Program-made: the position numbers and the translations under genes
DNA from: Labilibaculum euxinicum
GTDB lineage: Bacteria; Bacteroidota; Bacteroidia; Bacteroidales; Marinifilaceae
Length of the DNA stretch: 64,000 nucleotides
Assembly (NCBI RefSeq): GCF_009795715.1
Contig: NZ_WTCR01000005.1
Location: 62,001-126,000, forward strand
Reading direction: 5' to 3'
In this document: positions 1 through 64,000 of the stretch, one piece after another
How the letters are laid out: every line of letters begins with the position of its first letter
Position numbering within the stretch: the stretch's first letter is position 1
Notes under the pieces: model-generated
The model's input: only the letters and a program-made list of their open reading frames with translations
What the model was told of the DNA's origin: nothing
Databases searched by the model: none

Positions 1-1973
1 ACTTTTGCAAAACTAAGAATACCAGTATCGATATCATTGTATTTTAAGAAATCAGTAATTAGGAAACTTCCTGTAACACCTGGGTAAAAATAATCATTTT
101 GCTCTAGAGGTAAAGTTGATGACCAGTCATTACGTGCCGTTAAAGTCAAATACGCATAGTTTCTATAACTAAAATCAACATTAGCATAAACACCGATTAA
201 ACGACGTTTTGAATGTGAATGTCCAGAAGTAGAAGGAGAAAAACTGTTATTCAAATTATAAAACCCGGGAATATCGATAGAATTAATACTACCATATAGG
301 TAAGTCATACTTCTTTCGTTAACATTCATACCAGCAATAGCATTTAAAGTAAAATCTTCGCTGATATTTTTCTTATAGCTCATCATCACATCGTGATTAA
401 CCTGAGTTCTTTCAGTTCTTGTTTCAGTGAATTTACCCGCATTGGCCGGACCAGACTCATTAGGTGAACCTGGAGTAAAATCGATAATAGCAGTATGAGT
501 TTCGCCCAAAGCAACTTCATAATCACCACCAAAACGGTAACTCAATCGCAAATCATCAGTAAAATCATAATCCAATTGAATTTTACCGAAAAGTTTTTTC
601 TTATTTTGCTCCGCACCATCCTCATTCAACACATAATAAGGATTTACACCGTAAGGCGTAAAATAGTTATCCAGATTATTGAATTTATTCTTATAATCCT
701 TCATATCAACGATCGAAATATCATTGGCGCTTTCATAAAGAGATCTAAATACAGATGTACCTTGGCCTGATGCTACAGCTTTGGTCTTCTCAGTACTGAA
801 ATTTACATTAGCACTAACAGTTAATTTTCCAGCTGTATGAGAACCTTTAGTTGCAATCGTATATCTATCGTAAGAATCATTGTCAGTAGGTATTACACCA
901 TCAACAGAGTTTTGAGACAAAGATAAAAGGAAGTTTGTGGTCGCATTACCACCACTCAAAGAAACTGAGTTTTTAAGATTCTTACCAACTTCGTAAAATT
1001 CACGGGTTCTATCTTCTAAAAAAACATAAGGTTTAATTTGCTGACTATTATCAACGATATTTCCCCAAACTCGATCTTTTCCATCAAAAGCAGGACCCCA
1101 GTTACCATTCTCATCCAAAGCTCTTTCTCCACTCCAACCTTGACCAAATTGTTTTTGGACTTCTGGAAGTCGACCGACTCTAGAAAAAGTAGTTGAACCA
1201 CTATACGAAACACGCATCTTACCATCAGTATTTTTACCTGATTTAGTAGTAATCATGATAACACCATTAGCTGCACGAGAACCATATAGTGCTGTTGCTG
1301 CAGCACCTTTTAATACTGTCATGTCTTCAATATCATCCGCATTTATAGCATTGATACCAGAACCGAAGTCAACCTGTGCATTCAAAGCACTTCCAGATTG
1401 GTTCTGTACATTAGTAATAGGTACGCCGTCAACAATATAGAGTGGTTGATTATTTCCAAAAGAGGATGCACCACGAATCATTACATTTTGTGTTGCACCT
1501 GGCCCTGGAGCTGTTGCAATATCAACACCAGCAACCTTACCTTGCAAAGCATTCATTGGATTAACAACTTGAGATTTTCCAATCTCATCGCCACCTATAG
1601 ATGTAGCAGCGTATCCAAGAGCTTTTTTCTCACGAGTTACTCCCATTGCAGTTACAACTACCTCATCCATACCAATAGATTCAGTCTCCATAACAACATT
1701 AATTGTAGAAGAGGTAATTTCACGTTCCTGCATAGTCATTCCAACAAAAGAAAAGACCAAAACCTTTCCATCAGCGGGAACATTTAAGGAGTAATTACCA
1801 TCGAAATCTGTAGTGGTACCGATGGTTGTACCTTTAACAATTACGGAAACTCCCGGGATAGACAGCCCATCATCGGCTGAAGTAACCACCCCTGAAACTT
1901 CTCGACTTTGAGCTAGAACGCTCTGTAATCCTATCACGAATAGGATTAACATCGAAAACAAACTTTTTTTCAT
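1..1973 (-). CDS. SusC/RagA-type TonB-linked outer membrane receptor, N-terminal part (gene runs off left edge)
   Basis: The frame is open from an ATG at 1973 to the left edge (about 657 codons). The product begins with a signal peptide (MKKSLFSML...VLAQ), then a carboxypeptidase-D-like regulatory domain (residues ~25-105, with GVSVIVKGT and GTTTDFDGNY) and a TonB plug. The plug carries the usual SusC signatures EVVVTAMG, LQGKVAGV, MIRGASSFG, PLYIVDGVPI, LKGAAATALYGSRAANGV and MITTKSGK. SusC proteins import oligosaccharides or peptides across the outer membrane together with a SusD lipoprotein, whose gene would lie outside the window to the left. The substrate cannot be told. The carboxy-terminal barrel is missing only because the window ends. 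About 440 bp without genes lie upstream. Confidence 0.93.
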   Translation of the reverse strand, partial: MKKSLFSMLILFVIGLQSVLAQSREVSGVVTSADDGLSIPGVSVIVKGTTIGTTTDFDGNYSLNVPADGKVLVFSFVGMTMQEREITSSTINVVMETESIGMDEVVVTAMGVTREKKALGYAATSIGGDEIGKSQVVNPMNALQGKVAGVDIATAPGPGATQNVMIRGASSFGNNQPLYIVDGVPITNVQNQSGSALNAQVDFGSGINAINADDIEDMTVLKGAAATALYGSRAANGVIMITTKSGKNTDGKMRVSYSGSTTFSRVGRLPEVQKQFGQGWSGERALDENGNWGPAFDGKDRVWGNIVDNSQQIKPYVFLEDRTREFYEVGKNLKNSVSLSGGNATTNFLLSLSQNSVDGVIPTDNDSYDRYTIATKGSHTAGKLTVSANVNFSTEKTKAVASGQGTSVFRSLYESANDISIVDMKDYKNKFNNLDNYFTPYGVNPYYVLNEDGAEQNKKKLFGKIQLDYDFTDDLRLSYRFGGDYEVALGETHTAIIDFTPGSPNESGPANAGKFTETRTERTQVNHDVMMSYKKNISEDFTLNAIAGMNVNERSMTYLYGSINSIDIPGFYNLNNSFSPSTSGHSHSKRRLIGVYANVDFSYRNYAYLTLTARNDWSSTLPLEQNDYFYPGVTGSFLITDFLKYNDIDTGILSFAK

Positions 1974-2416
1974 AAACCTTTAGTTAGTGGTTAATTAACA
2001 TTAATACACATTTATATATAAATTCATTCATCCCATAAAATGAGATGAAAGCAATAAAATGCACCCTTTAGAATTGTTCAAAGAAAAATTTTAGTTTAAT
2101 CACTAAAAAATAACTTCTAAAATTGCAGATTTCAAAATACCCCTATTTATATCTGCGTCATCAAAAGTGTGAAAAAAACTTAAATTTTCAAACCTTTTTT
2201 ATCGTAAACCTTTTAAATTTAAGTTGAAATAGACTTCAAAACTAACAAATTACCAATATGTAACACTTTTTGCTTTCAAATTAACACTATGCTATTGCTC
2301 TCATTTTCAATTTCATTCACGTTAACGTTTGCATAACTTTTTTTACAACATATTTATAAAAAATTTCTCCAATATTTTTTTAATTATCTTTGTATTTATA
2401 ATCAAACTAAATAAGA
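1974..2416. other. Gene-free region between divergent SusC and carbonic anhydrase genes
   Basis: This very AT-rich spacer holds no convincing frame. On the minus strand a TAGTTTTG element (2244-2237) is a possible -7 box for the SusC gene with a long leader, but no TTG is seen at the proper distance. GCAGAT/ATCTGC arms at 2125-2130 and 2152-2157 form a weak inverted repeat. Nothing else stands out. Confidence 0.4.
2385..2392 (+). promoter_or_regulatory. Candidate Bacteroidota -7 element for the carbonic anhydrase gene
   Basis: TATCTTTG matches the Bacteroidota TAnnTTTG -7 consensus and lies 25 nt before the start codon at 2417. No TTG is visible about 20 nt upstream, so the -33 half is weak. 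Confidence 0.45.
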
Positions 2417-2953
2417 ATGGCATTTATTAGAGAATTAAATGGAAAAACTCCGGTATTTGGAGACAATTGCTTTTTAGCAGAAACCGCTGCCGTAATTGGT
2501 GATGTTGAGATGGGTAATGATTGTAGTATCTGGTACAGTGCTGTTTTACGCGGTGACGTTCATTCTATTCGTCTCGGGAACAATGTGAATGTTCAGGATA
2601 ATGCAACCATTCATGCAACCTATAAAAAATCACCTACCAAAATTGGAAATAATGTATCTATAGCCCACAATGCAGTGGTGCATGGTTGTACAATTAAAGA
2701 CAATGTTCTTATAGGCATGGCAGCTGTTGTTCTTGATGATGCGATTATTGAAAGCAATGCGATTATTGCAGCAGGATCAGTTGTTACAAAAGGTACGCAT
2801 GTTGAATCAGGCAGTGTATATGCAGGATCTCCGGCAAAAAAAATAAAAGAATTAAGTCCGGAATTATTAGAAGGTGAAATCAATCGAATTGCAAATAGTT
2901 ATGCAATGTATGCCAGCTGGTACAAAGAAGATGAAGAAACCATCAAAGAGTAA
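2417..2953 (+). CDS. Gamma-carbonic anhydrase family protein (left-handed beta-helix hexapeptide repeats)
   Basis: This 178-residue cytoplasmic protein has the YrdA/PaaY/CaiE-type layout: a short N-terminus (FGDNCFLAETAAVIGDVEMG), hexapeptide turns through residue ~140, and a C-terminal helix. The family metal ligands are visible as His in ATIHATYK, IAHNAVVHGC and the following turns, and RGDVHSIRLG is the family signature. Members are trimeric zinc or iron enzymes; some hydrate CO2 and others are thioesterases or of unknown role, so activity cannot be fixed from sequence. It is a single-gene unit ending in a strong hairpin shared with convergent murI. Confidence 0.88.
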   Translation: MAFIRELNGKTPVFGDNCFLAETAAVIGDVEMGNDCSIWYSAVLRGDVHSIRLGNNVNVQDNATIHATYKKSPTKIGNNVSIAHNAVVHGCTIKDNVLIGMAAVVLDDAIIESNAIIAAGSVVTKGTHVESGSVYAGSPAKKIKELSPELLEGEINRIANSYAMYASWYKEDEETIKE

Positions 2954-2960
2954 TTCAACT

Positions 2961-3007
2961 AACAAAACAGAGCCTTTCACTTTTATATTGAAAGGCTCTG
3001 TTTTGTT
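2961..3007. terminator. Bidirectional hairpin terminator
   Basis: Perfect 19-bp arms (2961-2979 and 2989-3007) enclose a 9-nt loop between two convergent genes. The outer arm is AACAAAACAG on one side and CTGTTTTGTT on the other, giving a T-rich tract on both strands. Confidence 0.85.
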
Positions 3008-3028
3008 ATACTAAAGCTCTTGTAACAG

Positions 3029-3856
3029 TTAATAGCTGATATGCTGAGCCTTTAAAGTAATATTAAGAAATCGACCCGCCTTTTCCTCAAAACTATCTAC
3101 AAATTCTGTTGTAAAGAATTCACAAATTGAATTTTTACTACATCTCACATCCATTTCCGGATGCCTAAAAAGATAATCTTTTAAACTTCGGGCAACAATC
3201 TCTCCCTGAGAAACCAACTGTATATGATCAGGAAGCATTTTCTGAATCTCTGATTTCATCAAAGGATAATGAGTACAACCTAATATTATCGAATCGATAA
3301 GAGGGTCTTTAGCCAATAAACTATCAATGTTCTTTTTGATGAAATACCTGCCACCAGCCGTTTCAATCTCATTATTTTCAACCAAGGGAACCCACATTGG
3401 ACAAGCCTCCTGGACAACAACAACATCCGGGAACAATTTAGCAATCTCCATTGGATAAGAATTGGAACGAATTGTGCCTACGGTTCCCATTACACCAATA
3501 TGTTTGGACTTGGTTATTTTAGAAACCTCTTCAACACTAGGACGAATAACCCCTAAAACCCTTCTGTTGGAATTTATTTTAGGCAAATCGCGTTGCTGAA
3601 TGGTACGAAGCGCTTTGGCCGAAGCTGTATTACATGCAAGTATAACCAACTCACAGCCCATTGAAAAAAGCTGCTCAACAGCCTCTAGTGTGTAATCATA
3701 TACAACATCATATGAGCGGGTACCATACGGACTTCTGGCATTATCTCCCAGATAAATAAAATCATATTCAGGTAAGCTCTTAAGCAGTTCATTTAATACG
3801 GTTAAACCTCCATATCCTGAATCGAAAACACCAATGGGCTGACTATTTTTTATCAT
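3029..3856 (-). CDS. murI: Glutamate racemase
   Basis: Makes D-glutamate from L-glutamate in the cytoplasm for peptidoglycan. The product (275 residues from the chosen start) has the family landmarks: VFDSGYGG near the N-terminus, the first catalytic Cys in LACNTASAKAL and the second in LGCTHYPL. The frame is open 13 codons further upstream, but MIKNSQPIGVFDSG matches normal family length, so the start is placed at 3856. It is the last gene of a minus-strand envelope run beginning with nadK, 64 bp after an ompH-like gene. The uppS-bamA-ompH-ompH-murI order is common in Bacteroidota. Confidence 0.95.
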   Translation of the reverse strand: MIKNSQPIGVFDSGYGGLTVLNELLKSLPEYDFIYLGDNARSPYGTRSYDVVYDYTLEAVEQLFSMGCELVILACNTASAKALRTIQQRDLPKINSNRRVLGVIRPSVEEVSKITKSKHIGVMGTVGTIRSNSYPMEIAKLFPDVVVVQEACPMWVPLVENNEIETAGGRYFIKKNIDSLLAKDPLIDSIILGCTHYPLMKSEIQKMLPDHIQLVSQGEIVARSLKDYLFRHPEMDVRCSKNSICEFFTTEFVDSFEEKAGRFLNITLKAQHISY

Positions 3857-3920
3857 TCTGGTAAAAATAAGAAAAGGTGATATCAAAAATACCACCTTTT
3901 CACAATATCCTGAAAAATAT

Positions 3921-4436
3921 TTACAGTATTCCTAATTTTGTTTTTACCAATGGCATAATATCAACACTGTTATTTGAGTTGAACAAGATAACACCAGTAC
4001 TAATATCAAAAACATAAATGAATCCATTCTCAGCACCAACAGCCTTTATTGCAGCTGAAGCTTTATCGAAAATCGGCTTTAATAATTCATTTTGCTTTTT
4101 TTGAAGTTCTTGCTGAGCAAATCCATCAAATGTCTGCATACGATTTTGCAAATCCTGAATTTCTTTTTCTTTATTGGCTCTTACAGCCTCCGAAAGAGTT
4201 TCTCTTTTCTCTACATAAGCATTTACCAAAGTTTGATACTCTTCTCTCATTGCTTTAATTTGAGCATCATACTCTGCTGCCGCAGCTTGAATTTGTTTTT
4301 GTGCCTGCTCTTTTTCAGGCATAATCGACAGTAATTTATTCGAGTCGATATGGCCAAATTTTAAGGTTTGAGCAAATGTACTTGAACCTGCAGATAGGAT
4401 AATGGCTAATAAAGTTACTTTTAAAAAATGTCTCAT
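3921..4436 (-). CDS. Skp/OmpH family periplasmic chaperone (second copy)
   Basis: This 171-residue protein starts with a signal peptide (MRHFLKVTLLAIILSAGSSTFAQ) and continues with LKFGHIDSNKLLSIMPE, then a long charged helical region rich in E, K and Q (residues ~40-125) that should form the coiled-coil tentacles of a trimeric Skp 'jellyfish'. The C-terminus returns to the body domain (FIYVFDISTGVILF). Skp holds unfolded outer membrane proteins in the periplasm for delivery to BamA. It is a paralogue of the next upstream gene, 30 bp away, and lies in the bamA cluster. Confidence 0.9.
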   Translation of the reverse strand: MRHFLKVTLLAIILSAGSSTFAQTLKFGHIDSNKLLSIMPEKEQAQKQIQAAAAEYDAQIKAMREEYQTLVNAYVEKRETLSEAVRANKEKEIQDLQNRMQTFDGFAQQELQKKQNELLKPIFDKASAAIKAVGAENGFIYVFDISTGVILFNSNNSVDIMPLVKTKLGIL

Positions 4437-4466
4437 AATATCACTCAGTTAGTTTTTATTTTAATT

Positions 4467-4988
4467 TTAATTAGTTCTAATACCTAACTTATACAGTACC
4501 TTATCGCTTAAATCAAACTTTTGATTACTGTATATAATTGTTGGTCCATTAGCACGATCAATAATCATACCATAAGTTCCGTCTTTTGCAATTTCTTTTA
4601 TTGCTTCATAAATATCGTCTTGAATTGGTTTTATTAATTCCTGACGTTTTTTATAAAGATCTCCATTTATTCCAAAATATTTTTGCTGTAATTTTTGAGC
4701 TAAAATTTCCTTGTCAAAAACCTCTTTTTCTCTTTTTTCTCTCATTTCTGAGGATAAAAACACCTCATCAGCTCTAAACTTCGCCTGCAATTCCTTTATC
4801 TCAGAAGCTATTTTCTCAATTTCTATTTGCCAATTGCTTGAAATCTGATCAAGTTGTTCCTGAGCATTCTTATAATCAGGCATTTTATCGAGAATATATT
4901 CTGTATCAACGAATCCGTAACGTTGCTGAGAATACAAATTCCCTATCAATACACATACACATCCAATTATTAATACTAAACGCTTCAT
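4467..4988 (-). CDS. Skp/OmpH family periplasmic chaperone (first copy)
   Basis: 173 residues with a signal peptide (MKRLVLIIGCVCVLIGNLYSQ), the family opening RYGFVDTEYILDKMPDY, a long coiled coil (~45-125) and a C-terminal body strand (YGMIIDRANGPTIIY). It sits 75 bp downstream of bamA, matching its expected role of carrying nascent outer membrane proteins to the BAM machine. The Cys in the signal region is not in a lipobox-like position near an LxGC motif, so a soluble periplasmic protein is favoured over a lipoprotein. Confidence 0.9.
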   Translation of the reverse strand: MKRLVLIIGCVCVLIGNLYSQQRYGFVDTEYILDKMPDYKNAQEQLDQISSNWQIEIEKIASEIKELQAKFRADEVFLSSEMREKREKEVFDKEILAQKLQQKYFGINGDLYKKRQELIKPIQDDIYEAIKEIAKDGTYGMIIDRANGPTIIYSNQKFDLSDKVLYKLGIRTN

Positions 4989-5063
4989 TCGATTCTTTTT
5001 TAGAATTAAAATCTAAAATAACTTAAATTATAATAGCTCCAAAGACCAGTTACATGAAATAAG

Positions 5064-7598
5064 TTAAAATTGTTGACCAATTACAAAATGGAATTGACCA
5101 CCGTTCTGTCCTGCCTGATTCGCTTCATCAAATCCATATCCGTAATCAATTCCTAATAATCCAAACATAGGAAGGAATATTCGAAGTCCAACACCTGCAG
5201 AACGCTTCAAATTGAATGGTTGAAATTGTTCAAAATCGTAATAGGCATTACCTGCTTCAGCAAATGCCAATGCATAAATTGTTGCAGACTGGCTTAAAGA
5301 TAATGGATAACGAACCTCTGCTGTAAATTTAGAATAAATATTACCACCCAAACGTCTGCCATTTGCACTTACTGGTGTTAATGATCCATTTTCATATCCT
5401 CTCAGTCCAATATTGTCACTTCCGTACATGCTGTATCCCGACATACCATCACCTCCTACTTCAAATCCTTCGAAAGGTGACCTTTTATCCTTATTAAAAT
5501 ACCCCAAGTATCCAAATTCAGTTCCTGTATATAAAACCAGTTTATCAGTACTATTCAATAAGGATGTGTACATTTTTCCTTTAAATACCCATTTGTGATA
5601 TTCAATCCATTTATATCTCTTTTGATTATCTCTATCACTAGTCGTCAGTCGAGAATAATTTATATTATCAAATAACGAATATGGAGGAGTTACCTTAACA
5701 CTTAATGAAAAAGATGAACCTCTTCTTGTGTACAGCGGATTATCAATTGAGCTTCTGGATAATGTTGTTGTAAAACTGAAATTATTAGATGTTCCATTAG
5801 CTATTAAATAATACTGCCAATCTTTTAATCTGTAGTTTTGATAACTAACCTCGTTATACAAAGAAAAATAATTATCAGGCCACTTTAAACGACGAGCCAA
5901 CCCAACACTTGCTCCAAATACCTTCTGGCTTTGATCTGAATTGCCATTCATTCCAGCACCATAACTATAGTTTCTGCTATAAGAGCGACTATATCCGGTT
6001 TGCTGAGAATAATAAATTGAAGTACTTAATGAAGTTGGTTTTTTCCCCCCTAACCAAGGCTCGGTAAATGACATGCTATAAGAATTGTAGTATGAACCAT
6101 TCGTTTGAGCACGTATACTCAATGTTTGCCCGTCTCCCGTTGGCAAAGGACTCCAAGCCTCTTTGTTAAACATATTTCTAATCGAGAAATTAGAAAATTT
6201 CAAACCAACGGTACCAATAATCATTCCAGCACCCCATCCTCCGGAAAGTTCTATCTGGTCATTCGCTTTTTCTTCTAACTTATAGTTAATATCCACGGTT
6301 CCACTTTCAGGGTGAGGTTTCACATCCGGACTAATCGTTTCCGGATCAAAATGACCTAACTGAGCCAATTCCCTTACACTTCGAATGATATCCGATTTGC
6401 TAAACAATTCTCCAGGATATGTATACAACTCCCGACGGGCAACATGCTCATGAGTTTTTGTATTTCCAATAATATTTACTCTATCTATGGTTGCCTGTTT
6501 TCCTTCAACAATTCTCATTTCAAGATTAATAGAATCCTTACCAATAACTGTTTCTACCGGATTCACATTGAAGAATAAATATCCTTTGTCAAGATACTGA
6601 TTACTAACAGCATCATCATCACTGCTCAATCTCTTGTCAAGTAAAGTCTGATTGTAAACATCTCCTTTTTTAATTCCTAATACTCTTTGCAACCAGTAAC
6701 CGGTGTACACTGTATTACCAACCCAATCTATATTATTGAAGAAATACTGATTCCCTTCTTTCACTTTCACATGAATATTCACTCTATCCTCAGATACCTG
6801 TTCAATGCTATCTGACAAGACAAGCGCATCCCTATAACCTTTTTCGTTGTACTTCTCAATTAAAGTCAATTTATCCTCATTCCATTTTTCTTCAATATAC
6901 TTCGAAGATTTTAAGAAATTTCTGAATGTTTTCTCTTTTGAATCCTTGATTGCCTTTTTCACCTTTTTATCGGTAAAAGCTGTATTTCCCTCAACAAAAA
7001 TATGCTTAATCTTAATTTTATTGTTTCGATCAATATTAATATCGAGTATCACACTATTTTCCTCTGCTGAATCATCCCTTTGAATAACGGAAACACTAGT
7101 ATTGTAAAAACCCTTTTCTTTAAAGTATCCTTCAACTATAGTTTTTATGTTTGTAACCAGATAATCGGTAACCTGAGTTCCTTTCATCAGCTTTAATTTC
7201 TCTTTCAGCTTTGTTGTCTCACTTTTTGATGTTCCGTTATAATTTACCAAAGACAATCGAGGACGTTCCTGAAGTTGTATATTAAGGTAAATCTTGTTCC
7301 CTATTTCCTTGGTTGCTGTAATTTGAATGTCCGAAAAGAGACCTTGTTTATACAATTTATTAATTGCATTTGTTACTTTTTCACCAGGAACTTCAATGGT
7401 AGTACCAACACGAAGACCTGAAATTTGCACCAAAACATTATTTTCCAAATGTTTTACTCCTGTTACTGTAACGCCACCCAATTCATAACTTTTTGGAGAA
7501 GAATAATGAGTTACCGGATTATAAATTGTATCGGTTTCCTGTGCTAACGCACTAAAACTTAAAAATAGAGTAAAAATGAAAGTTAATCTTTTAATCAT
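5064..7598 (-). CDS. bamA: Outer membrane protein assembly factor BamA
   Basis: 844 residues: signal peptide (1-19, ending ALAQ), a run of POTRA repeats to ~residue 430 (repeated patterns such as KIKHIFVEGNTAF, NIDWVGNTVY, TIDRVNIIGNTKT), then a 16-strand-type barrel ending in Phe (VIGQQF), the usual C-terminal signal. The conserved strand segment SFTEPWLGG is present. BamA folds and inserts outer membrane beta-barrels, here including the many SusC/TonB receptors. Upstream is uppS (24-bp gap), downstream the two Skp-like chaperones. Confidence 0.96.
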   Translation of the reverse strand: MIKRLTFIFTLFLSFSALAQETDTIYNPVTHYSSPKSYELGGVTVTGVKHLENNVLVQISGLRVGTTIEVPGEKVTNAINKLYKQGLFSDIQITATKEIGNKIYLNIQLQERPRLSLVNYNGTSKSETTKLKEKLKLMKGTQVTDYLVTNIKTIVEGYFKEKGFYNTSVSVIQRDDSAEENSVILDINIDRNNKIKIKHIFVEGNTAFTDKKVKKAIKDSKEKTFRNFLKSSKYIEEKWNEDKLTLIEKYNEKGYRDALVLSDSIEQVSEDRVNIHVKVKEGNQYFFNNIDWVGNTVYTGYWLQRVLGIKKGDVYNQTLLDKRLSSDDDAVSNQYLDKGYLFFNVNPVETVIGKDSINLEMRIVEGKQATIDRVNIIGNTKTHEHVARRELYTYPGELFSKSDIIRSVRELAQLGHFDPETISPDVKPHPESGTVDINYKLEEKANDQIELSGGWGAGMIIGTVGLKFSNFSIRNMFNKEAWSPLPTGDGQTLSIRAQTNGSYYNSYSMSFTEPWLGGKKPTSLSTSIYYSQQTGYSRSYSRNYSYGAGMNGNSDQSQKVFGASVGLARRLKWPDNYFSLYNEVSYQNYRLKDWQYYLIANGTSNNFSFTTTLSRSSIDNPLYTRRGSSFSLSVKVTPPYSLFDNINYSRLTTSDRDNQKRYKWIEYHKWVFKGKMYTSLLNSTDKLVLYTGTEFGYLGYFNKDKRSPFEGFEVGGDGMSGYSMYGSDNIGLRGYENGSLTPVSANGRRLGGNIYSKFTAEVRYPLSLSQSATIYALAFAEAGNAYYDFEQFQPFNLKRSAGVGLRIFLPMFGLLGIDYGYGFDEANQAGQNGGQFHFVIGQQF

Positions 7599-7622
7599 TA
7601 CTTGAATTATAATGGTTAATGC

Positions 7623-8369
7623 TTATTTATCTTTAATTTGTTCACTAATCTTACCAAATCGACGCTCTCTGTTCTGATAATCAAAAAGTGCTTTATATAG
7701 CTCTTCTTTATTGAAATCAGGCCAGAATAATTCAGTAAAATACAATTCAGAATAAGCTATTTGCCACAAAAGAAAATTGCTTATTCTATTTTCTCCACTC
7801 GTTCTTATCAAAAGTTCCGGATCAGGAATACCTTTTGTTGTAAGTTGATTAGAGAACAAGTCCGAATTAATTTCATCCAGAGAGATATCTCCGTTTTTAA
7901 CCTGACTTGCAATACTTTTAACTGCATTCACAATTTCCCATCTAGAGCTATAACTTAAGGCTAAAACCAAAGTCAAACCAGAATTCCCAGATGTATTGGA
8001 AATTGTTCCCTGCAATTTCTCCCTTACCTCAAGCGGCAAACTTGCCAGATCGCCAATTGCCTGCAGGCGAACATTGTTCTTCATTAAAGTGGGAGTCTCA
8101 TTTTCTATTGCTTCGACCAGCAAGGACATTAATCCTAAAACCTCATCCTGAGGTCGATTCCAATTCTCGGTAGAAAACGCGTACAGGGTTAAATAAGAAA
8201 TTCCAAGCTCGCCGGCAGCTTCAACAGTTTGTCTTACTGCTTCAACGCCGTTCTGATGACCAACAATACGATGTTCTCCCCGCATTTTTGCCCATCTCCC
8301 ATTCCCATCCATTATAATGGCAAGATGAGTTGGCAGCTTTTCCTTTACTATTTTATCTTTAAATGACAT
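7623..8369 (-). CDS. uppS: Isoprenyl transferase (undecaprenyl diphosphate synthase type)
   Basis: Condenses isopentenyl diphosphate units in cis to make the C55 lipid carrier for peptidoglycan and O-antigen. The 248-residue product has the motif MDGNGRWA with the catalytic Asp, the FSTENWNRP segment, and [15 protein letters not shown] followed by AYSELYF, all family hallmarks. Length is normal. It overlaps no neighbour; a 3-bp gap separates it from the barrel gene upstream and 24 bp from bamA downstream, so it is surely co-transcribed. Confidence 0.96.
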
Positions 8370-8372
8370 ATC

Positions 8373-9038
8373 TTATTTTACAAAGCGATCGTATGAATGG
8401 CATTCTTCATTATCTGGGAATAATTTATAACTTATCATTACTCCAAAAAAAGATGCCCAATCGTTATTGTGTACTAAACTACTTTTATTAAGATCATTTG
8501 GATCATCAAGATGATCCAGATCATCGGTAAAACTCTTCCTAAAACTCCATTCTAAAGCCGCTGTCCATCTTCCTGTTAAGTTAGTTTTCACACCAACTCC
8601 CATTGGAATTGTGAATGAAGAGCTGGTGCTGCTTGGAGCAATGTATCCTATTCCTCCTGTAAGATAAGGAACCAGAGTCTGGCTTTTTGTTTTTTTAGGT
8701 GACCAAAAAGACTGAAAGTTAAATTCTACCTGCAGGGATAGATCAACTAAATCTGTTTTGAATGATGCACCTCTTGCTTGTTGATATGAATTATTAAAAT
8801 CCCTATCCTCTGCTTTTAAACCTGAAAACAACATGCCAGCCCTTAAAGCATACCGTGAATTAAAATTATAGCGGTAAATTCCTCCCAAGGCAACTGAATT
8901 TGAATAAAACTGCTTTTGAGGATTAATATCACCCATATAATAGGAGACTCCGCCAAAGAAACCTAACTCTGCTTTAGTCTGCGAAAAAGCTGAATTTCCT
9001 ATCGCAAAAAACAGTATTCCCAATATCAGTTTATACAT
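8373..9038 (-). CDS. DUF6089-like outer membrane beta-barrel protein
   Basis: 221 residues with a signal peptide (MYKLILGILFFAIGNSAFSQ) and an alternating strand pattern typical of small outer membrane barrels (AELGFFGGVSYYMGDINPQ, RYALRAGMLFSGL, GVGVKTNLTGRWTAALEWSFRK). The same kind of gene is found beside nadK and uppS in many Bacteroidota. Function is unknown; membership of DUF6089 is recalled from family appearance, not searched. It precedes uppS by 3 bp. Confidence 0.75.
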   Translation of the reverse strand: MYKLILGILFFAIGNSAFSQTKAELGFFGGVSYYMGDINPQKQFYSNSVALGGIYRYNFNSRYALRAGMLFSGLKAEDRDFNNSYQQARGASFKTDLVDLSLQVEFNFQSFWSPKKTKSQTLVPYLTGGIGYIAPSSTSSSFTIPMGVGVKTNLTGRWTAALEWSFRKSFTDDLDHLDDPNDLNKSSLVHNNDWASFFGVMISYKLFPDNEECHSYDRFVK

Positions 9039-9249
9039 GAAATCAAGTTTGTGTTTTCCTTCTTGTAAACAAAGTGAAGTTGTTGCTTAAGCTCCTAAAA
9101 CCGTTGGTTTGAAGAGGATGTACTCTATCTCAATTTATTCACAAGCTACAAAAGTAACATATAATCTTAAAAAACCTTATCAATGAAAAAAAATAACGCC
9201 AACCCGTCGTTAAATTTTGTTAAAATGAAAACCCAAATAAAATTGTTCT

Positions 9250-10134
9250 CTAGTTACGTTTATCAACACCCCACATGAGCTTGTTTCTCAAGGTTCCGTA
9301 AAAACTATGTGTTTTTAGTTTTAATACCTTAATCTGAAAATCAGCTCTCCTGATTTTCAGTTCAATTGATGATTCAAAAGTACAGGAGCGAGAATCAAGC
9401 GAAGCCAAATAACTCTCACTTCGACCTTCAACCCGAAGTGTTATTTCATGATGATTGGGCACAACAATCGGTCGAACTGTAAGGTTGTGCGGAGAAATAG
9501 GTGAAATGATAAAATTTTGTGTATTGGGGATTAATATTGGTCCGCCAACACTTAGCGAATATGCTGTAGATCCGGTTGGAGTCGCTATAATTAAACCATC
9601 GGCCCAATAAGAATTCAAATACTCATTATTCAGATAGGTATGAATAGTGATCATCGAAGCCGAGTCAGTTTTATGAACGGTAAATTCGTTTAAAGCATAA
9701 TTAAATTCTTCAAACAAACCATTCCTTGATGTTTCCAACTGCAGTAAGTTCCGTTCCTCGAAACTATATTCTCCGGCCACAATATCAGCCAATGCCTGCG
9801 GTATTTCATCCTGAGCAATATCGGCCATAAAACCTAAGCGACCACTATTAATCCCAACCAATGGAATCCCCGAATCGCGCACAAATGTCACTGCATCCAA
9901 GAAAGTACCATCTCCACCAATACTAAAGAAGAAATCCACTTTCTTATCCAAATCCTTATTGCTACGAAAATAGGACTGAACAGGAGGTTTAAAATTAATT
10001 TCCCTGATCAGAAAATCATAAAAAGGCTCATAAATGATTACTTCGATATTATGACTGGTAAAAACGTCAAACATCATAATAAAACTTTCGGTAAAGCTTT
10101 CGTTAAATGATCTGCCAAAAAGTGCAACTTTCAT
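9250..10134 (-). CDS. nadK: NAD kinase
   Basis: ATP-dependent phosphorylation of NAD to NADP in the cytoplasm. The 294-residue product shows GGDGTFL (catalytic Asp and phosphate loop), NSGRLGFMAD and TGSTAYSLSVGGPI, the three best conserved NadK motifs. Length is typical. It is separated by 211 bp from the downstream barrel gene and by 208 bp from the CBS gene upstream, so its own promoter is likely. Confidence 0.95.
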   Translation of the reverse strand: MKVALFGRSFNESFTESFIMMFDVFTSHNIEVIIYEPFYDFLIREINFKPPVQSYFRSNKDLDKKVDFFFSIGGDGTFLDAVTFVRDSGIPLVGINSGRLGFMADIAQDEIPQALADIVAGEYSFEERNLLQLETSRNGLFEEFNYALNEFTVHKTDSASMITIHTYLNNEYLNSYWADGLIIATPTGSTAYSLSVGGPILIPNTQNFIISPISPHNLTVRPIVVPNHHEITLRVEGRSESYLASLDSRSCTFESSIELKIRRADFQIKVLKLKTHSFYGTLRNKLMWGVDKRN

Positions 10135-10342
10135 ACTTCACAAATTTGTGTTTTGTTTATTTGCTTGTGTAACAGAATCCAAAAAATTCTAAAACCTTTT
10201 TAAATTTACACTCACTTAAAATCCTATAAAACCTTAAGATTGGTTTGGTATGTCTGTTTAAGTAATGTTTAGCACAAATATAGAGTAATCTGATTAGTGG
10301 CAAGAATTCTATGCAGAAAAAGAAGCCTAAAACTTAAGCTTT

Positions 10343-11008
10343 TTAGATATTTAGAAACCTCATGAACGAATTGTATCGATCCTCCATCATATCTTTCATG
10401 TCATCTTCACGAACATAGGTAGTTTTAATGGTGTAATCGTAACGCAAAAAAGTTTGTATTATTGAAGTGATATTGGTTCGGTTTATTTTAATTGTTAATT
10501 CAATTTTTCTTGAATCCGTAGATGATGTCACATACAGACTGAGAATTTTTGCATCATTACTCTCTACAATTCTAGATATTTCGCTTAAAGAATAATCTAC
10601 AGAATTAAGTTCTAACACAACGATACCTCCAGGTTCGCGAACGGAAAAAATTCTTTCAATGTATTGCATCAAATCATTTAAAGTTATAAGACCAACATAG
10701 GTTTTCTCATCTTCCAAAACCGGTATCACAGTCAATTTAAGCCTTGAAATTATCTCTATTACTTCGTAGATATGATGATTTTCGTTTACATAGGGACTAA
10801 ACAGGGATAATTTTTGATCGCCGATAGGTTCTTCCGCCTTGTTTAAGTCGTAGATATCGTTGTCTGAAATTAAGCCCAGAAACTGATCCCCCTTTACTAT
10901 TGGCAAATGAGAAACTCTGAAAATCTCCATCCAGTTAAGAGCTTGAATCCCCGTATCTGTTTCCCGTAATACCGGAACTACATCAGAAATTAAATCTTTT
11001 GCTATCAT
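10343..11008 (-). CDS. CBS-domain protein with a C-terminal ACT-like domain
   Basis: 221 residues: two CBS motifs (residues ~1-60 with FRVSHLPIV and LGLISDNDIYDL; ~70-125 with LTVIPVLEDEKTYVGLITLNDLMQYI) followed by an ACT-like fold (~130-205; GGIVVLELNSVDYSLSEISRIVE). Such stand-alone modules usually sense adenine nucleotides or amino acids, but no catalytic partner is fused. In Bacteroidota this gene often lies next to nadK and pdxJ, as here. Function unknown; cytoplasmic. Confidence 0.82.
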   Translation of the reverse strand: MIAKDLISDVVPVLRETDTGIQALNWMEIFRVSHLPIVKGDQFLGLISDNDIYDLNKAEEPIGDQKLSLFSPYVNENHHIYEVIEIISRLKLTVIPVLEDEKTYVGLITLNDLMQYIERIFSVREPGGIVVLELNSVDYSLSEISRIVESNDAKILSLYVTSSTDSRKIELTIKINRTNITSIIQTFLRYDYTIKTTYVREDDMKDMMEDRYNSFMRFLNI

Positions 11009-11035
11009 ACATACCTGTTTTCTAGGAATTACTTT

Positions 11036-11043
11036 TAATTTTG
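11036..11043 (+). promoter_or_regulatory. Candidate -7 element for pdxJ
   Basis: TAATTTTG fits TAnnTTTG and lies about 80 nt before the pdxJ start, inside the divergent CBS/pdxJ spacer. No TTG is found 19-21 nt upstream. Confidence 0.35.
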
Positions 11044-11121
11044 CCTTAAGGAGAATTTAATTACACAAAGAAAATTTGTACTTATTTTCACCTATTTATT
11101 CTACCAATAAAGTTATATAAA

Positions 11122-11835
11122 ATGACCAGACTTAGTGTAAATATAAACAAAATTGCGACAATTAGAAATGCCCGGGGAGGGAATACTCCTAATGTTTGCA
11201 AGGTAGCTTTAGATTGTGAAAGATTTGGAGCTGAAGGCATTACAGTACATCCTCGTCCTGATGAAAGACATATTCGTTATCAGGATGTTAGGGATTTAGA
11301 ATCTTTAGTTACAACCGAATTTAATATTGAAGGATATCCAACCCGGGATTTTATTGATTTGGTTGTAAAAGCAAAACCGGCACAGGTCACTCTTGTTCCT
11401 GATCCTCCAGAGGCATTAACTTCGAATGCTGGATGGGATACAGTTAAAAATCGTGATATATTAGTCGAAATTATAAAGGAATTTAAAGCTGCCGGCATCA
11501 GAACTTCCATTTTTGTTGACACAGATCTTGCTAATATTGAAGGTGCTGTTGCCACCGGAACAGATCGTATTGAACTATACACAGAACCGTATGCGACAAA
11601 TTATCCTAAAAATAAAGAGGAAGCTATTCGTCCTTTTGTGATTGCAGCAAAAAAGGCTCACGAATTAGGCTTGGAAATTAATGCCGGACACGATTTGAGC
11701 TTGGAAAATCTTAAATATTTTAACGATAACATTCCAAATTTAACTGAGGTATCAATTGGGCATGCCCTTATTTCTGATTCATTGTACTATGGTTTGGAAA
11801 ACACCATTCAGATGTATCTTAGGTGTTTGAAATAA
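11122..11835 (+). CDS. pdxJ: Pyridoxine 5'-phosphate synthase
   Basis: Final ring-closing step of the DXP-dependent vitamin B6 pathway, joining 1-deoxyxylulose 5-phosphate and 3-amino-2-oxopropyl phosphate. The 237-residue TIM barrel shows [17 protein letters not shown], the [13 protein letters not shown] segment, [12 protein letters not shown], and the C-terminal [12 protein letters not shown] and VSIGHALI phosphate-binding loops. Length is normal. It stands alone, divergent from the CBS gene and closed by a hairpin 24 bp after the stop. Confidence 0.96.
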
Positions 11836-11858
11836 GCCTGAACTCATTACATATTTAC

Positions 11859-11885
11859 AAAAGGATGCTCTCAAAGCATCCTTTT
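11859..11885 (+). terminator. Hairpin terminator after pdxJ
   Basis: Arms of 11 bp (AAAAGGATGCT / AGCATCCTTTT) around a 5-nt loop, ending in a T run. Confidence 0.85.
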
Positions 11886-11975
11886 CTATTTCTAAATCTT
11901 CTTAAAAAACTCAACTTCACCAATCACTTTATTGATTTGGTTCTTATCTTTATTTCCGAAATAAATCTCAGGCAA

Positions 11976-12785
11976 ATGAAACTCAATTACAAAAAACTTG
12001 GCAAAGGCCGCCCTTTACTAATTCTTCATGGTCTTTACGGCGCATCGGATAATTGGCTGACTATTGCCAAAGAGCTATCGAATAACTTCACGGTTTACAT
12101 TATTGATCAGAGAAACCACGGAGACTCTCCTCATGCCAACTCACATACTTATCAGGATTTAAAAGAAGATCTTCTGGAATTTATGAACGATCACAAAATT
12201 GAAAAGGCCATTTTACTTGGGCATTCGATGGGCGGGAAAACGGTTATGTTCTTTGCTGCCGATCATCCCGAAAGAGTAAGCAGTCTGCTTGTTGTGGATA
12301 TTGCTCCCAAAAACTACAGCAAAATTTCCGATTACGCCCCACAAACAATCGATCACTCCTGCATCGTTAAAGCAATGCTTAATTTGGATTTATCGCTTTA
12401 CAAAAACAGAACCGAAATTGATGCAAAATTAACAGAAAGTATAACCAGTAAACGTGTCAGACAATTTCTTCTTAAAAATTTGAAAAGAGACGAGAACAAA
12501 CAGTTTATCTGGAAACTAAATATTAAAACCATTAACGATTACTTACCTCAAATAATGGACGGTATTGATGGTGATCGTTTTGCAGAAGGCAAAGGAATCA
12601 CAGCATTTCCTGTTCTATTTATCCGCGGCGAAAAATCGAATTACATAAGCGATAACGACCACAATTTGATACGAACAATATTTCCAAAAGCAGAAATAAC
12701 AACCATTCCCAATGCCGGACATTGGGTGCATGCCGAACAGCCAAAACTACTGGTTAAAACTGTTGAATATTTTGCTTTGGATTAA
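11976..12785 (+). CDS. Alpha/beta-fold hydrolase (YbfF-like esterase group)
   Basis: From ATG 11976 the product is 269 residues and begins MKLNYKKLGKGRPLLILHGLYGASDNW, the oxyanion-hole region of the fold. The nucleophile elbow is LGHSMGGKT (Ser), Asp is probably in the RGEKSNYI region, and the catalytic His is in NAGHWVHAEQP. An open frame extends upstream to 11823 but overlaps pdxJ and its terminator, so the internal start is preferred. Substrate unknown. The gene's last 42 bp (12742-12783, coding KLLVKTVEYFALD) recur with 35 of 42 bases identical at 13103-13144, on the far side of a phased repeat array; its original terminator appears to be the hairpin at 13154-13176. Confidence 0.88.
   Translation: MKLNYKKLGKGRPLLILHGLYGASDNWLTIAKELSNNFTVYIIDQRNHGDSPHANSHTYQDLKEDLLEFMNDHKIEKAILLGHSMGGKTVMFFAADHPERVSSLLVVDIAPKNYSKISDYAPQTIDHSCIVKAMLNLDLSLYKNRTEIDAKLTESITSKRVRQFLLKNLKRDENKQFIWKLNIKTINDYLPQIMDGIDGDRFAEGKGITAFPVLFIRGEKSNYISDNDHNLIRTIFPKAEITTIPNAGHWVHAEQPKLLVKTVEYFALD
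12742..12783 (+). repeat. Gene-tail repeat, copy A (3' end of the hydrolase gene)
   Basis: 42 bp encoding the end of the hydrolase (KLLVKTVEYFALD). It matches 13103-13144 at 35 of 42 positions by direct comparison. Confidence 0.8.
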
Positions 12786-12812
12786 AGTGTGCTATTTCAG
12801 GAGAAGACACTC

Positions 12813-13036
12813 CCGTTCGTAAATTGACCATCTCTGTGCGCCGACTGAGGTCTTCCGTTTGGCATGGATGGACTTCCGTGCGCGTTGGAACCCTTTCCGT
12901 TCGGCAGTTTTGTGCTTCCGTGCGCAGGTTGAGATACTCCGTTCGGAGTGAATACCCTTCCGTTCGCGAACGGAACAAGTGAAAGTACGAACGGAACACT
13001 CGCCTTCACGTACGGAGAATTATTTTCAGGGAACGG
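12813..13036. repeat. 21-bp-phased CCGTnCG array with an inverted half
   Basis: Twelve cores of 7 bp occur at exact 21-bp steps. Forward cores (CCGTTCG, CTGTGCG, CCGTTTG, CCGTGCG and similar) start at 12813, 12834, 12855, 12876, 12897, 12918, 12939 and 12960. Inverted cores (CGAACGG, CGAACGG, CGTACGG, GGAACGG) start at 12967, 12988, 13009 and 13030. The two halves meet in the perfect 18-bp palindrome TTCCGTTCGCGAACGGAA (12958-12975). The ~12 bp between cores (plus two flanking T) are unrelated from unit to unit. Since 21 is a multiple of 3, heptad-like open frames (RTExxxL on one strand) appear on both strands, but they look like by-products. Composition is clearly more GC-rich than the surroundings. 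Confidence 0.9.
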
Positions 13037-13062
13037 AAAGAATCCGGAAGTGAAACAAATTG

Positions 13063-13094
13063 TGGGGACAGGCTACATTTGTTTGGGGACAGGC
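13063..13094 (+). repeat. Direct repeat TGGGGACAGGC x2, also 21 bp apart
   Basis: TGGGGACAGGC at 13063-13073 and 13084-13094, start to start 21 bp, immediately downstream of the CCGTnCG array and with the same spacing but an unrelated core. Confidence 0.75.
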
Positions 13095-13102
13095 AGAGCA
13101 AG

Positions 13103-13144
13103 CAAAACTATTGGTTATAACAGTGAAGTATTTTGTTTTGGATT
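13103..13144 (+). repeat. Gene-tail repeat, copy B
   Basis: Second copy of the hydrolase 3' end; in frame it would read KLLVITVKYFVLD, still recognisably protein-like, then continue without a stop at the equivalent place. It directly precedes the hairpin at 13154-13176. Confidence 0.8.
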
Positions 13145-13153
13145 CAATAAAAA

Positions 13154-13176
13154 ACCCGAAACGAATTCGTCTCGGG
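13154..13176. terminator. Hairpin terminator between hydrolase/array and lipoprotein gene
   Basis: CCCGAAACGA and CGTCTCGGG pair with one G-U-type mismatch. A-rich and T-rich flanks fit a bidirectional terminator between convergent genes. Confidence 0.7.
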
Positions 13177-13198
13177 GCTAAAATTTTCTTATTTCTTA

Positions 13199-14305
13199 TT
13201 ACCACTCACCACCAGCTTTTATAAACTGAGAACGAGCTTGAATATTAAAAGTGTAAATATCTCCTTGAAAAGGGTCAATACCATCTTCATACAAAAATGC
13301 AACGACCTTCACATAAAAATTATCTCCAAGAGATAAACCAAAATCACCTTTAGAATCTTCTTCAAGTGTCATTGATTGCAAAGCGTCAGCACTTGCCGGT
13401 TGCCAATTTGACGTAAATAACGGATTGTTCTCATCCTTTTCAGAATTTAACACCTGAACGTAGTAATATATATTCCCAGCGTCAAGAGCTTTCCATTTCA
13501 CCACCAATGACAATGCGCCACTTCCAGTTGTGTGTTCAGAATCCACTGACTGAAAACTTAAAGCTTCAATATCTTGATTATATATCTTCTCGTCTAACTT
13601 ATACTCTTCACCCGAATTCATTGTCAGTACAAATTTGACAAGTTTTTCTCCAGGGAAATTTTCAAGATACTCATTTGCATCAACTTCGTTAATTCTCCAA
13701 ACAGTTTCATCATTTGAATTTTGCGATTTAATTAAAGTAAAACTTTCATTTGAAGATATTTTTGCAACAGCACTTTTAATATTATCTCCCTTCACCTCAA
13801 AATCATATCGGTAACCACTAACAAAATCATCATTCTTTAAATAAACTTCCTTAACCACCGAAGCATCAGCAGTTACATCATTAAGTTCATTTATTTGAGT
13901 ATAGAAATCTCTGTTTCCGATGGTACTTTTTAAGAATATATGATCTCTTGTTGATGACTTGTCAATTTTCCACTCCTGAGAATTAATTATGGTCTCGTCA
14001 TCTATTACCAATGTATTATCATCCCCCAGACTCCAACTTCCTACCTTAACATCCCTGCGTCCACTAAATTCTTGCTTGTACAAATCACCACCACCATTAA
14101 ATTTATACACTAGAACTACATCGTTTTTTGAATAACTATCATCAATAAACGTACTTGAGTACCAGTATTTATTGGTTAAATCGGAAGATTTAAACTCGAA
14201 AACGTCCTCTTCTCCACCTCCACTACTGCTTCCACAGGAGGTTAAAAACAGGCTTCCAGCAATCAATATCGCAAAGGACAATTTATTATAAAATGAAGTA
14301 TTCAT
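13199..14305 (-). CDS. Predicted lipoprotein of unknown function
   Basis: 368 residues with a lipoprotein signal (FLTSC at residues ~20-24) followed by a Ser/Gly linker (SSSGGGEED). The N-terminal half (~35-135) resembles a lipocalin-like strand set that often begins with KYWYSST-type motifs; the C-terminal half contains two strand-rich blocks (~150-230 and ~240-365), the last looking like a fibronectin-type segment (GALSLVVKWKALDAGNIYYYVQV). No enzyme motif is visible. It stands alone, with a short AT-rich spacer upstream holding the palindrome CTATTGTACAATAG (14391-14404). Confidence 0.75.
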   Translation of the reverse strand: MNTSFYNKLSFAILIAGSLFLTSCGSSSGGGEEDVFEFKSSDLTNKYWYSSTFIDDSYSKNDVVLVYKFNGGGDLYKQEFSGRRDVKVGSWSLGDDNTLVIDDETIINSQEWKIDKSSTRDHIFLKSTIGNRDFYTQINELNDVTADASVVKEVYLKNDDFVSGYRYDFEVKGDNIKSAVAKISSNESFTLIKSQNSNDETVWRINEVDANEYLENFPGEKLVKFVLTMNSGEEYKLDEKIYNQDIEALSFQSVDSEHTTGSGALSLVVKWKALDAGNIYYYVQVLNSEKDENNPLFTSNWQPASADALQSMTLEEDSKGDFGLSLGDNFYVKVVAFLYEDGIDPFQGDIYTFNIQARSQFIKAGGEW

Positions 14306-14412
14306 CAGATTTACTATCTTTTAGTTTTTAAAATATTTTTGAATAAAATTAGGATTTACATCCTGATATACAAACACGAAAAAAGCGAAACTATTGTACA
14401 ATAGCAAGACAT

Positions 14413-15135
14413 TTATAACAATACCCGCTCAAAATTGGTTTCCGGAATTAAATCCTCTCCCTGATAACGCAAAAACACCTGCGCTGTGGCCAGAATATCT
14501 TTCTCACAATATACAGCAATGCGTTCCAAATCATTATCCTGCCAATACACTTTACCCACCATCGATCCGTCAATATCATCTTTTGGTGTAGAGATACCGA
14601 AAATCTCACAAAGCAAAGCCAAAGAAGTATAATGCTTATAATCGCCGAATTTCCAGAGTTCCATGGTATCTACAAACTGTACTTCCCAAGGTTTTTTGCC
14701 TGCAATATCCAGAACTGAAGGCAACACAACGCCGTTTATCAGCATTCTTCGGGCTATGTATGGGAAATCGAATTCCTTTCCATTGTGTGCACACAGATTG
14801 CGATTCGGTTTGCTGCAAAAACGATCCAACATCAAAGCAAATTCCTCTAACAATTGCTTTTCATCGTCACCATAATATGATTTCGCAACAAACTTTTTCT
14901 CTCCATTTTTTTTAGTCACCAAACCCGTTGAAATGCAAACAATTTTACCAAATTCGGCATAAATTCCTGCCCTTCCATATACATCAGATGGCGATTCTTC
15001 CTCTTTTCGAAAATAATCAGATTTTTTCTCCCACAGCTCCTGCAACTTAGGCGACATTTCCTCAAAAGCTGCATTTCCTGAAACTGTCTCGATATCTACA
15101 AAAAGTAAATTTTCAACTTTAATTTGATTCAGCAT
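14413..15135 (-). CDS. Predicted 3'-5' exonuclease, PolB-exonuclease-like (DEDD superfamily)
   Basis: 240 residues with the RNase H-like DEDD pattern: ExoI DIETVSG, ExoII CAHNGKEFDFPYIARR with the metal-binding Asp, and ExoIII YCEKDILATAQVF. This resembles the family described as 'predicted 3'-5' exonuclease related to the PolB exonuclease domain'. It lacks any polymerase part. Substrate and pathway unknown; a repair or RNA-trimming role is inference. It is followed by udk on the same strand after a 103-bp spacer, and a hairpin after udk ends that unit separately. Confidence 0.85.
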   Translation of the reverse strand: MLNQIKVENLLFVDIETVSGNAAFEEMSPKLQELWEKKSDYFRKEEESPSDVYGRAGIYAEFGKIVCISTGLVTKKNGEKKFVAKSYYGDDEKQLLEEFALMLDRFCSKPNRNLCAHNGKEFDFPYIARRMLINGVVLPSVLDIAGKKPWEVQFVDTMELWKFGDYKHYTSLALLCEIFGISTPKDDIDGSMVGKVYWQDNDLERIAVYCEKDILATAQVFLRYQGEDLIPETNFERVLL

Positions 15136-15172
15136 AACAAAAGACTTATCATAAATAAAAATGAAAAGTTAG

Positions 15173-15200
15173 AAAAAAAGGAGACAGTAACAAAGTCTCC
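15173..15200 (-). terminator. Hairpin terminator after udk (minus strand)
   Basis: GGAGAC/GTCTCC arms (15180-15185 and 15195-15200) with a 9-nt loop. The A run at 15173-15179 becomes the U tract on the minus strand. Confidence 0.7.
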
Positions 15201-15238
15201 ATTCTAATTTTTCTTATCCAGAAATAAAAATAAACAAC

Positions 15239-15856
15239 TTACTGATGCTCGATCAGGTTTTTCTGAATAAAATGGGTTAAAATATCTATTGCCACAATAT
15301 TATTACCTCCTTGCGGCACAATAATATCAGCATAACGCTTGCTTGGTTCTATAAACTGAAGGTGCATTGGTTTTACCGTTTTTTCGTAACGATCCAATAC
15401 TTTTTCAACAGACCTGCCCCGTTCAACAATATCTCTTTTAATTACCCGGTTTAAACGATCATCAGCATCGCAATCAACAAATACCTTTAAATCCATTAAA
15501 TCCCGAAGAACCGGATCGGTTAAAATCAAAAGTCCTTCTACAATAATTACTCCTTTTGGTTCTACTCTAATCGTTTCATCGGAACGCAGGCAAGTGATAT
15601 ACGAATAAATAGGTTGATTTATTGAGACACCTTGTTTTAAATTCTTCACATGCTCAATTAACAATTCAAACTCTATTGATCTTGGATGATCAAAATTTAT
15701 TTCCTGACGTTCTTCCAGTGTAAGCTCTTCATTCGACCTGTAATATGAATCCTGAGGTAAAACGGCAACGTCTCCATGATTTAACCTTTCAATGATTTTT
15801 CTTACCACTGTAGTTTTGCCAGAGCCTGTTCCTCCGGCAATTCCAATAATCAACAT
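15239..15856 (-). CDS. udk: Uridine kinase
   Basis: Phosphorylates uridine and cytidine for pyrimidine salvage. 205 residues with Walker A GGTGSGKTT, LPQDSYYRSNEEL, NFDHPRSIEFELL and the EGLLIL / DADDRLNRVIKRD segment typical of Udk. Length is normal. A second, divergent P-loop kinase of the same superfamily is encoded at 51209-51859 in the sucrose cluster. Confidence 0.94.
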   Translation of the reverse strand: MLIIGIAGGTGSGKTTVVRKIIERLNHGDVAVLPQDSYYRSNEELTLEERQEINFDHPRSIEFELLIEHVKNLKQGVSINQPIYSYITCLRSDETIRVEPKGVIIVEGLLILTDPVLRDLMDLKVFVDCDADDRLNRVIKRDIVERGRSVEKVLDRYEKTVKPMHLQFIEPSKRYADIIVPQGGNNIVAIDILTHFIQKNLIEHQ

Positions 15857-15891
15857 GTTGTATGATATTTAGATGTTTGATTCAAAAATGC

Positions 15892-15899
15892 TAATTTTG
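15892..15899 (+). promoter_or_regulatory. Candidate -7 element for the Dabb/manA pair
   Basis: TAATTTTG, 47 nt before the next start codon, in the divergent spacer with udk. Confidence 0.4.
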
Positions 15900-15946
15900 C
15901 ATTAACTTCGGCTGGAAAGTTACTAATAATTTAAAAAATAATTAAA

Positions 15947-16249
15947 ATGATCAAGCACATTGCAATGTTTAAGTTTAAAGCTTTCGAATCGGCTGAAGCA
16001 AAAGAGAATTACTTTAACAGATTAAAAAAGGCATTTGACGGATTGGATGAAAGAATTCCTGAAATTAAATTTTTACAAATTGGTTTTGACCAACTTCGTT
16101 CTGATGCTTCATTTGATTTTGTAGTGAATGTTGATTTAGAAAACATGGATGCCTTGCCTTTATACGCTAACCATCCTGAACATTTAAAAGCAGCATCGGT
16201 TGTAAAAGAAATGGCCGCAGAACGCAAAGTAATTGACTACGAATTTTAA
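15947..16249 (+). CDS. Stress-responsive alpha/beta-barrel (Dabb) domain protein
   Basis: 100 residues, MIKHIAMFKFKAF at the start and YANHPEHLKAASVVKEMAAERKVIDYEF at the end, both characteristic of the dimeric Dabb fold. These proteins are cytoplasmic; some plant and bacterial members bind small hydrophobic ligands or act as cyclases, but most are uncharacterised. It precedes manA by 48 bp and probably shares its transcript. Confidence 0.85.
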   Translation: MIKHIAMFKFKAFESAEAKENYFNRLKKAFDGLDERIPEIKFLQIGFDQLRSDASFDFVVNVDLENMDALPLYANHPEHLKAASVVKEMAAERKVIDYEF

Positions 16250-16297
16250 GATTAGCCAAAAGCCAATATAGCAATCAAATTAATAAATTGTACAAAA

Positions 16298-17275
16298 ATG
16301 AGTTTGTATCCATTGAAATTTACGCCCATCCTTAAAGATAAAATTTGGGGTGGAAGCAAATTAAAAACAGTATTGAATAAAGATTTTTCGCCACTGCCTA
16401 ATGCGGGTGAGAGTTGGGAAATTTCAGGTGTAGAAGGAGATATTTCTGTTGTTAGCAATGGCTTTTTAGCTGGAAATGATCTGGAAGAACTCATTGAAAT
16501 TTATATGGGAGACCTTGTAGGTGACCATGTTTATGAAAATTTCGGGGTTGAATTTCCTTTACTGATAAAATTTATTGATGCCAATGATGTCCTTTCCATT
16601 CAAGTACATCCTGATGATGAACTTTCGAAAGAAAGACACAATGCATATGGCAAAACAGAAATGTGGTATGTTATTGAAGCCGACAAAGGATCTGAACTGA
16701 TTGTAGGATTCAATCAAAACATCACCAAAGAACAATATTTAGCGAAATTGAAGGAAGGCAAATTGGAAGAGATTTTAAACAATGCACCTGTAAAAGAAGG
16801 AAGTTGTTTCTTTATTCCGGCTGGCCGTGTTCATGCAATTGGAAAAGGAATTCTGTTGGCCGAGATTCAACAAACATCTGATGTTACTTACCGGATGTAC
16901 GATTTTAACCGAACTGATGATGCCGGCAACCCAAGAGAACTGCATACAGAACTTGCTGTTGATGCCATCGACTATAGTTTTGAGAAAAAATATGAAACCA
17001 GCTACCAAACTGAAATTAATAAAACTTCAGAACTTGTTCGTTGTCCCTATTTTACAACCAATATTCTGGAATTTGACAAACCACAGGAAAAAGACTACAT
17101 AGAATTAGATTCTTTTGTAATCTATATGTGTCTGGAAGGTGATATGGAAATCACCTACGAAGAAGGTTCAATAACAGTTGCTAAGGGAGAAAGCGTTTTA
17201 ATTCCTGCGATTATTAATAATTTGACTCTTACTCCGAAAACAAAAACAAAAATTCTTGAAGTCTATATAAAATAG
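16298..17275 (+). CDS. manA: Mannose-6-phosphate isomerase, class I
   Basis: Interconverts mannose 6-phosphate and fructose 6-phosphate, using one zinc ion. 325 residues; FTPILKDKIWGGSKL opens the cupin core, the metal site is in VLSIQVHPDDELSK and the downstream CFFIPAGRVHAIGKG loop, and AEIQQTSDVTYRMYDFNR carries the active-site Arg. Length fits the short bacterial class I enzymes. It could feed fructose 6-phosphate to mannosylated glycans, but it is not near the fructan genes. A strong hairpin follows. Confidence 0.95.
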   Translation: MSLYPLKFTPILKDKIWGGSKLKTVLNKDFSPLPNAGESWEISGVEGDISVVSNGFLAGNDLEELIEIYMGDLVGDHVYENFGVEFPLLIKFIDANDVLSIQVHPDDELSKERHNAYGKTEMWYVIEADKGSELIVGFNQNITKEQYLAKLKEGKLEEILNNAPVKEGSCFFIPAGRVHAIGKGILLAEIQQTSDVTYRMYDFNRTDDAGNPRELHTELAVDAIDYSFEKKYETSYQTEINKTSELVRCPYFTTNILEFDKPQEKDYIELDSFVIYMCLEGDMEITYEEGSITVAKGESVLIPAIINNLTLTPKTKTKILEVYIK

Positions 17276-17294
17276 ACTGATAATAAATTATACG

Positions 17295-17330
17295 ATCCTC
17301 TTTTTATACAATTAAAAAGAGGATTTTTTT
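17295..17330 (+). terminator. Hairpin terminator after manA
   Basis: ATCCTCTTTTT and AAAAAGAGGAT pair across an 8-nt loop, followed by a run of T. Confidence 0.88.
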
Positions 17331-17399
17331 ATTCCCATACAATATGGGATGATCAGTCAATAAAGTTGAATCATTTTTCGGAAAAGATAAGAATCTGTA

Positions 17400-17407
17400 T
17401 AACTTTG
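17400..17407 (+). promoter_or_regulatory. Candidate -7 element for engB
   Basis: TAACTTTG lies 22 nt before ATG 17429 and inside the upstream part of the longer open frame, which supports the downstream start for engB. Confidence 0.5.
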
Positions 17408-17428
17408 CAACGTAAAACAAAATACTCC

Positions 17429-18043
17429 ATGAATATTACTAGTGCTAAATTTGTGATGTCCAATTCGGATATAAGAAAATGTCCGACCGATAATAAAGCA
17501 GAATATGCTTTTATCGGGCGTTCGAATGTTGGAAAGTCATCACTTATAAACATGCTGACCAATCATAAAGGTTTGGCAAAAATTTCTACCAAGCCTGGTA
17601 AAACACAATTGGTTAATCATTTCTTAATTAATGATGAATGGTATTTGGTAGATTTACCAGGATATGGTTTTGCCAAAGTTGCAAAGAATACCAAACAACG
17701 GTTTTCAAAGTTAATTTTCAGCTTTATTGAAAGCCGTCCCAATCTTATCAACTTATTTGTACTTGTGGATTGCAGACACGCACCTCAAGCCAAAGATGTT
17801 GATTTTATGGAATGGTTAGGTGTAAACGGAATCCCTTTCTCTATTATATTCACAAAGGCTGATAAGCTTGGCAAGCAACAATTATCTGAAAACATTAAAG
17901 CCTACGAAACTGAGTTATTGAATACATGGGAAGAAATGCCCCCTTACTTCATTAGTTCGGCATCAAGTGGATTAGGGAAAGACGAAATATTAAATTCTAT
18001 TGATGAAACCAACAAAACGGTTTTGCTTCAAAAGCGAAAATAA
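17429..18043 (+). CDS. engB: Ribosome biogenesis GTPase EngB (YihA/YsxC)
   Basis: Essential small GTPase for 50S ribosomal subunit assembly. From ATG 17429 the product is 204 residues: G1 [10 protein letters not shown]2 region STKPGKTQ, G3 DLPGYGFA, G4 FTKADKL and G5 SSASSGLG. A longer frame starts at 17366, but its first 21 residues have no family counterpart and cover the likely promoter. Single gene, followed by a weak hairpin. Confidence 0.94.
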
Positions 18044-18051
18044 CAATAAAG

Positions 18052-18080
18052 GAAGATCTCGTAAAGACATCTTCTTTTTT
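18052..18080 (+). terminator. Weak hairpin terminator after engB
   Basis: GAAGAT/ATCTTC arms with an 11-nt loop and a T tract. Confidence 0.55.
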
Positions 18081-18166
18081 ATTTAAACAAAATAAATTAT
18101 TCTTTAAAATGGATAAAATAAATTGCGGCAACTTGACTAAAATCAGTTTTTTGGCGCAATAATTCA

Positions 18167-18174
18167 TAAATTTG
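18167..18174 (+). promoter_or_regulatory. Candidate -7 element for prs
   Basis: TAAATTTG, 44 nt before the prs start codon. Confidence 0.45.
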
Positions 18175-18217
18175 CACAGTACAATAGTTATCTGATTTAT
18201 AAACAAATAATATTTTA

Positions 18218-19150
18218 ATGAAAGCCCCGATTAAAATCTTTTCTGGTTCGAACAGTGAGTATTTAGCAGGTGAAATTGCAAAAGCAGCAGGATTACAGTT
18301 AGGAAAATCAAGCATTACAAGATTTAGTGATGGTGAATTCGAAGTCTGTTACGAAGAAACTGTAAGAGGTGCTCAAGTATTCATTATCCAATCAACTTAT
18401 CCCCCAACTGATAACTTGATGGAGCTATTGCTAATGATTGATGCGGCCAAAAGAGCATCTGCATATAAAGTTATTGCAGTAATCCCTTATTTCGGATTTG
18501 CCCGTCAGGATCGAAAAGATCGTCCCAGAGTTGCGATTGGAGCCAAATTGGTAGCCAATTTATTAATGGCTGCGGGCGTTGACCGTGTAATGACAATGGA
18601 TCTTCACGCTGACCAAATTCAAGGATTTTTTGACATTCCTGTTGATCACTTGTATGGTTCCTCTGTACTTCTTCCTTACATCGAAAATTTAAAATTGGAT
18701 AATCTGGTTGTTGCTTCTCCGGATATGGGTGGTAGTAAAAGAGCGAATACTTACGCAAAATATTTAAATGCAGGTTTGGCTATCTGCCACAAATCAAGAG
18801 AAAAAGCGAATGTGGTTGGTGAAATGACTGCAATTGGTGATGTTGATGGCAGACATGTTGTAATTGTTGATGACATGATTGATACGGCAGGCACAATTAC
18901 AAAAGCCGCCAACATGTTAAAAGAGAAAGGTGCTCTTAGTGTACGTGCTATTGCAACACATGCTGTTCTATCCGGTCCGGCTTATGAACGAATTCAAGAA
19001 TCGGCTTTAGAAGAGGTTGTTTTCACCGACTCGATACCTTTAAAAAGCGAATGTTCAAAAATTAAAGAATTGACTATTGCTGATATTTTCGCAAAAACAA
19101 TTCTTAATGTTTATAATTGCGAATCAATCAGTTCCAATTTCATATTATAA
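18218..19150 (+). CDS. prs: Ribose-phosphate pyrophosphokinase
   Basis: Makes PRPP from ribose 5-phosphate and ATP for purine, pyrimidine, histidine and NAD synthesis. The 310-residue product has IKIFSGSNSEYLAGEIA, the RQDRKDRPR flexible-loop segment, [12 protein letters not shown], and the PRPP-binding loop IVDDMIDTAGTI. Length and motifs are those of class I enzymes. Immediately upstream of the L25 gene, a common association with pth in bacteria. Confidence 0.96.
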   Translation: MKAPIKIFSGSNSEYLAGEIAKAAGLQLGKSSITRFSDGEFEVCYEETVRGAQVFIIQSTYPPTDNLMELLLMIDAAKRASAYKVIAVIPYFGFARQDRKDRPRVAIGAKLVANLLMAAGVDRVMTMDLHADQIQGFFDIPVDHLYGSSVLLPYIENLKLDNLVVASPDMGGSKRANTYAKYLNAGLAICHKSREKANVVGEMTAIGDVDGRHVVIVDDMIDTAGTITKAANMLKEKGALSVRAIATHAVLSGPAYERIQESALEEVVFTDSIPLKSECSKIKELTIADIFAKTILNVYNCESISSNFIL

Positions 19151-19154
19151 TTTA

Positions 19155-19162
19155 TATCTTTG
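19155..19162 (+). promoter_or_regulatory. Candidate -7 element for rplY
   Basis: TATCTTTG directly after the prs stop, leaving a leader of about 100 nt before rplY. Confidence 0.5.
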
Positions 19163-19174
19163 CGCAGATTTTTT

Positions 19175-19242
19175 CGGTAAAATATTTTATAAACGTGTAA
19201 TGGGAAGTAAACGGAGCTTTTTTACCGGGTGATGACGTTTAT
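19175..19242 (+). promoter_or_regulatory. Possible structured leader (pseudoknot-like) of rplY
   Basis: Two perfect 8-bp pairings interleave: CGGTAAAA (19175-19182) with TTTTACCG (19220-19227), and ATAAACGT (19189-19196) with ACGTTTAT (19235-19242). The second 5' arm is inside the first loop and its partner outside, the topology of an H-type pseudoknot. It lies between the predicted promoter and the L25 start. Confidence 0.45.
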
Positions 19243-19268
19243 TTTGAGTAGCACATAATTTCAAGGAA

Positions 19269-19841
19269 ATGAAAGTTTTTGAATTAAAAGGTTCTTTAAG
19301 AACAGATTTAGGAAAAAAAGCAAACAAAGCTCTTCGTAAAGAAGAAATGGTGCCATGTGAAGTATATGGTGGCGGTGAAAATATTCACTTTGCTATTAAC
19401 GAAAAAGTATTGGGTAAATTACTTTTTACGCCAGACGTATATGTTATCAATGCAGATGTTGACGGAAAAAAATTCTCTTGTGTATTAAGAGATGTTCAGT
19501 ATCACCCAGTTAATGACAAAGCTTTACATGCTGATTTCTATCAGGTATTTGAAGACAAAGCATTCGAAGTAGAATTACCAATTCGAGTTGAAGGATTCGC
19601 AATCGGTGTTCAGTCTGGTGGTAAATTAGCAGTTATCTCAAGAAAACTTAAGGTAAAAGGTCTAATGGCTGATCTTCCAGAAAATCTTCTTGTTAAAGTT
19701 AGCCATCTTGGACTTGGAAAAAGTATTCAGGTTGGAGAACTTGCTTATGATAACTTAGAACTTCTTAACTCTAAGAAATCAGTAGTTGTTCAAGTTAAGC
19801 TTACAAGAGCTGCTCGTGCTGCTGCTATGGCTGCAAAATAG
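19269..19841 (+). CDS. rplY: 50S ribosomal protein L25 (Ctc-type, two-domain)
   Basis: Binds 5S rRNA in the large subunit. 190 residues: N-terminal L25 domain (~1-92; LRTDLGKKANKALRKEEMVPCEVYGG) and C-terminal TL5/CTC domain (~98-178; FEVELPIRVEGFAIGVQSGGKL). Ends in an alanine-rich tail (AARAAAMAAK). Lies in the usual prs-rplY-pth order. Possibly autoregulated through the leader structure at 19175-19242. Confidence 0.95.
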   Translation: MKVFELKGSLRTDLGKKANKALRKEEMVPCEVYGGGENIHFAINEKVLGKLLFTPDVYVINADVDGKKFSCVLRDVQYHPVNDKALHADFYQVFEDKAFEVELPIRVEGFAIGVQSGGKLAVISRKLKVKGLMADLPENLLVKVSHLGLGKSIQVGELAYDNLELLNSKKSVVVQVKLTRAARAAAMAAK

Positions 19842-19884
19842 ATTTCAACACTATTTTGCTCAGCACAATGAAGCAAATAAATAT

Positions 19885-19920
19885 AACCTCCCATTTATTG
19901 ATGAATGGGAGGTTTTTTTA
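19885..19920 (+). terminator. Strong hairpin terminator after rplY
   Basis: AACCTCCCATT and AATGGGAGGTT pair around an 8-nt loop, followed by a T run. Confidence 0.9.
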
Positions 19921-19989
19921 ATATCCTTCGTTCCTAAAATGAAGGATGGAATGAATGCAAAGTTTTCATGGAAAATGCCGTGAATATTC

Positions 19990-19997
19990 TAACTTTG
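19990..19997 (+). promoter_or_regulatory. Candidate -7 element for pth
   Basis: TAACTTTG. Transcription from it would start near 20004, which makes the ATG at 20072 (about 68-nt leader) more plausible than the ATG at 20006. Confidence 0.45.
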
Positions 19998-20071
19998 GAT
20001 TTGTTATGATACAATTTCTAAAAAAACTATTTGGGCAGACTAAACATCCGCTGCAAGAAAATAATATTGAG

Positions 20072-20647
20072 ATGAAATATCTGATTGTCGGCCTTGGCAA
20101 CATTGGTGCTGAATACGCAAACACAAGACACAATATAGGATTTCGTATTTTGGATGCTCTTGCCGAGACAGCTAATATAGAATTCAAAGAAGCAAGATAT
20201 GGAGCTGTTGCTGAATACAAGTTTAAAGGCCGGATCTTTGTGCTTGTAAAGCCAAACACTTATATGAATTTAAGTGGAAAATCGGTTAATTACTGGCTTC
20301 AGAAAGAAAAAATACCCGTTGAAAACATGATGGTTTTGGTTGATGACCTTGCCTTGCCGTTTGAAACTTTACGGTTGCGTCCGAAAGGAAGTGATGCCGG
20401 TCATAACGGATTAAAACACATCAACGAGATACTAGGACACCAAAATTATAACCGCCTGCGTTTTGGAATTGGTTCCGATTTTAGCAAAGGAAAGCAAGTA
20501 GACTATGTTTTAGGTGAATGGTCGCCTGAAGAGCTGGAGAAACTACCTGAACTCTTTAAAATCTGTATCAACATGATAAAAGGAATGAGTACCATTGGTA
20601 TCCAGAGAACCATGACAGCATACAATACAAAAAAATCAGGCAGTTAA
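20072..20647 (+). CDS. pth: Peptidyl-tRNA hydrolase
   Basis: Recycles peptidyl-tRNA released from stalled ribosomes. From ATG 20072 the product is 191 residues and begins [24 protein letters not shown], with the catalytic His in the last element; [32 protein letters not shown] and GHNGLKHI are the other family blocks. In-frame ATGs at 19955 and 20006 would add residues with no family match, though short N-terminal extensions do occur in some relatives. It begins a tight run pth-Hsp15-DUF4924-EamA-lnt. Confidence 0.94.
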
Positions 20648-20661
20648 AAAAATAAGAAGCC

Positions 20662-21039
20662 ATGGATGATAAGGTTAGAGTAGACAAATGGCTGTGGGCT
20701 GTACGTATTTTCAAAACCAGAAGTATGGCGGCCGAAGCTTGTAAAAAAGGAAAAGTTACCATTGGTGGTGTACACGTGAAACCATCGCGCGAAGTAAGGT
20801 TAAACGAACAAATTGATGTGCGTGTACCACCTATTACACGCAGTTATTTGGTTACAGCTATATCCGGCAAACGGATGGGCGCAAAATTGGCCGTTGACTT
20901 TGTAAAAGACATAACTGCTCAGGATCAATTGGATTTATTGGAAGCAACCAATACACGTGGGTTTGAATCACGGGACAGAGGTATTGGAAGACCAACAAAA
21001 TTAGATCGCAGATTAATTGATAAGCTTAAGAAGGAATAA
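20662..21039 (+). CDS. S4-domain RNA-binding protein (Hsp15/HslR type)
   Basis: 125 residues. The S4 fold occupies ~1-65 (VRVDKWLWAVRIFKTRSMAAEACKKG, then KPSREVRLNEQIDV), followed by a basic tail. Hsp15 in E. coli binds free 50S subunits carrying nascent chains and helps rescue them; orthology is likely but not proven. It follows pth by 14 bp and is in the same probable operon. Confidence 0.88.
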   Translation: MDDKVRVDKWLWAVRIFKTRSMAAEACKKGKVTIGGVHVKPSREVRLNEQIDVRVPPITRSYLVTAISGKRMGAKLAVDFVKDITAQDQLDLLEATNTRGFESRDRGIGRPTKLDRRLIDKLKKE

Positions 21040-21067
21040 ACACATCAGGAACCGACAAGAAAAAAAT

Positions 21068-21607
21068 ATGATAATAGCACAGGATAAAAAGAAAACGAAT
21101 TTAGCAGAATACATCCTTTACATGTGGCAAGTTGAGGATATCATCAGAGCCTATCAATTCAACATTGATAAAATTGACGAAAACATCATCAAACAATTCA
21201 ATCAGCCGGAAGCTACTCAAAACGAAATTAGAGACTGGTACGAAAATCTGATTGAAATGATGAAGATTGAAAAAGTGGAAGAAACAGGACATCTTCAAAT
21301 CCTTAAGAACAACGTAAACGAGCTTTACGATTTTCATGTTTATCTACTAACAAAAGGCAAAGATTCAGCCTACAACAATCATTATCAGCAGGCTCTTGGC
21401 AACATAACCGAATTTCGCGAAAAATCGAAAGCAACCCAGGAAAACAATGACATTGAGGTATGCCTTACTGCTTTGTATGGTATCTTAATGCTTAAACTTC
21501 AAGGAAAAGAAATCTCGAAAGACACCCTCTCGGCGATTACTACTTTCAGCCAAATGATTTCTGAATTAACTGCGAAATACAAGGCTTTCGAAGAAGAAAA
21601 CGAATAA
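21068..21607 (+). CDS. DUF4924 family protein
   Basis: From ATG 21068 it is 179 residues, all-helical in appearance, opening with MIIAQDKKKTNLAEYILYMW and continuing VEDIIRAYQFNIDKIDENII, typical of the Bacteroidota-restricted DUF4924. No signal peptide or catalytic motif; function unknown. An upstream in-frame ATG at 21017 overlaps the Hsp15 gene and is not preferred. Confidence 0.82.
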   Translation: MIIAQDKKKTNLAEYILYMWQVEDIIRAYQFNIDKIDENIIKQFNQPEATQNEIRDWYENLIEMMKIEKVEETGHLQILKNNVNELYDFHVYLLTKGKDSAYNNHYQQALGNITEFREKSKATQENNDIEVCLTALYGILMLKLQGKEISKDTLSAITTFSQMISELTAKYKAFEEENE

Positions 21608-21627
21608 TTACAAAACACCCCAAGATA

Positions 21628-22494
21628 ATGATACTGCCCCCAAAATATAACAATTGGATATTACTGATTTTAGTTTCTTTTCTTTGGGGAAGTCCATATA
21701 TTTTGCGGGAGATTGCATTGGAAAGCTTTAGCCACAATCAAGTGGCTGCTTTTCAGGTATTTTTTTCATTCCTGCTATTTATTCCTCTGATTATTAAAAA
21801 CATCAGAAAACTTTCGAAAGAAAACATACTTCCGTTAGTACTTTCAGGAATCACAGGAAATATTGGCCCGGCCTACTTTTTCGCCAAAGCGCAAACCCAA
21901 ATCAACTCTTCGGTGGCAGGCATGCTAAATGCTATGTTGCCAATGGTTACATTGCTGATTGCCATCCTTTCTTTTAAAGCAGGTACGAATAAAAAAGTGC
22001 TGGTCGGAATTTTACTGGGATTTGCAGGAACACTTATCATTAGTTTTTCCGGAGATTCTTTCGGATCGTCGTATTTCTGGGGTGTCTTTTACGTGTTTAT
22101 GGCCATTTTATCGGTAGCCATCAGCATAAACATTGTCAGTTTTTCATTGCCTAAACTTACCGGAACCGAAATAGCCTCTCTGGCATTTCTATTTGTTGGC
22201 CCCATGGCTGGAATTTTTCTGGCTTTCACCGATTTAAGTTCACCCTTGGCATCTGAAAGCTTATCGAAAAGTGCATTAATGCTTGGTTTGCTGGCTGTAT
22301 TAACTTTCGCAGGAGTTATTCTATACAATCAGCTCATCAAAAAATCCTCGCATGTTTTTGCTGCATCAATAGCCTATATTATTCCCATTATTGCCATCTT
22401 TTGGGGCATTGTAATTGGCGGGGATCATATTTCGATTGCTCAAACCGCATCCATATTTATTATCTTAGTTGGAGTTCATCTAACTCATCGATAA
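21628..22494 (+). CDS. EamA/DMT-family inner membrane transporter
   Basis: 288 residues with about ten hydrophobic segments arranged as two EamA repeats (~8-135 and ~145-285). LVSFLWGSPYILREIALESF is the usual N-terminal block. Such proteins export amino acids, nucleosides or other small metabolites; substrate not inferable. The stop codon lies 1 bp before the lnt start. Confidence 0.88.
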   Translation: MILPPKYNNWILLILVSFLWGSPYILREIALESFSHNQVAAFQVFFSFLLFIPLIIKNIRKLSKENILPLVLSGITGNIGPAYFFAKAQTQINSSVAGMLNAMLPMVTLLIAILSFKAGTNKKVLVGILLGFAGTLIISFSGDSFGSSYFWGVFYVFMAILSVAISINIVSFSLPKLTGTEIASLAFLFVGPMAGIFLAFTDLSSPLASESLSKSALMLGLLAVLTFAGVILYNQLIKKSSHVFAASIAYIIPIIAIFWGIVIGGDHISIAQTASIFIILVGVHLTHR

Positions 22495-22495
22495 C

Positions 22496-24019
22496 GTGAA
22501 AAAAAACATATTATTTGCCATTGCATCAGGTCTTTTGCTGGGCATGCCTTTTTGCATACCACAACTTTTTCCGCTCATTTTTTTTGCATGGATTCCTCTT
22601 TTATGGCTGGAGGAAAAAACAATCAATCACCACAATCCTTACACACTTTTCAACTATACTTTTCTGAGTTTTTTAGTGTGGAACATTCTGGCATATTGGT
22701 GGGTGGGCAAAGCTCAAATCACAGGCGTAATCCTCATCATACTTATTAACTCTCTTTTGCTTGCTCTGATTTTCTGGCTGATTAGCCGATCGAGAAAACA
22801 CTTGAAAATTTCCATTCTCTTTCCCTTTCTGCTTATTTGGCTGGGCTTTGAATATTTCGATACCTGGTGGGATTTAGCCTGGCCCTGGTTGAATTTGGGA
22901 AATGCTTTTGCTTCAGCACCGAAATGGATACAATGGTACGATATTACAGGAACGCGTGGTGGAAGTTTATGGGTGATTTTAATCAATCTCGGATTCTTCT
23001 CTCTGATAAAAAATCAAAAAAAGAACATCGCTTTTAGATCTATTGGAATGTTTCTTTTAATTGGTATTCCTCTTCTCTACTCTATTTTTCTGTATCACCA
23101 AAAGGAAAATGGAATCGGAACCAAAAGCTTCGCACTAATCCAGCCAAATTTGGATCCGTACACCGAAAAATTTGTTCCCGAAAACGAAGAAAAACACTTT
23201 GCCGGTTTTATGAATACAGCAGATTCTATTTGCAGTAGTCAGCGTCCTGATTTTTTATTGGCGCCGGAAACCGTAATTTTAAAATATATCGATGAAAATA
23301 ATCCAAGACAATCTTACAACTATTTACGATTACTCGATTTAAAAAAGAAATATCCTAAAACGAAAATACTAATTGGTACTCACAGCAAAATTGAATCAGA
23401 ATCATTCAATTCAGCATTATTTTTAACCGATACCATAAGACCTCAATTTTACCACAAAACAAAGCTTGTTCCTTTATTTGAGAGAGTGCCGTTCGATAAA
23501 TACCTGAGCTTTTTAAAAGACTATTCGATTGAAATTGGAGGATACCAGGGAACCTATAGCAGCAGGAATGATATTGACTATTTCTTATCTGATTCCATAG
23601 CATTAGTGCCGGTAGTTTGCTTCGAATCAATTTTTGGAGATTACTGTGCACAAAGAGTTCCGGAGATCCCCGGCTTTCTGTGCATGATTACCAATGACGG
23701 ATGGTGGAAAACAACTCCGGGATACAAACATCATTTCAATTTTAGTAGATTAAGGGCCATTGAAACACGCAGAGACTATATTCGGGTTGCCAACAATGGA
23801 ATTTCAGCTTACATCAACTCAAAAGGCACAATTATTGCGAAGAGTACATGGTGGAAAAAAGAGGTACTGACCGGCAGGTTAAAATTACGGGAAAATAAAA
23901 CCTTTTACTCCGAACATGGAGATTTCATTGGAAGGGTTTGTCTGTTTATAGCCACTCTTTTATTAATCTTTGTTAAAATTCGTATTGCAACACAATCTAA
24001 TACTTCAGGAAGTAGTTAA
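22496..24019 (+). CDS. lnt: Apolipoprotein N-acyltransferase
   Basis: Adds the third acyl chain to lipoproteins in the inner membrane. 507 residues: six to seven N-terminal membrane helices (1-200), a nitrilase-type CN hydrolase domain (~215-480) and a last helix (~483-503). The catalytic triad is visible as Glu in LLAPETVIL, Lys in HKTKLVPLFERVPF and Cys in VPVVCFESIFG. The start is a GTG one base after the EamA stop; no ATG gives a complete first helix. Relevant to the several SusD, GH32 and other lipoproteins made here. Confidence 0.93.
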   Translation: MKKNILFAIASGLLLGMPFCIPQLFPLIFFAWIPLLWLEEKTINHHNPYTLFNYTFLSFLVWNILAYWWVGKAQITGVILIILINSLLLALIFWLISRSRKHLKISILFPFLLIWLGFEYFDTWWDLAWPWLNLGNAFASAPKWIQWYDITGTRGGSLWVILINLGFFSLIKNQKKNIAFRSIGMFLLIGIPLLYSIFLYHQKENGIGTKSFALIQPNLDPYTEKFVPENEEKHFAGFMNTADSICSSQRPDFLLAPETVILKYIDENNPRQSYNYLRLLDLKKKYPKTKILIGTHSKIESESFNSALFLTDTIRPQFYHKTKLVPLFERVPFDKYLSFLKDYSIEIGGYQGTYSSRNDIDYFLSDSIALVPVVCFESIFGDYCAQRVPEIPGFLCMITNDGWWKTTPGYKHHFNFSRLRAIETRRDYIRVANNGISAYINSKGTIIAKSTWWKKEVLTGRLKLRENKTFYSEHGDFIGRVCLFIATLLLIFVKIRIATQSNTSGSS

Positions 24020-24087
24020 ATATTTTACATTTACGATCAGATTAAACATTGTAAACAATTAATTTTAAAATAATAAATACAAATACT

Positions 24088-25134
24088 ATGAGACGATTAC
24101 TATTTGCACTTTTTAGCATCTGCTTTTTTGTTGGATCAGCAAATGCAGTAACCAAACACAAAAAAATTGAGAAGACGTTTAAAGCCGGAGAAAACCTTAA
24201 AATTGAATCGAAATACAGTAAAATTCAGATTAAACACTGGGACAATCCTGAAATTAAATTCGAGGTGCTGATTAGTGTAGAGGGTTCGGACGATGAAAAA
24301 ACAAAAAGGATGACCGATGATATTAATATCGATTTTACGGAAGGAGAAGCTCAATTATCTGCAGAAACTGTATTTGGAGATTTTTTCTCACTAAAAAAAC
24401 TCACCAATTCTCTTTTTAACAAGGGAGAAATAAAGATCAGTTACACCGTTCAGTTACCTTCCAACGTGAACTTAGAAATTATCCAAAAAGATGGAGATGT
24501 TTTTATGGATAGTCATGATGGCAACCTAATTCTTGATTTGACAAATGGAAACTTTACTGCCGCGAGCTTACATGGTGAAAACAGCTTTACAATTACCGGA
24601 TGTACTTTTAAAGTTGAACAACTGAGTGATTCCAAATTAAACGTAGCCAACTCTAAAGTAAGTATCGAAAATACCGGCAAATTAACCGGTGAGAGCCGCG
24701 ATTCTGAATTTACGATTGGTGTTGCCGATAATATTAGCATGACTTCTGCCCGAGATAAATTCGACATTAAAGAATTGGAATACCTGTACGGATCATCAAA
24801 CTTCAGCAAAATTGAAATTAGCCAATTGGGAGGTGAAGTTGATTTTGATCTAAAATTTGGACACATCAATATCTTCAATATCAACAATATGTTTTCATTT
24901 ATTAAAATAGACTCGAAATACGGAGATGTGGGCCTTAGTTTTATGGAAGGTGCTCAAATTGATTATGAAATCAATCACAAGTCAGTAAAATTCGATAATT
25001 CGAAAGACTTCATCTTATCGAACAAAGAAACTGCTGATAGAAAGACTTTTGTGGCAAAAGGCCGTGTCGGCAATAAAAAAGCATTCTCTAAACTGAATAT
25101 CAGAGCAAATAACTGCAAGATTAGATTGCAGTAA
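24088..25134 (+). CDS. Secreted DUF4097-like beta-strand-repeat protein
   Basis: 348 residues with a signal peptide (MRRLLFALFSICFFVGSANA) and many short strands alternating polar and hydrophobic residues, suggesting a right-handed beta-helix or adhesin-like repeat (FKAGENLKIESKYSKIQIKHWDN; DGNLILDLTNGNFTAASLHGEN; FSKIEISQLGGEVDFDLKFG). The pattern resembles DUF4097 proteins, whose role is unclear. Expected to be periplasmic or surface-bound. Single gene ended by the hairpin at 25246-25281. Confidence 0.72.
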   Translation: MRRLLFALFSICFFVGSANAVTKHKKIEKTFKAGENLKIESKYSKIQIKHWDNPEIKFEVLISVEGSDDEKTKRMTDDINIDFTEGEAQLSAETVFGDFFSLKKLTNSLFNKGEIKISYTVQLPSNVNLEIIQKDGDVFMDSHDGNLILDLTNGNFTAASLHGENSFTITGCTFKVEQLSDSKLNVANSKVSIENTGKLTGESRDSEFTIGVADNISMTSARDKFDIKELEYLYGSSNFSKIEISQLGGEVDFDLKFGHINIFNINNMFSFIKIDSKYGDVGLSFMEGAQIDYEINHKSVKFDNSKDFILSNKETADRKTFVAKGRVGNKKAFSKLNIRANNCKIRLQ

Positions 25135-25245
25135 ACATCACCTGAAAAGGAAAATCAGAAAACAAAAAAAGAAGAGGATGTCTCAAATGAAATTTTAAGA
25201 CTCTGAGATTTTAATATTTGAAAATATTCTCGAATAGGTATATAA

Positions 25246-25281
25246 AAAGAGGCTGTTTCGTAATTATGAGACAGCCTCTTT
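25246..25281. terminator. Hairpin terminator
   Basis: AAAGAGGCTGT and ACAGCCTCTTT, 11-bp perfect arms with a 14-nt loop, A-rich and T-rich flanks. Confidence 0.8.
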
Positions 25282-25324
25282 GTATTTAAATAGTCTTGGC
25301 TGTAAAAGTCCAAATACTGCGTTA

Positions 25325-25459
25325 TACCAAATTAACGTCAAAATTGATCTCATAAAATAATGCTTATAGAATCAAGTCATACCCTGACAAGAACGGACTG
25401 TATATAGTCAGAGCATGACAAACTGATATTTTAAGCAGAATTTTGAAATTAAATTGGTA
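25325..25459. mobile_element. Candidate 135-bp MITE-like palindromic element with TTA target duplication
   Basis: The element starts TACCAAATTAA and ends TTAAATTGGTA, and each end is flanked by TTA (25322-25324 and 25460-25462), as expected for a 3-bp target duplication. The terminal inverted repeats extend imperfectly for ~30 bp (shared TCAAAATT). A second pairing near the centre joins 25376-25388 (GTCATACCCTGAC) with 25407-25419 (GTCAGAGCATGAC, 11 of 13 complementary). There is no coding frame, so any transposase would act in trans. It lies between the 24088 gene's terminator and feoB. Confidence 0.55.
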
Positions 25460-25548
25460 TTACACTTGTTTTGAAAACTGTCATTTCCAAAAACTTAAAA
25501 AAAACCTGGTTTCCTGCATACACTAAATAACAGGAATACAGTTTCGTT

Positions 25549-27024
25549 TTACACAAAAAATAAATACCAGATTTGTGTGGTGAAAAAACAAACCATAAAG
25601 CCTAAAACAATAGGCAGAAAGGTTGAAACCACTGTCCATTTCACACTCCTTGTTTCCTTAAAAATGGTATAAATTGTAGTTGAACATGGGTTATGCAACA
25701 AACTAAAAAGCATCAAGTTCAATCCGGTAAGTAAAGTCCATCCTCCTGCATGAAGAATGTTTGCAGTATCGCCTACTGAGTTGAGTTCAAATATTACACC
25801 TGTTCCTGCTCCCACACCGTTAGCTCCGGTAATAAGAACTGTTAACATCAGTATTGTAGGAATTACAATTTCATTAGCAGGTATAGCAATGATATAAGCG
25901 AGCAAAATAACGCCGTTAAGGCCAAAAACAAATGCAAATGGATTGGACCACTGAATAAAATATTCTGCCAGACTTAGTTCTCCAATATGTACATTAGCCA
26001 CCAACCAAATTACAATTCCGGCAGGCACAGCAAAAATAACAGCACGCCAAAGAACAATAATGGTACGATCAATCAACGAGGTGTAGAGTGTTTGCCAAAT
26101 TCTTGGCGGACGGTATGGTGGTAATTCAAGGCTAAAAGCCGACGCTTCACCCCTCAGAACTGATTTGCTTAATCCCCACGAAACAACCAAACTGAAAAAG
26201 ATTCCCAAAACAGCGATACCAACCACTGCTCCAGCAGAAACAACACTTGCCAATTGTGCTGGCACAAGTCCACCAATAAAAATAGAAGCTATTAGTATTT
26301 GGGTAGGCCATCGTCCGTTGCATAAGGAAAAATTATTCGTAATAATGGCTATTAATCTTTCCCGGGGACTATCTATTACCCTTGCAGCAATTACCCCGGC
26401 AGCATTACAACCAAATCCCATACTCATGGTTAATGCCTGTTTGCCATGTGCACCAGCCTTGCGAAAAAGACTATCCATGTTAAATGCCACCCTTGGCAAA
26501 TAACCAAGGTCTTCAAGCAAAGTAAAAAGTGGAAAAAATATCGCCATTGGAGGCAGCATCACTGCAATCACCCAAGCCATTGCCAGGTAAGCTCCGTCAA
26601 TTAAAACACCATCGAGCCACCAAGGCATATGAATGGAAGCTGCTACGCCTTTTAAGATCGGATGCATATAATCAATTAAGAATGAGGCTAACAAACCGGA
26701 AGGATAATTGGCTCCTGTTACAGTTAGCCAAAAAACCAAAGCCAACAACAAAAACATGATCGGAAAACCAAGCCATCTGCTTGTTACAATTTTATCAATT
26801 CTCAAATCCAGAGCATATGCTGCTTTTTCTCCTTTCTGCTTCACCGCTTTTCTGGCAATTCGAGAAGCATCTTCATAAATGGATTCAATAACGGTATCAT
26901 GAAGATCAATCCCAAGATCCCATCGAGCTTTATTCGCCTCTGATAATATATTTTCTCTTTCTTTTAAATGAGTATCATTCATCGCTTTACTAAATTTAGA
27001 GTTGAACAGTTGAATCACCGGCAT
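25549..27024 (-). CDS. feoB: FeoB permease part (Gate/nucleoside-recognition membrane domains) encoded separately
   Basis: 491 residues holding the membrane half of a FeoB-type ferrous-iron (possibly Mn) transporter: a cytoplasmic segment (~15-65), then eight or so helices with [20 protein letters not shown], the pore-region [22 protein letters not shown] and CNGRWPTQI, and a final [13 protein letters not shown] block. It corresponds to what normally follows the G domain in one polypeptide. Its start overlaps the end of the G-domain gene by 29 bp in another frame; an alternative ATG at 26982 would start 13 bp after that stop. All core motifs look intact, so this appears a split gene rather than decay. 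Confidence 0.85.
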
Positions 27025-27787
27025 TTATACTTCCCAGCTCGCCCGATTGAACTGCTTCAATAATACTATTATCACCTTCGAGTAATCGCAAAGCAACCCA
27101 ATTCAAATTAGGAAGATTAGGAAACTGTTCTGCAAGTTTTGATGCTAAGCTTGAAATGGCATTATTAAGCTTAATTGAACGGCTTTTAATTTTATGTGGT
27201 TTGCAAACATACTTTCCTGCTGCCACTTCTTCGATAGCAGCTAGAAGTTCTTTCATACCCTCTTTTCTACGCGCAGACGCAGGAATAACGGGTATCCCCA
27301 ATTCCTTTGATAAAGCTCTTTCATCAATTTCGATGTTATTGCGTTTGGCTTCGTCCATTAAGTTAAGGCAAAGCACTGCCCGATCTGTAATTTCGAGTAT
27401 TTGCAATGCCAGATTCAAGTTTCGCTCCAGCCGCGTTGCATCAACAACAATTACAGTTACATCAGGTTGCCCGAACAAAATAAAATTACGCGCCACCTCT
27501 TCATCTGTACTTGTTGAGAGCAGTGAATAGGTACCTGGCAAATCGACCACTTTGTAACGTTTCTCGTTGTATATAAAACCGCCCTCAGCCCGGCTTACCG
27601 TTTTTCCCGGCCAGTTGCCCGTATGCTGATGCAATCCTGTAAGGTTATTAAAAACAGTACTTTTCCCTGTATTTGGATTGCCTGCCATCGTTATTACATA
27701 ATCAACCTGTTCCATATTTAACCCAAGTTTAATCAGGTTTTCTTTGTTGTGAACAGGGCAATTGTCACAATTATTTGAGTTACTCAT
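26996..27787 (-). CDS. feoB: FeoB small GTPase domain encoded separately
   Basis: 263 residues from the preferred ATG 27787 (in-frame ATGs at 27796 and 27811 are possible). A Cys-rich lead ([11 protein letters not shown]) precedes the G domain: G1 [11 protein letters not shown]3 DLPGTYSL, G4 NLMDEA, G5 SAR; then the GDI-like helical part to [12 protein letters not shown]. It gates the permease encoded by the overlapping downstream gene. ATGAGTAA overlaps the stop of the upstream DtxR-FeoA gene, suggesting translational coupling. Confidence 0.88.
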
Positions 27788-28832
27788 TTGTGTCATTTTT
27801 TTTGTGGACAAAAATTAAATCAGCTTGTGTTTTTCTGATTCCGATTGTTGCTCCCATTACGCGGTATCCAATCGGATCACCGGAAGCGCTTTTCATTTCT
27901 GCTGATACCAAACTACCTGCTACCACTCCTAAATCCATCAGTCTTCTTCGCTGTTGTCCTCTGCAATTGGGTGAAATTCCGGCAATTTCAGCTTTTTCTC
28001 CTATGGCCAGAGATGACAACAATTCGTATTTTGGAGCTAAGGGTACAGTTCCCGACAGCAATTCAACAGTTATCTGTGAAGCAAAAAGTGGAGTTAAAGT
28101 ACATTCATCTCCATTGGCAATAAAAGTGGTTTTTCCTTTATCTACATCTGTTACATAGACTTGCATGCCAGGATATAATCCTTCTACCACCAATTGCTCA
28201 TAAATACTTCGTGGTTCATCTTCGATGTGAATAATCCGGCCAGTCACACCTTTTTTTAGGTTACTTAGTAGTTTCCCTTTAGGTTCAGGCAATTCCCCGT
28301 CAATTGAAGGTATAGGATCTCCATGCGGATCAAATACAGGATTGCCCATTTGGGCAGCTAATTTTTCCGTATCTTCCTGTGTAACAAAATGCTCTATACG
28401 ATCGGCCTCGTTATGCCAATCAGCTTGAGCTACACTTGTTTCATCGGCAAGATACCTTTCCCATATACGATGTACCCGAATTACCCGAAGTGAATAAGAT
28501 CTTCCGGTATCTGTTAAAGATATGGTGTTATCATCCATAGTTACCAAACCTAAAACAAGCAGACGCTCAATCAGTTGACTTGCGCTATCATCTGAAATAT
28601 TCAGATTGCCCGCAATACTATTCATATTGCATAAATTCTTGTTGTACTCACAATCAAACAAGTACTTAAGGGCATCTTCCAATTGAACCCTTTGATTGTT
28701 CATTTTTATCTTTGAAAAAAGGGCTATCAATCCTTTTTTGGGCCAGAAAATCCAAAAAAAGATTAATACAACCACGACTCCAAGGAAAAACAATATACCT
28801 GATTGTATACCTACTGTTAATAATGTAATCAT
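27780..28832 (-). CDS. Membrane-anchored DtxR-type metalloregulator fused to two FeoA domains
   Basis: 350 residues. Order: an N-terminal hydrophobic helix (~11-30, [20 protein letters not shown]), DtxR winged helix (~48-108, [20 protein letters not shown]), metal-binding/dimer region (~112-180, [27 protein letters not shown]), and two SH3-like FeoA segments (~188-257 and ~268-342, the second with [20 protein letters not shown]). DtxR proteins repress metal uptake when Fe or Mn is bound; FeoA modulates FeoB. Having both on one membrane-tethered chain directly upstream of split feoB implies self-regulation of the transporter operon, but DNA binding is not shown. Confidence 0.85.
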
Positions 28833-29496
28833 CTATTCTTTCTTTAACTTTTTTATACTTAATGGTTGCTGGATATTCTTTACTCCAGCTTTGAAAAAAA
28901 ACTCTCTCATTTTTAATAAAATGTGGCTTTAAAATAAGCCCCAGATCTTTGTTTCCTCATCTAAAGTAATTCTCTTATATGATTAGTCCAAGTTAAACTT
29001 TGAATTTATTAACAGACAATTATACTACCTTCAAAGACCCTTTAAACAATATATAAATATCACATTAAAATTAGTATACAAAATTCAAGAAGATTATATC
29101 CTGCTAAAAAAGAACTCCTCTACTTGAATGGAAGTTCATTTCTTAAAGAAAAAAATACCATACACTTGAGAAAGAGTCTGTTTTCAGAAAAAAAAGACCA
29201 TCTACTTAGGGTGAAACTCAATTCCATATCAAAAAAACAATTGGTTCATTAGCTGAAAGATTTCCGAATAAAAAGAAGTTTAATGCTTCAAATTTTATTC
29301 CGTTGATTGTCAATAATTCCACCGCGCCTACTTACCAAACAGAAACAATGAAAACAAGTTGAAATAAACTGCCGGTATCAACCAAAAGGATACCTAAAAA
29401 AGCTTTTTAATTTCTTTGGCTGGAAACTGTAAATATTCTTTAATTTTTCATGTTTCGTACTACTACACAAAACCTTTTTTGAGTAAATTTGAAACT
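28833..29496. other. Gene-free spacer between metal operon and hybrid regulator
   Basis: About 660 bp of very AT-rich DNA separating divergent genes. No frame has a start, composition or motif that suggests a gene. It contains the ~41-bp imperfect tandem repeat at 29122-29244; otherwise no clear TAnnTTTG promoter or known riboswitch was recognised. Confidence 0.5.
29122..29244 (+). repeat. Three imperfect ~41-bp tandem repeats upstream of the hybrid regulator
   Basis: Units begin ACTTG at 29122, ACTTG at 29164 and ACTTA at 29204 (42 and 40 bp steps). Units 1 and 2 each carry a TTC-rich middle, a poly-A run (7-8 A) and ACCAT; unit 3 keeps the ACTT start, a TTC middle and the poly-A run. A partial earlier unit may precede them. 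Confidence 0.5.
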
Positions 29497-32292
29497 ATGA
29501 CTGTTACAAGAAAAAAATACTCCCTATTACTCATTATTTTCATTTTAGTATTCTCCGATAAGGGATTTTCAGAGGATCAATTCAAAATCGGTTTTTCGCA
29601 ATGTACATCGGTAGACAGCTGGCGAAAAGCGATGCAAAGTGAAATGCAAAATGAATTGATTCTATTTCAAAATATGGAATTAGTAATAACCGATGCACAT
29701 GACAATAATGAAAACCAAATTAGGGATATTAGAGAACTAGTTAAAAGCGGTATTGATTTACTAATCGTTTCTCCCAACGAATCGGCTCCAATAACTCATA
29801 TTGTTGAGGAAGTTTTTCGCAAGGGAATTCCAGTAATTGTTCTCGATCGAAAAATTGAAAGTGAAAACTATACAGCTCAAATTAGCGCCGACAATTATTT
29901 GATTGGGAGGGAGGCTGGAAAATATGCTGCCAGATTATTAAATGGCAAAGGTAACATTGCTGAAATTTGGGGACTAAAAGGTTCCAGTCCTGCCATTGAA
30001 CGACACAAAGGATTCTCTGAAGTCATCAGCAAATATCCTGGTATCAAAATTATTTTCTCTGAAACAGGAGAATGGTTCAAACAGGGTGGTACCAAAATGA
30101 TGAAGCTAGCCATTGAACAACATGATAATATCGATTTGGTTTTTGCACATAATGATTACATGGCTATTGGCGCGTATGAAGTGCTGCAATCGAAATTTGG
30201 CGAACACAGACCCTTTTTACTTGGGATTGATGGTCTGCCAGGGCCAAATGACGGTGTTAATGCTGTAATTCAAAAGAAAATTAATGCTACATTTTTATAC
30301 CCAACCGGTGGTGCGGAAGCAATACAGTTAGCCTTTAAAATTTTAAATAAAAAACCATTTAAGAAAAATATCATTCTAAAAACAGTTGTTATTGATTCTG
30401 ACAACGCAGAAATCCAGAAACTGCAAACCGATCAGATTCTTTCCCTTCAGGGAAAAATATCCGCAGCAAAAACCATTCTTGACTCTCAAATTATTAAATA
30501 CAAAAGTCAGAGAATGTGGCTGATTATTTCGCTTAGTTTTCTTCTTATTGTCATTCTTTTGGCCGTACTCTTGTTTCAGGCATTCAAAAATAAAATTAAA
30601 GCCAATCGAAAATTAGAAGAACAAAAAGAACAAATCGAAGATCAACATGAAAGGCTCATTTTGATTTCATCTCAATTGGAAGAAGCAACTCAAACTAAAC
30701 TAAGATTTTTTACCAATGTTTCGCATGAATTCAGAACTCCTTTAACTCTAATTCTTGGATCTATAGAAAATCTTTTAGATCAAAAAATTAAAGATAAAGA
30801 GTCGTATCAACAGTTAAATGTAATGCACAGAAATGCCAATCGACTGCTTCGCTTAATCAATCAGCTGATGGATTTTCGAAAAATGGAGAATGAAAAAATG
30901 CAGATGAAGATTTCCAAGAATGATATCAATCAGTTCATTAAGGAGATATCCGATTCGTTTCAAGAATTGGCAAATAAAAAGCACATTAACTATTCATATT
31001 TGTCGACCATTCAAAAAGAATACTTGTATTTTGATACAGATAAACTTGATAAAATCCTGTTCAATCTTTTATCGAATGCCTTTAAATTCACGCCCGAACA
31101 AGGTGAAATTACAGTTCATTTGGAGAATTCAAATCATGAATTTAATAAAGAGATGAAGGATTGTGTAAAGATTAGCGTAGTTGATTCGGGTTGTGGAATT
31201 TCAGAACCGGATCTTAAAAACGTCTTTCAACGATTCTATCAAGCCAAAACCAATGCTTCGTTCCCTGGAACCGGAGTTGGCTTGTCCTTAACCAAAGCTT
31301 TGGTTGAATTGCACTCAGGAATTATAAATGTTGAAAGTAGTTTGGGGAAAGGGACAGTATTAACAGTCTATTTGCAGAAGGGTAAATCACATTTTAATGA
31401 TGCTGATTTAATTTTTGCCGACTCTAAAGAAAAAGATACTTCGAGGCAGATTCCATCAGAATTAGATGAAATGGACTTTATTCCCCAGCTTACTGAGTCA
31501 AACGAAGAAGAAAATCCTTCCTTTTTAACCGACAGAGAAATTCGGATTCTTATTGTAGAGGACAACCCGGACGTTTCGGAACATATCGCAGAATCGCTAA
31601 AAGGAAACTATAAAATTTTGAGAGCCGAGAATGGAAAACAAGCTTTAAAAGTGATTGAAGCAGAGAATCCGGAATTAATCATTACCGACCTAATGATGCC
31701 AGTGATGGATGGATTGGAATTGACAAACATTGTAAAATCAGATTTAAAAACCTGTCACATCCCAATCATCATGCTCACCGCAAAGGCTTCACAAGAACAT
31801 AAAATTGAAGGGCTGGAAGTTGGTGCTGATTCCTACATTCCAAAACCTTTTAACAGGAAACATTTGCAGGTTAGGGTGCGGAAATTAATCGAAAGCAAAA
31901 AAAGAATTCGAATTCATTATCGCGAAAGCATCGATTTCACGGAACAAAACGATGGCATTAACAGATTGGATCAACAGTTTTTGAAGAAAGCTTGCGAAGC
32001 CATTGAAACCAATTATCTGAATTACGATTACGGTGTTGAAGAATTGAGCAAGGATATTAATTTATCGAGAGTTCATCTGTACCGTAAAATAAAGAACTTA
32101 ACCGATTTGTCGGCCAGTGAGTTTATCCGAAATGTAAAGTTGAAAAAAGCCTCATCGCTACTTTTGGAAGGAGACTTAAGTATTTCTCAAATTGCCTATC
32201 AAACAGGGTTTGCCAGTCCATCCTATTTTAGCAAGTGTTTTAAAGAAAAATTCAAAATGTCTCCCAAAGAATACATTCAGCAAAAAAAATAA
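29497..32292 (+). CDS. Hybrid two-component regulator with periplasmic sugar-binding domain (BT1754-like)
   Basis: From ATG 29497, 931 residues on one chain: signal peptide (~1-24), a periplasmic-binding/LacI-type sugar domain (~26-320; KIGFSQCTSVDSWRK, LIVSPNESAPI, VIVLDRKI), a TM helix (~340-362), HisKA with His410 in VSHEFRTPL, HATPase (NAFKF, DSGCGIS, GTGVGLSLTKAL), receiver (~682-800, phospho-Asp 731 in ITDLMMPVMDG) and AraC-type HTH (~830-931). The B. thetaiotaomicron fructan regulator BT1754 has this architecture and binds fructose. Convergent with the GH32 operon, which it presumably activates. An upstream in-frame ATG at 29416 would disrupt the signal peptide. Confidence 0.94.
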   Translation: MTVTRKKYSLLLIIFILVFSDKGFSEDQFKIGFSQCTSVDSWRKAMQSEMQNELILFQNMELVITDAHDNNENQIRDIRELVKSGIDLLIVSPNESAPITHIVEEVFRKGIPVIVLDRKIESENYTAQISADNYLIGREAGKYAARLLNGKGNIAEIWGLKGSSPAIERHKGFSEVISKYPGIKIIFSETGEWFKQGGTKMMKLAIEQHDNIDLVFAHNDYMAIGAYEVLQSKFGEHRPFLLGIDGLPGPNDGVNAVIQKKINATFLYPTGGAEAIQLAFKILNKKPFKKNIILKTVVIDSDNAEIQKLQTDQILSLQGKISAAKTILDSQIIKYKSQRMWLIISLSFLLIVILLAVLLFQAFKNKIKANRKLEEQKEQIEDQHERLILISSQLEEATQTKLRFFTNVSHEFRTPLTLILGSIENLLDQKIKDKESYQQLNVMHRNANRLLRLINQLMDFRKMENEKMQMKISKNDINQFIKEISDSFQELANKKHINYSYLSTIQKEYLYFDTDKLDKILFNLLSNAFKFTPEQGEITVHLENSNHEFNKEMKDCVKISVVDSGCGISEPDLKNVFQRFYQAKTNASFPGTGVGLSLTKALVELHSGIINVESSLGKGTVLTVYLQKGKSHFNDADLIFADSKEKDTSRQIPSELDEMDFIPQLTESNEEENPSFLTDREIRILIVEDNPDVSEHIAESLKGNYKILRAENGKQALKVIEAENPELIITDLMMPVMDGLELTNIVKSDLKTCHIPIIMLTAKASQEHKIEGLEVGADSYIPKPFNRKHLQVRVRKLIESKKRIRIHYRESIDFTEQNDGINRLDQQFLKKACEAIETNYLNYDYGVEELSKDINLSRVHLYRKIKNLTDLSASEFIRNVKLKKASSLLLEGDLSISQIAYQTGFASPSYFSKCFKEKFKMSPKEYIQQKK

Positions 32293-32407
32293 AGCAAAAG
32301 CTTACATAGAAAATCAAAATGAATTGATGCCTGATAAAAATAACTGCACATCCTATTTTGGATTAGTTGGCTTTGTTTTTTTTCATTAATCTGATTGAGT
32401 AATCAAA

Positions 32408-32439
32408 AAAAATCCGGGTCATACAGACTCCGGATTTTT
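32408..32439. terminator. Bidirectional terminator between hybrid regulator and GH32 gene
   Basis: AAAAATCCGG and CCGGATTTTT, 10-bp perfect arms with a 12-nt loop. Confidence 0.85.
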
Positions 32440-32463
32440 CCTTATTAAAATAACATCCTTTTT

Positions 32464-34032
32464 CTACCAAATTGATTTCAATTTGTAGAATTTGGCTTCT
32501 TTAACCGAAATTTTATCACCACTACTAACTACATCTATTTTATCAAACTTTTCAGCAGAAAAAAATTGATCTGTCATAACTAACTCTCCATCATTTACAA
32601 AAACCTCGATGGAAGATTCATCAATAAGTATCTGTAATTTTATTCCTGTTTTACAACTTATCTTTGCTTTATCAATGCTTGCGAAAACATCTGAGAAAGA
32701 AATATTCTTAAGCTTTGTTCTATCAATAGTAAAGCTTTCATTCACTCCGGAATAAAAGGCTTCCAATTCTTCACCTGCCGAATTGCTTAGCTTAACACCA
32801 AACTTTTGCGGTTGTTCATCCCATGCTATTTCCAAATCAATTTCCAAGGGGATGGCCTTAAAAGGAATTGTATTTGTCACATCAAAATTTCCGTTTATAT
32901 CCTGATTCGGAATGATATAACATTCCTCCCGGATTAATTCCAGCTCTTTAACCGGAACAGAATTTAAATGGTAATTGTTATCCTCTTTTTTAAGAACCAA
33001 TTCTCTTGGAAAGGTATTCGCACTTCTCCACTTGTAAGTAGGAACCACAGTCGCATATTGCCAGTTACTCATCCAACCTATAAACAGCACTCTTCCATCC
33101 TCTTCCGGCACATTCGACCAGGTTACTCCTGCATAATTATCTCTTCCATAATCAAGCCATTTGGTATCGTTTCCAATACTGACAAATTCTTTTCCGTTAA
33201 AATCTCCAACAAAATACTGAGTAGTGCTGCCACCATTAGGTCCTCCGGCACCAATGCTGACAGTTAAAATCCATTTCTCCTCATCGGTTCCTTCAACTTT
33301 TATTGGAAATAAATCAGGACATTCCCAAACACCGCCATGTGAACCAAATTCTTTTCCAAAATCACTTTCAAAAGTCCAATCAATAAGGTTTGTGGAAGAG
33401 TAAAAACTTGTATGATCCTGTACTGCAAGAGTCATGATCCATTTCTTAGTTTCTTTATGCCAAATTACTTTAGGATCTCTGAAATCTCTAATTCCAGGAT
33501 TTTTTAATACAGGATTCTTTTCATACTTGGTCCATGTTCTTCCTTTGTCTAAGCTATAAGCGATTCCCTGCGATTGAAAATCATTCCGTCCGGCCTTTTC
33601 TCCCTCCATATTGTGGTAAGTATAAATAGCAACCATTGCCGGCTTATCTTTTGATCCAAATCCTGAAGTATTTTGATAATCTATCACTGCTGAACCAGAA
33701 TATATATATCCCAAAGAATCTGGATATAATGCTATTGGCAGATGTTCCCAATGTACTAAATCCTTACTTACAGCATGCCCCCAATGCATTGGTCCCCACA
33801 CCGAACTTTCGGGGTGATACTGGTAAAATAAGTGATATTCGCCCTCATAATAAACCATTCCGTTTGGATCATTCATCCAATGCTCTTCAGGCGTAAAATG
33901 AAATTGCGGACGATAAGGTTCCTTGTAATTTTTTTCGGAGATATCTAACTTCTCTTTTCTTGTTGAAGTACAAGAGCACCCTAAAAAACTTAATATTATT
34001 ATCGTTATTATGTATTTTCCCATTTCCAGCAT
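32464..34032 (-). CDS. GH32 beta-fructosidase (levanase/inulinase type), lipoprotein
   Basis: 522 residues with a lipoprotein signal (FLGC, Cys19). The five-blade propeller carries all GH32 residues: nucleophile Asp55 in WMNDPNG, transition-state Asp186 in FRDP and acid/base Glu237 in ECPD; a C-terminal beta-sandwich begins near residue 385. It hydrolyses beta-fructosides (levan, inulin or sucrose); exo or endo mode cannot be told. Last gene of the fructan operon, 212 bp after the preceding one, so a separate promoter is possible. An ATG three codons later is an alternative start. Confidence 0.94.
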   Translation of the reverse strand: MLEMGKYIITIIILSFLGCSCTSTRKEKLDISEKNYKEPYRPQFHFTPEEHWMNDPNGMVYYEGEYHLFYQYHPESSVWGPMHWGHAVSKDLVHWEHLPIALYPDSLGYIYSGSAVIDYQNTSGFGSKDKPAMVAIYTYHNMEGEKAGRNDFQSQGIAYSLDKGRTWTKYEKNPVLKNPGIRDFRDPKVIWHKETKKWIMTLAVQDHTSFYSSTNLIDWTFESDFGKEFGSHGGVWECPDLFPIKVEGTDEEKWILTVSIGAGGPNGGSTTQYFVGDFNGKEFVSIGNDTKWLDYGRDNYAGVTWSNVPEEDGRVLFIGWMSNWQYATVVPTYKWRSANTFPRELVLKKEDNNYHLNSVPVKELELIREECYIIPNQDINGNFDVTNTIPFKAIPLEIDLEIAWDEQPQKFGVKLSNSAGEELEAFYSGVNESFTIDRTKLKNISFSDVFASIDKAKISCKTGIKLQILIDESSIEVFVNDGELVMTDQFFSAEKFDKIDVVSSGDKISVKEAKFYKLKSIW

Positions 34033-34244
34033 TTTTTATTACTTACCCTTATAATTAAACTTTTAAGATTTAATAGTTAACTTAATACTACATACAAGAT
34101 CTAAAAGAAATCCAACTGCGGTGTATCCCTTTTTCTTTTGAAAAAATATTTTTTCACAAACTATTTATTTAAATACAATTCACATTTTCCGAATCAGTTG
34201 AATATATTCCATGAATTGCAGCCAACAAAATTAACACTTACACA

Positions 34245-35822
34245 CTAATTTACTGTTTTATAAATAGATAGATCAGAAACTTCGATTTGGCCATCATCCA
34301 CAAATATTGTCCATGGGTTTTTGTTCATTTTGTAAATGCGATTTGTAAAAGCAACATTATTATTAACATAGACTACACAGATAGATTTCTCAATAACAAT
34401 TTTGATATCGAAAACATTATCTTCAGGAACAATTAAAGGGGTAAAATTTAATTCATTAGTATATGAACCAGTTGAATAAATGGACTCCTTATAAAGAAAT
34501 AAAGCCGGCACTGACCATTTATTAGAAGATGTTAAATCAAAAGTTACAGAATAAACTTCGGACAAATCATCACAAGCTCCAAATGAAAATCCAAATCTGG
34601 AAGACTGAGAAGCATCTATACTGAGTTCTATTTTTACAGGAACTGTATTCCGATTAAATAGGCCATAAGATCTTCCATCCTGATATCTCATTAAGTATGT
34701 TCCATCTTCCCCCGATACATCACCCTTCGACTTAACCATTAAATAATCTGCCGGAGTATTAAATTTATTGTCTACTCCTTCCGAAATTGTAGTATATAAC
34801 TTACCACTGGGTTGTTGAACCAGTTTATGCGTTATTAAACTACCTGCCCAATCAAGTTCGTTATTTCCATTAACTTCCTGTCCTGTTGAACACCATCCGG
34901 ATAAATAACGTTCGGTTCCATTTGAAGCTGTTTTTCCAGCATAAAGATACAGACCATCAAAGGTTTCATGATGACCTTTTTCATCTTCACAACGTTTCCA
35001 CGGACCATCAGGACTATCAGCTATTCTATAAAATGTTTTTCGATGCTCATCTCTATTAATACGAGAAAACAACAGGTACCATTTATTACCCATTTTAAAA
35101 ATATCAGGACACTCCAGTATTTCTGCATCCGAATCAAAATCTGTAAGAGGAGCTATTAGATTCCAGTTTTCGAGATCAGCTGATGTATAACGTGCCAATA
35201 TACCTTTTCCATCTTTAACTGCGGTAACCAACATTACATAGGCAGATTTTGTTGGATCATAATACACACAAGGATCTCTAAAGGTATTTTTATCATAGCC
35301 ATCAGGCGCCTCAAATGTGAATGAAGGAACTTTTGTAAAAGTTCTCATATCGGTTGAAGTAGCCAACATTATTTTTTCTGCAGGGTATAAATTACCATTA
35401 TGTCCTGTATAAAAACCGTATAATTTCCCTTCTGAATTTTTTATAAAACTTCCTGTTCCTAAATAAGCCTCCTGCGAATTTGATTCTCCGGTGCCTATTG
35501 ATTGAGTAAGCCCAGAAAAACTGCTGTAGTCTTTAGTTGTAGTACAATAGATTGGATGGTCTGTACCAGCCCCATTTCTCCAATCCTGCAAATAAAACAG
35601 GTAACACACATTATCATCCATATTATAATATGGCATTGGATCGCCCACATAACCGTTTTGAGGTTTGTAGAATGTTGAATATGCACCACTTTCAACAACC
35701 GACCTACAACTTGTTGTTGTGTCAACTTGCAGAGGTATTACATTCTCAATATTGTTGTCTTTTGAACAACTTGTATTAATCAAGAGAAAAATATACGTAA
35801 GTAATAATAGTTGAAATCTCAT
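34245..35822 (-). CDS. Divergent GH32-like glycosidase (DUF4975-type), lipoprotein
   Basis: 525 residues, lipoprotein signal (NTSC, Cys19). The propeller is recognisable with candidate nucleophile Asp61 in YVGDPMPYY (replacing the canonical WMNDPNG), Asp183 in FRDP and Glu237 in ECPDIF, so the catalytic triad seems kept. The C-terminal half is a beta-sandwich (~380-522). It resembles Bacteroidota GH32 proteins annotated with DUF4975; that assignment is from memory. Likely a surface fructan hydrolase with different linkage preference from its neighbour. 52 bp after the SGBP gene. Confidence 0.82.
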   Translation of the reverse strand: MRFQLLLLTYIFLLINTSCSKDNNIENVIPLQVDTTTSCRSVVESGAYSTFYKPQNGYVGDPMPYYNMDDNVCYLFYLQDWRNGAGTDHPIYCTTTKDYSSFSGLTQSIGTGESNSQEAYLGTGSFIKNSEGKLYGFYTGHNGNLYPAEKIMLATSTDMRTFTKVPSFTFEAPDGYDKNTFRDPCVYYDPTKSAYVMLVTAVKDGKGILARYTSADLENWNLIAPLTDFDSDAEILECPDIFKMGNKWYLLFSRINRDEHRKTFYRIADSPDGPWKRCEDEKGHHETFDGLYLYAGKTASNGTERYLSGWCSTGQEVNGNNELDWAGSLITHKLVQQPSGKLYTTISEGVDNKFNTPADYLMVKSKGDVSGEDGTYLMRYQDGRSYGLFNRNTVPVKIELSIDASQSSRFGFSFGACDDLSEVYSVTFDLTSSNKWSVPALFLYKESIYSTGSYTNELNFTPLIVPEDNVFDIKIVIEKSICVVYVNNNVAFTNRIYKMNKNPWTIFVDDGQIEVSDLSIYKTVN

Positions 35823-35874
35823 TTGAATGATTATTTAGCGAACGGAAATAAATTCCGTTCGCTTTGGTTTAATA

Positions 35875-37002
35875 TTATTCCTTTGGATAGGCCTTTAATT
35901 CGTCCCAATATATCATGTGAGAAGTGAAAGCTTGGTCATCTACTGTTTCATTTACATGCGGAGCAACCAAGATATTGTTTATAACAGCAGTTCTGCTTTC
36001 CGGAATTTCAAATATTAATTCCTGCCATTCTCCAATTGCTTCCGCAGAATAGAAAACTTTTAACCAATCTTTATTTTGCTCTCCATCCGATTGTATCTCT
36101 ATCTGTACATCACCGGCTGCTTCTTTTAATACCATTAAACTAATTTTACTATACTCAGCCGGATCAATATCCACTTTATATGTACCCCATAATGCACCAC
36201 CCGACCATGGCTTTCCTCCATCATCAGTATCTTCCTTATTTCTCATTATTGCAACACATGTTGATGTGGAATTAACAGCATCCCTTTTGGGATTAGCATA
36301 GCCGTTATTGATTGTACTGGCAATTCGTGCCCAAATTGGAGATACATCTTCTCCATTGTAAATAACAAGAACAGGTTTAGGAGCTTCTCCCAAGATTACG
36401 GTAACCTCATATTTAAACAAAGAACCTAAATAGTCAAGTGTAAAGGTTACTGGGCTTGTAAAATCAACAACAGCCCCTGATTCAGGAGTTAAAGCAGCTC
36501 CTTCCGTATATTCAACAATTGGGATTAGAGACGTGATATCGGTACCTTCCGGCAAATAAATTACAATCGTCTTGTTTGTTTTATCAATATCACCTTCTGC
36601 CGAACCAATTTTAAAACTTATAATATCAGCTCTCGCAACATCTACTGATACATCATACTTCCGATATATACTTAGGTTAGTCACTGTATAAGTCACATTA
36701 AGCAGATTTCCATTACGATCTGAAAAGTCTACTGGCTCATCACTAGCTGGAGCAATCACCGCACCTTCTCCCAGTGTTATCTGTGGTGTTAAAGCAGTTA
36801 AATCTGAACCAGCTGGAAGGATTACTGAAATGGATGAATTTTCCTCATTAATTGTGCCCTCAACACCATTTACCACAAAAGAATGAATATCAACGTCTCC
36901 TGAAAAATCAAGAGATGGTGATTCTGTGTCATCACAAGCACTAGATGCCAACATGCATAAAACACACATTGCTACGAATAATTTTTGATATATTTTTTTC
37001 AT
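35875..37002 (-). CDS. Surface glycan-binding lipoprotein with two DUF5018-like repeats
   Basis: 375 residues. Lipoprotein signal (LASSAC at ~18-23) followed by an acidic stretch (DDTESPSLD) typical of Bacteroidota surface export. Two Ig-like repeats of ~80-90 residues (~38-122 and ~125-205; FVVNGVEGTINEENSSISVILPAGSDLTAL and FKIGSAEGDIDKTNKTIVIYLPEGTDITSL) are followed by a jelly-roll-like domain (~215-373) resembling carbohydrate-binding modules. It takes the usual SGBP place after susD in a polysaccharide locus; fructan binding is inferred from context. Confidence 0.8.
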   Translation of the reverse strand: MKKIYQKLFVAMCVLCMLASSACDDTESPSLDFSGDVDIHSFVVNGVEGTINEENSSISVILPAGSDLTALTPQITLGEGAVIAPASDEPVDFSDRNGNLLNVTYTVTNLSIYRKYDVSVDVARADIISFKIGSAEGDIDKTNKTIVIYLPEGTDITSLIPIVEYTEGAALTPESGAVVDFTSPVTFTLDYLGSLFKYEVTVILGEAPKPVLVIYNGEDVSPIWARIASTINNGYANPKRDAVNSTSTCVAIMRNKEDTDDGGKPWSGGALWGTYKVDIDPAEYSKISLMVLKEAAGDVQIEIQSDGEQNKDWLKVFYSAEAIGEWQELIFEIPESRTAVINNILVAPHVNETVDDQAFTSHMIYWDELKAYPKE

Positions 37003-37023
37003 GAAATTAATTTTAGCTTAAAC

Positions 37024-38466
37024 TTAGTTTTGAAAATAAAAATACGATGCTTCAAGAATTTCTATATTTCCTTTCTCAGAGAAAAGAAATATCTGATCAA
37101 ATTCACCAGAATCTGACACAAGACTTGACAAAACACGTTTTCCCGTTTCCGTATAAAATTCAATAATCCCAGAATCAATAAGAACATTTATTTCTAAAGT
37201 AGAATCTCGATGAATGCAAGGCATTTCAACTGCTCTTTTCTTTTCCTCATTTATTGTTGATAATAGAAAGTAATTTTTCCAGAAGTTTTCATATCCAAAT
37301 ACCAAATGTTCTCCATCCTTATTCTTAAACTCTATCCCCAATTTGCCTGGAAAGGAAATTCGAGTCATGTGTTCGGTCTTAAATTTCAATTTTAGATATA
37401 AAGGTTCTTTATTTTTCGGTAAATAATCGGATAAATTCATCCTTCCTGAGAGTTTAACTGAATCCAAAATCACCTTTTTATTCTGAGGCTGATTATAGTC
37501 CAATTTGGGATACAACTCAATCATTAACTCGTTGTAGATTTCAGTAATATGAACAGTTCGGGGTACTGTATATTTGCTTTCAGACTTATTTTCTCCCTCA
37601 ACAAATCCAATAAGAATTGGAGCCTTATTTTCTTGAGAAAAAGCTACAGCTCCACAAACATTCTTTCCAAAATCAACAAAATGATGCTGAGTGGTTTCTT
37701 CTATAAAATCATTCTCCTCGAAACTTCCAATATAATATTGCATTTCTGGTTCCAATGTCACTTGTTTTCCTGACGAAAAAGTAATCAGGCAATAACTTGA
37801 TCCATCACCCAAAGGAAATATCACATTATTATTCAGAACCGAATTTTTAGGAAAATGATCTGACCAAAATTCACTTGCATATTCCCAGGAAACAAAATCT
37901 TTTGATGAATAAAATTCAACATGATCTCTAACAGAAATACTCATCATCCATTTCTTTTCTGAATCAGACCAAAAAACAGAAGGGTCCTGAGGATTTTCCA
38001 ACAATGAATTTGGAACCTCTGATTTTCCCTTGAAAATTGTCCAATTCAAGCCATTATCAAGGCTATATTTCAGAATAGCATCCATTTGGTTGTTTTCATT
38101 GTTTTCAATCAACAAGGCAAGCAATGGAACTCCAGCCTTTGTTCCGATAGGAAGACAATGCTGTTTGTCCTGCACAATGGCGGCACCCAAAATATTCTCT
38201 CCTTTTGGAAATATAGAAGTTTCCTTTTTTTCCCAGATTAACAGATCCTTACTGAATGCATGTGCAATATTTACAGAAGCGCCGCTTGTCTTTTTGTTTT
38301 TGTAATAAAGGTGGTAGATTCCAGCTTCATAATATAACAATACCGGTGCATGCAAGATCCCAGATTCCAATCCAAAATGTATTGAATGTATGTTATTTTT
38401 CTTTTGTGAAGAAGAACACTCTACAAATAGAATAACAATCCAAATACTTAATATAATGTTTCTCAT
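37024..38466 (-). CDS. GH32-fold lipoprotein lacking all three catalytic motifs (putative fructan-binding pseudoenzyme)
   Basis: 480 residues from the preferred ATG 38466 (the frame opens upstream to 38556). The protein aligns by eye with the GH32 at 32464-34032: YHLFYQ/YHLYYK, KKWIMTLAV/KKWMMSISV, DHTSFYSS/DHVEFYSS. Yet WMNDPNG is replaced by GILHAPV (nucleophile Asp to His), FRDP by PQDP, and WECPDLFP by LNNNVIFP (acid/base Glu to Asn). Expression context is intact: 105 bp after susD and full length with no frameshift. A binding role is inferred. Its signal (LFVEC) is an imperfect lipobox with Glu at -1. Confidence 0.85.
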   Translation of the reverse strand: MRNIILSIWIVILFVECSSSQKKNNIHSIHFGLESGILHAPVLLYYEAGIYHLYYKNKKTSGASVNIAHAFSKDLLIWEKKETSIFPKGENILGAAIVQDKQHCLPIGTKAGVPLLALLIENNENNQMDAILKYSLDNGLNWTIFKGKSEVPNSLLENPQDPSVFWSDSEKKWMMSISVRDHVEFYSSKDFVSWEYASEFWSDHFPKNSVLNNNVIFPLGDGSSYCLITFSSGKQVTLEPEMQYYIGSFEENDFIEETTQHHFVDFGKNVCGAVAFSQENKAPILIGFVEGENKSESKYTVPRTVHITEIYNELMIELYPKLDYNQPQNKKVILDSVKLSGRMNLSDYLPKNKEPLYLKLKFKTEHMTRISFPGKLGIEFKNKDGEHLVFGYENFWKNYFLLSTINEEKKRAVEMPCIHRDSTLEINVLIDSGIIEFYTETGKRVLSSLVSDSGEFDQIFLFSEKGNIEILEASYFYFQN

Positions 38467-38571
38467 GATCATCTTGTGTTTCATGCAATAATTAATCTTT
38501 ACCCAAAATGGTGAATTGATATTGTTGTTTAACCGAAATTTTCGGTTAAACAACAAGTAAATATACCCTGC

Positions 38572-40266
38572 TTAGTACCCAACATTTTGCTGATACAATC
38601 CCTTACTGAAATTGATCTGTTTTTGAGGAATTGGTAAGTATTCATCCCGGCCTTTTGTTACACTGCTGCCTTCGTAATAGCTGATTCGTTCTTTTTCCTT
38701 CATAAAATACTTATCCATAATTTCTTTAGCAATACCCCAGCGTACAAGGTCGAAATAACGGCTTCCTTCCATCGCAAATTCCAAACGACGTTCCCATCGA
38801 AGAGCCTTTCTTGCAAAATCCTGAGTCCAGTTACAATTCACACCATCTACGTAAATTCCAACTAAATAATTCCCCATATATGATCCATTAGCAAACTTCA
38901 ACAGTTCAGTACTGGCCTGAGCACGTTCTCTAATTCTGTTAATCAATTCCAGAGCTTCAGCCTGTCTTCCTAATTCTATTAATGCCTCAGCTTTCCACAA
39001 CATCACATCTGCATATCTAACCAGAATTCTGTTTTTTGAATTACCATAAAATGGATCAATATTTACAAAACAAGGACAATCAGGAGAAACATTTTCCTTT
39101 AAAGATGCATGCACACCATACACATCAGGGGAACGATTCCAACTTTCTTCATAAAGAAGGTTTTGATCATATTTCCACATGTGCCCGGGAGTTGCAATGG
39201 TATGGTCAATTCGAGGATCAACATTATTGGTCGCAAAATCAAGATTGCTTTGATTGTACGTATCAAACTCTGGCAAACCATCAGCAGAGGTTTTATAAGC
39301 ATTCACCAAATTCTGACTCGGCTTGTGAAAATCACAACATCCCAATCCCATAGGAACTGCCAACACATCACCAAAATTTAATCGTCCGTGCATAGTTCCA
39401 TCATCTGTTGAGTACTGAACTGCAAAAATCGATTCCTTTCCATTTTCATAATCTCCAGGTAAAAAATTGTATGCAAAATCCGCTTCCAAATCATATGGTG
39501 AATTATTAAGCACCTCATTTGCAAGAGAAACAACCTCCTCTAGTTTACCAGTGTTAATATTGGTCACATTATTATCATCATCCTGCTCGTAAGACTGATA
39601 TAATCTTGTTTTGGCCAACATTGCTTGCGCGGCAAACTTGTCAGCTCGTCCAATATCTGTTTTCGATACAGGAAGGTTGTCAATTGCAAATTGAAAATCA
39701 GCAGCAATCTTTTCCCATAACTCATCGTTTGATAATGCAACATTTGAAATATTCTCATATTCTGAATCAGGAACTGTTTCGTCGATATAAGGAATATACT
39801 TAAACATTATTTTTAATTGAAAATATTGATAACCTCTTAGAAATCTCATTTCTCCTTCTCTGACTTTCTTCTCTGGATATTCTTCTTCGGAAAGCAGAGC
39901 CAATTGATTTAAAGCCTCGTTTGCACGTGAAATGGCAATGTAATAATTGTACCAAAGCGCATCAAGTTCACCAAAGTTTGGTGTAACATTGGAAAAAGTT
40001 TCTATGAAGTGAAAATCTTGAATATCAGCAGGACCTGAACCACCTTTGTAAGCATCGTCAGACCTGACATTTCCAAAAGGCCAAAGACTAAAAGGGTGAT
40101 CGTAATGGTCATTCCCCAGACTTGAATAAGCTGCAGTAACAAACCCATCAACATTGTCTGCTCCTCCAACCTGATCATCGCCTAACAATGCTTTAGGACC
40201 CATGTCAAGTTCATTAGAACAAGAAAGCATTGTCATACAGATTAAAATATAAATTATTCTTTTCAT
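38572..40266 (-). CDS. susD: SusD/RagB family nutrient-binding lipoprotein
   Basis: 564 residues, lipoprotein signal (MTMLSC, Cys ~16), then the TPR-like SusD fold (ANEALNQLALL, EGEMRFLRGYQYFQLKIMF, RADKFAAQAMLAKTRLYQ) and the conserved C-terminal block ALRWERRLEFAMEGSRYFDLVRWG, ending LPIPQKQINFSKGLYQQNVGY. It forms the lid over the SusC channel encoded 28 bp upstream and binds oligosaccharide, here presumably levan or inulin fragments. Confidence 0.95.
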   Translation of the reverse strand: MKRIIYILICMTMLSCSNELDMGPKALLGDDQVGGADNVDGFVTAAYSSLGNDHYDHPFSLWPFGNVRSDDAYKGGSGPADIQDFHFIETFSNVTPNFGELDALWYNYYIAISRANEALNQLALLSEEEYPEKKVREGEMRFLRGYQYFQLKIMFKYIPYIDETVPDSEYENISNVALSNDELWEKIAADFQFAIDNLPVSKTDIGRADKFAAQAMLAKTRLYQSYEQDDDNNVTNINTGKLEEVVSLANEVLNNSPYDLEADFAYNFLPGDYENGKESIFAVQYSTDDGTMHGRLNFGDVLAVPMGLGCCDFHKPSQNLVNAYKTSADGLPEFDTYNQSNLDFATNNVDPRIDHTIATPGHMWKYDQNLLYEESWNRSPDVYGVHASLKENVSPDCPCFVNIDPFYGNSKNRILVRYADVMLWKAEALIELGRQAEALELINRIRERAQASTELLKFANGSYMGNYLVGIYVDGVNCNWTQDFARKALRWERRLEFAMEGSRYFDLVRWGIAKEIMDKYFMKEKERISYYEGSSVTKGRDEYLPIPQKQINFSKGLYQQNVGY

Positions 40267-40294
40267 CTTTTCTTATTTTTTGTGTTCACTTGAC

Positions 40295-43200
40295 TTAAAA
40301 TGCAACATTTACACCTGTGGTAATCATTACCGGGTTAGGGTAGCCAAAAGAAGGATTTTCAGGATCCAGACCGGTAAATTTCTTACTTTTAATCGTCCAT
40401 AAATTCTGACCGCTGACATACAACCTCAGTTTACTCAATTTCAATCTGTCAATAACTGATTTTGGAAATGAATACCCTAATTGAGCTGTGCGCAACTTCA
40501 TGTAACCACCATTTTCTACATAGTAGGTTGAAAAACGACCTTCCCAATTTGCATCTGTATTTGTAAGTGCAGGTATCGAAGAATTTGAATTTTCAGGAGT
40601 CCAAGCATTTAACAACCGGGTTCCTTTGTTTGAACCGGCATCATCAACACTCCAAAAATCACCTTGCCTCTTCATATCATTAATAACATCAATTCCAGCA
40701 ATTCCCTGAAAGAACATGGTTAAATCAAATCCTTTAAATTCTGCTGATATATTAAGACCGTAAGTAAAATCAGGATGTGGATTTCCAATCCAGGTTCTGT
40801 CGGCATCGTCAACTACTCCATTATTATCCAAATCGGCAAAACGAATTCGACCCAAACCTTTTCCTGGTTGTTCTGCAGAAGCATCAAGTTCTTCCTGTGT
40901 TCTAAATAAACCATCAGCAACGTAACCATACATTGAATTGATTGGTCGGTTTAAAATATTATCATCAGAACCGTTTCCTCCATAGTCATTCACAACTGCA
41001 AGCGGAAGTTTGGTGATTTTATTGCTGTAGGTTGCAAAATTGGCTGCGATCTCGAATTTAAATTCTTCTTTCAGGCTGCCACGGTATCCTACAAGTACTT
41101 CCAAACCTTCATTTTCCATTGAAGCTCCATTCACCCAACGACTGCCACCTTCGCCAATTGCACCAATATATCCTGGTAGAATCAAGATATCCTTGGTTGA
41201 TTTAAAGAAATAATCAACTCCACCAAACAGTTTTTGATCAAACAATCCGAAGTCGATCCCCAAGTTGGTTTGGATGGTTGTTTCCCATTTTAAATCATCA
41301 TTCCCTGTTTGAACTACACTGTAACCGGAAGGTAATGTTCCTGTTCCCTGACCATACATATCATATGCAGTTCCATTAGGCGATCTCCAGGTAGGATCTC
41401 CACCTCCGTAATTGGTCTGATACAATGAATAAGTTGCATTGTTATCAATTTCCTGATTACCAGTTTTTCCCCAACCAAACCGCAATTTAAGATTGGAGAC
41501 TGACTTTAAATTATCTTTAATGAAATCTTCCTGATTAATTCTCCATCCAACAGAAAAAGCAGGAAAAAGACCGTATTGATTGTTGTTACCAAAACGAGAA
41601 GAACCATCATAACGAAGAGTAGCTGAAGCAAGATATTTATCGTTATACACGTAGTTCATTTTTCCAAAGTAGGACATTAACGCATACTCTGCTGCAGAAC
41701 CGCCATTATCTTTTTTCCCGGCAGCCGCATCCAAATACATATAATCTTCGTCCTCTACAGCAAAATCCTGAGCAGAAGCCCAAAAAGATTCATCTTTTTG
41801 TTTGTAGAATTCACTACCAGCCATTATATCAAAACGATGATTGTCAACCTCATACTCATAAGAAAGAGTATTACTCCAAACAATTTTTTTATTGGAGGAA
41901 TGGTTATTTGTTACCATATTGGTTTCATTCTTCAAATAACCGGAAGAATAACTCAATTGACTGTTAAGAGCATCGTAAATGCCATAATCAATCCCCAGAC
42001 TTGAACGGAATTTTAAATTTTTCACTGGTTCAACGTCCACAAAGAAATTTCCAAACAATCTGATGTAGTCGTAATCGTTTTGTTTGTTGTTTTGCAGGAT
42101 ACGAACAGGATTTTGTCGGTCATTCATTCCTCCAACCGGTCCCCCCCATCCAATACCATCAACAGTATGAACCGGAATTAAGGGAACAGCTCTAACCGCT
42201 CCGTCCATAACTCCACCAGGTATATTAACCTCATTGGTTTGATTGAATGAGAAATTCTCTCCAATCACCACCTTACCATCAGCTAATTCATAATTAGAAT
42301 TCATTCTAGCTGAAACTCTTGTAAACTCAGTAGTTTTTATAATTCCCTGATTATCCAGATAACCCAAAGAAAATAAGTAACTTCCTTTATCGGTTCCGTT
42401 TGAAACAGACAAATCATACGATTGCGAAACAGAAGTCTGAGAAACCTCATCAAACCAATCAGTATCCGAAGCTTTCATTGTTTGATTAGCATCCAAAAAC
42501 TTGGGAACCAAAATTTTATTCAGGCTAGGATTCGCCAAGTCTCCATTCCAATCGAATTGATAAGAAAGATTATTTGAATTAGGATCAGTTCCTGTATTTA
42601 CAAGTGATCTCCATAATGCTGATCCATACTGTTCTGCATTCATCACATCAATTTTGTTATCGTACCAGGAAATATTGGAATAAGCATTTAAATTCACCTG
42701 AATCTTTCCTTTTTTTCCTTTTTTTGTGGTCACAATAATAACACCATTAGCAGCTCTCGATCCGTAAATACTCGCTGAAGATGCATCTTTCAAAACCTGA
42801 ATGGACTCAATATCATTAGGGTTTAATTCATGCATTCCCGCTTTTGTAGGAACCCCATCAATCACATACAAAGGATCGTTATTATTTAACGTACCAATTC
42901 CTCTTATGCGGATTGTAGTTCCTGAACCACTTGGCGATCCATCTGAGGTAACAAACATGCCAGGAACGTGCCCTTGCAATGATTTTATGGGATTAGCACT
43001 TGGAGTGCTAACAATTTCATCTACATCAATAACAGAAACCGCTCCGGTTAAATCTGCTTTCCTCTGCGATTGATATCCTGTAACAACAACCTGATCCAAC
43101 TGCTGGAAATCTTCTTCCATGACAACGTTTACGGAACTAAGTCCGTTAACAGGAATTTCCTGCGTTTTGAATCCCACAAAAGAAAATTGAATTGTTCCTG

Positions 43201-43429
43201 TTGCTGATACTTCAAATGTGTACTGACCATTGATATCGGTTACAGTACCATTCACAGAGCCCTTTTCGACCACTGAAACTCCTGGAATTCCTTCATCGGA
43301 GTTGACCATCGTAACTTTTCCGCTAACATTGATTGTCTGAGCCAATGCATGTAACGGAACTGAAACCGCAAGAAAAATCAATAGAGCTGCTATTGATCTT
43401 TTTGTGATTTGTAAGAGTTGATTTTTCAT
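40295..43429 (-). CDS. susC: SusC/RagA-type TonB-linked receptor of the fructan locus
   Basis: 1044 residues: signal peptide ending ALAQ (~30), carboxypeptidase-D-like domain (~33-110), plug (VVVTGYQSQRKADLTGAVSVI, IRGIGTLNNNDPLYVIDGVP, LKDASSASIYGSRAANGVI) and a 22-strand-type barrel ending VMITTGVNVAF. It imports oligosaccharides across the outer membrane with SusD. Length is normal; the gene is intact. Between the fructokinase gene (11 bp) and susD (28 bp). Confidence 0.95.
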   Translation of the reverse strand: MKNQLLQITKRSIAALLIFLAVSVPLHALAQTINVSGKVTMVNSDEGIPGVSVVEKGSVNGTVTDINGQYTFEVSATGTIQFSFVGFKTQEIPVNGLSSVNVVMEEDFQQLDQVVVTGYQSQRKADLTGAVSVIDVDEIVSTPSANPIKSLQGHVPGMFVTSDGSPSGSGTTIRIRGIGTLNNNDPLYVIDGVPTKAGMHELNPNDIESIQVLKDASSASIYGSRAANGVIIVTTKKGKKGKIQVNLNAYSNISWYDNKIDVMNAEQYGSALWRSLVNTGTDPNSNNLSYQFDWNGDLANPSLNKILVPKFLDANQTMKASDTDWFDEVSQTSVSQSYDLSVSNGTDKGSYLFSLGYLDNQGIIKTTEFTRVSARMNSNYELADGKVVIGENFSFNQTNEVNIPGGVMDGAVRAVPLIPVHTVDGIGWGGPVGGMNDRQNPVRILQNNKQNDYDYIRLFGNFFVDVEPVKNLKFRSSLGIDYGIYDALNSQLSYSSGYLKNETNMVTNNHSSNKKIVWSNTLSYEYEVDNHRFDIMAGSEFYKQKDESFWASAQDFAVEDEDYMYLDAAAGKKDNGGSAAEYALMSYFGKMNYVYNDKYLASATLRYDGSSRFGNNNQYGLFPAFSVGWRINQEDFIKDNLKSVSNLKLRFGWGKTGNQEIDNNATYSLYQTNYGGGDPTWRSPNGTAYDMYGQGTGTLPSGYSVVQTGNDDLKWETTIQTNLGIDFGLFDQKLFGGVDYFFKSTKDILILPGYIGAIGEGGSRWVNGASMENEGLEVLVGYRGSLKEEFKFEIAANFATYSNKITKLPLAVVNDYGGNGSDDNILNRPINSMYGYVADGLFRTQEELDASAEQPGKGLGRIRFADLDNNGVVDDADRTWIGNPHPDFTYGLNISAEFKGFDLTMFFQGIAGIDVINDMKRQGDFWSVDDAGSNKGTRLLNAWTPENSNSSIPALTNTDANWEGRFSTYYVENGGYMKLRTAQLGYSFPKSVIDRLKLSKLRLYVSGQNLWTIKSKKFTGLDPENPSFGYPNPVMITTGVNVAF

Positions 43430-43440
43430 AGAAATTTAAA

Positions 43441-44340
43441 TTAGGATTGATTCATAATTCGTAAAACTTCACTCATATCATACTTGGGTGTTGCTCCCTC
43501 TTTAGAGGCAACAAACGCCCCGGTTGCCGAGCCAAAATTCAATGCTTCTTCCGGTGATTTATTTTGTACCAAAGCTGATAAAAACCCAGCTAAAAATGCA
43601 TCACCAGCTCCCACAGCATCAACTGCAGCAACCTTATAACCTAAATGATTAAAAAATTGATTGTTTGTAAACAGAACAGCACCATTAGCTCCTTTGGTCA
43701 CACAAACCATTGAACATTGGTACTGTTCTGAAAACCAACGAATCAAATCTTCTTCATTTTTAGAGGTCTTTCCGTACCATCCTGATATCTGGATCAATTC
43801 CTCATCATTCAGTTTTGCGACGTCGGCTTTACCAAGCAATATTTCGACATCTTCTTTCTGATCGAAAGGCGGACGGAGGTTTACATCAATTACTTTTAAA
43901 CAATCAGAATCCAACACATTCAAGATTGTTTGTTTTGCTTTTTTGTTTCTGGAACCCAATGTCCCGAATACAACTATTCCTGATTCTTTTACTTTGTGAG
44001 ACAATTGTTCGGTATATTCTAAATGATCCCATGCAACCGGCTCACAAATTTCATATTTCGCATTATTCTTATCATCCAAATGAACCAATACCTCACTGGT
44101 AGGCAATTCTGAATCAAGCTGAATTAACACTGTACTCATTCCTGATTCTTCTAAAAAACGTTTCAGTTTTAAACCTTGTTCATCATTCCCAATCCGACTT
44201 GCAAATTCAACATCAAGTCCAATATTGTTTAATTGCAAAGCCACATTCATAGGTGCTCCACCTGGCTTAGGACCAGTGGGCATCATATCCCATAACATTT
44301 CACCGACACTTATTATTTTTTGATTTTTAATGTCCATCAC
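43441..44340 (-). CDS. PfkB-family fructokinase
   Basis: Phosphorylates fructose released from fructans to fructose 6-phosphate in the cytoplasm. 299 residues with ribokinase-fold signatures: substrate-binding GGAPMNVALQLNNIGLDV, VCVTKGANGAVLF, and the anion-hole/catalytic motif DAVGAGDAFLAGFLSAL with the base Asp. Family members include kinases for other sugars, but position between an MFS sugar porter and a fructan SusC strongly favours fructose. 27 bp after the porter gene. Confidence 0.92.
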   Translation of the reverse strand: MMDIKNQKIISVGEMLWDMMPTGPKPGGAPMNVALQLNNIGLDVEFASRIGNDEQGLKLKRFLEESGMSTVLIQLDSELPTSEVLVHLDDKNNAKYEICEPVAWDHLEYTEQLSHKVKESGIVVFGTLGSRNKKAKQTILNVLDSDCLKVIDVNLRPPFDQKEDVEILLGKADVAKLNDEELIQISGWYGKTSKNEEDLIRWFSEQYQCSMVCVTKGANGAVLFTNNQFFNHLGYKVAAVDAVGAGDAFLAGFLSALVQNKSPEEALNFGSATGAFVASKEGATPKYDMSEVLRIMNQS

Positions 44341-44367
44341 AAATTATTTTCTCAATTTATATTTGAC

Positions 44368-45711
44368 TTAAGCCCGTTTTAATTCCTTCTGGATTTGTTC
44401 CAACGATTTCCCTTTAGTTTCAGGGAAGAACTTGAATACAACAATCAACTGCACCAACATAGCCACAGAGAATATCATAAAAGCAACACCTCCGCCATTG
44501 GCACCACTTTCGGCAATTGCAGGAAACATCCATGATACCATTGCTGCCATTATCCAATGCGTAAAACTTCCTAAAGCTTGTCCTTTTGCACGTATCTTAT
44601 TAGGGAATATTTCTGAAATAAACACCCAAATTACAGCTCCTTGAGAAAATGCAAAAAATGCTATAAACCCAACTAAATAAACTACAACCAAAATATTTCC
44701 CGTTGATCCCTCAAACAAAGTCTTTGCCACCATTCCAAGAAATGCCATCATTCCTACTGAGCCAATTAAAAGCAATTTCTTACGGCCAAACTTATCGATT
44801 ACAGTCATTGCCAACATGGTAAATAAAAAATTGGTTGCTCCTATCGTTACAGATTGAAGCAGAGCGTCATCCTTACCAAAACCAGTCATTTCAAAAATTC
44901 GTGGTGCATAATACATAATTGCATTAATACCTGACATCTGATTAAAGACAGCAACCAATATGGCAAGAATCACCGGCAAACGATACTCTCTTGCAAATAG
45001 ATTTGCACTGGATGTTGCGTTATCCCCTTGTAATGATTCTTCGATCTCTTTTAATTCATTTTCAGGATTACGAGAAGCTAATTTTTTTAATAAGCCAAGA
45101 GCCTCTTTTGATCTTCCTTTCAAAACGAGTAACCGAGGAGTAGATGGAATATAAAATAATAGCAAGAAAAAAATAAAAGCAGGAAGCGCCTGCACTCCAA
45201 GCATCCATCTCCATGCATCAACCTCCACTATAGATGAAATTAAGTAGTTGGAAAAGAAAGCCAATAGAATACCGCTTACTACATTTAGCTGAAACATACC
45301 AACCAATCTTCCTCGAAGATGTGCCGGAGCTATTTCTGCAATATACATTGGGCCAATAACCGATGATGCTCCAACGCCTATTCCTCCAATAAACCGAAAA
45401 GAAATAAAAACCAACCAATCATCTGCCACAGCTGTTGCCAATGCTGTCATTCCATAAATAACCGCAATAACAATCAATACACTTTTTCGTCCATATTTAT
45501 CAGCAGGTTTACCTGCAGTCATTGCTCCGACAATTGTTCCTATCAACGCTATTGCAACTGTAAAGCCATGCCAGAATCCATCCAATCCGAACATCTCCTG
45601 AATCGATTTTTCAGCACCCGATATTACTGCCGTATCGAAACCAAATAGTAATCCACCCAAGGCTGCAATTAATGCACACGTAAATACATAGGTATTATTC
45701 TTCTTCATCAC
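44368..45711 (-). CDS. MFS sugar porter (probable fructose importer)
   Basis: 447 residues, twelve predicted membrane helices. Sugar-porter signatures: GFDTAVISGAEKSIQ in helix 1, DKYGRKSVLI after helix 2, RFIGGIGVGASSVIGPMYIAEIAP in helix 4-5, QMSGINAIMYYAPRIFE in helix 7 and FPETKGKSLEQIQKE at the end. It brings monosaccharide across the inner membrane by proton symport. First gene of the fructan operon, preceded by a regulatory region with a LacI-like palindrome and TGTTAC repeats. Confidence 0.92.
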   Translation of the reverse strand: MMKKNNTYVFTCALIAALGGLLFGFDTAVISGAEKSIQEMFGLDGFWHGFTVAIALIGTIVGAMTAGKPADKYGRKSVLIVIAVIYGMTALATAVADDWLVFISFRFIGGIGVGASSVIGPMYIAEIAPAHLRGRLVGMFQLNVVSGILLAFFSNYLISSIVEVDAWRWMLGVQALPAFIFFLLLFYIPSTPRLLVLKGRSKEALGLLKKLASRNPENELKEIEESLQGDNATSSANLFAREYRLPVILAILVAVFNQMSGINAIMYYAPRIFEMTGFGKDDALLQSVTIGATNFLFTMLAMTVIDKFGRKKLLLIGSVGMMAFLGMVAKTLFEGSTGNILVVVYLVGFIAFFAFSQGAVIWVFISEIFPNKIRAKGQALGSFTHWIMAAMVSWMFPAIAESGANGGGVAFMIFSVAMLVQLIVVFKFFPETKGKSLEQIQKELKRA

Positions 45712-46016
45712 CGTTTTATTAAATCGTTTAAATTTTATGTGACGAATCTAGTATGTTCGCAAAGAATCATATCCTTCATATGTTACCAACAATATCATTT
45801 ATGTATCAAAATGCGGGAATACAAACGTTTGTATGATATATGTTACCATTTTAGCATAAATGTTACATTTCCAAATTTGAATTAGAACACCGTACAAAAA
45901 CCAGACAGCCATTTATATTATGACTTAACGATCAAACACATTTGTATTTTAACATCTTTTTAATCATTGATATCATCCTTTTTCTTATCTTCCTAAGAAT
46001 TTAAAAAAAAGATGAC
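45712..46016. promoter_or_regulatory. Control region of the fructan operon (divergent spacer)
   Basis: 305 bp between the MFS porter and a divergent gene. It carries the 16-bp palindrome ATACAAACGTTTGTAT (45819-45834) and three TGTTAC direct repeats (45781, 45841, 45861; the first two as TATGTTACCA). No clean minus-strand TAnnTTTG could be placed, which would fit a promoter that needs an activator. Confidence 0.5.
45819..45834. promoter_or_regulatory. LacI-family-like operator palindrome upstream of the fructan operon
   Basis: ATACAAACGTTTGTAT is a perfect 16-bp palindrome with the central CG typical of LacI/GalR-family operators. It lies 108-123 bp before the porter start codon. Confidence 0.55.
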
Positions 46017-46586
46017 ATGAAGAAGATAGCCATACTGCTTGTTCTAAGCTTTGCAATAACGACAGGATTTGCTCAAACACAACTGAAACAACATTTCGAA
46101 AAAGATCTGCGGAATTACACAACTGCATTTAATAACAAACAATGGAATACGGTTACCGATATGATGTATCCACCCATGTTTGAAATGATGAGCAAGGATA
46201 ACATGCTGATGGTTTTGGAACAGATGGATAATTTGGGTGTTAAAATGACAACCGACTTTCATTCTATCGACAAAATATCGAAGGTAGTGGATTATGGGAA
46301 AGAGAAATATTGCAAAATTCAATACTACGGAATTATTAAAGTTAAACTTACCGGATTGATGTCGCAAGGCAGCTCTTTAATGCAACCTCAATTTGAGCAG
46401 GAATTTGGCAAAGAAAATGTAAAATATCACGAAGCATCGAATTCATTTACCATTCAAGCACACCGATCGATGGTGGCAATTGCCGATAAAAAATCGGATA
46501 ACTGGAAATATGTAGATGTGAATTCACCTCAGGCAAAAGGATTAAAAAGATTGATTCCCGAAAAAGTACAGGATCAACTAAATTAA
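46017..46586 (+). CDS. Secreted protein of unknown function
   Basis: 189 residues with a signal peptide (MKKIAILLVLSFAITTGFAQ). The mature part has an NTF2-like start (LKQHFEKDLRNYTTAFNNKQWNTVTDMMYPPMFEMM) and mixed strands later (KYCKIQYYGIIKVKL, SFTIQAHRSMVAIAD). No lipobox, no membrane segment; probably periplasmic. Divergent from the fructan operon and 33 bp before the DNPH1-like gene; no functional link to fructans is evident. Confidence 0.75.
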   Translation: MKKIAILLVLSFAITTGFAQTQLKQHFEKDLRNYTTAFNNKQWNTVTDMMYPPMFEMMSKDNMLMVLEQMDNLGVKMTTDFHSIDKISKVVDYGKEKYCKIQYYGIIKVKLTGLMSQGSSLMQPQFEQEFGKENVKYHEASNSFTIQAHRSMVAIADKKSDNWKYVDVNSPQAKGLKRLIPEKVQDQLN

Positions 46587-46619
46587 CTTACATCCCTAAA
46601 AGCATAAAACAAAAACAGT

Positions 46620-47024
46620 ATGAAGATATATTTTTCAGGATCGATACGCGGAGGACAGCAAGACACAGATTTGTATGCCGAACTGATTCAGGAATTGAAA
46701 CAATATGGAACCGTTTTAACCGAGCACATTGGATCAAAAACGATAGACACCACAATAACCGATAAGGAAATACACGATCGGGATGTGAAGTGGGTAAAAG
46801 AATCGGATATAGTGATAGCAGAAGTAACTGTTCCTTCGCTTGGGGTTGGCTACGAAATTGGCCGGGCTATTGACATGAATAAACCCATAATATGTTTGTA
46901 CAGAGTATTAAACGGCAAAACGACCTCTGCAATGATTCGCGGGTGTTCCGATTTGCAGTGCTTTGAATACTCAAATGTAGCAGAAGCTAAGGAGATTTTA
47001 AAGAAACAACTTAAAACGACATAG
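46620..47024 (+). CDS. 2'-deoxynucleoside 5'-phosphate N-hydrolase (DNPH1/RCL-like)
   Basis: 134 residues, cytoplasmic. It belongs to the nucleoside 2-deoxyribosyltransferase fold and carries segments close to vertebrate DNPH1: FSGSIRGGQQDTDLYAELI, GTVLTEHIGSK, VKWVKESDIVIAEVT, PSLGVGYEIGRAIDMNKPIICLYR. The catalytic Glu is probably the one in GYEIGRA. DNPH1 enzymes cleave the N-glycosidic bond of dNMPs, often modified ones, so a nucleotide-pool sanitation role is likely. Stop codon directly abuts the next start. Confidence 0.85.
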   Translation: MKIYFSGSIRGGQQDTDLYAELIQELKQYGTVLTEHIGSKTIDTTITDKEIHDRDVKWVKESDIVIAEVTVPSLGVGYEIGRAIDMNKPIICLYRVLNGKTTSAMIRGCSDLQCFEYSNVAEAKEILKKQLKTT

Positions 47025-47585
47025 ATGAACTGGCAAGATATTTCATACCTGAATTCGGGTTCGGCAATTCAGAAAAGAGCATTTAAATGCTTAAATAAAC
47101 TTCAGGTTTTTAATCTTCTGGCAGAGTATTCTCCTATTTTAACCGGTACAATTCCTATTGGAATTTCAATTGATTCAAGTGATTTAGATATTACCTGCCG
47201 ATTTATGGATGCTGATAAATTTGAACGGAAAATGGAAAATCTGTTTAGAGATCAAACAGATTTTAAAATACAGCAAAAAGAAAAAAACGGATACTGGGTT
47301 GTAGTGGCAAGCTTTACTTACCAGGATTTCCCTTTTGAAATATTTGGTTCTCTTTTTCCTCCTACAGATCAAAATTCCTATCGTCATATGCTGATTGAGC
47401 ATCGTATTCTGCAATTACTTGGCGAAGATTTTAAACAAAAAGTAATTCAGTTAAAAAAGGAAGGTCTGAAAACAGAACCTGCATTTGCTAAATTATTAAA
47501 ATTAAAGGGAGATCCATATCAGCAATTGCTAAATATGGAAGGTGTAACCGATTCCGAAATACTTCAACATTGGAATAAGAGTTAA
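47025..47585 (+). CDS. DUF4269 family protein
   Basis: 186 residues starting MNWQDISYLNSGSAIQKRAF. The block GTIPIGISIDSSDLDITCRF has a Gly/Asp pattern like a minimal nucleotidyltransferase active site (two Asp in DSSDLD), and further Asp/Glu lie in FPFEIFGSLFPP. DUF4269 is uncharacterised; a nucleotidyltransferase fold is inference. Translationally adjacent (0-bp gap) to the DNPH1-like gene, suggesting linked roles in nucleotide metabolism. Confidence 0.78.
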   Translation: MNWQDISYLNSGSAIQKRAFKCLNKLQVFNLLAEYSPILTGTIPIGISIDSSDLDITCRFMDADKFERKMENLFRDQTDFKIQQKEKNGYWVVVASFTYQDFPFEIFGSLFPPTDQNSYRHMLIEHRILQLLGEDFKQKVIQLKKEGLKTEPAFAKLLKLKGDPYQQLLNMEGVTDSEILQHWNKS

Positions 47586-47718
47586 AAACACCGATCGTAA
47601 TTCATAGTAAATCAGACAACGGTACAAATTAACATCACACTTAAGGAGACGAAATTTCAATGTTTACCATTGATTACAATTCGTCTGCCAAACAGCAAAA
47701 GTAATTGCTCTATAAATT

Positions 47719-47749
47719 TTGATTACCAGCAGTTTATAATCTATTTTTG
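47719..47749 (+). promoter_or_regulatory. Strong Bacteroidota promoter for the two-CW gene
   Basis: TTG (47719-47721), a 20-bp spacer, then TATTTTTG (47742-47749) fit the -33/-7 consensus exactly. The predicted transcript start falls only ~13 nt before ATG 47769. Confidence 0.65.
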
Positions 47750-47768
47750 ATCAATATTTTATATTGAT
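47750..47768 (+). promoter_or_regulatory. Perfect palindrome covering the transcript start and touching the start codon
   Basis: ATCAATAT-TTT-ATATTGAT begins one base after the -7 box and ends one base before ATG 47769. It could be an operator or a start-site hairpin. Confidence 0.55.
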
Positions 47769-48068
47769 ATGGAAGGATTAAACTGTTGGGAATATTATTT
47801 GTGTGGCAGAGAGGTAGGTGGAATAAACTCTGAGGAGCTGGGTACTTGTCCCGCAAGTACACTGTATCATAACAGTGGTATTAATGGCGGAACATTCTCC
47901 GGCAGGTATTGCTGGACAGTTGAAGGTACTCTTTGTGATTCGGAAATTCAAGGTGGACTGGAAGATAAGCTGCTGAATTGCATCAACTGCAGTTTCTTTA
48001 AATCAGTAAACGTCGAACAAGGACGTGAATTTATTCTCATGCCTCAAAAAATCCATCAAAACAAATAG
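47769..48068 (+). CDS. Small cysteine-rich 'two-CW domain' protein
   Basis: 99 residues with two Cys-Trp motifs (NCWEYYLCGRE near the N-terminus, RYCWTVEGTLC in the middle) and a further CINC pair, seven Cys overall, suggesting a zinc or disulfide-stabilised fold. No signal peptide. Similar small proteins carry the name two-CW domain-containing protein; the assignment is recalled, and function is unknown. Own promoter and own terminator. Confidence 0.75.
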   Translation: MEGLNCWEYYLCGREVGGINSEELGTCPASTLYHNSGINGGTFSGRYCWTVEGTLCDSEIQGGLEDKLLNCINCSFFKSVNVEQGREFILMPQKIHQNK

Positions 48069-48098
48069 GTTGTCGAATCATCTACAACCTATTCTTTT
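48064..48098. terminator. Hairpin terminator between two-CW gene and MFS gene
   Basis: AATAGGTTGT and ACAACCTATT, 10-bp arms, 10-nt loop, then CTTTTAT. Confidence 0.75.
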
Positions 48099-48131
48099 AT
48101 AAAGCTCATTCCCTAAACTACATTAATAGTT

Positions 48132-49379
48132 CTAAGCCTTTTCAATCATATATTCACTTAAATCCAAGTCTTGTAACCTCTTTTTTGTCGGATCAACAAT
48201 CAAATTATAAACTGTTCCTGCAAAAAGTATCACAGCAAAAACTGTAGCAAGCATAAATCCATACTTTGCATCGCTGCCAAAGGCATCGCTTATTGCTCCC
48301 ATGGCCAATGGGCCAAGTGCTGCGCCGGCGGCTGTAAAAAACAGAATCACTCCCGCAACTGCTCCATGGCTTGATTTTGGAAAACAACTAATCCCTTTCG
48401 AATTGATGGTTGGATAAATAACAGACATAAACAATCCGGACAACGGCAATAAGAATACCGTTGCTTCCACTCCAAATAACATGCTGCCAACAAAACAAAC
48501 CAAAATAGCAAAACTAAACAGACTTAATACCACGGCCCAATTGAAACGAGACATCATCCACGCACCTAAAAATCGTCCTCCAGCTCTCAAAATAAAGAAA
48601 ATCGGCAAAGCATAAGTGGCTATAAACAACAAGCTGCCATCATATCCTTTAATCAAAGTAGGCATCCAAACATAAATAGCTGCTTCAACCGAAACATAAA
48701 GAAAAGCTCCCATTGAAAAACCAAAAGCATAAGGATCTTTAATCATTGCAAAGGTTCTTCTTATATTAATGGCTTCACCTGACTTTTTTTGAGTTTCGGG
48801 ATATTTAACCTTAACGGCAATTAAAATCAGAACAACGCATAAACTTGCCGCTACAACATAAAGCCATTTCCAATCTACTCCTTGAGTTAAAAAATAACTT
48901 ACAATAAATGGTCCGATAATAGCACCAACACCAAAGAATCCTTCAACCGCATTCATGGTAGATGTATGCTCTTTTGTTGATTTCGTAATATCACCTATTA
49001 GAGCCAGGGCTCCAGTTTTAAATATTCCAATGGCCGCTCCCGAAATTACCATCAGTGTCAAGAAAAATGCAAAAGCATTTCCAATAATAAACAGATAGGA
49101 ATTAACAACAAAAAGAAGCAAGCCAAGTATAATTGTTTTCTTTCGTCCCAATTTATCTGCTAAAAACCCAAGGAAAATTCCAGCCAAAGCAATTGCTGTC
49201 ATCGGACCATAGTGCAGCAATCCTGCTGCTGTCATGCTTAAATCGAAAGTTTTCATTACTTCCGGAATAATTACTCCAACGGCATCGGTTGTCATGGCAA
49301 ACATCAAAAACATCATGTATGTCAGCCATTTAATCAGTTTTATATTTGTAATACCTTGTATATTATCAATATTTCCCAT
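48132..49379 (-). CDS. MFS transporter of the sucrose-type operon
   Basis: 415 residues, twelve hydrophobic segments, MFS motif A-like LADKLGRKKTIILG between helices 2 and 3. It is not of the sugar-porter signature type found at 44368-45711, and resembles the general MFS_1 group that includes sucrose permeases of Scr loci. Last gene of the operon, 34 bp after the phosphorylase gene. Substrate inferred from context: sucrose or another small glucoside/fructoside. Confidence 0.85.
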   Translation of the reverse strand: MGNIDNIQGITNIKLIKWLTYMMFLMFAMTTDAVGVIIPEVMKTFDLSMTAAGLLHYGPMTAIALAGIFLGFLADKLGRKKTIILGLLLFVVNSYLFIIGNAFAFFLTLMVISGAAIGIFKTGALALIGDITKSTKEHTSTMNAVEGFFGVGAIIGPFIVSYFLTQGVDWKWLYVVAASLCVVLILIAVKVKYPETQKKSGEAINIRRTFAMIKDPYAFGFSMGAFLYVSVEAAIYVWMPTLIKGYDGSLLFIATYALPIFFILRAGGRFLGAWMMSRFNWAVVLSLFSFAILVCFVGSMLFGVEATVFLLPLSGLFMSVIYPTINSKGISCFPKSSHGAVAGVILFFTAAGAALGPLAMGAISDAFGSDAKYGFMLATVFAVILFAGTVYNLIVDPTKKRLQDLDLSEYMIEKA

Positions 49380-49413
49380 CTTTTTATTTTTATGTAAGGA
49401 TAAAATAATCCTA

Positions 49414-51126
49414 CTAGAAATTATATACTACCTCTCCTTTTTCGTTGGTCGCAACTATATTGAAGGTGTATTTTTTCAAATTTGCATCAAAAGCGGCAAT
49501 GCATCCATTATTTTCCCATTGTAATTTTAGTGATTCCGGTTTGGATTCCAGAATTTTCAGTTCAGCATCAAAACCAAAGGCCGGGAAATTATTTCTAAAT
49601 TTCAATAAAGAGAGTTGCTTAAGTACCACATCTTTCCCTAATTCATTGAATGCTTCCTCTAATTTCAAATTTGTTCTGTTGATTTCTTTGTGCCCTCCAG
49701 CCCCGGCATTTTTGACAGCTTCATGATCATTCTTTCCTGCAAGAAGATCGAGGTACCAAACCTGAGGTTTGCCGGGCATAAAAATTTGAATAGCTCTCGC
49801 CAACAGAAGTTTTGCATCATTTTCGCCCAATGCGCTGTAATACGTTGCATTTACCTGATAATACATGTTCTTTTCCCCATGCAGATCTTTCACAAATCCT
49901 CCCCGTTCAACAACAGTGTCAATCAAAACCTGAATCTGTTCTTCAGTCAGCAAGCCTTTTAAATCCAACAAAGGAATTCCATCATGACACCCCAGCATAT
50001 TTACAACTTTGATATCTTGTTCCAACATTTCCTTAATCCATCTGATCAAGACCTCATTTGTGTTTCTCTCGAAAGCATCTATAATTAATCCCGGCAAGAA
50101 AAAATCATAAGTCAAATAGCCTTGGTCAGCTAATTTTTCGTGCATTTTATCTTCGTACTTCGAGTGTATTTCAGGCAAGAGCGTTAAGTTATATCTATCG
50201 GCCAAAGCTTTAACCCTCCCAAGTAAATTCCATGTTCCAGGATCATTCAAAAAATTTGGCAAACCAGGTTCTTTAGGAGCATATGCAAATGCATCAAGCC
50301 TAATAATCTCGGCACCATAACCGGATAGTTTTTTCAAGGTATCTTCGTAAAATTCCCACACCAACGGAGACTTGATATTAAGATCCATTTGTCCAAGATA
50401 TTTTCTTCTGGATTCCAGTAAGTCAATTGTATCTTTACGGTACTCGTCAAGTTTCCCAAATTCAATCTCTGCAAGCTTTTTGCCTTCATCTATAGCTGTA
50501 TTTACTATTTTCGCCAGTCTATCTGCCGAAACATATTGAATATCAAAAGCCTTCATCAAGTCCTGAGCATCAATTTTCCCATATTTCACTTCCTGATAAA
50601 AAGTGTTCCAGTAGGGAACCTCCTTTCCATCGGGCATGCGAACCATTAAAATCGGCAGACCAGGTTTTCTGAAAAACATATCTTTGATGTATTCTGTATC
50701 AGGTTGGATATAACCTTCTTCTGATATTTCTCCACATCCATCCCAAAATTTATTCCATGGTATAAAAAACTCCTTATACTTAGAATTCTCACCATTTTTT
50801 AAAATATCCTGAAACTGACTGGAAAGAACAGACGAATGGTTTAACACAAAATCAAACTTTAGTGCAATGTTCATTTTTTTCAGTTCGATTAAATTTTCCT
50901 TCGAAGCATACATCTTATTCAGGTTATAATCGATAACGGAAAAACCTCTGTCTAAATCGGTATTAAAAACACTAGGTAAAATATAGAATGACTGAAATAC
51001 ATCCTCCAATTCATTCCTATTCAGAAATCTAATGATATCATCTAAAGTTCCTCCAATACTATCAGGATAAGCATTCAGCATTGGACCCGATTTTATGATT
51101 GATTTATTCTCATTCATGTCTTTCAT
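49414..51126 (-). CDS. GH13_18-type sucrose phosphorylase-like enzyme
   Basis: 570 residues. The alpha-amylase barrel shows KFDFVLNHSS (conserved region I), IIRLDAFAYAPKEPG with the nucleophile Asp (II), LLPEIHSKY with acid/base Glu (III) and LGCHDGIPLLDLKGLL with the stabilising Asp (IV). The last two motifs and the QVWYLDLLAGKND segment are those of sucrose (or sucrose 6-phosphate / glucosylglycerate) phosphorylases. It would split sucrose with phosphate into glucose 1-phosphate and fructose, cytoplasmically. It lies between the P-loop kinase and MFS genes. Confidence 0.87.
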   Translation of the reverse strand: MKDMNENKSIIKSGPMLNAYPDSIGGTLDDIIRFLNRNELEDVFQSFYILPSVFNTDLDRGFSVIDYNLNKMYASKENLIELKKMNIALKFDFVLNHSSVLSSQFQDILKNGENSKYKEFFIPWNKFWDGCGEISEEGYIQPDTEYIKDMFFRKPGLPILMVRMPDGKEVPYWNTFYQEVKYGKIDAQDLMKAFDIQYVSADRLAKIVNTAIDEGKKLAEIEFGKLDEYRKDTIDLLESRRKYLGQMDLNIKSPLVWEFYEDTLKKLSGYGAEIIRLDAFAYAPKEPGLPNFLNDPGTWNLLGRVKALADRYNLTLLPEIHSKYEDKMHEKLADQGYLTYDFFLPGLIIDAFERNTNEVLIRWIKEMLEQDIKVVNMLGCHDGIPLLDLKGLLTEEQIQVLIDTVVERGGFVKDLHGEKNMYYQVNATYYSALGENDAKLLLARAIQIFMPGKPQVWYLDLLAGKNDHEAVKNAGAGGHKEINRTNLKLEEAFNELGKDVVLKQLSLLKFRNNFPAFGFDAELKILESKPESLKLQWENNGCIAAFDANLKKYTFNIVATNEKGEVVYNF

Positions 51127-51208
51127 CTCCTCCTATCTAATCAAGATATTAATCATTAAACTTGAAATTATAATGCACTAATTATTTCCTTTAAGGCAAA
51201 ACAGTTAA

Positions 51209-51859
51209 TTATTTTATTTCCAATTCATAATCTTTTGTGATTACAAAATCAGCCAGTTGTTTATGACCAGCGATTATTTTGTGCTCGGTAATTAAAACCT
51301 GCTCAATAAAAGGATCACCAACCTCCTTACCACGGTTTCTTTTCTGTCTGTGCTCCAAAGTATCAATTCTATTTCGGGCAATAAAAACCTTAGTATCCAC
51401 ATTTTTCAATAAACTGGTATAGGTTCCTTCTGCAATCACAACCTGAATTCCTTCCAGGTTAATTACTTCATTTTCTACACTATTCTGGTTGTAATCAATT
51501 AAAGGTTTTACAATCTCATTTTTGCCATCAACTGCATCCTTTAAATTCTGATCCATTAAATCCATTTTAACCTCAACGTGAGGTCCTAACCATTCAGGAT
51601 CTTCCCTTCTTTTTGCATCATTTGATTTTGGAGGAAGAACAAAATAATCATCCTGTCCAAGCAATACCGATTTTATTCCTTCCTTCTCCAACTCATCGGC
51701 AATAGCCTTTCCTGTTTCTGATTTTCCACTTCCCGATTCACCAGATACGGTAATTGTATATCGTTTGCCCTTATTTTTAATTTTCTCTACCAAACTGGGA
51801 GCAATTTTTCCTGCAACCTTAACATGGTGTTCTTCCACTACAATAATATCACCCTTCAT
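51209..51859 (-). CDS. Uridine-kinase-like P-loop kinase in the sucrose-type operon
   Basis: 216 residues. Walker A is TVSGESGSGKSETGKAIADEL; then LLGQDDYFVLPPKSND (cf. DSYYR region of Udk), HVEVKMDLMDQNLKDAV and VVIAEGTYTSLL. It differs from the housekeeping udk at 15239 in the lid and substrate loops (KRREDPEWLGPH), so the acceptor is probably not uridine. Position between the TonB receptor and the phosphorylase suggests it phosphorylates a sugar product, taking the place of a fructokinase; this is inference. 102 bp after the receptor gene. Confidence 0.8.
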   Translation of the reverse strand: MKGDIIVVEEHHVKVAGKIAPSLVEKIKNKGKRYTITVSGESGSGKSETGKAIADELEKEGIKSVLLGQDDYFVLPPKSNDAKRREDPEWLGPHVEVKMDLMDQNLKDAVDGKNEIVKPLIDYNQNSVENEVINLEGIQVVIAEGTYTSLLKNVDTKVFIARNRIDTLEHRQKRNRGKEVGDPFIEQVLITEHKIIAGHKQLADFVITKDYELEIK

Positions 51860-51961
51860 GATTTTATATTTTAGTTGTTCATTGATTCTTTAAGACATAC
51901 TTTGAGTGTTTCGGAGGAGATCTTTACCTCCCCCGATTCTCTGCTTTTCAATATTAATATG

Positions 51962-54622
51962 CTAAAAAGTATATGTAATACTTAAAGTTGAAGCCCGGCC
52001 TGTAATAGGTCTTGCTCGCATGTAATTCGTAGTATTTTCAACAAAAGAATCCCCTTCCATTTCAGTAAATCCAATCGTATTAAACAAGTTGTTTATATTT
52101 GCACGAATAGATAAACCTTTGGTAATGTTCTGACTGGCATAAGCATTCACATAAGCATATCCTGGCAACACAATACCATTATCATCCTGAGCATATACCT
52201 TTGTTGTACCTATCAAACTAAAACCGATAGACGTTTTGCCTTTGTTGAAATCGTATGAAGGTGTAATGTTGTACAATAAATCAGGTACTCTTCGAGGAGT
52301 ATTTCCTTTTTCATCAGCGTTTAAACTTTTGTCAATTTCGGCATGTGTGTAAGTTGCTCCAAAAGCCACATTGAAATTTGATTTTTGATAAATCCCTTCG
52401 AATTCAGCACCATAGGTTGTGAATTCCTTGTTAATAATTTTACCAAACTCTTCATTCTGTTCCGAGATATCAGTATAAAAACCTGTAACAATTACAGCCA
52501 GTGATGGAGATTTGTATTTGTATCCCAATTCGAATTGCTTAATTTCATCAGCATCCAGTCCGTCAACAGTTCCTCCTTCAGGAGTGATAAACGGAGAATA
52601 CAACAAGCGGTCGGCATTAGCTCTGCCACCTTTACTGTAGCGTGTATAAACAGCCTGATCGTCATTGATCTTATAATTAGCACCTAAAGAATAAGAAACA
52701 TAGTTGTAATCGTAATCAACAGGCATTGGATTTGCATTATCCAAAACAGTTACACTTTCTTCAACCGGAGTTATGCTTCCGTTATTATCAACATCAACAG
52801 GAGCTTGATAATTTGACAAATAATGACCTGTTACATCACCCATATCGTAACGAACACTACCTTCAATATTTAATTGATCAGTAACTTCAATTCCAACATT
52901 TGCATAAACAGCATCAATATCATAAGTCATATCGTAACCACGGGTACAGCAATTTCCCCAGAAAGGAACACCATGTGCTATCAAACCATTACTACTATAG
53001 TAAGAATTGTCAGCACTTGCAATATTCATTAATCTCGGTCCGTCAGAACTAATATCAGTAAGGAAAGTCTGCCACAACCAAGTCATTCCAATTTTTTGCT
53101 GTGCTTTATAATAACCAGCAGTAAAATCAACATTATCAAATGATTTCGATAAATAAAAATCATTTGTGAAATTGCCAAGGTCGTTCATATCAACGTCGAA
53201 AAGAATCGTTCTCATCAATAATCCATTATTATTTAGATTACCGATTTGTGAATCATTTAAAGCAACACCTGCATTCGCACCATTTGCATAGCTTAAACTA
53301 TATCCTGCACCGGCAATACTTTCAGCTATATCGTTTGCATTTCCAATTTGAGCAGGAAACGGAGCCACAAATGAACCGTGATTGTTCGCATAACGAAATT
53401 TTTCTTTCAACTGCCATCCCTCACCAATATCGAAGGAAAATTCACCACCTACAACTTTCGAAACGGGATGCATTCCATCACCAATGTTACTGGTTCTGCT
53501 GTTTCCATTCGCATCCACACTTAATACGTGCATGAAATTTGGACTTTGAAGAGAACTGCCGGTAATACTATAACCAGGAATCGACTTATATTTAGGATCA
53601 CCTTTTGTTCCGGTCACTTTTACCGGCATAGGCATGTACGCAATTGATTTATCATCCAAAACTTTAAAATACAACCGAACATATCCTTTTTCAAATTCTT
53701 TGGTAATATTCGCTTTTATCTGACCTCCGCTATTACCTGTATATCCAGGATTTCGAGGACCTTCTCCTTCGCGGAAAAATCCACCAACATGAAAGCGGAA
53801 TCCATTTCCAATAGGAGCTCCATACTCAAAATCAGTTCTGTGTGATTTGTAATCAAGTCCCATGGTCATTCCAATACTTCCACCTTCAACCGCACCATTC
53901 TTACTAATAAAGTTAATGATACCAGCAGGCGAATTACTTGCGAAAGTTGATGCACTACCTCCTTTAATGGCTTCGATACGACCAATAGTTCTGTCTGATC
54001 TTAGAAAAATATCAGCATTACCAAAAGAGATATCTCCAAACTGCATTACCGGCAAACCATCTTCATGAATTTGTAGAAACTTTGAACCTCCTGAAGCAAT
54101 TGGAATACCACGAACAGCGATATTCGCATTTCCTTCACCTCCCGAAGACTCTGATCGGATACCAGGAATTGCTTTAAATAGTTCAGCCGTAGTTGCCGCT
54201 CCAAAAACTTCAACAAATTTTGGTTTTAGTGTTGTTAACGCAACACTCGATTCAATGTTCGATTTTTGATTCACAACACCGGTTACAGTAACCTGATCCA
54301 AACCGATTAAATCTGCAGACAAATCAAAATCAAGAGTAATTTCCTGATCTGCAATAATAGTAACTTCTTTCTCTACTTTCGAGTACCCAATAAAAGATGC
54401 TACAATAGTATAGGTACCTGCTTCAATATTTTCCAACTGATAAGTCCCGTCAATATTTGAAATAGTACCATTTGTTGTTCCTTTAACAACTACAGATGCT
54501 CCAATTAAGGGTTCTTCATAAAGCTTATCTGTAACGTTCCCTTTTAAAATCCCTGTTTGCGCATTAATCAATCCAATAAAAAGGAAAAGATTAGCAAACG
54601 TCAAAAGAATCTTTCGTTTCAT
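51962..54622 (-). CDS. TonB-dependent receptor of the sucrose-type operon (not SusC-type)
   Basis: 886 residues: signal peptide (ending LINAQ ~21), carboxypeptidase-D-like domain (~24-108; YEEPLIGASVVVKGTTNGT), plug (~115-260; VTVTGVVNQKSN, IAVRGIPIASGGS, AGIINFISKNG) and a barrel ending TLSITYTF. It is shorter than SusC and there is no SusD partner next to it, as in Scr-type sucrose receptors of other bacteria. First gene of a four-gene run; a good promoter lies upstream and is flanked by the LacI operator. Confidence 0.9.
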   Translation of the reverse strand: MKRKILLTFANLFLFIGLINAQTGILKGNVTDKLYEEPLIGASVVVKGTTNGTISNIDGTYQLENIEAGTYTIVASFIGYSKVEKEVTIIADQEITLDFDLSADLIGLDQVTVTGVVNQKSNIESSVALTTLKPKFVEVFGAATTAELFKAIPGIRSESSGGEGNANIAVRGIPIASGGSKFLQIHEDGLPVMQFGDISFGNADIFLRSDRTIGRIEAIKGGSASTFASNSPAGIINFISKNGAVEGGSIGMTMGLDYKSHRTDFEYGAPIGNGFRFHVGGFFREGEGPRNPGYTGNSGGQIKANITKEFEKGYVRLYFKVLDDKSIAYMPMPVKVTGTKGDPKYKSIPGYSITGSSLQSPNFMHVLSVDANGNSRTSNIGDGMHPVSKVVGGEFSFDIGEGWQLKEKFRYANNHGSFVAPFPAQIGNANDIAESIAGAGYSLSYANGANAGVALNDSQIGNLNNNGLLMRTILFDVDMNDLGNFTNDFYLSKSFDNVDFTAGYYKAQQKIGMTWLWQTFLTDISSDGPRLMNIASADNSYYSSNGLIAHGVPFWGNCCTRGYDMTYDIDAVYANVGIEVTDQLNIEGSVRYDMGDVTGHYLSNYQAPVDVDNNGSITPVEESVTVLDNANPMPVDYDYNYVSYSLGANYKINDDQAVYTRYSKGGRANADRLLYSPFITPEGGTVDGLDADEIKQFELGYKYKSPSLAVIVTGFYTDISEQNEEFGKIINKEFTTYGAEFEGIYQKSNFNVAFGATYTHAEIDKSLNADEKGNTPRRVPDLLYNITPSYDFNKGKTSIGFSLIGTTKVYAQDDNGIVLPGYAYVNAYASQNITKGLSIRANINNLFNTIGFTEMEGDSFVENTTNYMRARPITGRASTLSITYTF

Positions 54623-54771
54623 AAATTCATTTTATTAATCTATTACGAGTGAAACATCTGGGATGTAAGGAATTTTTTGTTCAAATTTACACCCAAAGGT
54701 ATTTCAAAGAAATAGTAGTTAGTTGATTCGTTTTTTTTTCGCAATCGTTATCTTAGCTAAGATTATACTAA

Positions 54772-54802
54772 CAAATATATGTAATCCTGAAATAATAGTC
54801 AA
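54772..54802 (-). promoter_or_regulatory. Promoter of the sucrose-type operon
   Basis: On the minus strand TTG (54802-54800), 20 bp, then TATATTTG (54779-54772) match the -33/-7 consensus. The leader to the receptor gene would be ~145 nt and includes the palindrome at 54750-54763. Confidence 0.65.
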
Positions 54803-54835
54803 CATGCAAATACTTTAAAAACAGAGTGTTAAAAC

Positions 54836-54861
54836 TGCAACCGGTCGTGCAACCGGTTGCA
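54836..54861. promoter_or_regulatory. LacI-family operator (full palindrome plus half-site)
   Basis: TGCAACCGGTTGCA (54848-54861) is a perfect 14-bp palindrome with central CG; TGCAACCGGT at 54836-54845 adds a second, partial site 12 bp away. It lies 65 bp before the LacI start and 34 bp upstream of the -33 of the divergent operon, so it could control both. Confidence 0.75.
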
Positions 54862-54925
54862 GTTGATAACTTTTACTAAAATATTTCAAACGATTTCGGA
54901 AAATAATCTTGAAAACATATTATTC

Positions 54926-55939
54926 ATGACTAATAAAGCCATTACAATAATTGACATTGCAAAAATCTTAGGCGTTTCAAAATCTACAGTCAGCAGAGCT
55001 CTTAAAGATCACCCCGACATTAGTAATGCTACAAAAGAGGCCGTACAAATGATGGCCAAACAGCTTAAATACAAACCTAATGCGGTTGCTATGTCCTTAC
55101 GGCATAAAAAAAGCAAAGTGATTGGTTTAATTGTACCTACCCTTTCTCCGTTTTTTTTCCCCTCTGTTATTCACGGAATTGAAAATGAAGTTAATAAGAG
55201 AGGTTATAATTTAATGATTCTGCAATCCAACGAATCATACGAAAGAGAAGTACTTAATGTAGATATCCTGCAAAGCAATAATGTGGAAGGAATTTTAGTC
55301 TCCATTTCCCGAAAAACCGAAAACTTAAGCCATTTCACGGCTCTAATTGAGGATAACACTCCTATTGTTTTTTTCGATCGAATTCCAAAATCCATTCAAG
55401 CAGACATGGTTTTAGTTGATGATATTTCAGGTGCATTCAATGCCGTTGAACATTTGATTTCGATAGGAAAAAGAAAAATTGCAATATGTCTGGGGAATCC
55501 AAATCTACTAATTAGCAGCAACCGACTTAGTGGATACAAGAAAGCATTAAAGAAACATAGTATAGAAATTAATGAGGAATTCATTATAACAGGACAGTCA
55601 TCGGAGGAAGCTGAAAAAGAGACAAAAAAACTTTTAGAATTAACAAATCCCCCTGATGCAATCCTGGCAATTAGCGATCTCACAATGTCTGGAATTATGA
55701 AAGCGTTGTATGCAGCTAAAATTAAAATCCCTGAAGACATTGCTGTTATTGGTTTTTGTGAAGATACATTCAGTCAAATGTATAACCCTCCGGTTTCAAC
55801 AATTGATCCAATGGGAATAGAAATTGGTAAAATTGCAGCCGAAAGACTTTTTCAAAGAATTCACGAAAACAACATATTGGAACCCAAAACAATTAACCTG
55901 TCAAGTAGATTAATTATTAGAGATTCAACAAAAGTATAA
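54926..55939 (+). CDS. LacI-family transcriptional regulator of the sucrose-type operon
   Basis: 337 residues from ATG 54926; an upstream ATG at 54857 would overlap the operator and add unrelated residues. HTH at ~5-50 (ITIIDIAKILGVSKSTVSRALKDHPDIS), hinge with YKPNAVAMSLRHKKS, then the periplasmic-binding-like effector domain (IGLIVPTLSPFFFPSVIHGIENEV; IPKSIQADMVLVDDISGAFNAVEHLI; PPDAILAISDLTMSGIMKAL). Effector unknown; sucrose, fructose or a phosphorylated product is likely. Divergent from the TonB receptor; probably autoregulated. Confidence 0.93.
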   Translation: MTNKAITIIDIAKILGVSKSTVSRALKDHPDISNATKEAVQMMAKQLKYKPNAVAMSLRHKKSKVIGLIVPTLSPFFFPSVIHGIENEVNKRGYNLMILQSNESYEREVLNVDILQSNNVEGILVSISRKTENLSHFTALIEDNTPIVFFDRIPKSIQADMVLVDDISGAFNAVEHLISIGKRKIAICLGNPNLLISSNRLSGYKKALKKHSIEINEEFIITGQSSEEAEKETKKLLELTNPPDAILAISDLTMSGIMKALYAAKIKIPEDIAVIGFCEDTFSQMYNPPVSTIDPMGIEIGKIAAERLFQRIHENNILEPKTINLSSRLIIRDSTKV

Positions 55940-56036
55940 CATCCAAACACAAATAAATACTTAAAAGTTTGTTTGTCCACAATGTGTTATATTTTTTGTC
56001 AATTCTCAGAAATTAGAAGATAATCTTTTGGAATGT

Positions 56037-56168
56037 AATGGATTAAGATTATCAATCGTGAAACGAATTGTTCAAAAACCAGACGGCTGGGTAACTGTTG
56101 AAAGCACTCTTAACCAAGGAAGTATATTTAGTTTTTACCTGCCACACCCAAAGAATAATTTGGGTTAA
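56037..56168 (+). pseudogene. Relic of a sensor histidine kinase (C-terminal ATPase end only)
   Basis: The plus-strand frame reads NGLRLSIVKRIVQ, then KPDGWVTVEST and NQGSIFSFYLP before a stop. This matches the G2/end region of HATPase domains (GLGLSIVKxIVExHGG...VES..GxGSxFxFxLP) with the G of GLG changed to R and HGG to DGW. The frame can be followed a little upstream (to ~55995), but there is no HisKA, no N box and no start. It is therefore the tail of a deleted kinase gene. Confidence 0.75.
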
Positions 56169-56184
56169 AAATTTATTGAGCTGA

Positions 56185-56209
56185 TTGCTGATAACAATAG
56201 AATCAGCAA
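56185..56209. terminator. Possible hairpin terminator
   Basis: TTGCTGAT and ATCAGCAA, 8-bp perfect arms, in the convergent gap between the kinase relic and the FAD dehydrogenase. Confidence 0.45.
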
Positions 56210-56227
56210 CCAACAAAATAACTGTAA

Positions 56228-57619
56228 TTACACTTTCTTTAAAATCCCTCTTGCAATAACAACTCCATTAACCGAGGCCTGCATAAGGCCACGGGTAATT
56301 CCAGCTCCATCACCACCTAAATAAAGATTTTCAACCGAAGTAGACTGAAAACCATTATCCACTTTAGTGATATTGCTGTAAAATTTTACTTCAACGCCAT
56401 ACAATAATGTTTCATCTGAGGCTAAACCTGGTGTCACTTTATCCAGAGCCAAAATCATTTCCTCGATATCTTTCAATATTCTATGAGGCAAAACCAAACT
56501 CAAATCTCCGGGTACAGCATCTTTCAAAGTTGGTATAATGTTATTTCGATACAAACGACTCGACGTTGTTCTCCGCCCCCTTATTAAGTCTCCAAATCGC
56601 TGCACCATTATTTGATTATTCGTGAGCATATTTGCCAAACGAGCAATGTGCTTGCCATACTCAATAGGAGCTTTAAAAGGTTCTGTAAATTTCTGCGATA
56701 CTAATAAAGCGAAATTAGTATTATCACTCTTTAAATCTTTAAAACTATGTCCGTTCACCACAGCCAGGTTATCATCGTAATATTCCGACGATACAAAACC
56801 ACCTGGATTTGAACAAAAAGTGCGCACCTTGTCATCAAAAGTATGCGTATAATGAATCAATTTTGCCTCGTAAAAATTGTCATTAATATCCTTCATCACC
56901 TCATTCCGGCACTCCAATCGAACACCTATGTCTACCACTCCAACTTCGGTAGAAATGCTTTCCTTACTGCACTCCTTCATTAACCAATCTGCGCCATCTC
57001 TTCCCACCGATACCATTACTATATCGGCAAAGTAACTCCCCTTTCCATTTTTAACTCCTTTGATTTTATCTTCCTCTAAAATCAGATTTTCAACAGCGCA
57101 GTTAAAATGTACTGCAACACCTCTATTAATAAGGTAATCGTATAATTTCCGGTACAATTCCTGAGCTTTTTCAGTGCCCAAATGCCGAACAGGACAATGC
57201 ACCAACTTCAAATTTGCCTCAATAGCCTTTTTTCTGATCTTCTGCATTTCAAGGCTTAGCGATTCCCCATGAATATCAGATGCTGCTCCAAAATCTAAAT
57301 ACACCTCATCGGTATATTTAATTAATTTGATTGTTTCCTCTAAACCCAAATAATCAGGCAAAGTACCTCCAACCTCCGGCGACAGTGAAAGTTTTCCATC
57401 AGAAAATGCCCCTGCTCCAGCCCAACCGGTAGTAATACTGCACGGCTTACAATGCACACACTTTCCTCCATTGGTATGTTTTGGACACTTCCGTTTATCC
57501 ATTCCTCTCCCTTTTTCAAGGATTAAAATATTTAAATCATCTCTGTTCTTTACTAATTCATAAGCACAAAAGATACCGGCAGGTCCGGCTCCGACAATAA
57601 TCACATCGTATTTCTTCAT
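56228..57619 (-). CDS. NAD(P)/FAD-dependent dehydrogenase (COG2509 type)
   Basis: 463 residues. N-terminal Rossmann motif VIIVGAGPAGIFCAYELV, a Cys-rich insert (KCPKHTNGGKCVHCKPCSITTGWAGAGAFSDGKLS) characteristic of this family, and a C-terminal FAD-contact block YLGGDGAGITRGLMQASVNGVVIARGI. Cytoplasmic; physiological substrate unknown. The four Cys could bind a metal or FeS centre, though this is not established. It stands alone. Confidence 0.88.
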   Translation of the reverse strand: MKKYDVIIVGAGPAGIFCAYELVKNRDDLNILILEKGRGMDKRKCPKHTNGGKCVHCKPCSITTGWAGAGAFSDGKLSLSPEVGGTLPDYLGLEETIKLIKYTDEVYLDFGAASDIHGESLSLEMQKIRKKAIEANLKLVHCPVRHLGTEKAQELYRKLYDYLINRGVAVHFNCAVENLILEEDKIKGVKNGKGSYFADIVMVSVGRDGADWLMKECSKESISTEVGVVDIGVRLECRNEVMKDINDNFYEAKLIHYTHTFDDKVRTFCSNPGGFVSSEYYDDNLAVVNGHSFKDLKSDNTNFALLVSQKFTEPFKAPIEYGKHIARLANMLTNNQIMVQRFGDLIRGRRTTSSRLYRNNIIPTLKDAVPGDLSLVLPHRILKDIEEMILALDKVTPGLASDETLLYGVEVKFYSNITKVDNGFQSTSVENLYLGGDGAGITRGLMQASVNGVVIARGILKKV

Positions 57620-57784
57620 ACGTTTTATTTAAATTTCTTTAGATTAATGCGGCTTGCCTAATTTTTGTTTTTTCAAAAGGCAAACTTTTAAAAATAGGCA
57701 TTCTTTTCATTCAAATCACATCAAACTCTCTATAATGAATATAAATATTAAGCAACTCTTAACAAACTACGCCTAAACAAAAAA

Positions 57785-57812
57785 AGGCCGGAATGATTAT
57801 TCATCCCGACCT
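57785..57812. terminator. Imperfect hairpin terminator after the DsbD-like gene
   Basis: AGGCCGGAATGA pairs with TCATCCCGACCT allowing G-U pairs; A run at 57778-57784 gives a U tract on the minus strand. Confidence 0.65.
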
Positions 57813-57833
57813 GTTACAACTATGCTGTAATTT

Positions 57834-59825
57834 CTATTGTCTATTCTTAAACTCTTTTTTTCCGTTTTCAAGAAATTCAACAAATGCATCTGCATTTAAA
57901 TCATAAGCTCTTGGTTCAACCAAAGTCTCCTCCGCTTTATCCAAAAGCACATAATAAGGTTGTGCATTTACTCCAAATCGTGTAATTTGAAAATCGGCAT
58001 ATTTCTTACCTAAGGTCTTTTTCACTTTTCCATCGTAAGTTGAAGTAATCCAATCAGATTCCGGCAATGCCTGCTTGTCATCAACATACAAGGCAATAAT
58101 CACATAATCTTCTCTTAATATTTTCTGCACCCGCGGATCCGACCAAACATTGGCTTCCATCTCACGACAATTTACACATCCGTGCCCCGTAAAATCAATA
58201 AAAATAGGTTTGTTCTGCTCTTTTGCACAAGCTAATCCTTGTTCAAAATCGAAATATCCTTTTAAACCATGTGGCAAATGCAGATACTCAGCATACTTAG
58301 GTGCTTCACAAATCTCCATAGCAGCAGATACACTGTTAGCCCCGGATTGATCGCGAACAATTGCAGAAATATCGAAGTCCTGAGTTGTTTGCGGTGGTAA
58401 ATAACCGGAAATCGCTTTTAAAGGAGCTCCAAACATTCCGGGAATCATATAAACAACAAATGAAAACGAGGCAATTGCCAGCATTAAACGTGGAACAGAT
58501 ACAAATTTAATATCACTATCGTGGCTAAACTTCAATTTACCCAGTAAATAGAATCCCATCAATGTGAAAATTACAATCCAAATACCCAAATAAATTTCAC
58601 GATCCAACAATCCCCAATGATAAGTCTGATCTGCAATACTCAAAAATTTCAATCCCAATGCAAGCTCTAAAAATCCTAAGATAACTTTTACTGAATTAAG
58701 CCAACCACCCGACTTTGGCAGATTATTCAACCACGACGGGAATATAGCAAACAGCGTAAATGGTAAGGCAAAAGCAAGAGAGAAACCGAACATTCCTACA
58801 ATTGGTTCCAAAACCTCCCCTCCTGCCGATTGAACCAAAATTGATCCAACAATAGGCCCGGTACACGAAAATGAAACCAATACCAATGTAAATGCCATAA
58901 AAAATGAACCTGCTATACCACCTTTATCTTCATTTGCTACCGACTTATTTACAATCCAACTTGGCATCGTGATCTCAAACATTCCAAAAAATGAAAACGC
59001 AAAGAACAAGAATATTATGAAGAACAGGATGTTCGGAATCCAATGAGTACTTAGCCAGTTGGCAAAACTTGGTCCTAAAGTTACCGCTACAATGGTTCCT
59101 ATAATAGTGTAAATACCAATGATTGAAACTCCATAAACAACGGCATTAAAAATTGCTTTTCGTCTGTTTTCTGAACTGTGCATAAAGAAAGAAACCGTCA
59201 TGGGTATCATTGGAAACACACATGGTGTAAGAAGAGCTATTAATCCAAAAGAAAATGAAATAAAGAACAAAGACCACAATGAAGTATACTCCTTTCGAGG
59301 ATTCTTCATCGGATTTATTTTCTCTTTCACTTTAGGAGTTGACTCAACTGCTGAAGAAGTTTTACCGGCATTCAGTTTGAATTCAAAATCGGGTGTAAAC
59401 ATCACGCACTCGCCTTCGCGGCAAGTTTGATATTCCATTTCCCCATTTACTGAAAATGCTGATTCGGACAGTAATTTTATTTTTTGCTTTAGAATTGCCT
59501 CACCAACAAAATACTGAATATCCATTTCAAAAATATCATCGTACTCTGATTTTGGCTTGGTGATCTCTTCCAAATCTCCAATTAATTCATAATTATCCGA
59601 TTCTGCAAAAGTTGCACTGAACCGAATTGGACCACCATCCGGGAAATGTTGGGAATAAAGATGCCATTCGTTGGCTATTTTGGCTGTAAAAACCAAGTTA
59701 ACTTCGTTGTTGCTAACTTTTTCTGTTGAAAAATCCCAGGATACCGTTTCTCGAATTTGTGCTTGAACGGAGATGAGGCTGTTAAGGAAAACTCCAAGGA
59801 ATAAAATAAGAAGTTTTTGTTTCAT
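57834..59825 (-). CDS. DsbD-like thiol:disulfide interchange protein
   Basis: 663 residues: signal peptide (ending VQAQ), an N-terminal DsbD-alpha-like domain (~25-150) with the CREGECVMF Cys pair, eight membrane helices (~180-460) with TPCVFPMIP and SCTGPIVGS redox Cys, and a C-terminal thioredoxin domain (~530-655) with GHGCVNC. It passes electrons from cytoplasmic thioredoxin to periplasmic thiol proteins. All three Cys pairs are present. The gene lies between FAD dehydrogenase and rng, apparently alone. Confidence 0.92.
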   Translation of the reverse strand: MKQKLLILFLGVFLNSLISVQAQIRETVSWDFSTEKVSNNEVNLVFTAKIANEWHLYSQHFPDGGPIRFSATFAESDNYELIGDLEEITKPKSEYDDIFEMDIQYFVGEAILKQKIKLLSESAFSVNGEMEYQTCREGECVMFTPDFEFKLNAGKTSSAVESTPKVKEKINPMKNPRKEYTSLWSLFFISFSFGLIALLTPCVFPMIPMTVSFFMHSSENRRKAIFNAVVYGVSIIGIYTIIGTIVAVTLGPSFANWLSTHWIPNILFFIIFLFFAFSFFGMFEITMPSWIVNKSVANEDKGGIAGSFFMAFTLVLVSFSCTGPIVGSILVQSAGGEVLEPIVGMFGFSLAFALPFTLFAIFPSWLNNLPKSGGWLNSVKVILGFLELALGLKFLSIADQTYHWGLLDREIYLGIWIVIFTLMGFYLLGKLKFSHDSDIKFVSVPRLMLAIASFSFVVYMIPGMFGAPLKAISGYLPPQTTQDFDISAIVRDQSGANSVSAAMEICEAPKYAEYLHLPHGLKGYFDFEQGLACAKEQNKPIFIDFTGHGCVNCREMEANVWSDPRVQKILREDYVIIALYVDDKQALPESDWITSTYDGKVKKTLGKKYADFQITRFGVNAQPYYVLLDKAEETLVEPRAYDLNADAFVEFLENGKKEFKNRQ

Positions 59826-59945
59826 GTGCTATAATTTAAATGCTTTAACGCATAAAATTAATATTATAAAGCACCTTAACAAAGCCTTTAACAAAATGAT
59901 AACAAAGTTTCGAAAACCCTCAAATCAGGAATTTTGAAAACTTAA

Positions 59946-61502
59946 TTACAACATCTCAATTTCCTGATTGTTTTTATCGAAGAATTTATAAACCAACATA
60001 TCGTAAGAAGGAATTTCACGAACAGAAAGCTTTATTCCAAATTCAGATTGCCATTTTCTACGCAATGTATTCCAAATTCCTTTGTTGATGTATGCTGCAA
60101 CAAAAGGATGTACTTTTAATGTAAACTTCTTGTCATTTTGCTCATCAACCAGTCGCTTAAGACTCTGTTCTATCTGATCGGTAAGCAGAACTGCAGGAGT
60201 TATTTTCCCTGATCCTAAACAAGTTGGACACACTTCTTGAATTTCAACATTCATTTCAGGACGAACACGTTGGCGGGTAATCTGCATTAAACCAAATTTA
60301 CTCAATGGTAAAATGTTGTGTTTCGTATGGTCAAGCCCCATTATTTCTTTCATTTTCTCGAAAACTTTCTGTCGGTTTTCGGCAGAATGCATATCAATAA
60401 AATCAACGACAATAATTCCTCCCATATCGCGCAGGCGAAGTTGGCGGGCAATCTCCTCAGCTGCAGCTAAATTTACTTCTACTGCGTTTGACTCCTGATC
60501 GTTTCCTGCTTTGGAACGATTTCCACTATTTACATCAACAACATGAAAAGCTTCTGTATGCTCAATAATTAAATAAGCACCATTTTTGAAGGAAACAGTT
60601 TTCCCAAAAGAAGATTTAATTTGTTTATCGATACCAAGTTGATCGAAAATTGGCACATCACCAGTAATATGCTTTACAATTTTAGATTTCTCGGGAGCAA
60701 TGCTTTCAATGTAGTTTTTAATATCTTTTGCTGCGTTGGCATCATTAATATAGATATTCTCGAACGAAGAATTCAGAATATCACGCAAAATAGCCGATGT
60801 TCTATCCATTTCCCCCAACACTAATTTAGGTGGATTCACATCTCTAATATGCTCAAAACCAGACTCCCATTTCTCTACAAGAGATCTTAATTCCTGATCA
60901 AGAACAGCTACTCTTTTCCCCTCAGCAACCGTACGAACAATTACACCATAATTCTTAGGCTTGATACTTTGAAGGAGTTTTTTCAGTCGGAGTTTCTCCT
61001 CGGCAGAGCTAATCTTTTGAGAAATGGAAACTTTATCTGAGAAAGGCATTAATACCAGATTTCTTCCGGCAATAGAAATTTCAGAACACAATCTAGGGCC
61101 TTTTGTCGAAATTGGTTCTTTTGCAACCTGAACAAGTATATGCTGACCCGACTTTAAAATCTCAGATATTTTTCCATTTTTGTCGATATCCGCCTCTAAT
61201 TTCATTTTAGAGATGGAAAGGTTACGACCATTTCGTGCTAAAGCCTGTTGCAGGAACTTACTTAGAGATCTAAATTGATGACCTAAATCCAAATAGTGTA
61301 AAAAAGCATCCTTCTCATATCCTACATCAATAAATGCAGCATTAAGACCCGGCATTATCTTTTTCACTTTTCCCAGATAAATATCACCTACAGCAAACTG
61401 AAGATTACTTTTCTCTCTGGTTAACTCAATCAGTTGCTTATTGCTCAGTAAAGCAATTACAATTTCATTAGGGGTTACATCAATTACAAGCTCGTTACTC
61501 AC
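59946..61502 (-). CDS. rng: Ribonuclease E/G family (RNase G-type)
   Basis: 518 residues. An S1 domain (~35-125; GDIYLGKVKKIMPGLNAAFIDVG) leads into the catalytic domain with the Mg-binding Asp residues in FHVVDVNSG and IIVVDFIDMHS, then the Zn-link Cys pair VCPTCLGSG. No long C-terminal scaffold, so it is RNase G-like rather than RNase E-like. Roles: mRNA decay and rRNA 5' maturation. It follows the tiny basic gene and HU on the same strand, beyond a hairpin terminator. Confidence 0.93.
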   Translation of the reverse strand: MSNELVIDVTPNEIVIALLSNKQLIELTREKSNLQFAVGDIYLGKVKKIMPGLNAAFIDVGYEKDAFLHYLDLGHQFRSLSKFLQQALARNGRNLSISKMKLEADIDKNGKISEILKSGQHILVQVAKEPISTKGPRLCSEISIAGRNLVLMPFSDKVSISQKISSAEEKLRLKKLLQSIKPKNYGVIVRTVAEGKRVAVLDQELRSLVEKWESGFEHIRDVNPPKLVLGEMDRTSAILRDILNSSFENIYINDANAAKDIKNYIESIAPEKSKIVKHITGDVPIFDQLGIDKQIKSSFGKTVSFKNGAYLIIEHTEAFHVVDVNSGNRSKAGNDQESNAVEVNLAAAEEIARQLRLRDMGGIIVVDFIDMHSAENRQKVFEKMKEIMGLDHTKHNILPLSKFGLMQITRQRVRPEMNVEIQEVCPTCLGSGKITPAVLLTDQIEQSLKRLVDEQNDKKFTLKVHPFVAAYINKGIWNTLRRKWQSEFGIKLSVREIPSYDMLVYKFFDKNNQEIEML

Positions 61503-61550
61503 TACTTTTTTTCTTATTTTTAATAAAGATAATCAGTTCTTACAAATAGA

Positions 61551-61584
61551 TAAACCTAAAGTACTAAAAAGTTCTTTAGGTTTA
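61551..61584 (-). terminator. Hairpin terminator after the small basic gene
   Basis: TAAACCTAAAG and CTTTAGGTTTA, 11-bp perfect arms with a 12-nt loop, between the basic protein gene and rng. Confidence 0.7.
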
Positions 61585-61621
61585 TTTATTTTGTTACTAC
61601 AAACAATCAATTCAAAAGAAT

Positions 61622-61714
61622 CTATTTCTTCTTCTTATGACGGTTTTTTCTTAATCTTTTCTTACGCTTGTGCGTAGCCATTTTATGTCTCTTTCTTTTT
61701 TTTCCGCTTGGCAT
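61622..61714 (-). CDS. 30-residue highly basic protein, probably ribosome- or RNA-associated
   Basis: From ATG 61714 the frame reads MPSGKKRKRHKM, then ATHKRKKRLRKN and RHKKKK, with 19 of 30 residues Lys, Arg or His, then stops. It starts 35 bp after the HU stop, on the same strand. I recall near-identical tiny proteins beside HU and RNase G in many Bacteroidota, which argues for a real conserved gene; composition suggests an rRNA-binding ribosomal protein. Whether it equals the Bacteroidota-specific large-subunit protein reported in ribosome structures is not checked. Confidence 0.8.
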   Translation of the reverse strand: MPSGKKRKRHKMATHKRKKRLRKNRHKKKK

Positions 61715-61748
61715 ATCTTCAATATTTTTAATTAATTACAATCTAAGA

Positions 61749-62033
61749 CTACTTTACGTTAGTTTTAACTTTACTAACGAATGTTTTAGCTGGTTTAAAA
61801 GCTGGTATAAAGTGCTCAGCAATAATAATTGTTGTGTTTTTAGAAATGTTTCTTGCAGTTTTCTCTGCTCTTTTCTTAACGATAAAACTCCCAAAACCTC
61901 TTAAATACACATTTTTGCCTTTTACCAAAGAACCTTTGATAGTATCCATGAAAGCTTCAACAGTTTTTTGTACTGTAATTTTCTCAATTCCTGTGTTTTT
62001 AGAAATCTCGTTAACAATATCTGCTTTAGTCAT
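61749..62033 (-). CDS. hup: HU-family nucleoid DNA-binding protein
   Basis: 94 residues with the whole HU fold: MTKADIVNEISKNTGIEKITVQKTVEAF, then VYLRGFGSFIVKKRAEKTARNISKNT (family signature including GFGSF) and the beta-arm IIIAEHFIPAFKPAKTF. Bends and compacts DNA as a dimer; in related species also affects many promoters. A -7-like box sits ~60 nt upstream. Confidence 0.95.
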   Translation of the reverse strand: MTKADIVNEISKNTGIEKITVQKTVEAFMDTIKGSLVKGKNVYLRGFGSFIVKKRAEKTARNISKNTTIIIAEHFIPAFKPAKTFVSKVKTNVK

Positions 62034-62091
62034 CTCTTAAAAAATCTTTAATTATCAATTATTTACATCATCATTTTCTCAAATCAGAATG

Positions 62092-62099
62092 CAAATATA
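62092..62099 (-). promoter_or_regulatory. Candidate -7 element for hup
   Basis: On the minus strand TATATTTG, 59 nt before the HU start codon. Confidence 0.45.
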
Positions 62100-62184
62100 T
62101 ATGATTTCTAGCTATTAATGAAATCGAAAACAATTATTTTTACCCAAATTTGAAAAAAAATAAATCAGGACAAATATTTTCAAG

Positions 62185-63237
62185 ATGCTTAGTAACCAAA
62201 TCATAAGCTGGTATTTGCAAAACAAACGCGACTTACCATGGCGGGAAACAAAAGATCCGTATCAAATATGGATATCAGAAATCATGCTTCAACAGACCAG
62301 AGTAGCCTCAGCTATTGATTATTTTAATCGCTTTTTGGAACAATTTCCAACAATTTCCGATTTAGCTAAGGCAGAGGAGCAGGAAGTATTAAAACTATGG
62401 CAGGGATTGGGCTATTATTCCCGGGCCCGAAATTTACATACTGCTGCAAAAACTATTCAATTAGAATATAATGGTGTTTTTCCAGACTCTTACAAAGAGA
62501 TTCTTAAATTAAAAGGTATTGGCACGTATACTGCTGCGGCGATTGCTTCATTTGCCTTCAATCTGCCACATGCCGCAGTTGAAGGAAACGTTTATAGGGT
62601 TTTGTCAAGACTATATGGCATTAACAAAGCAATTGACAGTACCGAAGGGAAAAAATACTTTCAAGCAATAGCAAGCCAAACAATGGGAAATGCCATACCT
62701 GAGATCTACAATCAGGCAATTATTGAATTTGGAGCTCTTCAATGCATTCCCCGCAATCCTAAATGTGATATTTGTCCACTCCTCGCAAATTGCTTTGCCC
62801 GCAATAATGCACAAGTTGATCAATTCCCCGTTAAATCGAAACAAATTAAGACTAAAAATCGATATTTTTACTATTTGTTTCTATCTTGTAAAAGTCGGTT
62901 TTTAATCGAAAAAAGAAAGAAAAAAGACATTTGGGAGAACTTGTTCCAATATCCTTTGATTGAATACGATAAACCTATTTCAACGAATGAATTGTTACAA
63001 ACTTCTGAATGGAAAGAGTTATTTGGAAACAATGAATTAGTGATTCATTCGGTATCCGAAAATGTGATTCATAAATTAAGCCATCAAAACCTGCACACAA
63101 AATTCATTCACATCGAAATGGATATCGATAAAATGAAATATGGATATATAATTATTAATCATTCCGACATATCGGAATACCCGTTCCCGAAACTAATTGA
63201 AGATCATTTAAATATAATGAATAAAAATAACCCATAA
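62185..63237 (+). CDS. mutY: A/G-specific adenine DNA glycosylase
   Basis: Removes adenine mispaired with 8-oxoguanine. 350 residues: catalytic Glu in SEIMLQQTRV, helix-hairpin-helix LKGIGTYTAAAIASFAF with the catalytic Asp region replaced in the usual way by the following AVEGNVYRVLSRL, the 4Fe-4S loop C-x6-C-x2-C-x5-C (CIPRNPKCDICPLLANC), and a NUDIX-like C-terminal domain (~225-345). Order mutY-ssb-gldE is common in Bacteroidota. Confidence 0.94.
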   Translation: MLSNQIISWYLQNKRDLPWRETKDPYQIWISEIMLQQTRVASAIDYFNRFLEQFPTISDLAKAEEQEVLKLWQGLGYYSRARNLHTAAKTIQLEYNGVFPDSYKEILKLKGIGTYTAAAIASFAFNLPHAAVEGNVYRVLSRLYGINKAIDSTEGKKYFQAIASQTMGNAIPEIYNQAIIEFGALQCIPRNPKCDICPLLANCFARNNAQVDQFPVKSKQIKTKNRYFYYLFLSCKSRFLIEKRKKKDIWENLFQYPLIEYDKPISTNELLQTSEWKELFGNNELVIHSVSENVIHKLSHQNLHTKFIHIEMDIDKMKYGYIIINHSDISEYPFPKLIEDHLNIMNKNNP

Positions 63238-63256
63238 TAACATTATGATCTTATAA

Positions 63257-63264
63257 TAAGTTTG
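63257..63264 (+). promoter_or_regulatory. Candidate -7 element for ssb
   Basis: TAAGTTTG, 38 nt before the ssb start codon. Confidence 0.5.
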
Positions 63265-63301
63265 TATCTTTAAACTATTGTTAAATTAAAAAAATCAAAA
63301 T

Positions 63302-63727
63302 ATGTCAGTAAACAAAGTAATTCTTGTTGGAAATGTTGGTAAAGATCCGGAAGTGAAATATCTTGACAATGGTGTAGCCGTTTGTAACTTTTCACTTGCA
63401 ACCAGCGAAACGTACAACAATAAAAGTGGCGAAAAAGTGACCCAAACAGAATGGCACAATATTGTATTGTGGCGTAAACTGGCTGAAATTGCAGAAACTT
63501 ACGTTAAAAAAGGAATGCAGATTTACGTTGAAGGACAACTTAGAACACGTAACTGGGAAGACAAAGACGGTGTAAAAAGATATACTACTGAAATTTTTGG
63601 AACCACTATGCAAATGTTAGGCCGTAAAGCAGAAAACAGCTCTGAACCACAAGGAAGTCCTGAAGTCGCGCAACAAACTACTTCTGACTCATCTGACGCA
63701 GAAGAAACGGATGATCTTCCATTTTAG
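63302..63727 (+). CDS. ssb: Single-stranded DNA-binding protein
   Basis: 141 residues: OB-fold (~1-108; [54 protein letters not shown]) plus a short acidic tail that ends DDLPF, the SSB C-terminal peptide used to recruit repair and replication proteins. Length is typical. Downstream gldE begins 31 bp later. Confidence 0.96.
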
Positions 63728-63758
63728 GCATCCTATTTAAAACTAATTTCATACAAAA

Positions 63759-64000
63759 TTGGAAACTGAAGAATTTACTAAACTTTTTTTAAGCAATATT
63801 GATATTGCTTTTTATTCTATAAATATAAGTACCGTTATAAGTTTGCTTATAATGGTACTTCTTTTGTTTTGTTCTGCGGTGATTTCAGGATCAGAAGTGG
63901 CTTTATTTTCACTTTCTCCACAAAACATTAATGATTTGGAAGCCGAGGATAATCCAAAAAACAAAAAGCTTTTAAAATTATTAAGCCAACCTGAAAGATT
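63759..64000 (+). CDS. gldE: GldE-like CNNM/CBS membrane protein, N-terminal part (runs off right edge)
   Basis: The frame is open from TTG 63759 to the window end (80 codons); a TAA lies just upstream, so no ATG is available before the first helix. It reads ETEEFTKLFLSNID, a hydrophobic segment (TVISLLIMVLLLFCSAVISG) and SEVALFSLSPQNINDLE, the DUF21/CNNM signature. In Bacteroidota the CNNM-CBS protein after mutY and ssb is GldE, named from gliding motility; the CBS part is beyond the window. Confidence 0.8.
   Translation, partial: METEEFTKLFLSNIDIAFYSINISTVISLLIMVLLLFCSAVISGSEVALFSLSPQNINDLEAEDNPKNKKLLKLLSQPER

Follow-up and report, generated by a model that had tools for sequence, protein, structure and literature searches.

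A two-armed, helically phased repeat array in Labilibaculum euxinicum and its relatives beside genes of a family of ∼245-aa proteins

Plasmid iterons are repeats of about 21 bp situated next to the gene for their presumed binding protein. In RAYT (TnpA-REP) systems, as sections of two papers describe them (PMC6006769, PMC3116915), cognate REP/REPIN repeats stand beside the gene, with one repeat type per gene, further copies elsewhere in the genome, and co-evolution of gene and repeat. The DnaA-box arrays of origins, according to parts of PMC4285127, consist of several short sites whose helical spacing governs oligomer assembly and which co-evolve with their protein. CRISPR arrays combine a conserved repeat, given as 24 to 48 bp in a section of PMC3733652, with a regular step and unlike spacers. 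Features resembling each of these occur in the element described here, a copy of which lies in the window, that is, the whole 64,000-nucleotide stretch of DNA analyzed, from the genome of Labilibaculum euxinicum (5,055,185 bases on 39 contigs). The literature covered also included papers on H-NS (PMC5418058), REP (PMC3733652), and Labilibaculum (PMC5760507).

The window array comprises 12 cores in exact 21-bp steps, nine of which match CCGTNCG exactly and three with one mismatch (CTGTGCG at 12834, CCGTTTG at 12855, and, on its own strand, CCGTTCC at 13030). This layout, with eight direct and four inverted cores, agrees to the base with what a first-pass annotation of the window had reported, as do the perfect palindrome between the arms and the higher GC content, which is 46 to 48% in the array versus 30 to 40% in neighboring segments (Table 1). 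The base preceding TCCGT is a T in seven of nine units, so the core is nearer to TTCCGTNCG. Exact CCGTNCG occurs at 17 sites in the window against 4.35 expected, a count reached in 0 of 100 shuffles, and among same-strand core pairs (at most one mismatch) 10 are exactly 21 bp apart, 2 are 20 bp apart, and none are 19, 22, or 23 bp apart. This excess and this spacing rule out a chance origin. An ordinary tandem repeat was likewise rejected, because Tandem Repeats Finder reports no repeat there with the score lowered to 40, in keeping with the earlier statement that the array is not a satellite made by recent duplication. The Rfam scan gave no match at the array, which removes a known RNA family as its identity; the only match was manA-II at 13148 to 13288, with 24.2 bits against a cutoff of 100. 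Across 11 aligned copies (see below), 88.9% of the cells of the palindrome pair and two of its nine pairs show changes on both sides; the innermost pair is broken in 4 of the 11 copies, and the covariation score is only mildly above that of shuffles, being reached by 38 of 500.

Table 1. Coordinates of the array, its parts, and nearby features (window positions, unless another genome is named)
Feature	Position	Strand	Remarks
Plus-strand cores	starts 12813, 12834, 12855, 12876, 12897, 12918, 12939, 12960	+	
Minus-strand cores	starts 12967, 12988, 13009, 13030	-	
Complete phased array with both arms, solo copy (site A)	12812..13037	.	orthologous copies in G002, G007, and G008; truncated in G001
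Long arm: eight direct cores, 21-bp steps, position-specific linkers	12812..12966	+	linkers match those of BB29 in order, 69/91 bases
Palindrome TTCCGTTCGCGAACGGAA, joining the arms	12958..12975	.	perfect, 18 bp
Short arm: four inverted cores	12967..13037	-	one mismatch in the outermost core
Alpha/beta hydrolase gene (Abhydrolase_1)	11976..12785	+	Pfam E 5.6e-32; 27 bp separate its end from the first core
Degenerate duplicate of the hydrolase 3′ end, on the far side of the array	13083..13147	+	50/65 identical, E 1e-10
Terminator-like hairpin common to the convergent genes	13155..13176	-	consensus match only
Convergent lipoprotein-like gene, 368 aa	13199..14305	-	no Pfam match; lipoprotein judged by eye from the N terminus
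Second array kind (42-bp period)	G005 C2 ∼236400-236700; G006 C170; G328 C168, C209; G000 C3, C11		

The array occupies what we call site A, after a hydrolase gene whose orthologs are present in 9/9 genomes of the genus; by Pfam, its neighbors in the window are PdxJ, the hydrolase, and one gene without a match. Site A is empty in G003 and G004, where the hydrolase stop leads directly to the terminator, and in G005 and G006 it holds a different array with a 42-bp period. This second array kind, with a core near GTATGCTTTGCAAGCTTACA, was observed in 11 of 14 genomes searched, and none of the 12 loci checked had a gene of the protein family introduced below nearby. In the window's genome (G000) and in G005, two copies of the hydrolase end flank site A and enclose the two different array kinds, the duplicate beyond the array being a degenerate 65 bp in the former and 74 bp in the latter. 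A similar piece was recognized by eye in G006 (L083), where the BLAST match spans only 11 bp. Between the array and this duplicate in the window, TGGGGACAGGC is present in two copies (13063 to 13073 and 13084 to 13094), the second of which enters the duplicate.

The gapped pattern suggested in the first-pass annotation, CCGTNCG-N14-CCGTNCG, was found in 19 of 59 related genomes searched, with many of the matches being other repeats, and the 21-bp spacing recurs at further loci and in further strains. That annotation had named identical arrays with conserved linkers, or a spacing kept nowhere else, as outcomes contrary to its reading; in the sense meant, neither was found. Copies with the same unit order occur at other sites in Labilibaculum and Ancylomarina, and 11 copies were resolved into their successive units, read from the palindrome. 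In addition to those at site A, there are gene-linked copies in G000, G002, G006, and Ancylomarina 16SWW (L165) and, in more divergent form, in G024 and G327, as well as copies between divergent genes, one of them presumably rsmI as named from its sequence, at a position that we call site R in G024, G034, and G327. In BB29, which we equate with G328 because their arrays agree in sequence, the array is kept beside a gene reduced to what appear, by eye, to be its last codons, and contig NZ_JAUCMW010000002.1 (Labilibaculum sp. K2S) carries the same array as G002. A sequence-only model of the element matched in 20 of the 56 family genomes at E values up to 0.001; the weaker matches include arrays whose cores are related and perhaps also repeats of other kinds, while the strong ones, selected by stricter filters, fall in about one to three places per genome. 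A pattern scan of public genomes returned at least 111 stretches, and 3 of the 16 inspected (L120, L165, and L170) were the true element; five viral contigs with a CCGTKCG triple contained repeats with conserved linkers.

The second copy in the genome of L. euxinicum, on contig C7, lies directly after a 248-aa gene (gene B) and its terminator. Homologs of this protein were detected in 22 of the 56 family genomes, with up to nine matches each when fragments are counted; of 395 genomes sampled across the phylum, one has them, that of L. euxinicum itself. Searches of Pfam, NCBIfam, PHROGs, PADLOC, and PDB sequences gave no convincing match for the family. Among the 23 members scanned, one matched Cas8e (E of 3.4e-5) and one PDC-S24 (E of 5e-4) in PADLOC, and one matched Cse1 in Pfam at 0.0029; these are probably chance matches, in the case of Cas8e/Cse1 among helical proteins. 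A phage or plasmid origin was rejected, since plasmids and phages held no homolog of the one family member searched and viral contigs none for the family profile.

To define the relation between gene and array, 94 loci were used (30 from the family search, 57 further places from the same search, 6 from the phylum sample, and L165), with table rows containing internal stops and most fragments left out, and 82 were retained after near-duplicate removal. An array was called where the 450 bp after the stop codon showed 20- to 22- or 41- to 43-bp periodicity at z ≥ 3 relative to dinucleotide shuffles. A phased array lay 3′ of 77/82 distinct family genes, compared to 2/80 upstream and 2/82 at twelve control lags. 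The five loci below the threshold were L247 (2.6), L253 (2.8), L275 (1.1), L251 (0.7), and the fragment L265 (-0.8). In the 46 window genes that served as a control, z ≥ 3 was reached in three, two of which are neighbors of the array itself; these genes were relied on because an alternative control (14/95 at z ≥ 3) used loci that had been chosen for arrays. The adjacency of gene and array and their cognate relation are nearly certain in our judgment. A protein that reads the cores, as proposed earlier, would predict an array-linked protein family, and such a family exists. Relatedness among the family genes is mirrored in the repeat versions that they carry, a pattern that suggests a two-part system; no description of such protein-linked phased arrays was found in the open-access literature searched. 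From these sequence comparisons, the window array is probably a solo, gene-less array of putative recognition sites, the gene-linked form of which lies immediately 3′ of a gene of this strongly paralogous family of ∼245-aa proteins.

In the window array, most columns of the linkers are nearly free of information, and the earlier claim that linkers are unrelated between units holds inside a single array. It fails between copies, where the same linkers recur in the same order. The linkers of the window array and of BB29 match at 69 of 91 bases, and no order of the units other than the true one reaches this value among the 5040 possible (mean, 33.7). The true order also ranks first of 5040 for the gene-linked array of G024 compared to BB29; for the other copies its rank is 1/720 (G000B), 2/720 (G002B), 4/720 (G006B), and only 15/120 (G327). 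In deep copies, 13 to 26% of core positions differ, versus 29 to 49% of linker positions, and in the three nearest site A copies cores and linkers each differ at 1 to 2%. Thus, the proposal that core and spacing are held and linkers are not applies to the deep copies insofar as cores differ less, but the linkers are themselves conserved by position. The site A array is 98.2% identical to those of G002 and G008, against 88.5% and 84.9% at the third codon positions of the hydrolase gene; the corresponding pairs of values are 98.7% and 98.4% for G007 and 68% and 56% for G001. The high identity of the site A arrays could result from recent exchange between strains.

The cores vary among arrays (TTCCGTTCG, TTCCGCAC, TTCCGTAAC, TGTCTTG, TGTCCGGGA, CATGTT, GCGAAGG, CCGATAG, CAACTGG, and others), and neighbors in the protein tree mostly have similar ones. 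Core sharing, defined as at least four phased hits and counted over ordered pairs, was found in 48/60 pairs with at least 80% protein identity, 162/578 pairs at 50 to 79%, and 118/5214 pairs below 50%. The 507 counted steps include 319 of 21 bp and 120 of 20 bp; this tally is partly circular, because the search used to choose the cores favors 20- to 22-bp steps, and its independent support is the adjacency in 77/82 loci. A spacing of about two helical turns, as first suggested for the window alone, is the constant feature across unlike cores. The steps also bear on whether the array could be a coding repeat of 7-residue units, for which one might cite the open frames of 52 to 81 codons that cross it in several frames. 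Steps of 20 bp and 41 bp are common in related arrays and break the frame, and cores changed to CGAACTGA put stops into one frame (by reading), so a coding heptad repeat was rejected as extremely improbable.

In two Ancylomarina genomes, new cores are shared between the gene-linked array and the unlinked array at site R. The gene array of G024 has eight C[AG]AACTG cores and two of the old ACGG type, with a ratio of 5:4 at site R; that of G327 has seven CAACGG cores and no old ones, with 6:3 at site R. The five old-core arrays (window A, G000B, G002B, 16SWW, and BB29) have six to nine old-type cores and zero to three with AACTG. Because the linkers of the G024 gene array keep their order, its core change is not explained by unit duplication, whereas a shared reader would explain it. 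The G327 case is weaker, as the linkers of its gene array are poorly conserved; moreover, its site R linkers alternate in a way that suggests duplication of unit pairs, so that the uniform cores need no shared reader. A second paralog (contig C39, core GCGAAGG) has a solo array elsewhere in the L. euxinicum genome that is 84% identical to its gene-linked array over 196 bp. At L334 (G014 C1, ∼2304200), a TTCCGTGACAGGAGGATTGGC array is accompanied by an inverted AACGGAA arm in a genome in which the family protein was not found.

If the arrays are recognition sites, each protein, or a complex containing it, would bind its own core in double-stranded DNA. The phase of ∼21 bp corresponds to about two turns of B-DNA and would place the cores on one face, where bound subunits could touch; the two inverted arms would meet head to head at the palindrome, and solo arrays would provide further docking sites. 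We consider recognition of DNA by the encoded protein to be probable; assembly on one face, the simplest account of the constant step, may be true or false with about equal chance. As to function, we would guess, tentatively, at a nucleoprotein site carried on the chromosome that has spread either along with its gene or from it. Several observations run against this reading. G007 and G008 retain array A without a close homolog of gene B (best, 53%), the BB29 array persists beside a mere remnant of the gene, and the G014 array occurs where no family protein was found. Site R of G034 is mixed (five old cores and eight CAACGG) in a genome with only a distant family member. Some arrays lie before the terminator and would thus be in mRNA, and the conservation at site A could be a product of recent exchange.

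The arrays might instead act as RNA, with a transcript of repeated motifs, sometimes a ladder of core-core stems, that is bound by the protein of the adjacent gene or controls its mRNA. Two layouts occur, and arrays that precede a terminator would be part of the mRNA: among 46 arrays of low-identity members, the terminator was after the array in 12, before it in 9, and not found in 25. In the window's clade, the array is beyond the terminator in 23 of 31 cases, with one terminator after the array and seven not found. At least three cores in each orientation are present in 20/31 arrays of this clade and 11/46 of the low-identity members. Of 31 two-armed arrays (window included), 10 fold at a z of -3 or less, but the 44 arrays without two clear arms have a median of -1.09, with 7/44 at -3 or less; RNA structure is thus no general property of the arrays. 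The stem ladder envisaged for the window's transcript gained slight support, with fold z scores of -2.3 (plus strand) and -0.6 (minus strand). Against RNA action, site R is flanked by divergent genes, and a step of ∼21 bp suits two turns of B-DNA better than A-form RNA. On balance, action as RNA appears unlikely.

A selfish mobile element is equally doubtful; here the protein would resemble a transposase, and the array would be its end or a non-autonomous derivative, as with RAYT and REPIN. Gene and array do vary in presence at a collinear position. In G005 and G007, the sequence at the gene-B site agrees with that of G002 over 197 bp and passes from there into the next gene, as it does in G008, whereas ∼2.4 kb containing the gene and array intervenes in G002. 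Solo arrays exist, and array A lies between two copies of the hydrolase end. Against such an element, a clean target duplication was not seen, strong matches are confined to the few places per genome noted above, and no histidine column is shared by at least half of 81 family proteins, which leaves no HUH motif. The family protein may nevertheless have a catalytic fold. Variable genes adjoin the gene-B arrays, including an AAA ATPase and an HNH protein (Pfam) in G000 (L010, 3327 to 5953) and, in Ancylomarina 16SWW (L165, 3333 to 7141), genes that resemble, by eye, a type I restriction system. The gene-B site may be an integration hotspot.

Units do duplicate, as the extra units of the G001 array and the alternating linkers at site R of G327 indicate, and the genome holds other periodic repeats. 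A functionless, degenerate minisatellite kept by chance and unit duplication could draw on both facts. This account is already disfavored, and we give it little credence, given the 77/82 adjacency, the covariation of core and protein, and the change of core in G024 with linkers kept.

A scan of 400 kb sampled from the genome plus the window yielded seven clusters at lags of 20, 21, 41, 42, 62, or 63 bp versus one at twelve control lags, with a cluster threshold of 58/105 below which the window's own array falls. The seven include two simple repeats, two arrays 5′ of ∼245-aa genes matching DUF6261 (PF19775), the solo array of the second paralog, and two clusters of no assigned kind. DUF6261 was present in 5 of 247 genomes searched, giving 17 loci (10 in this genome and 7 in four others). 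A phased array (z ≥ 3) lay upstream in 10/17 and downstream in 1/17, with 0 and 1 at control lags; the ten positives contain the two discovery loci, L398 and L404, without which the count is 8/15. No match to DUF6261 was found by Pfam in 23 members of the window-array family, and the hhalign probability was 0.1; common ancestry gained no support, as no homology was detected. In the open-access literature searched, the one paper that mentions DUF6261 deals with streptococci. An intergenic 41-bp tandem repeat with conserved units occurs at L371 (16585 to 16835; G000 C22), with no family gene among the listed open reading frames.

We tentatively suggest, at slightly less than an even chance, a class of two-part systems of Bacteroidota not yet described, in which a ∼245-aa protein from one of at least two families (the unnamed one and DUF6261) is paired with its own helically phased array. 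The short core would be re-specified as genes diverge, and a single genome would carry around a dozen orthogonal pairs, along with solo arrays that keep to the same specificity in trans. If the proteins read the arrays, there would be dozens of natural protein-sequence pairs in which the core is changed and the spacing kept, in one case with the linkers kept, which would offer a direct way to learn a recognition code. On the same premise, the family would open a first way into DUF6261 and the phased repeats of Bacteroidota, and would provide a comparison case for the evolution of RAYTs and REPINs with an apparently unrelated protein.

The likeness to described systems is partial in each case. 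As with plasmid iterons, repeats of ∼21 bp stand beside a gene, but here the linker sequence does not recur from unit to unit, the array follows the gene on its 3′ side, and the Pfam matches of 23 members include no replication initiator family, nor was there a plasmid match. CRISPR identity was rejected, because the core is 7 to 9 bp and the unit 21 bp, below the repeat size of CRISPR arrays; the 12- to 14-bp linkers are inherited between copies, and the second arm is inverted. As regards cas genes beside the array, the adjacent family gene gave the Cas8e and Cse1 matches noted above, each in one of 23 members. DnaA boxes belong to another protein family, and the sites described here differ between paralogs of one genome. 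DUF6261 proteins share the size of ∼245 aa and phased 41/42-bp arrays, but with the array on the 5′ side and without detectable homology. RAYT/REPIN systems have in common with the present family the cognate repeats beside the gene, found here on one side only, in 77/82 loci. The family proteins lack the HUH and tyrosine motif of RAYTs, and in place of a hairpin pair there is a 7- to 9-bp core in a helically phased array, confined to one side of the gene and accompanied by few solo copies.
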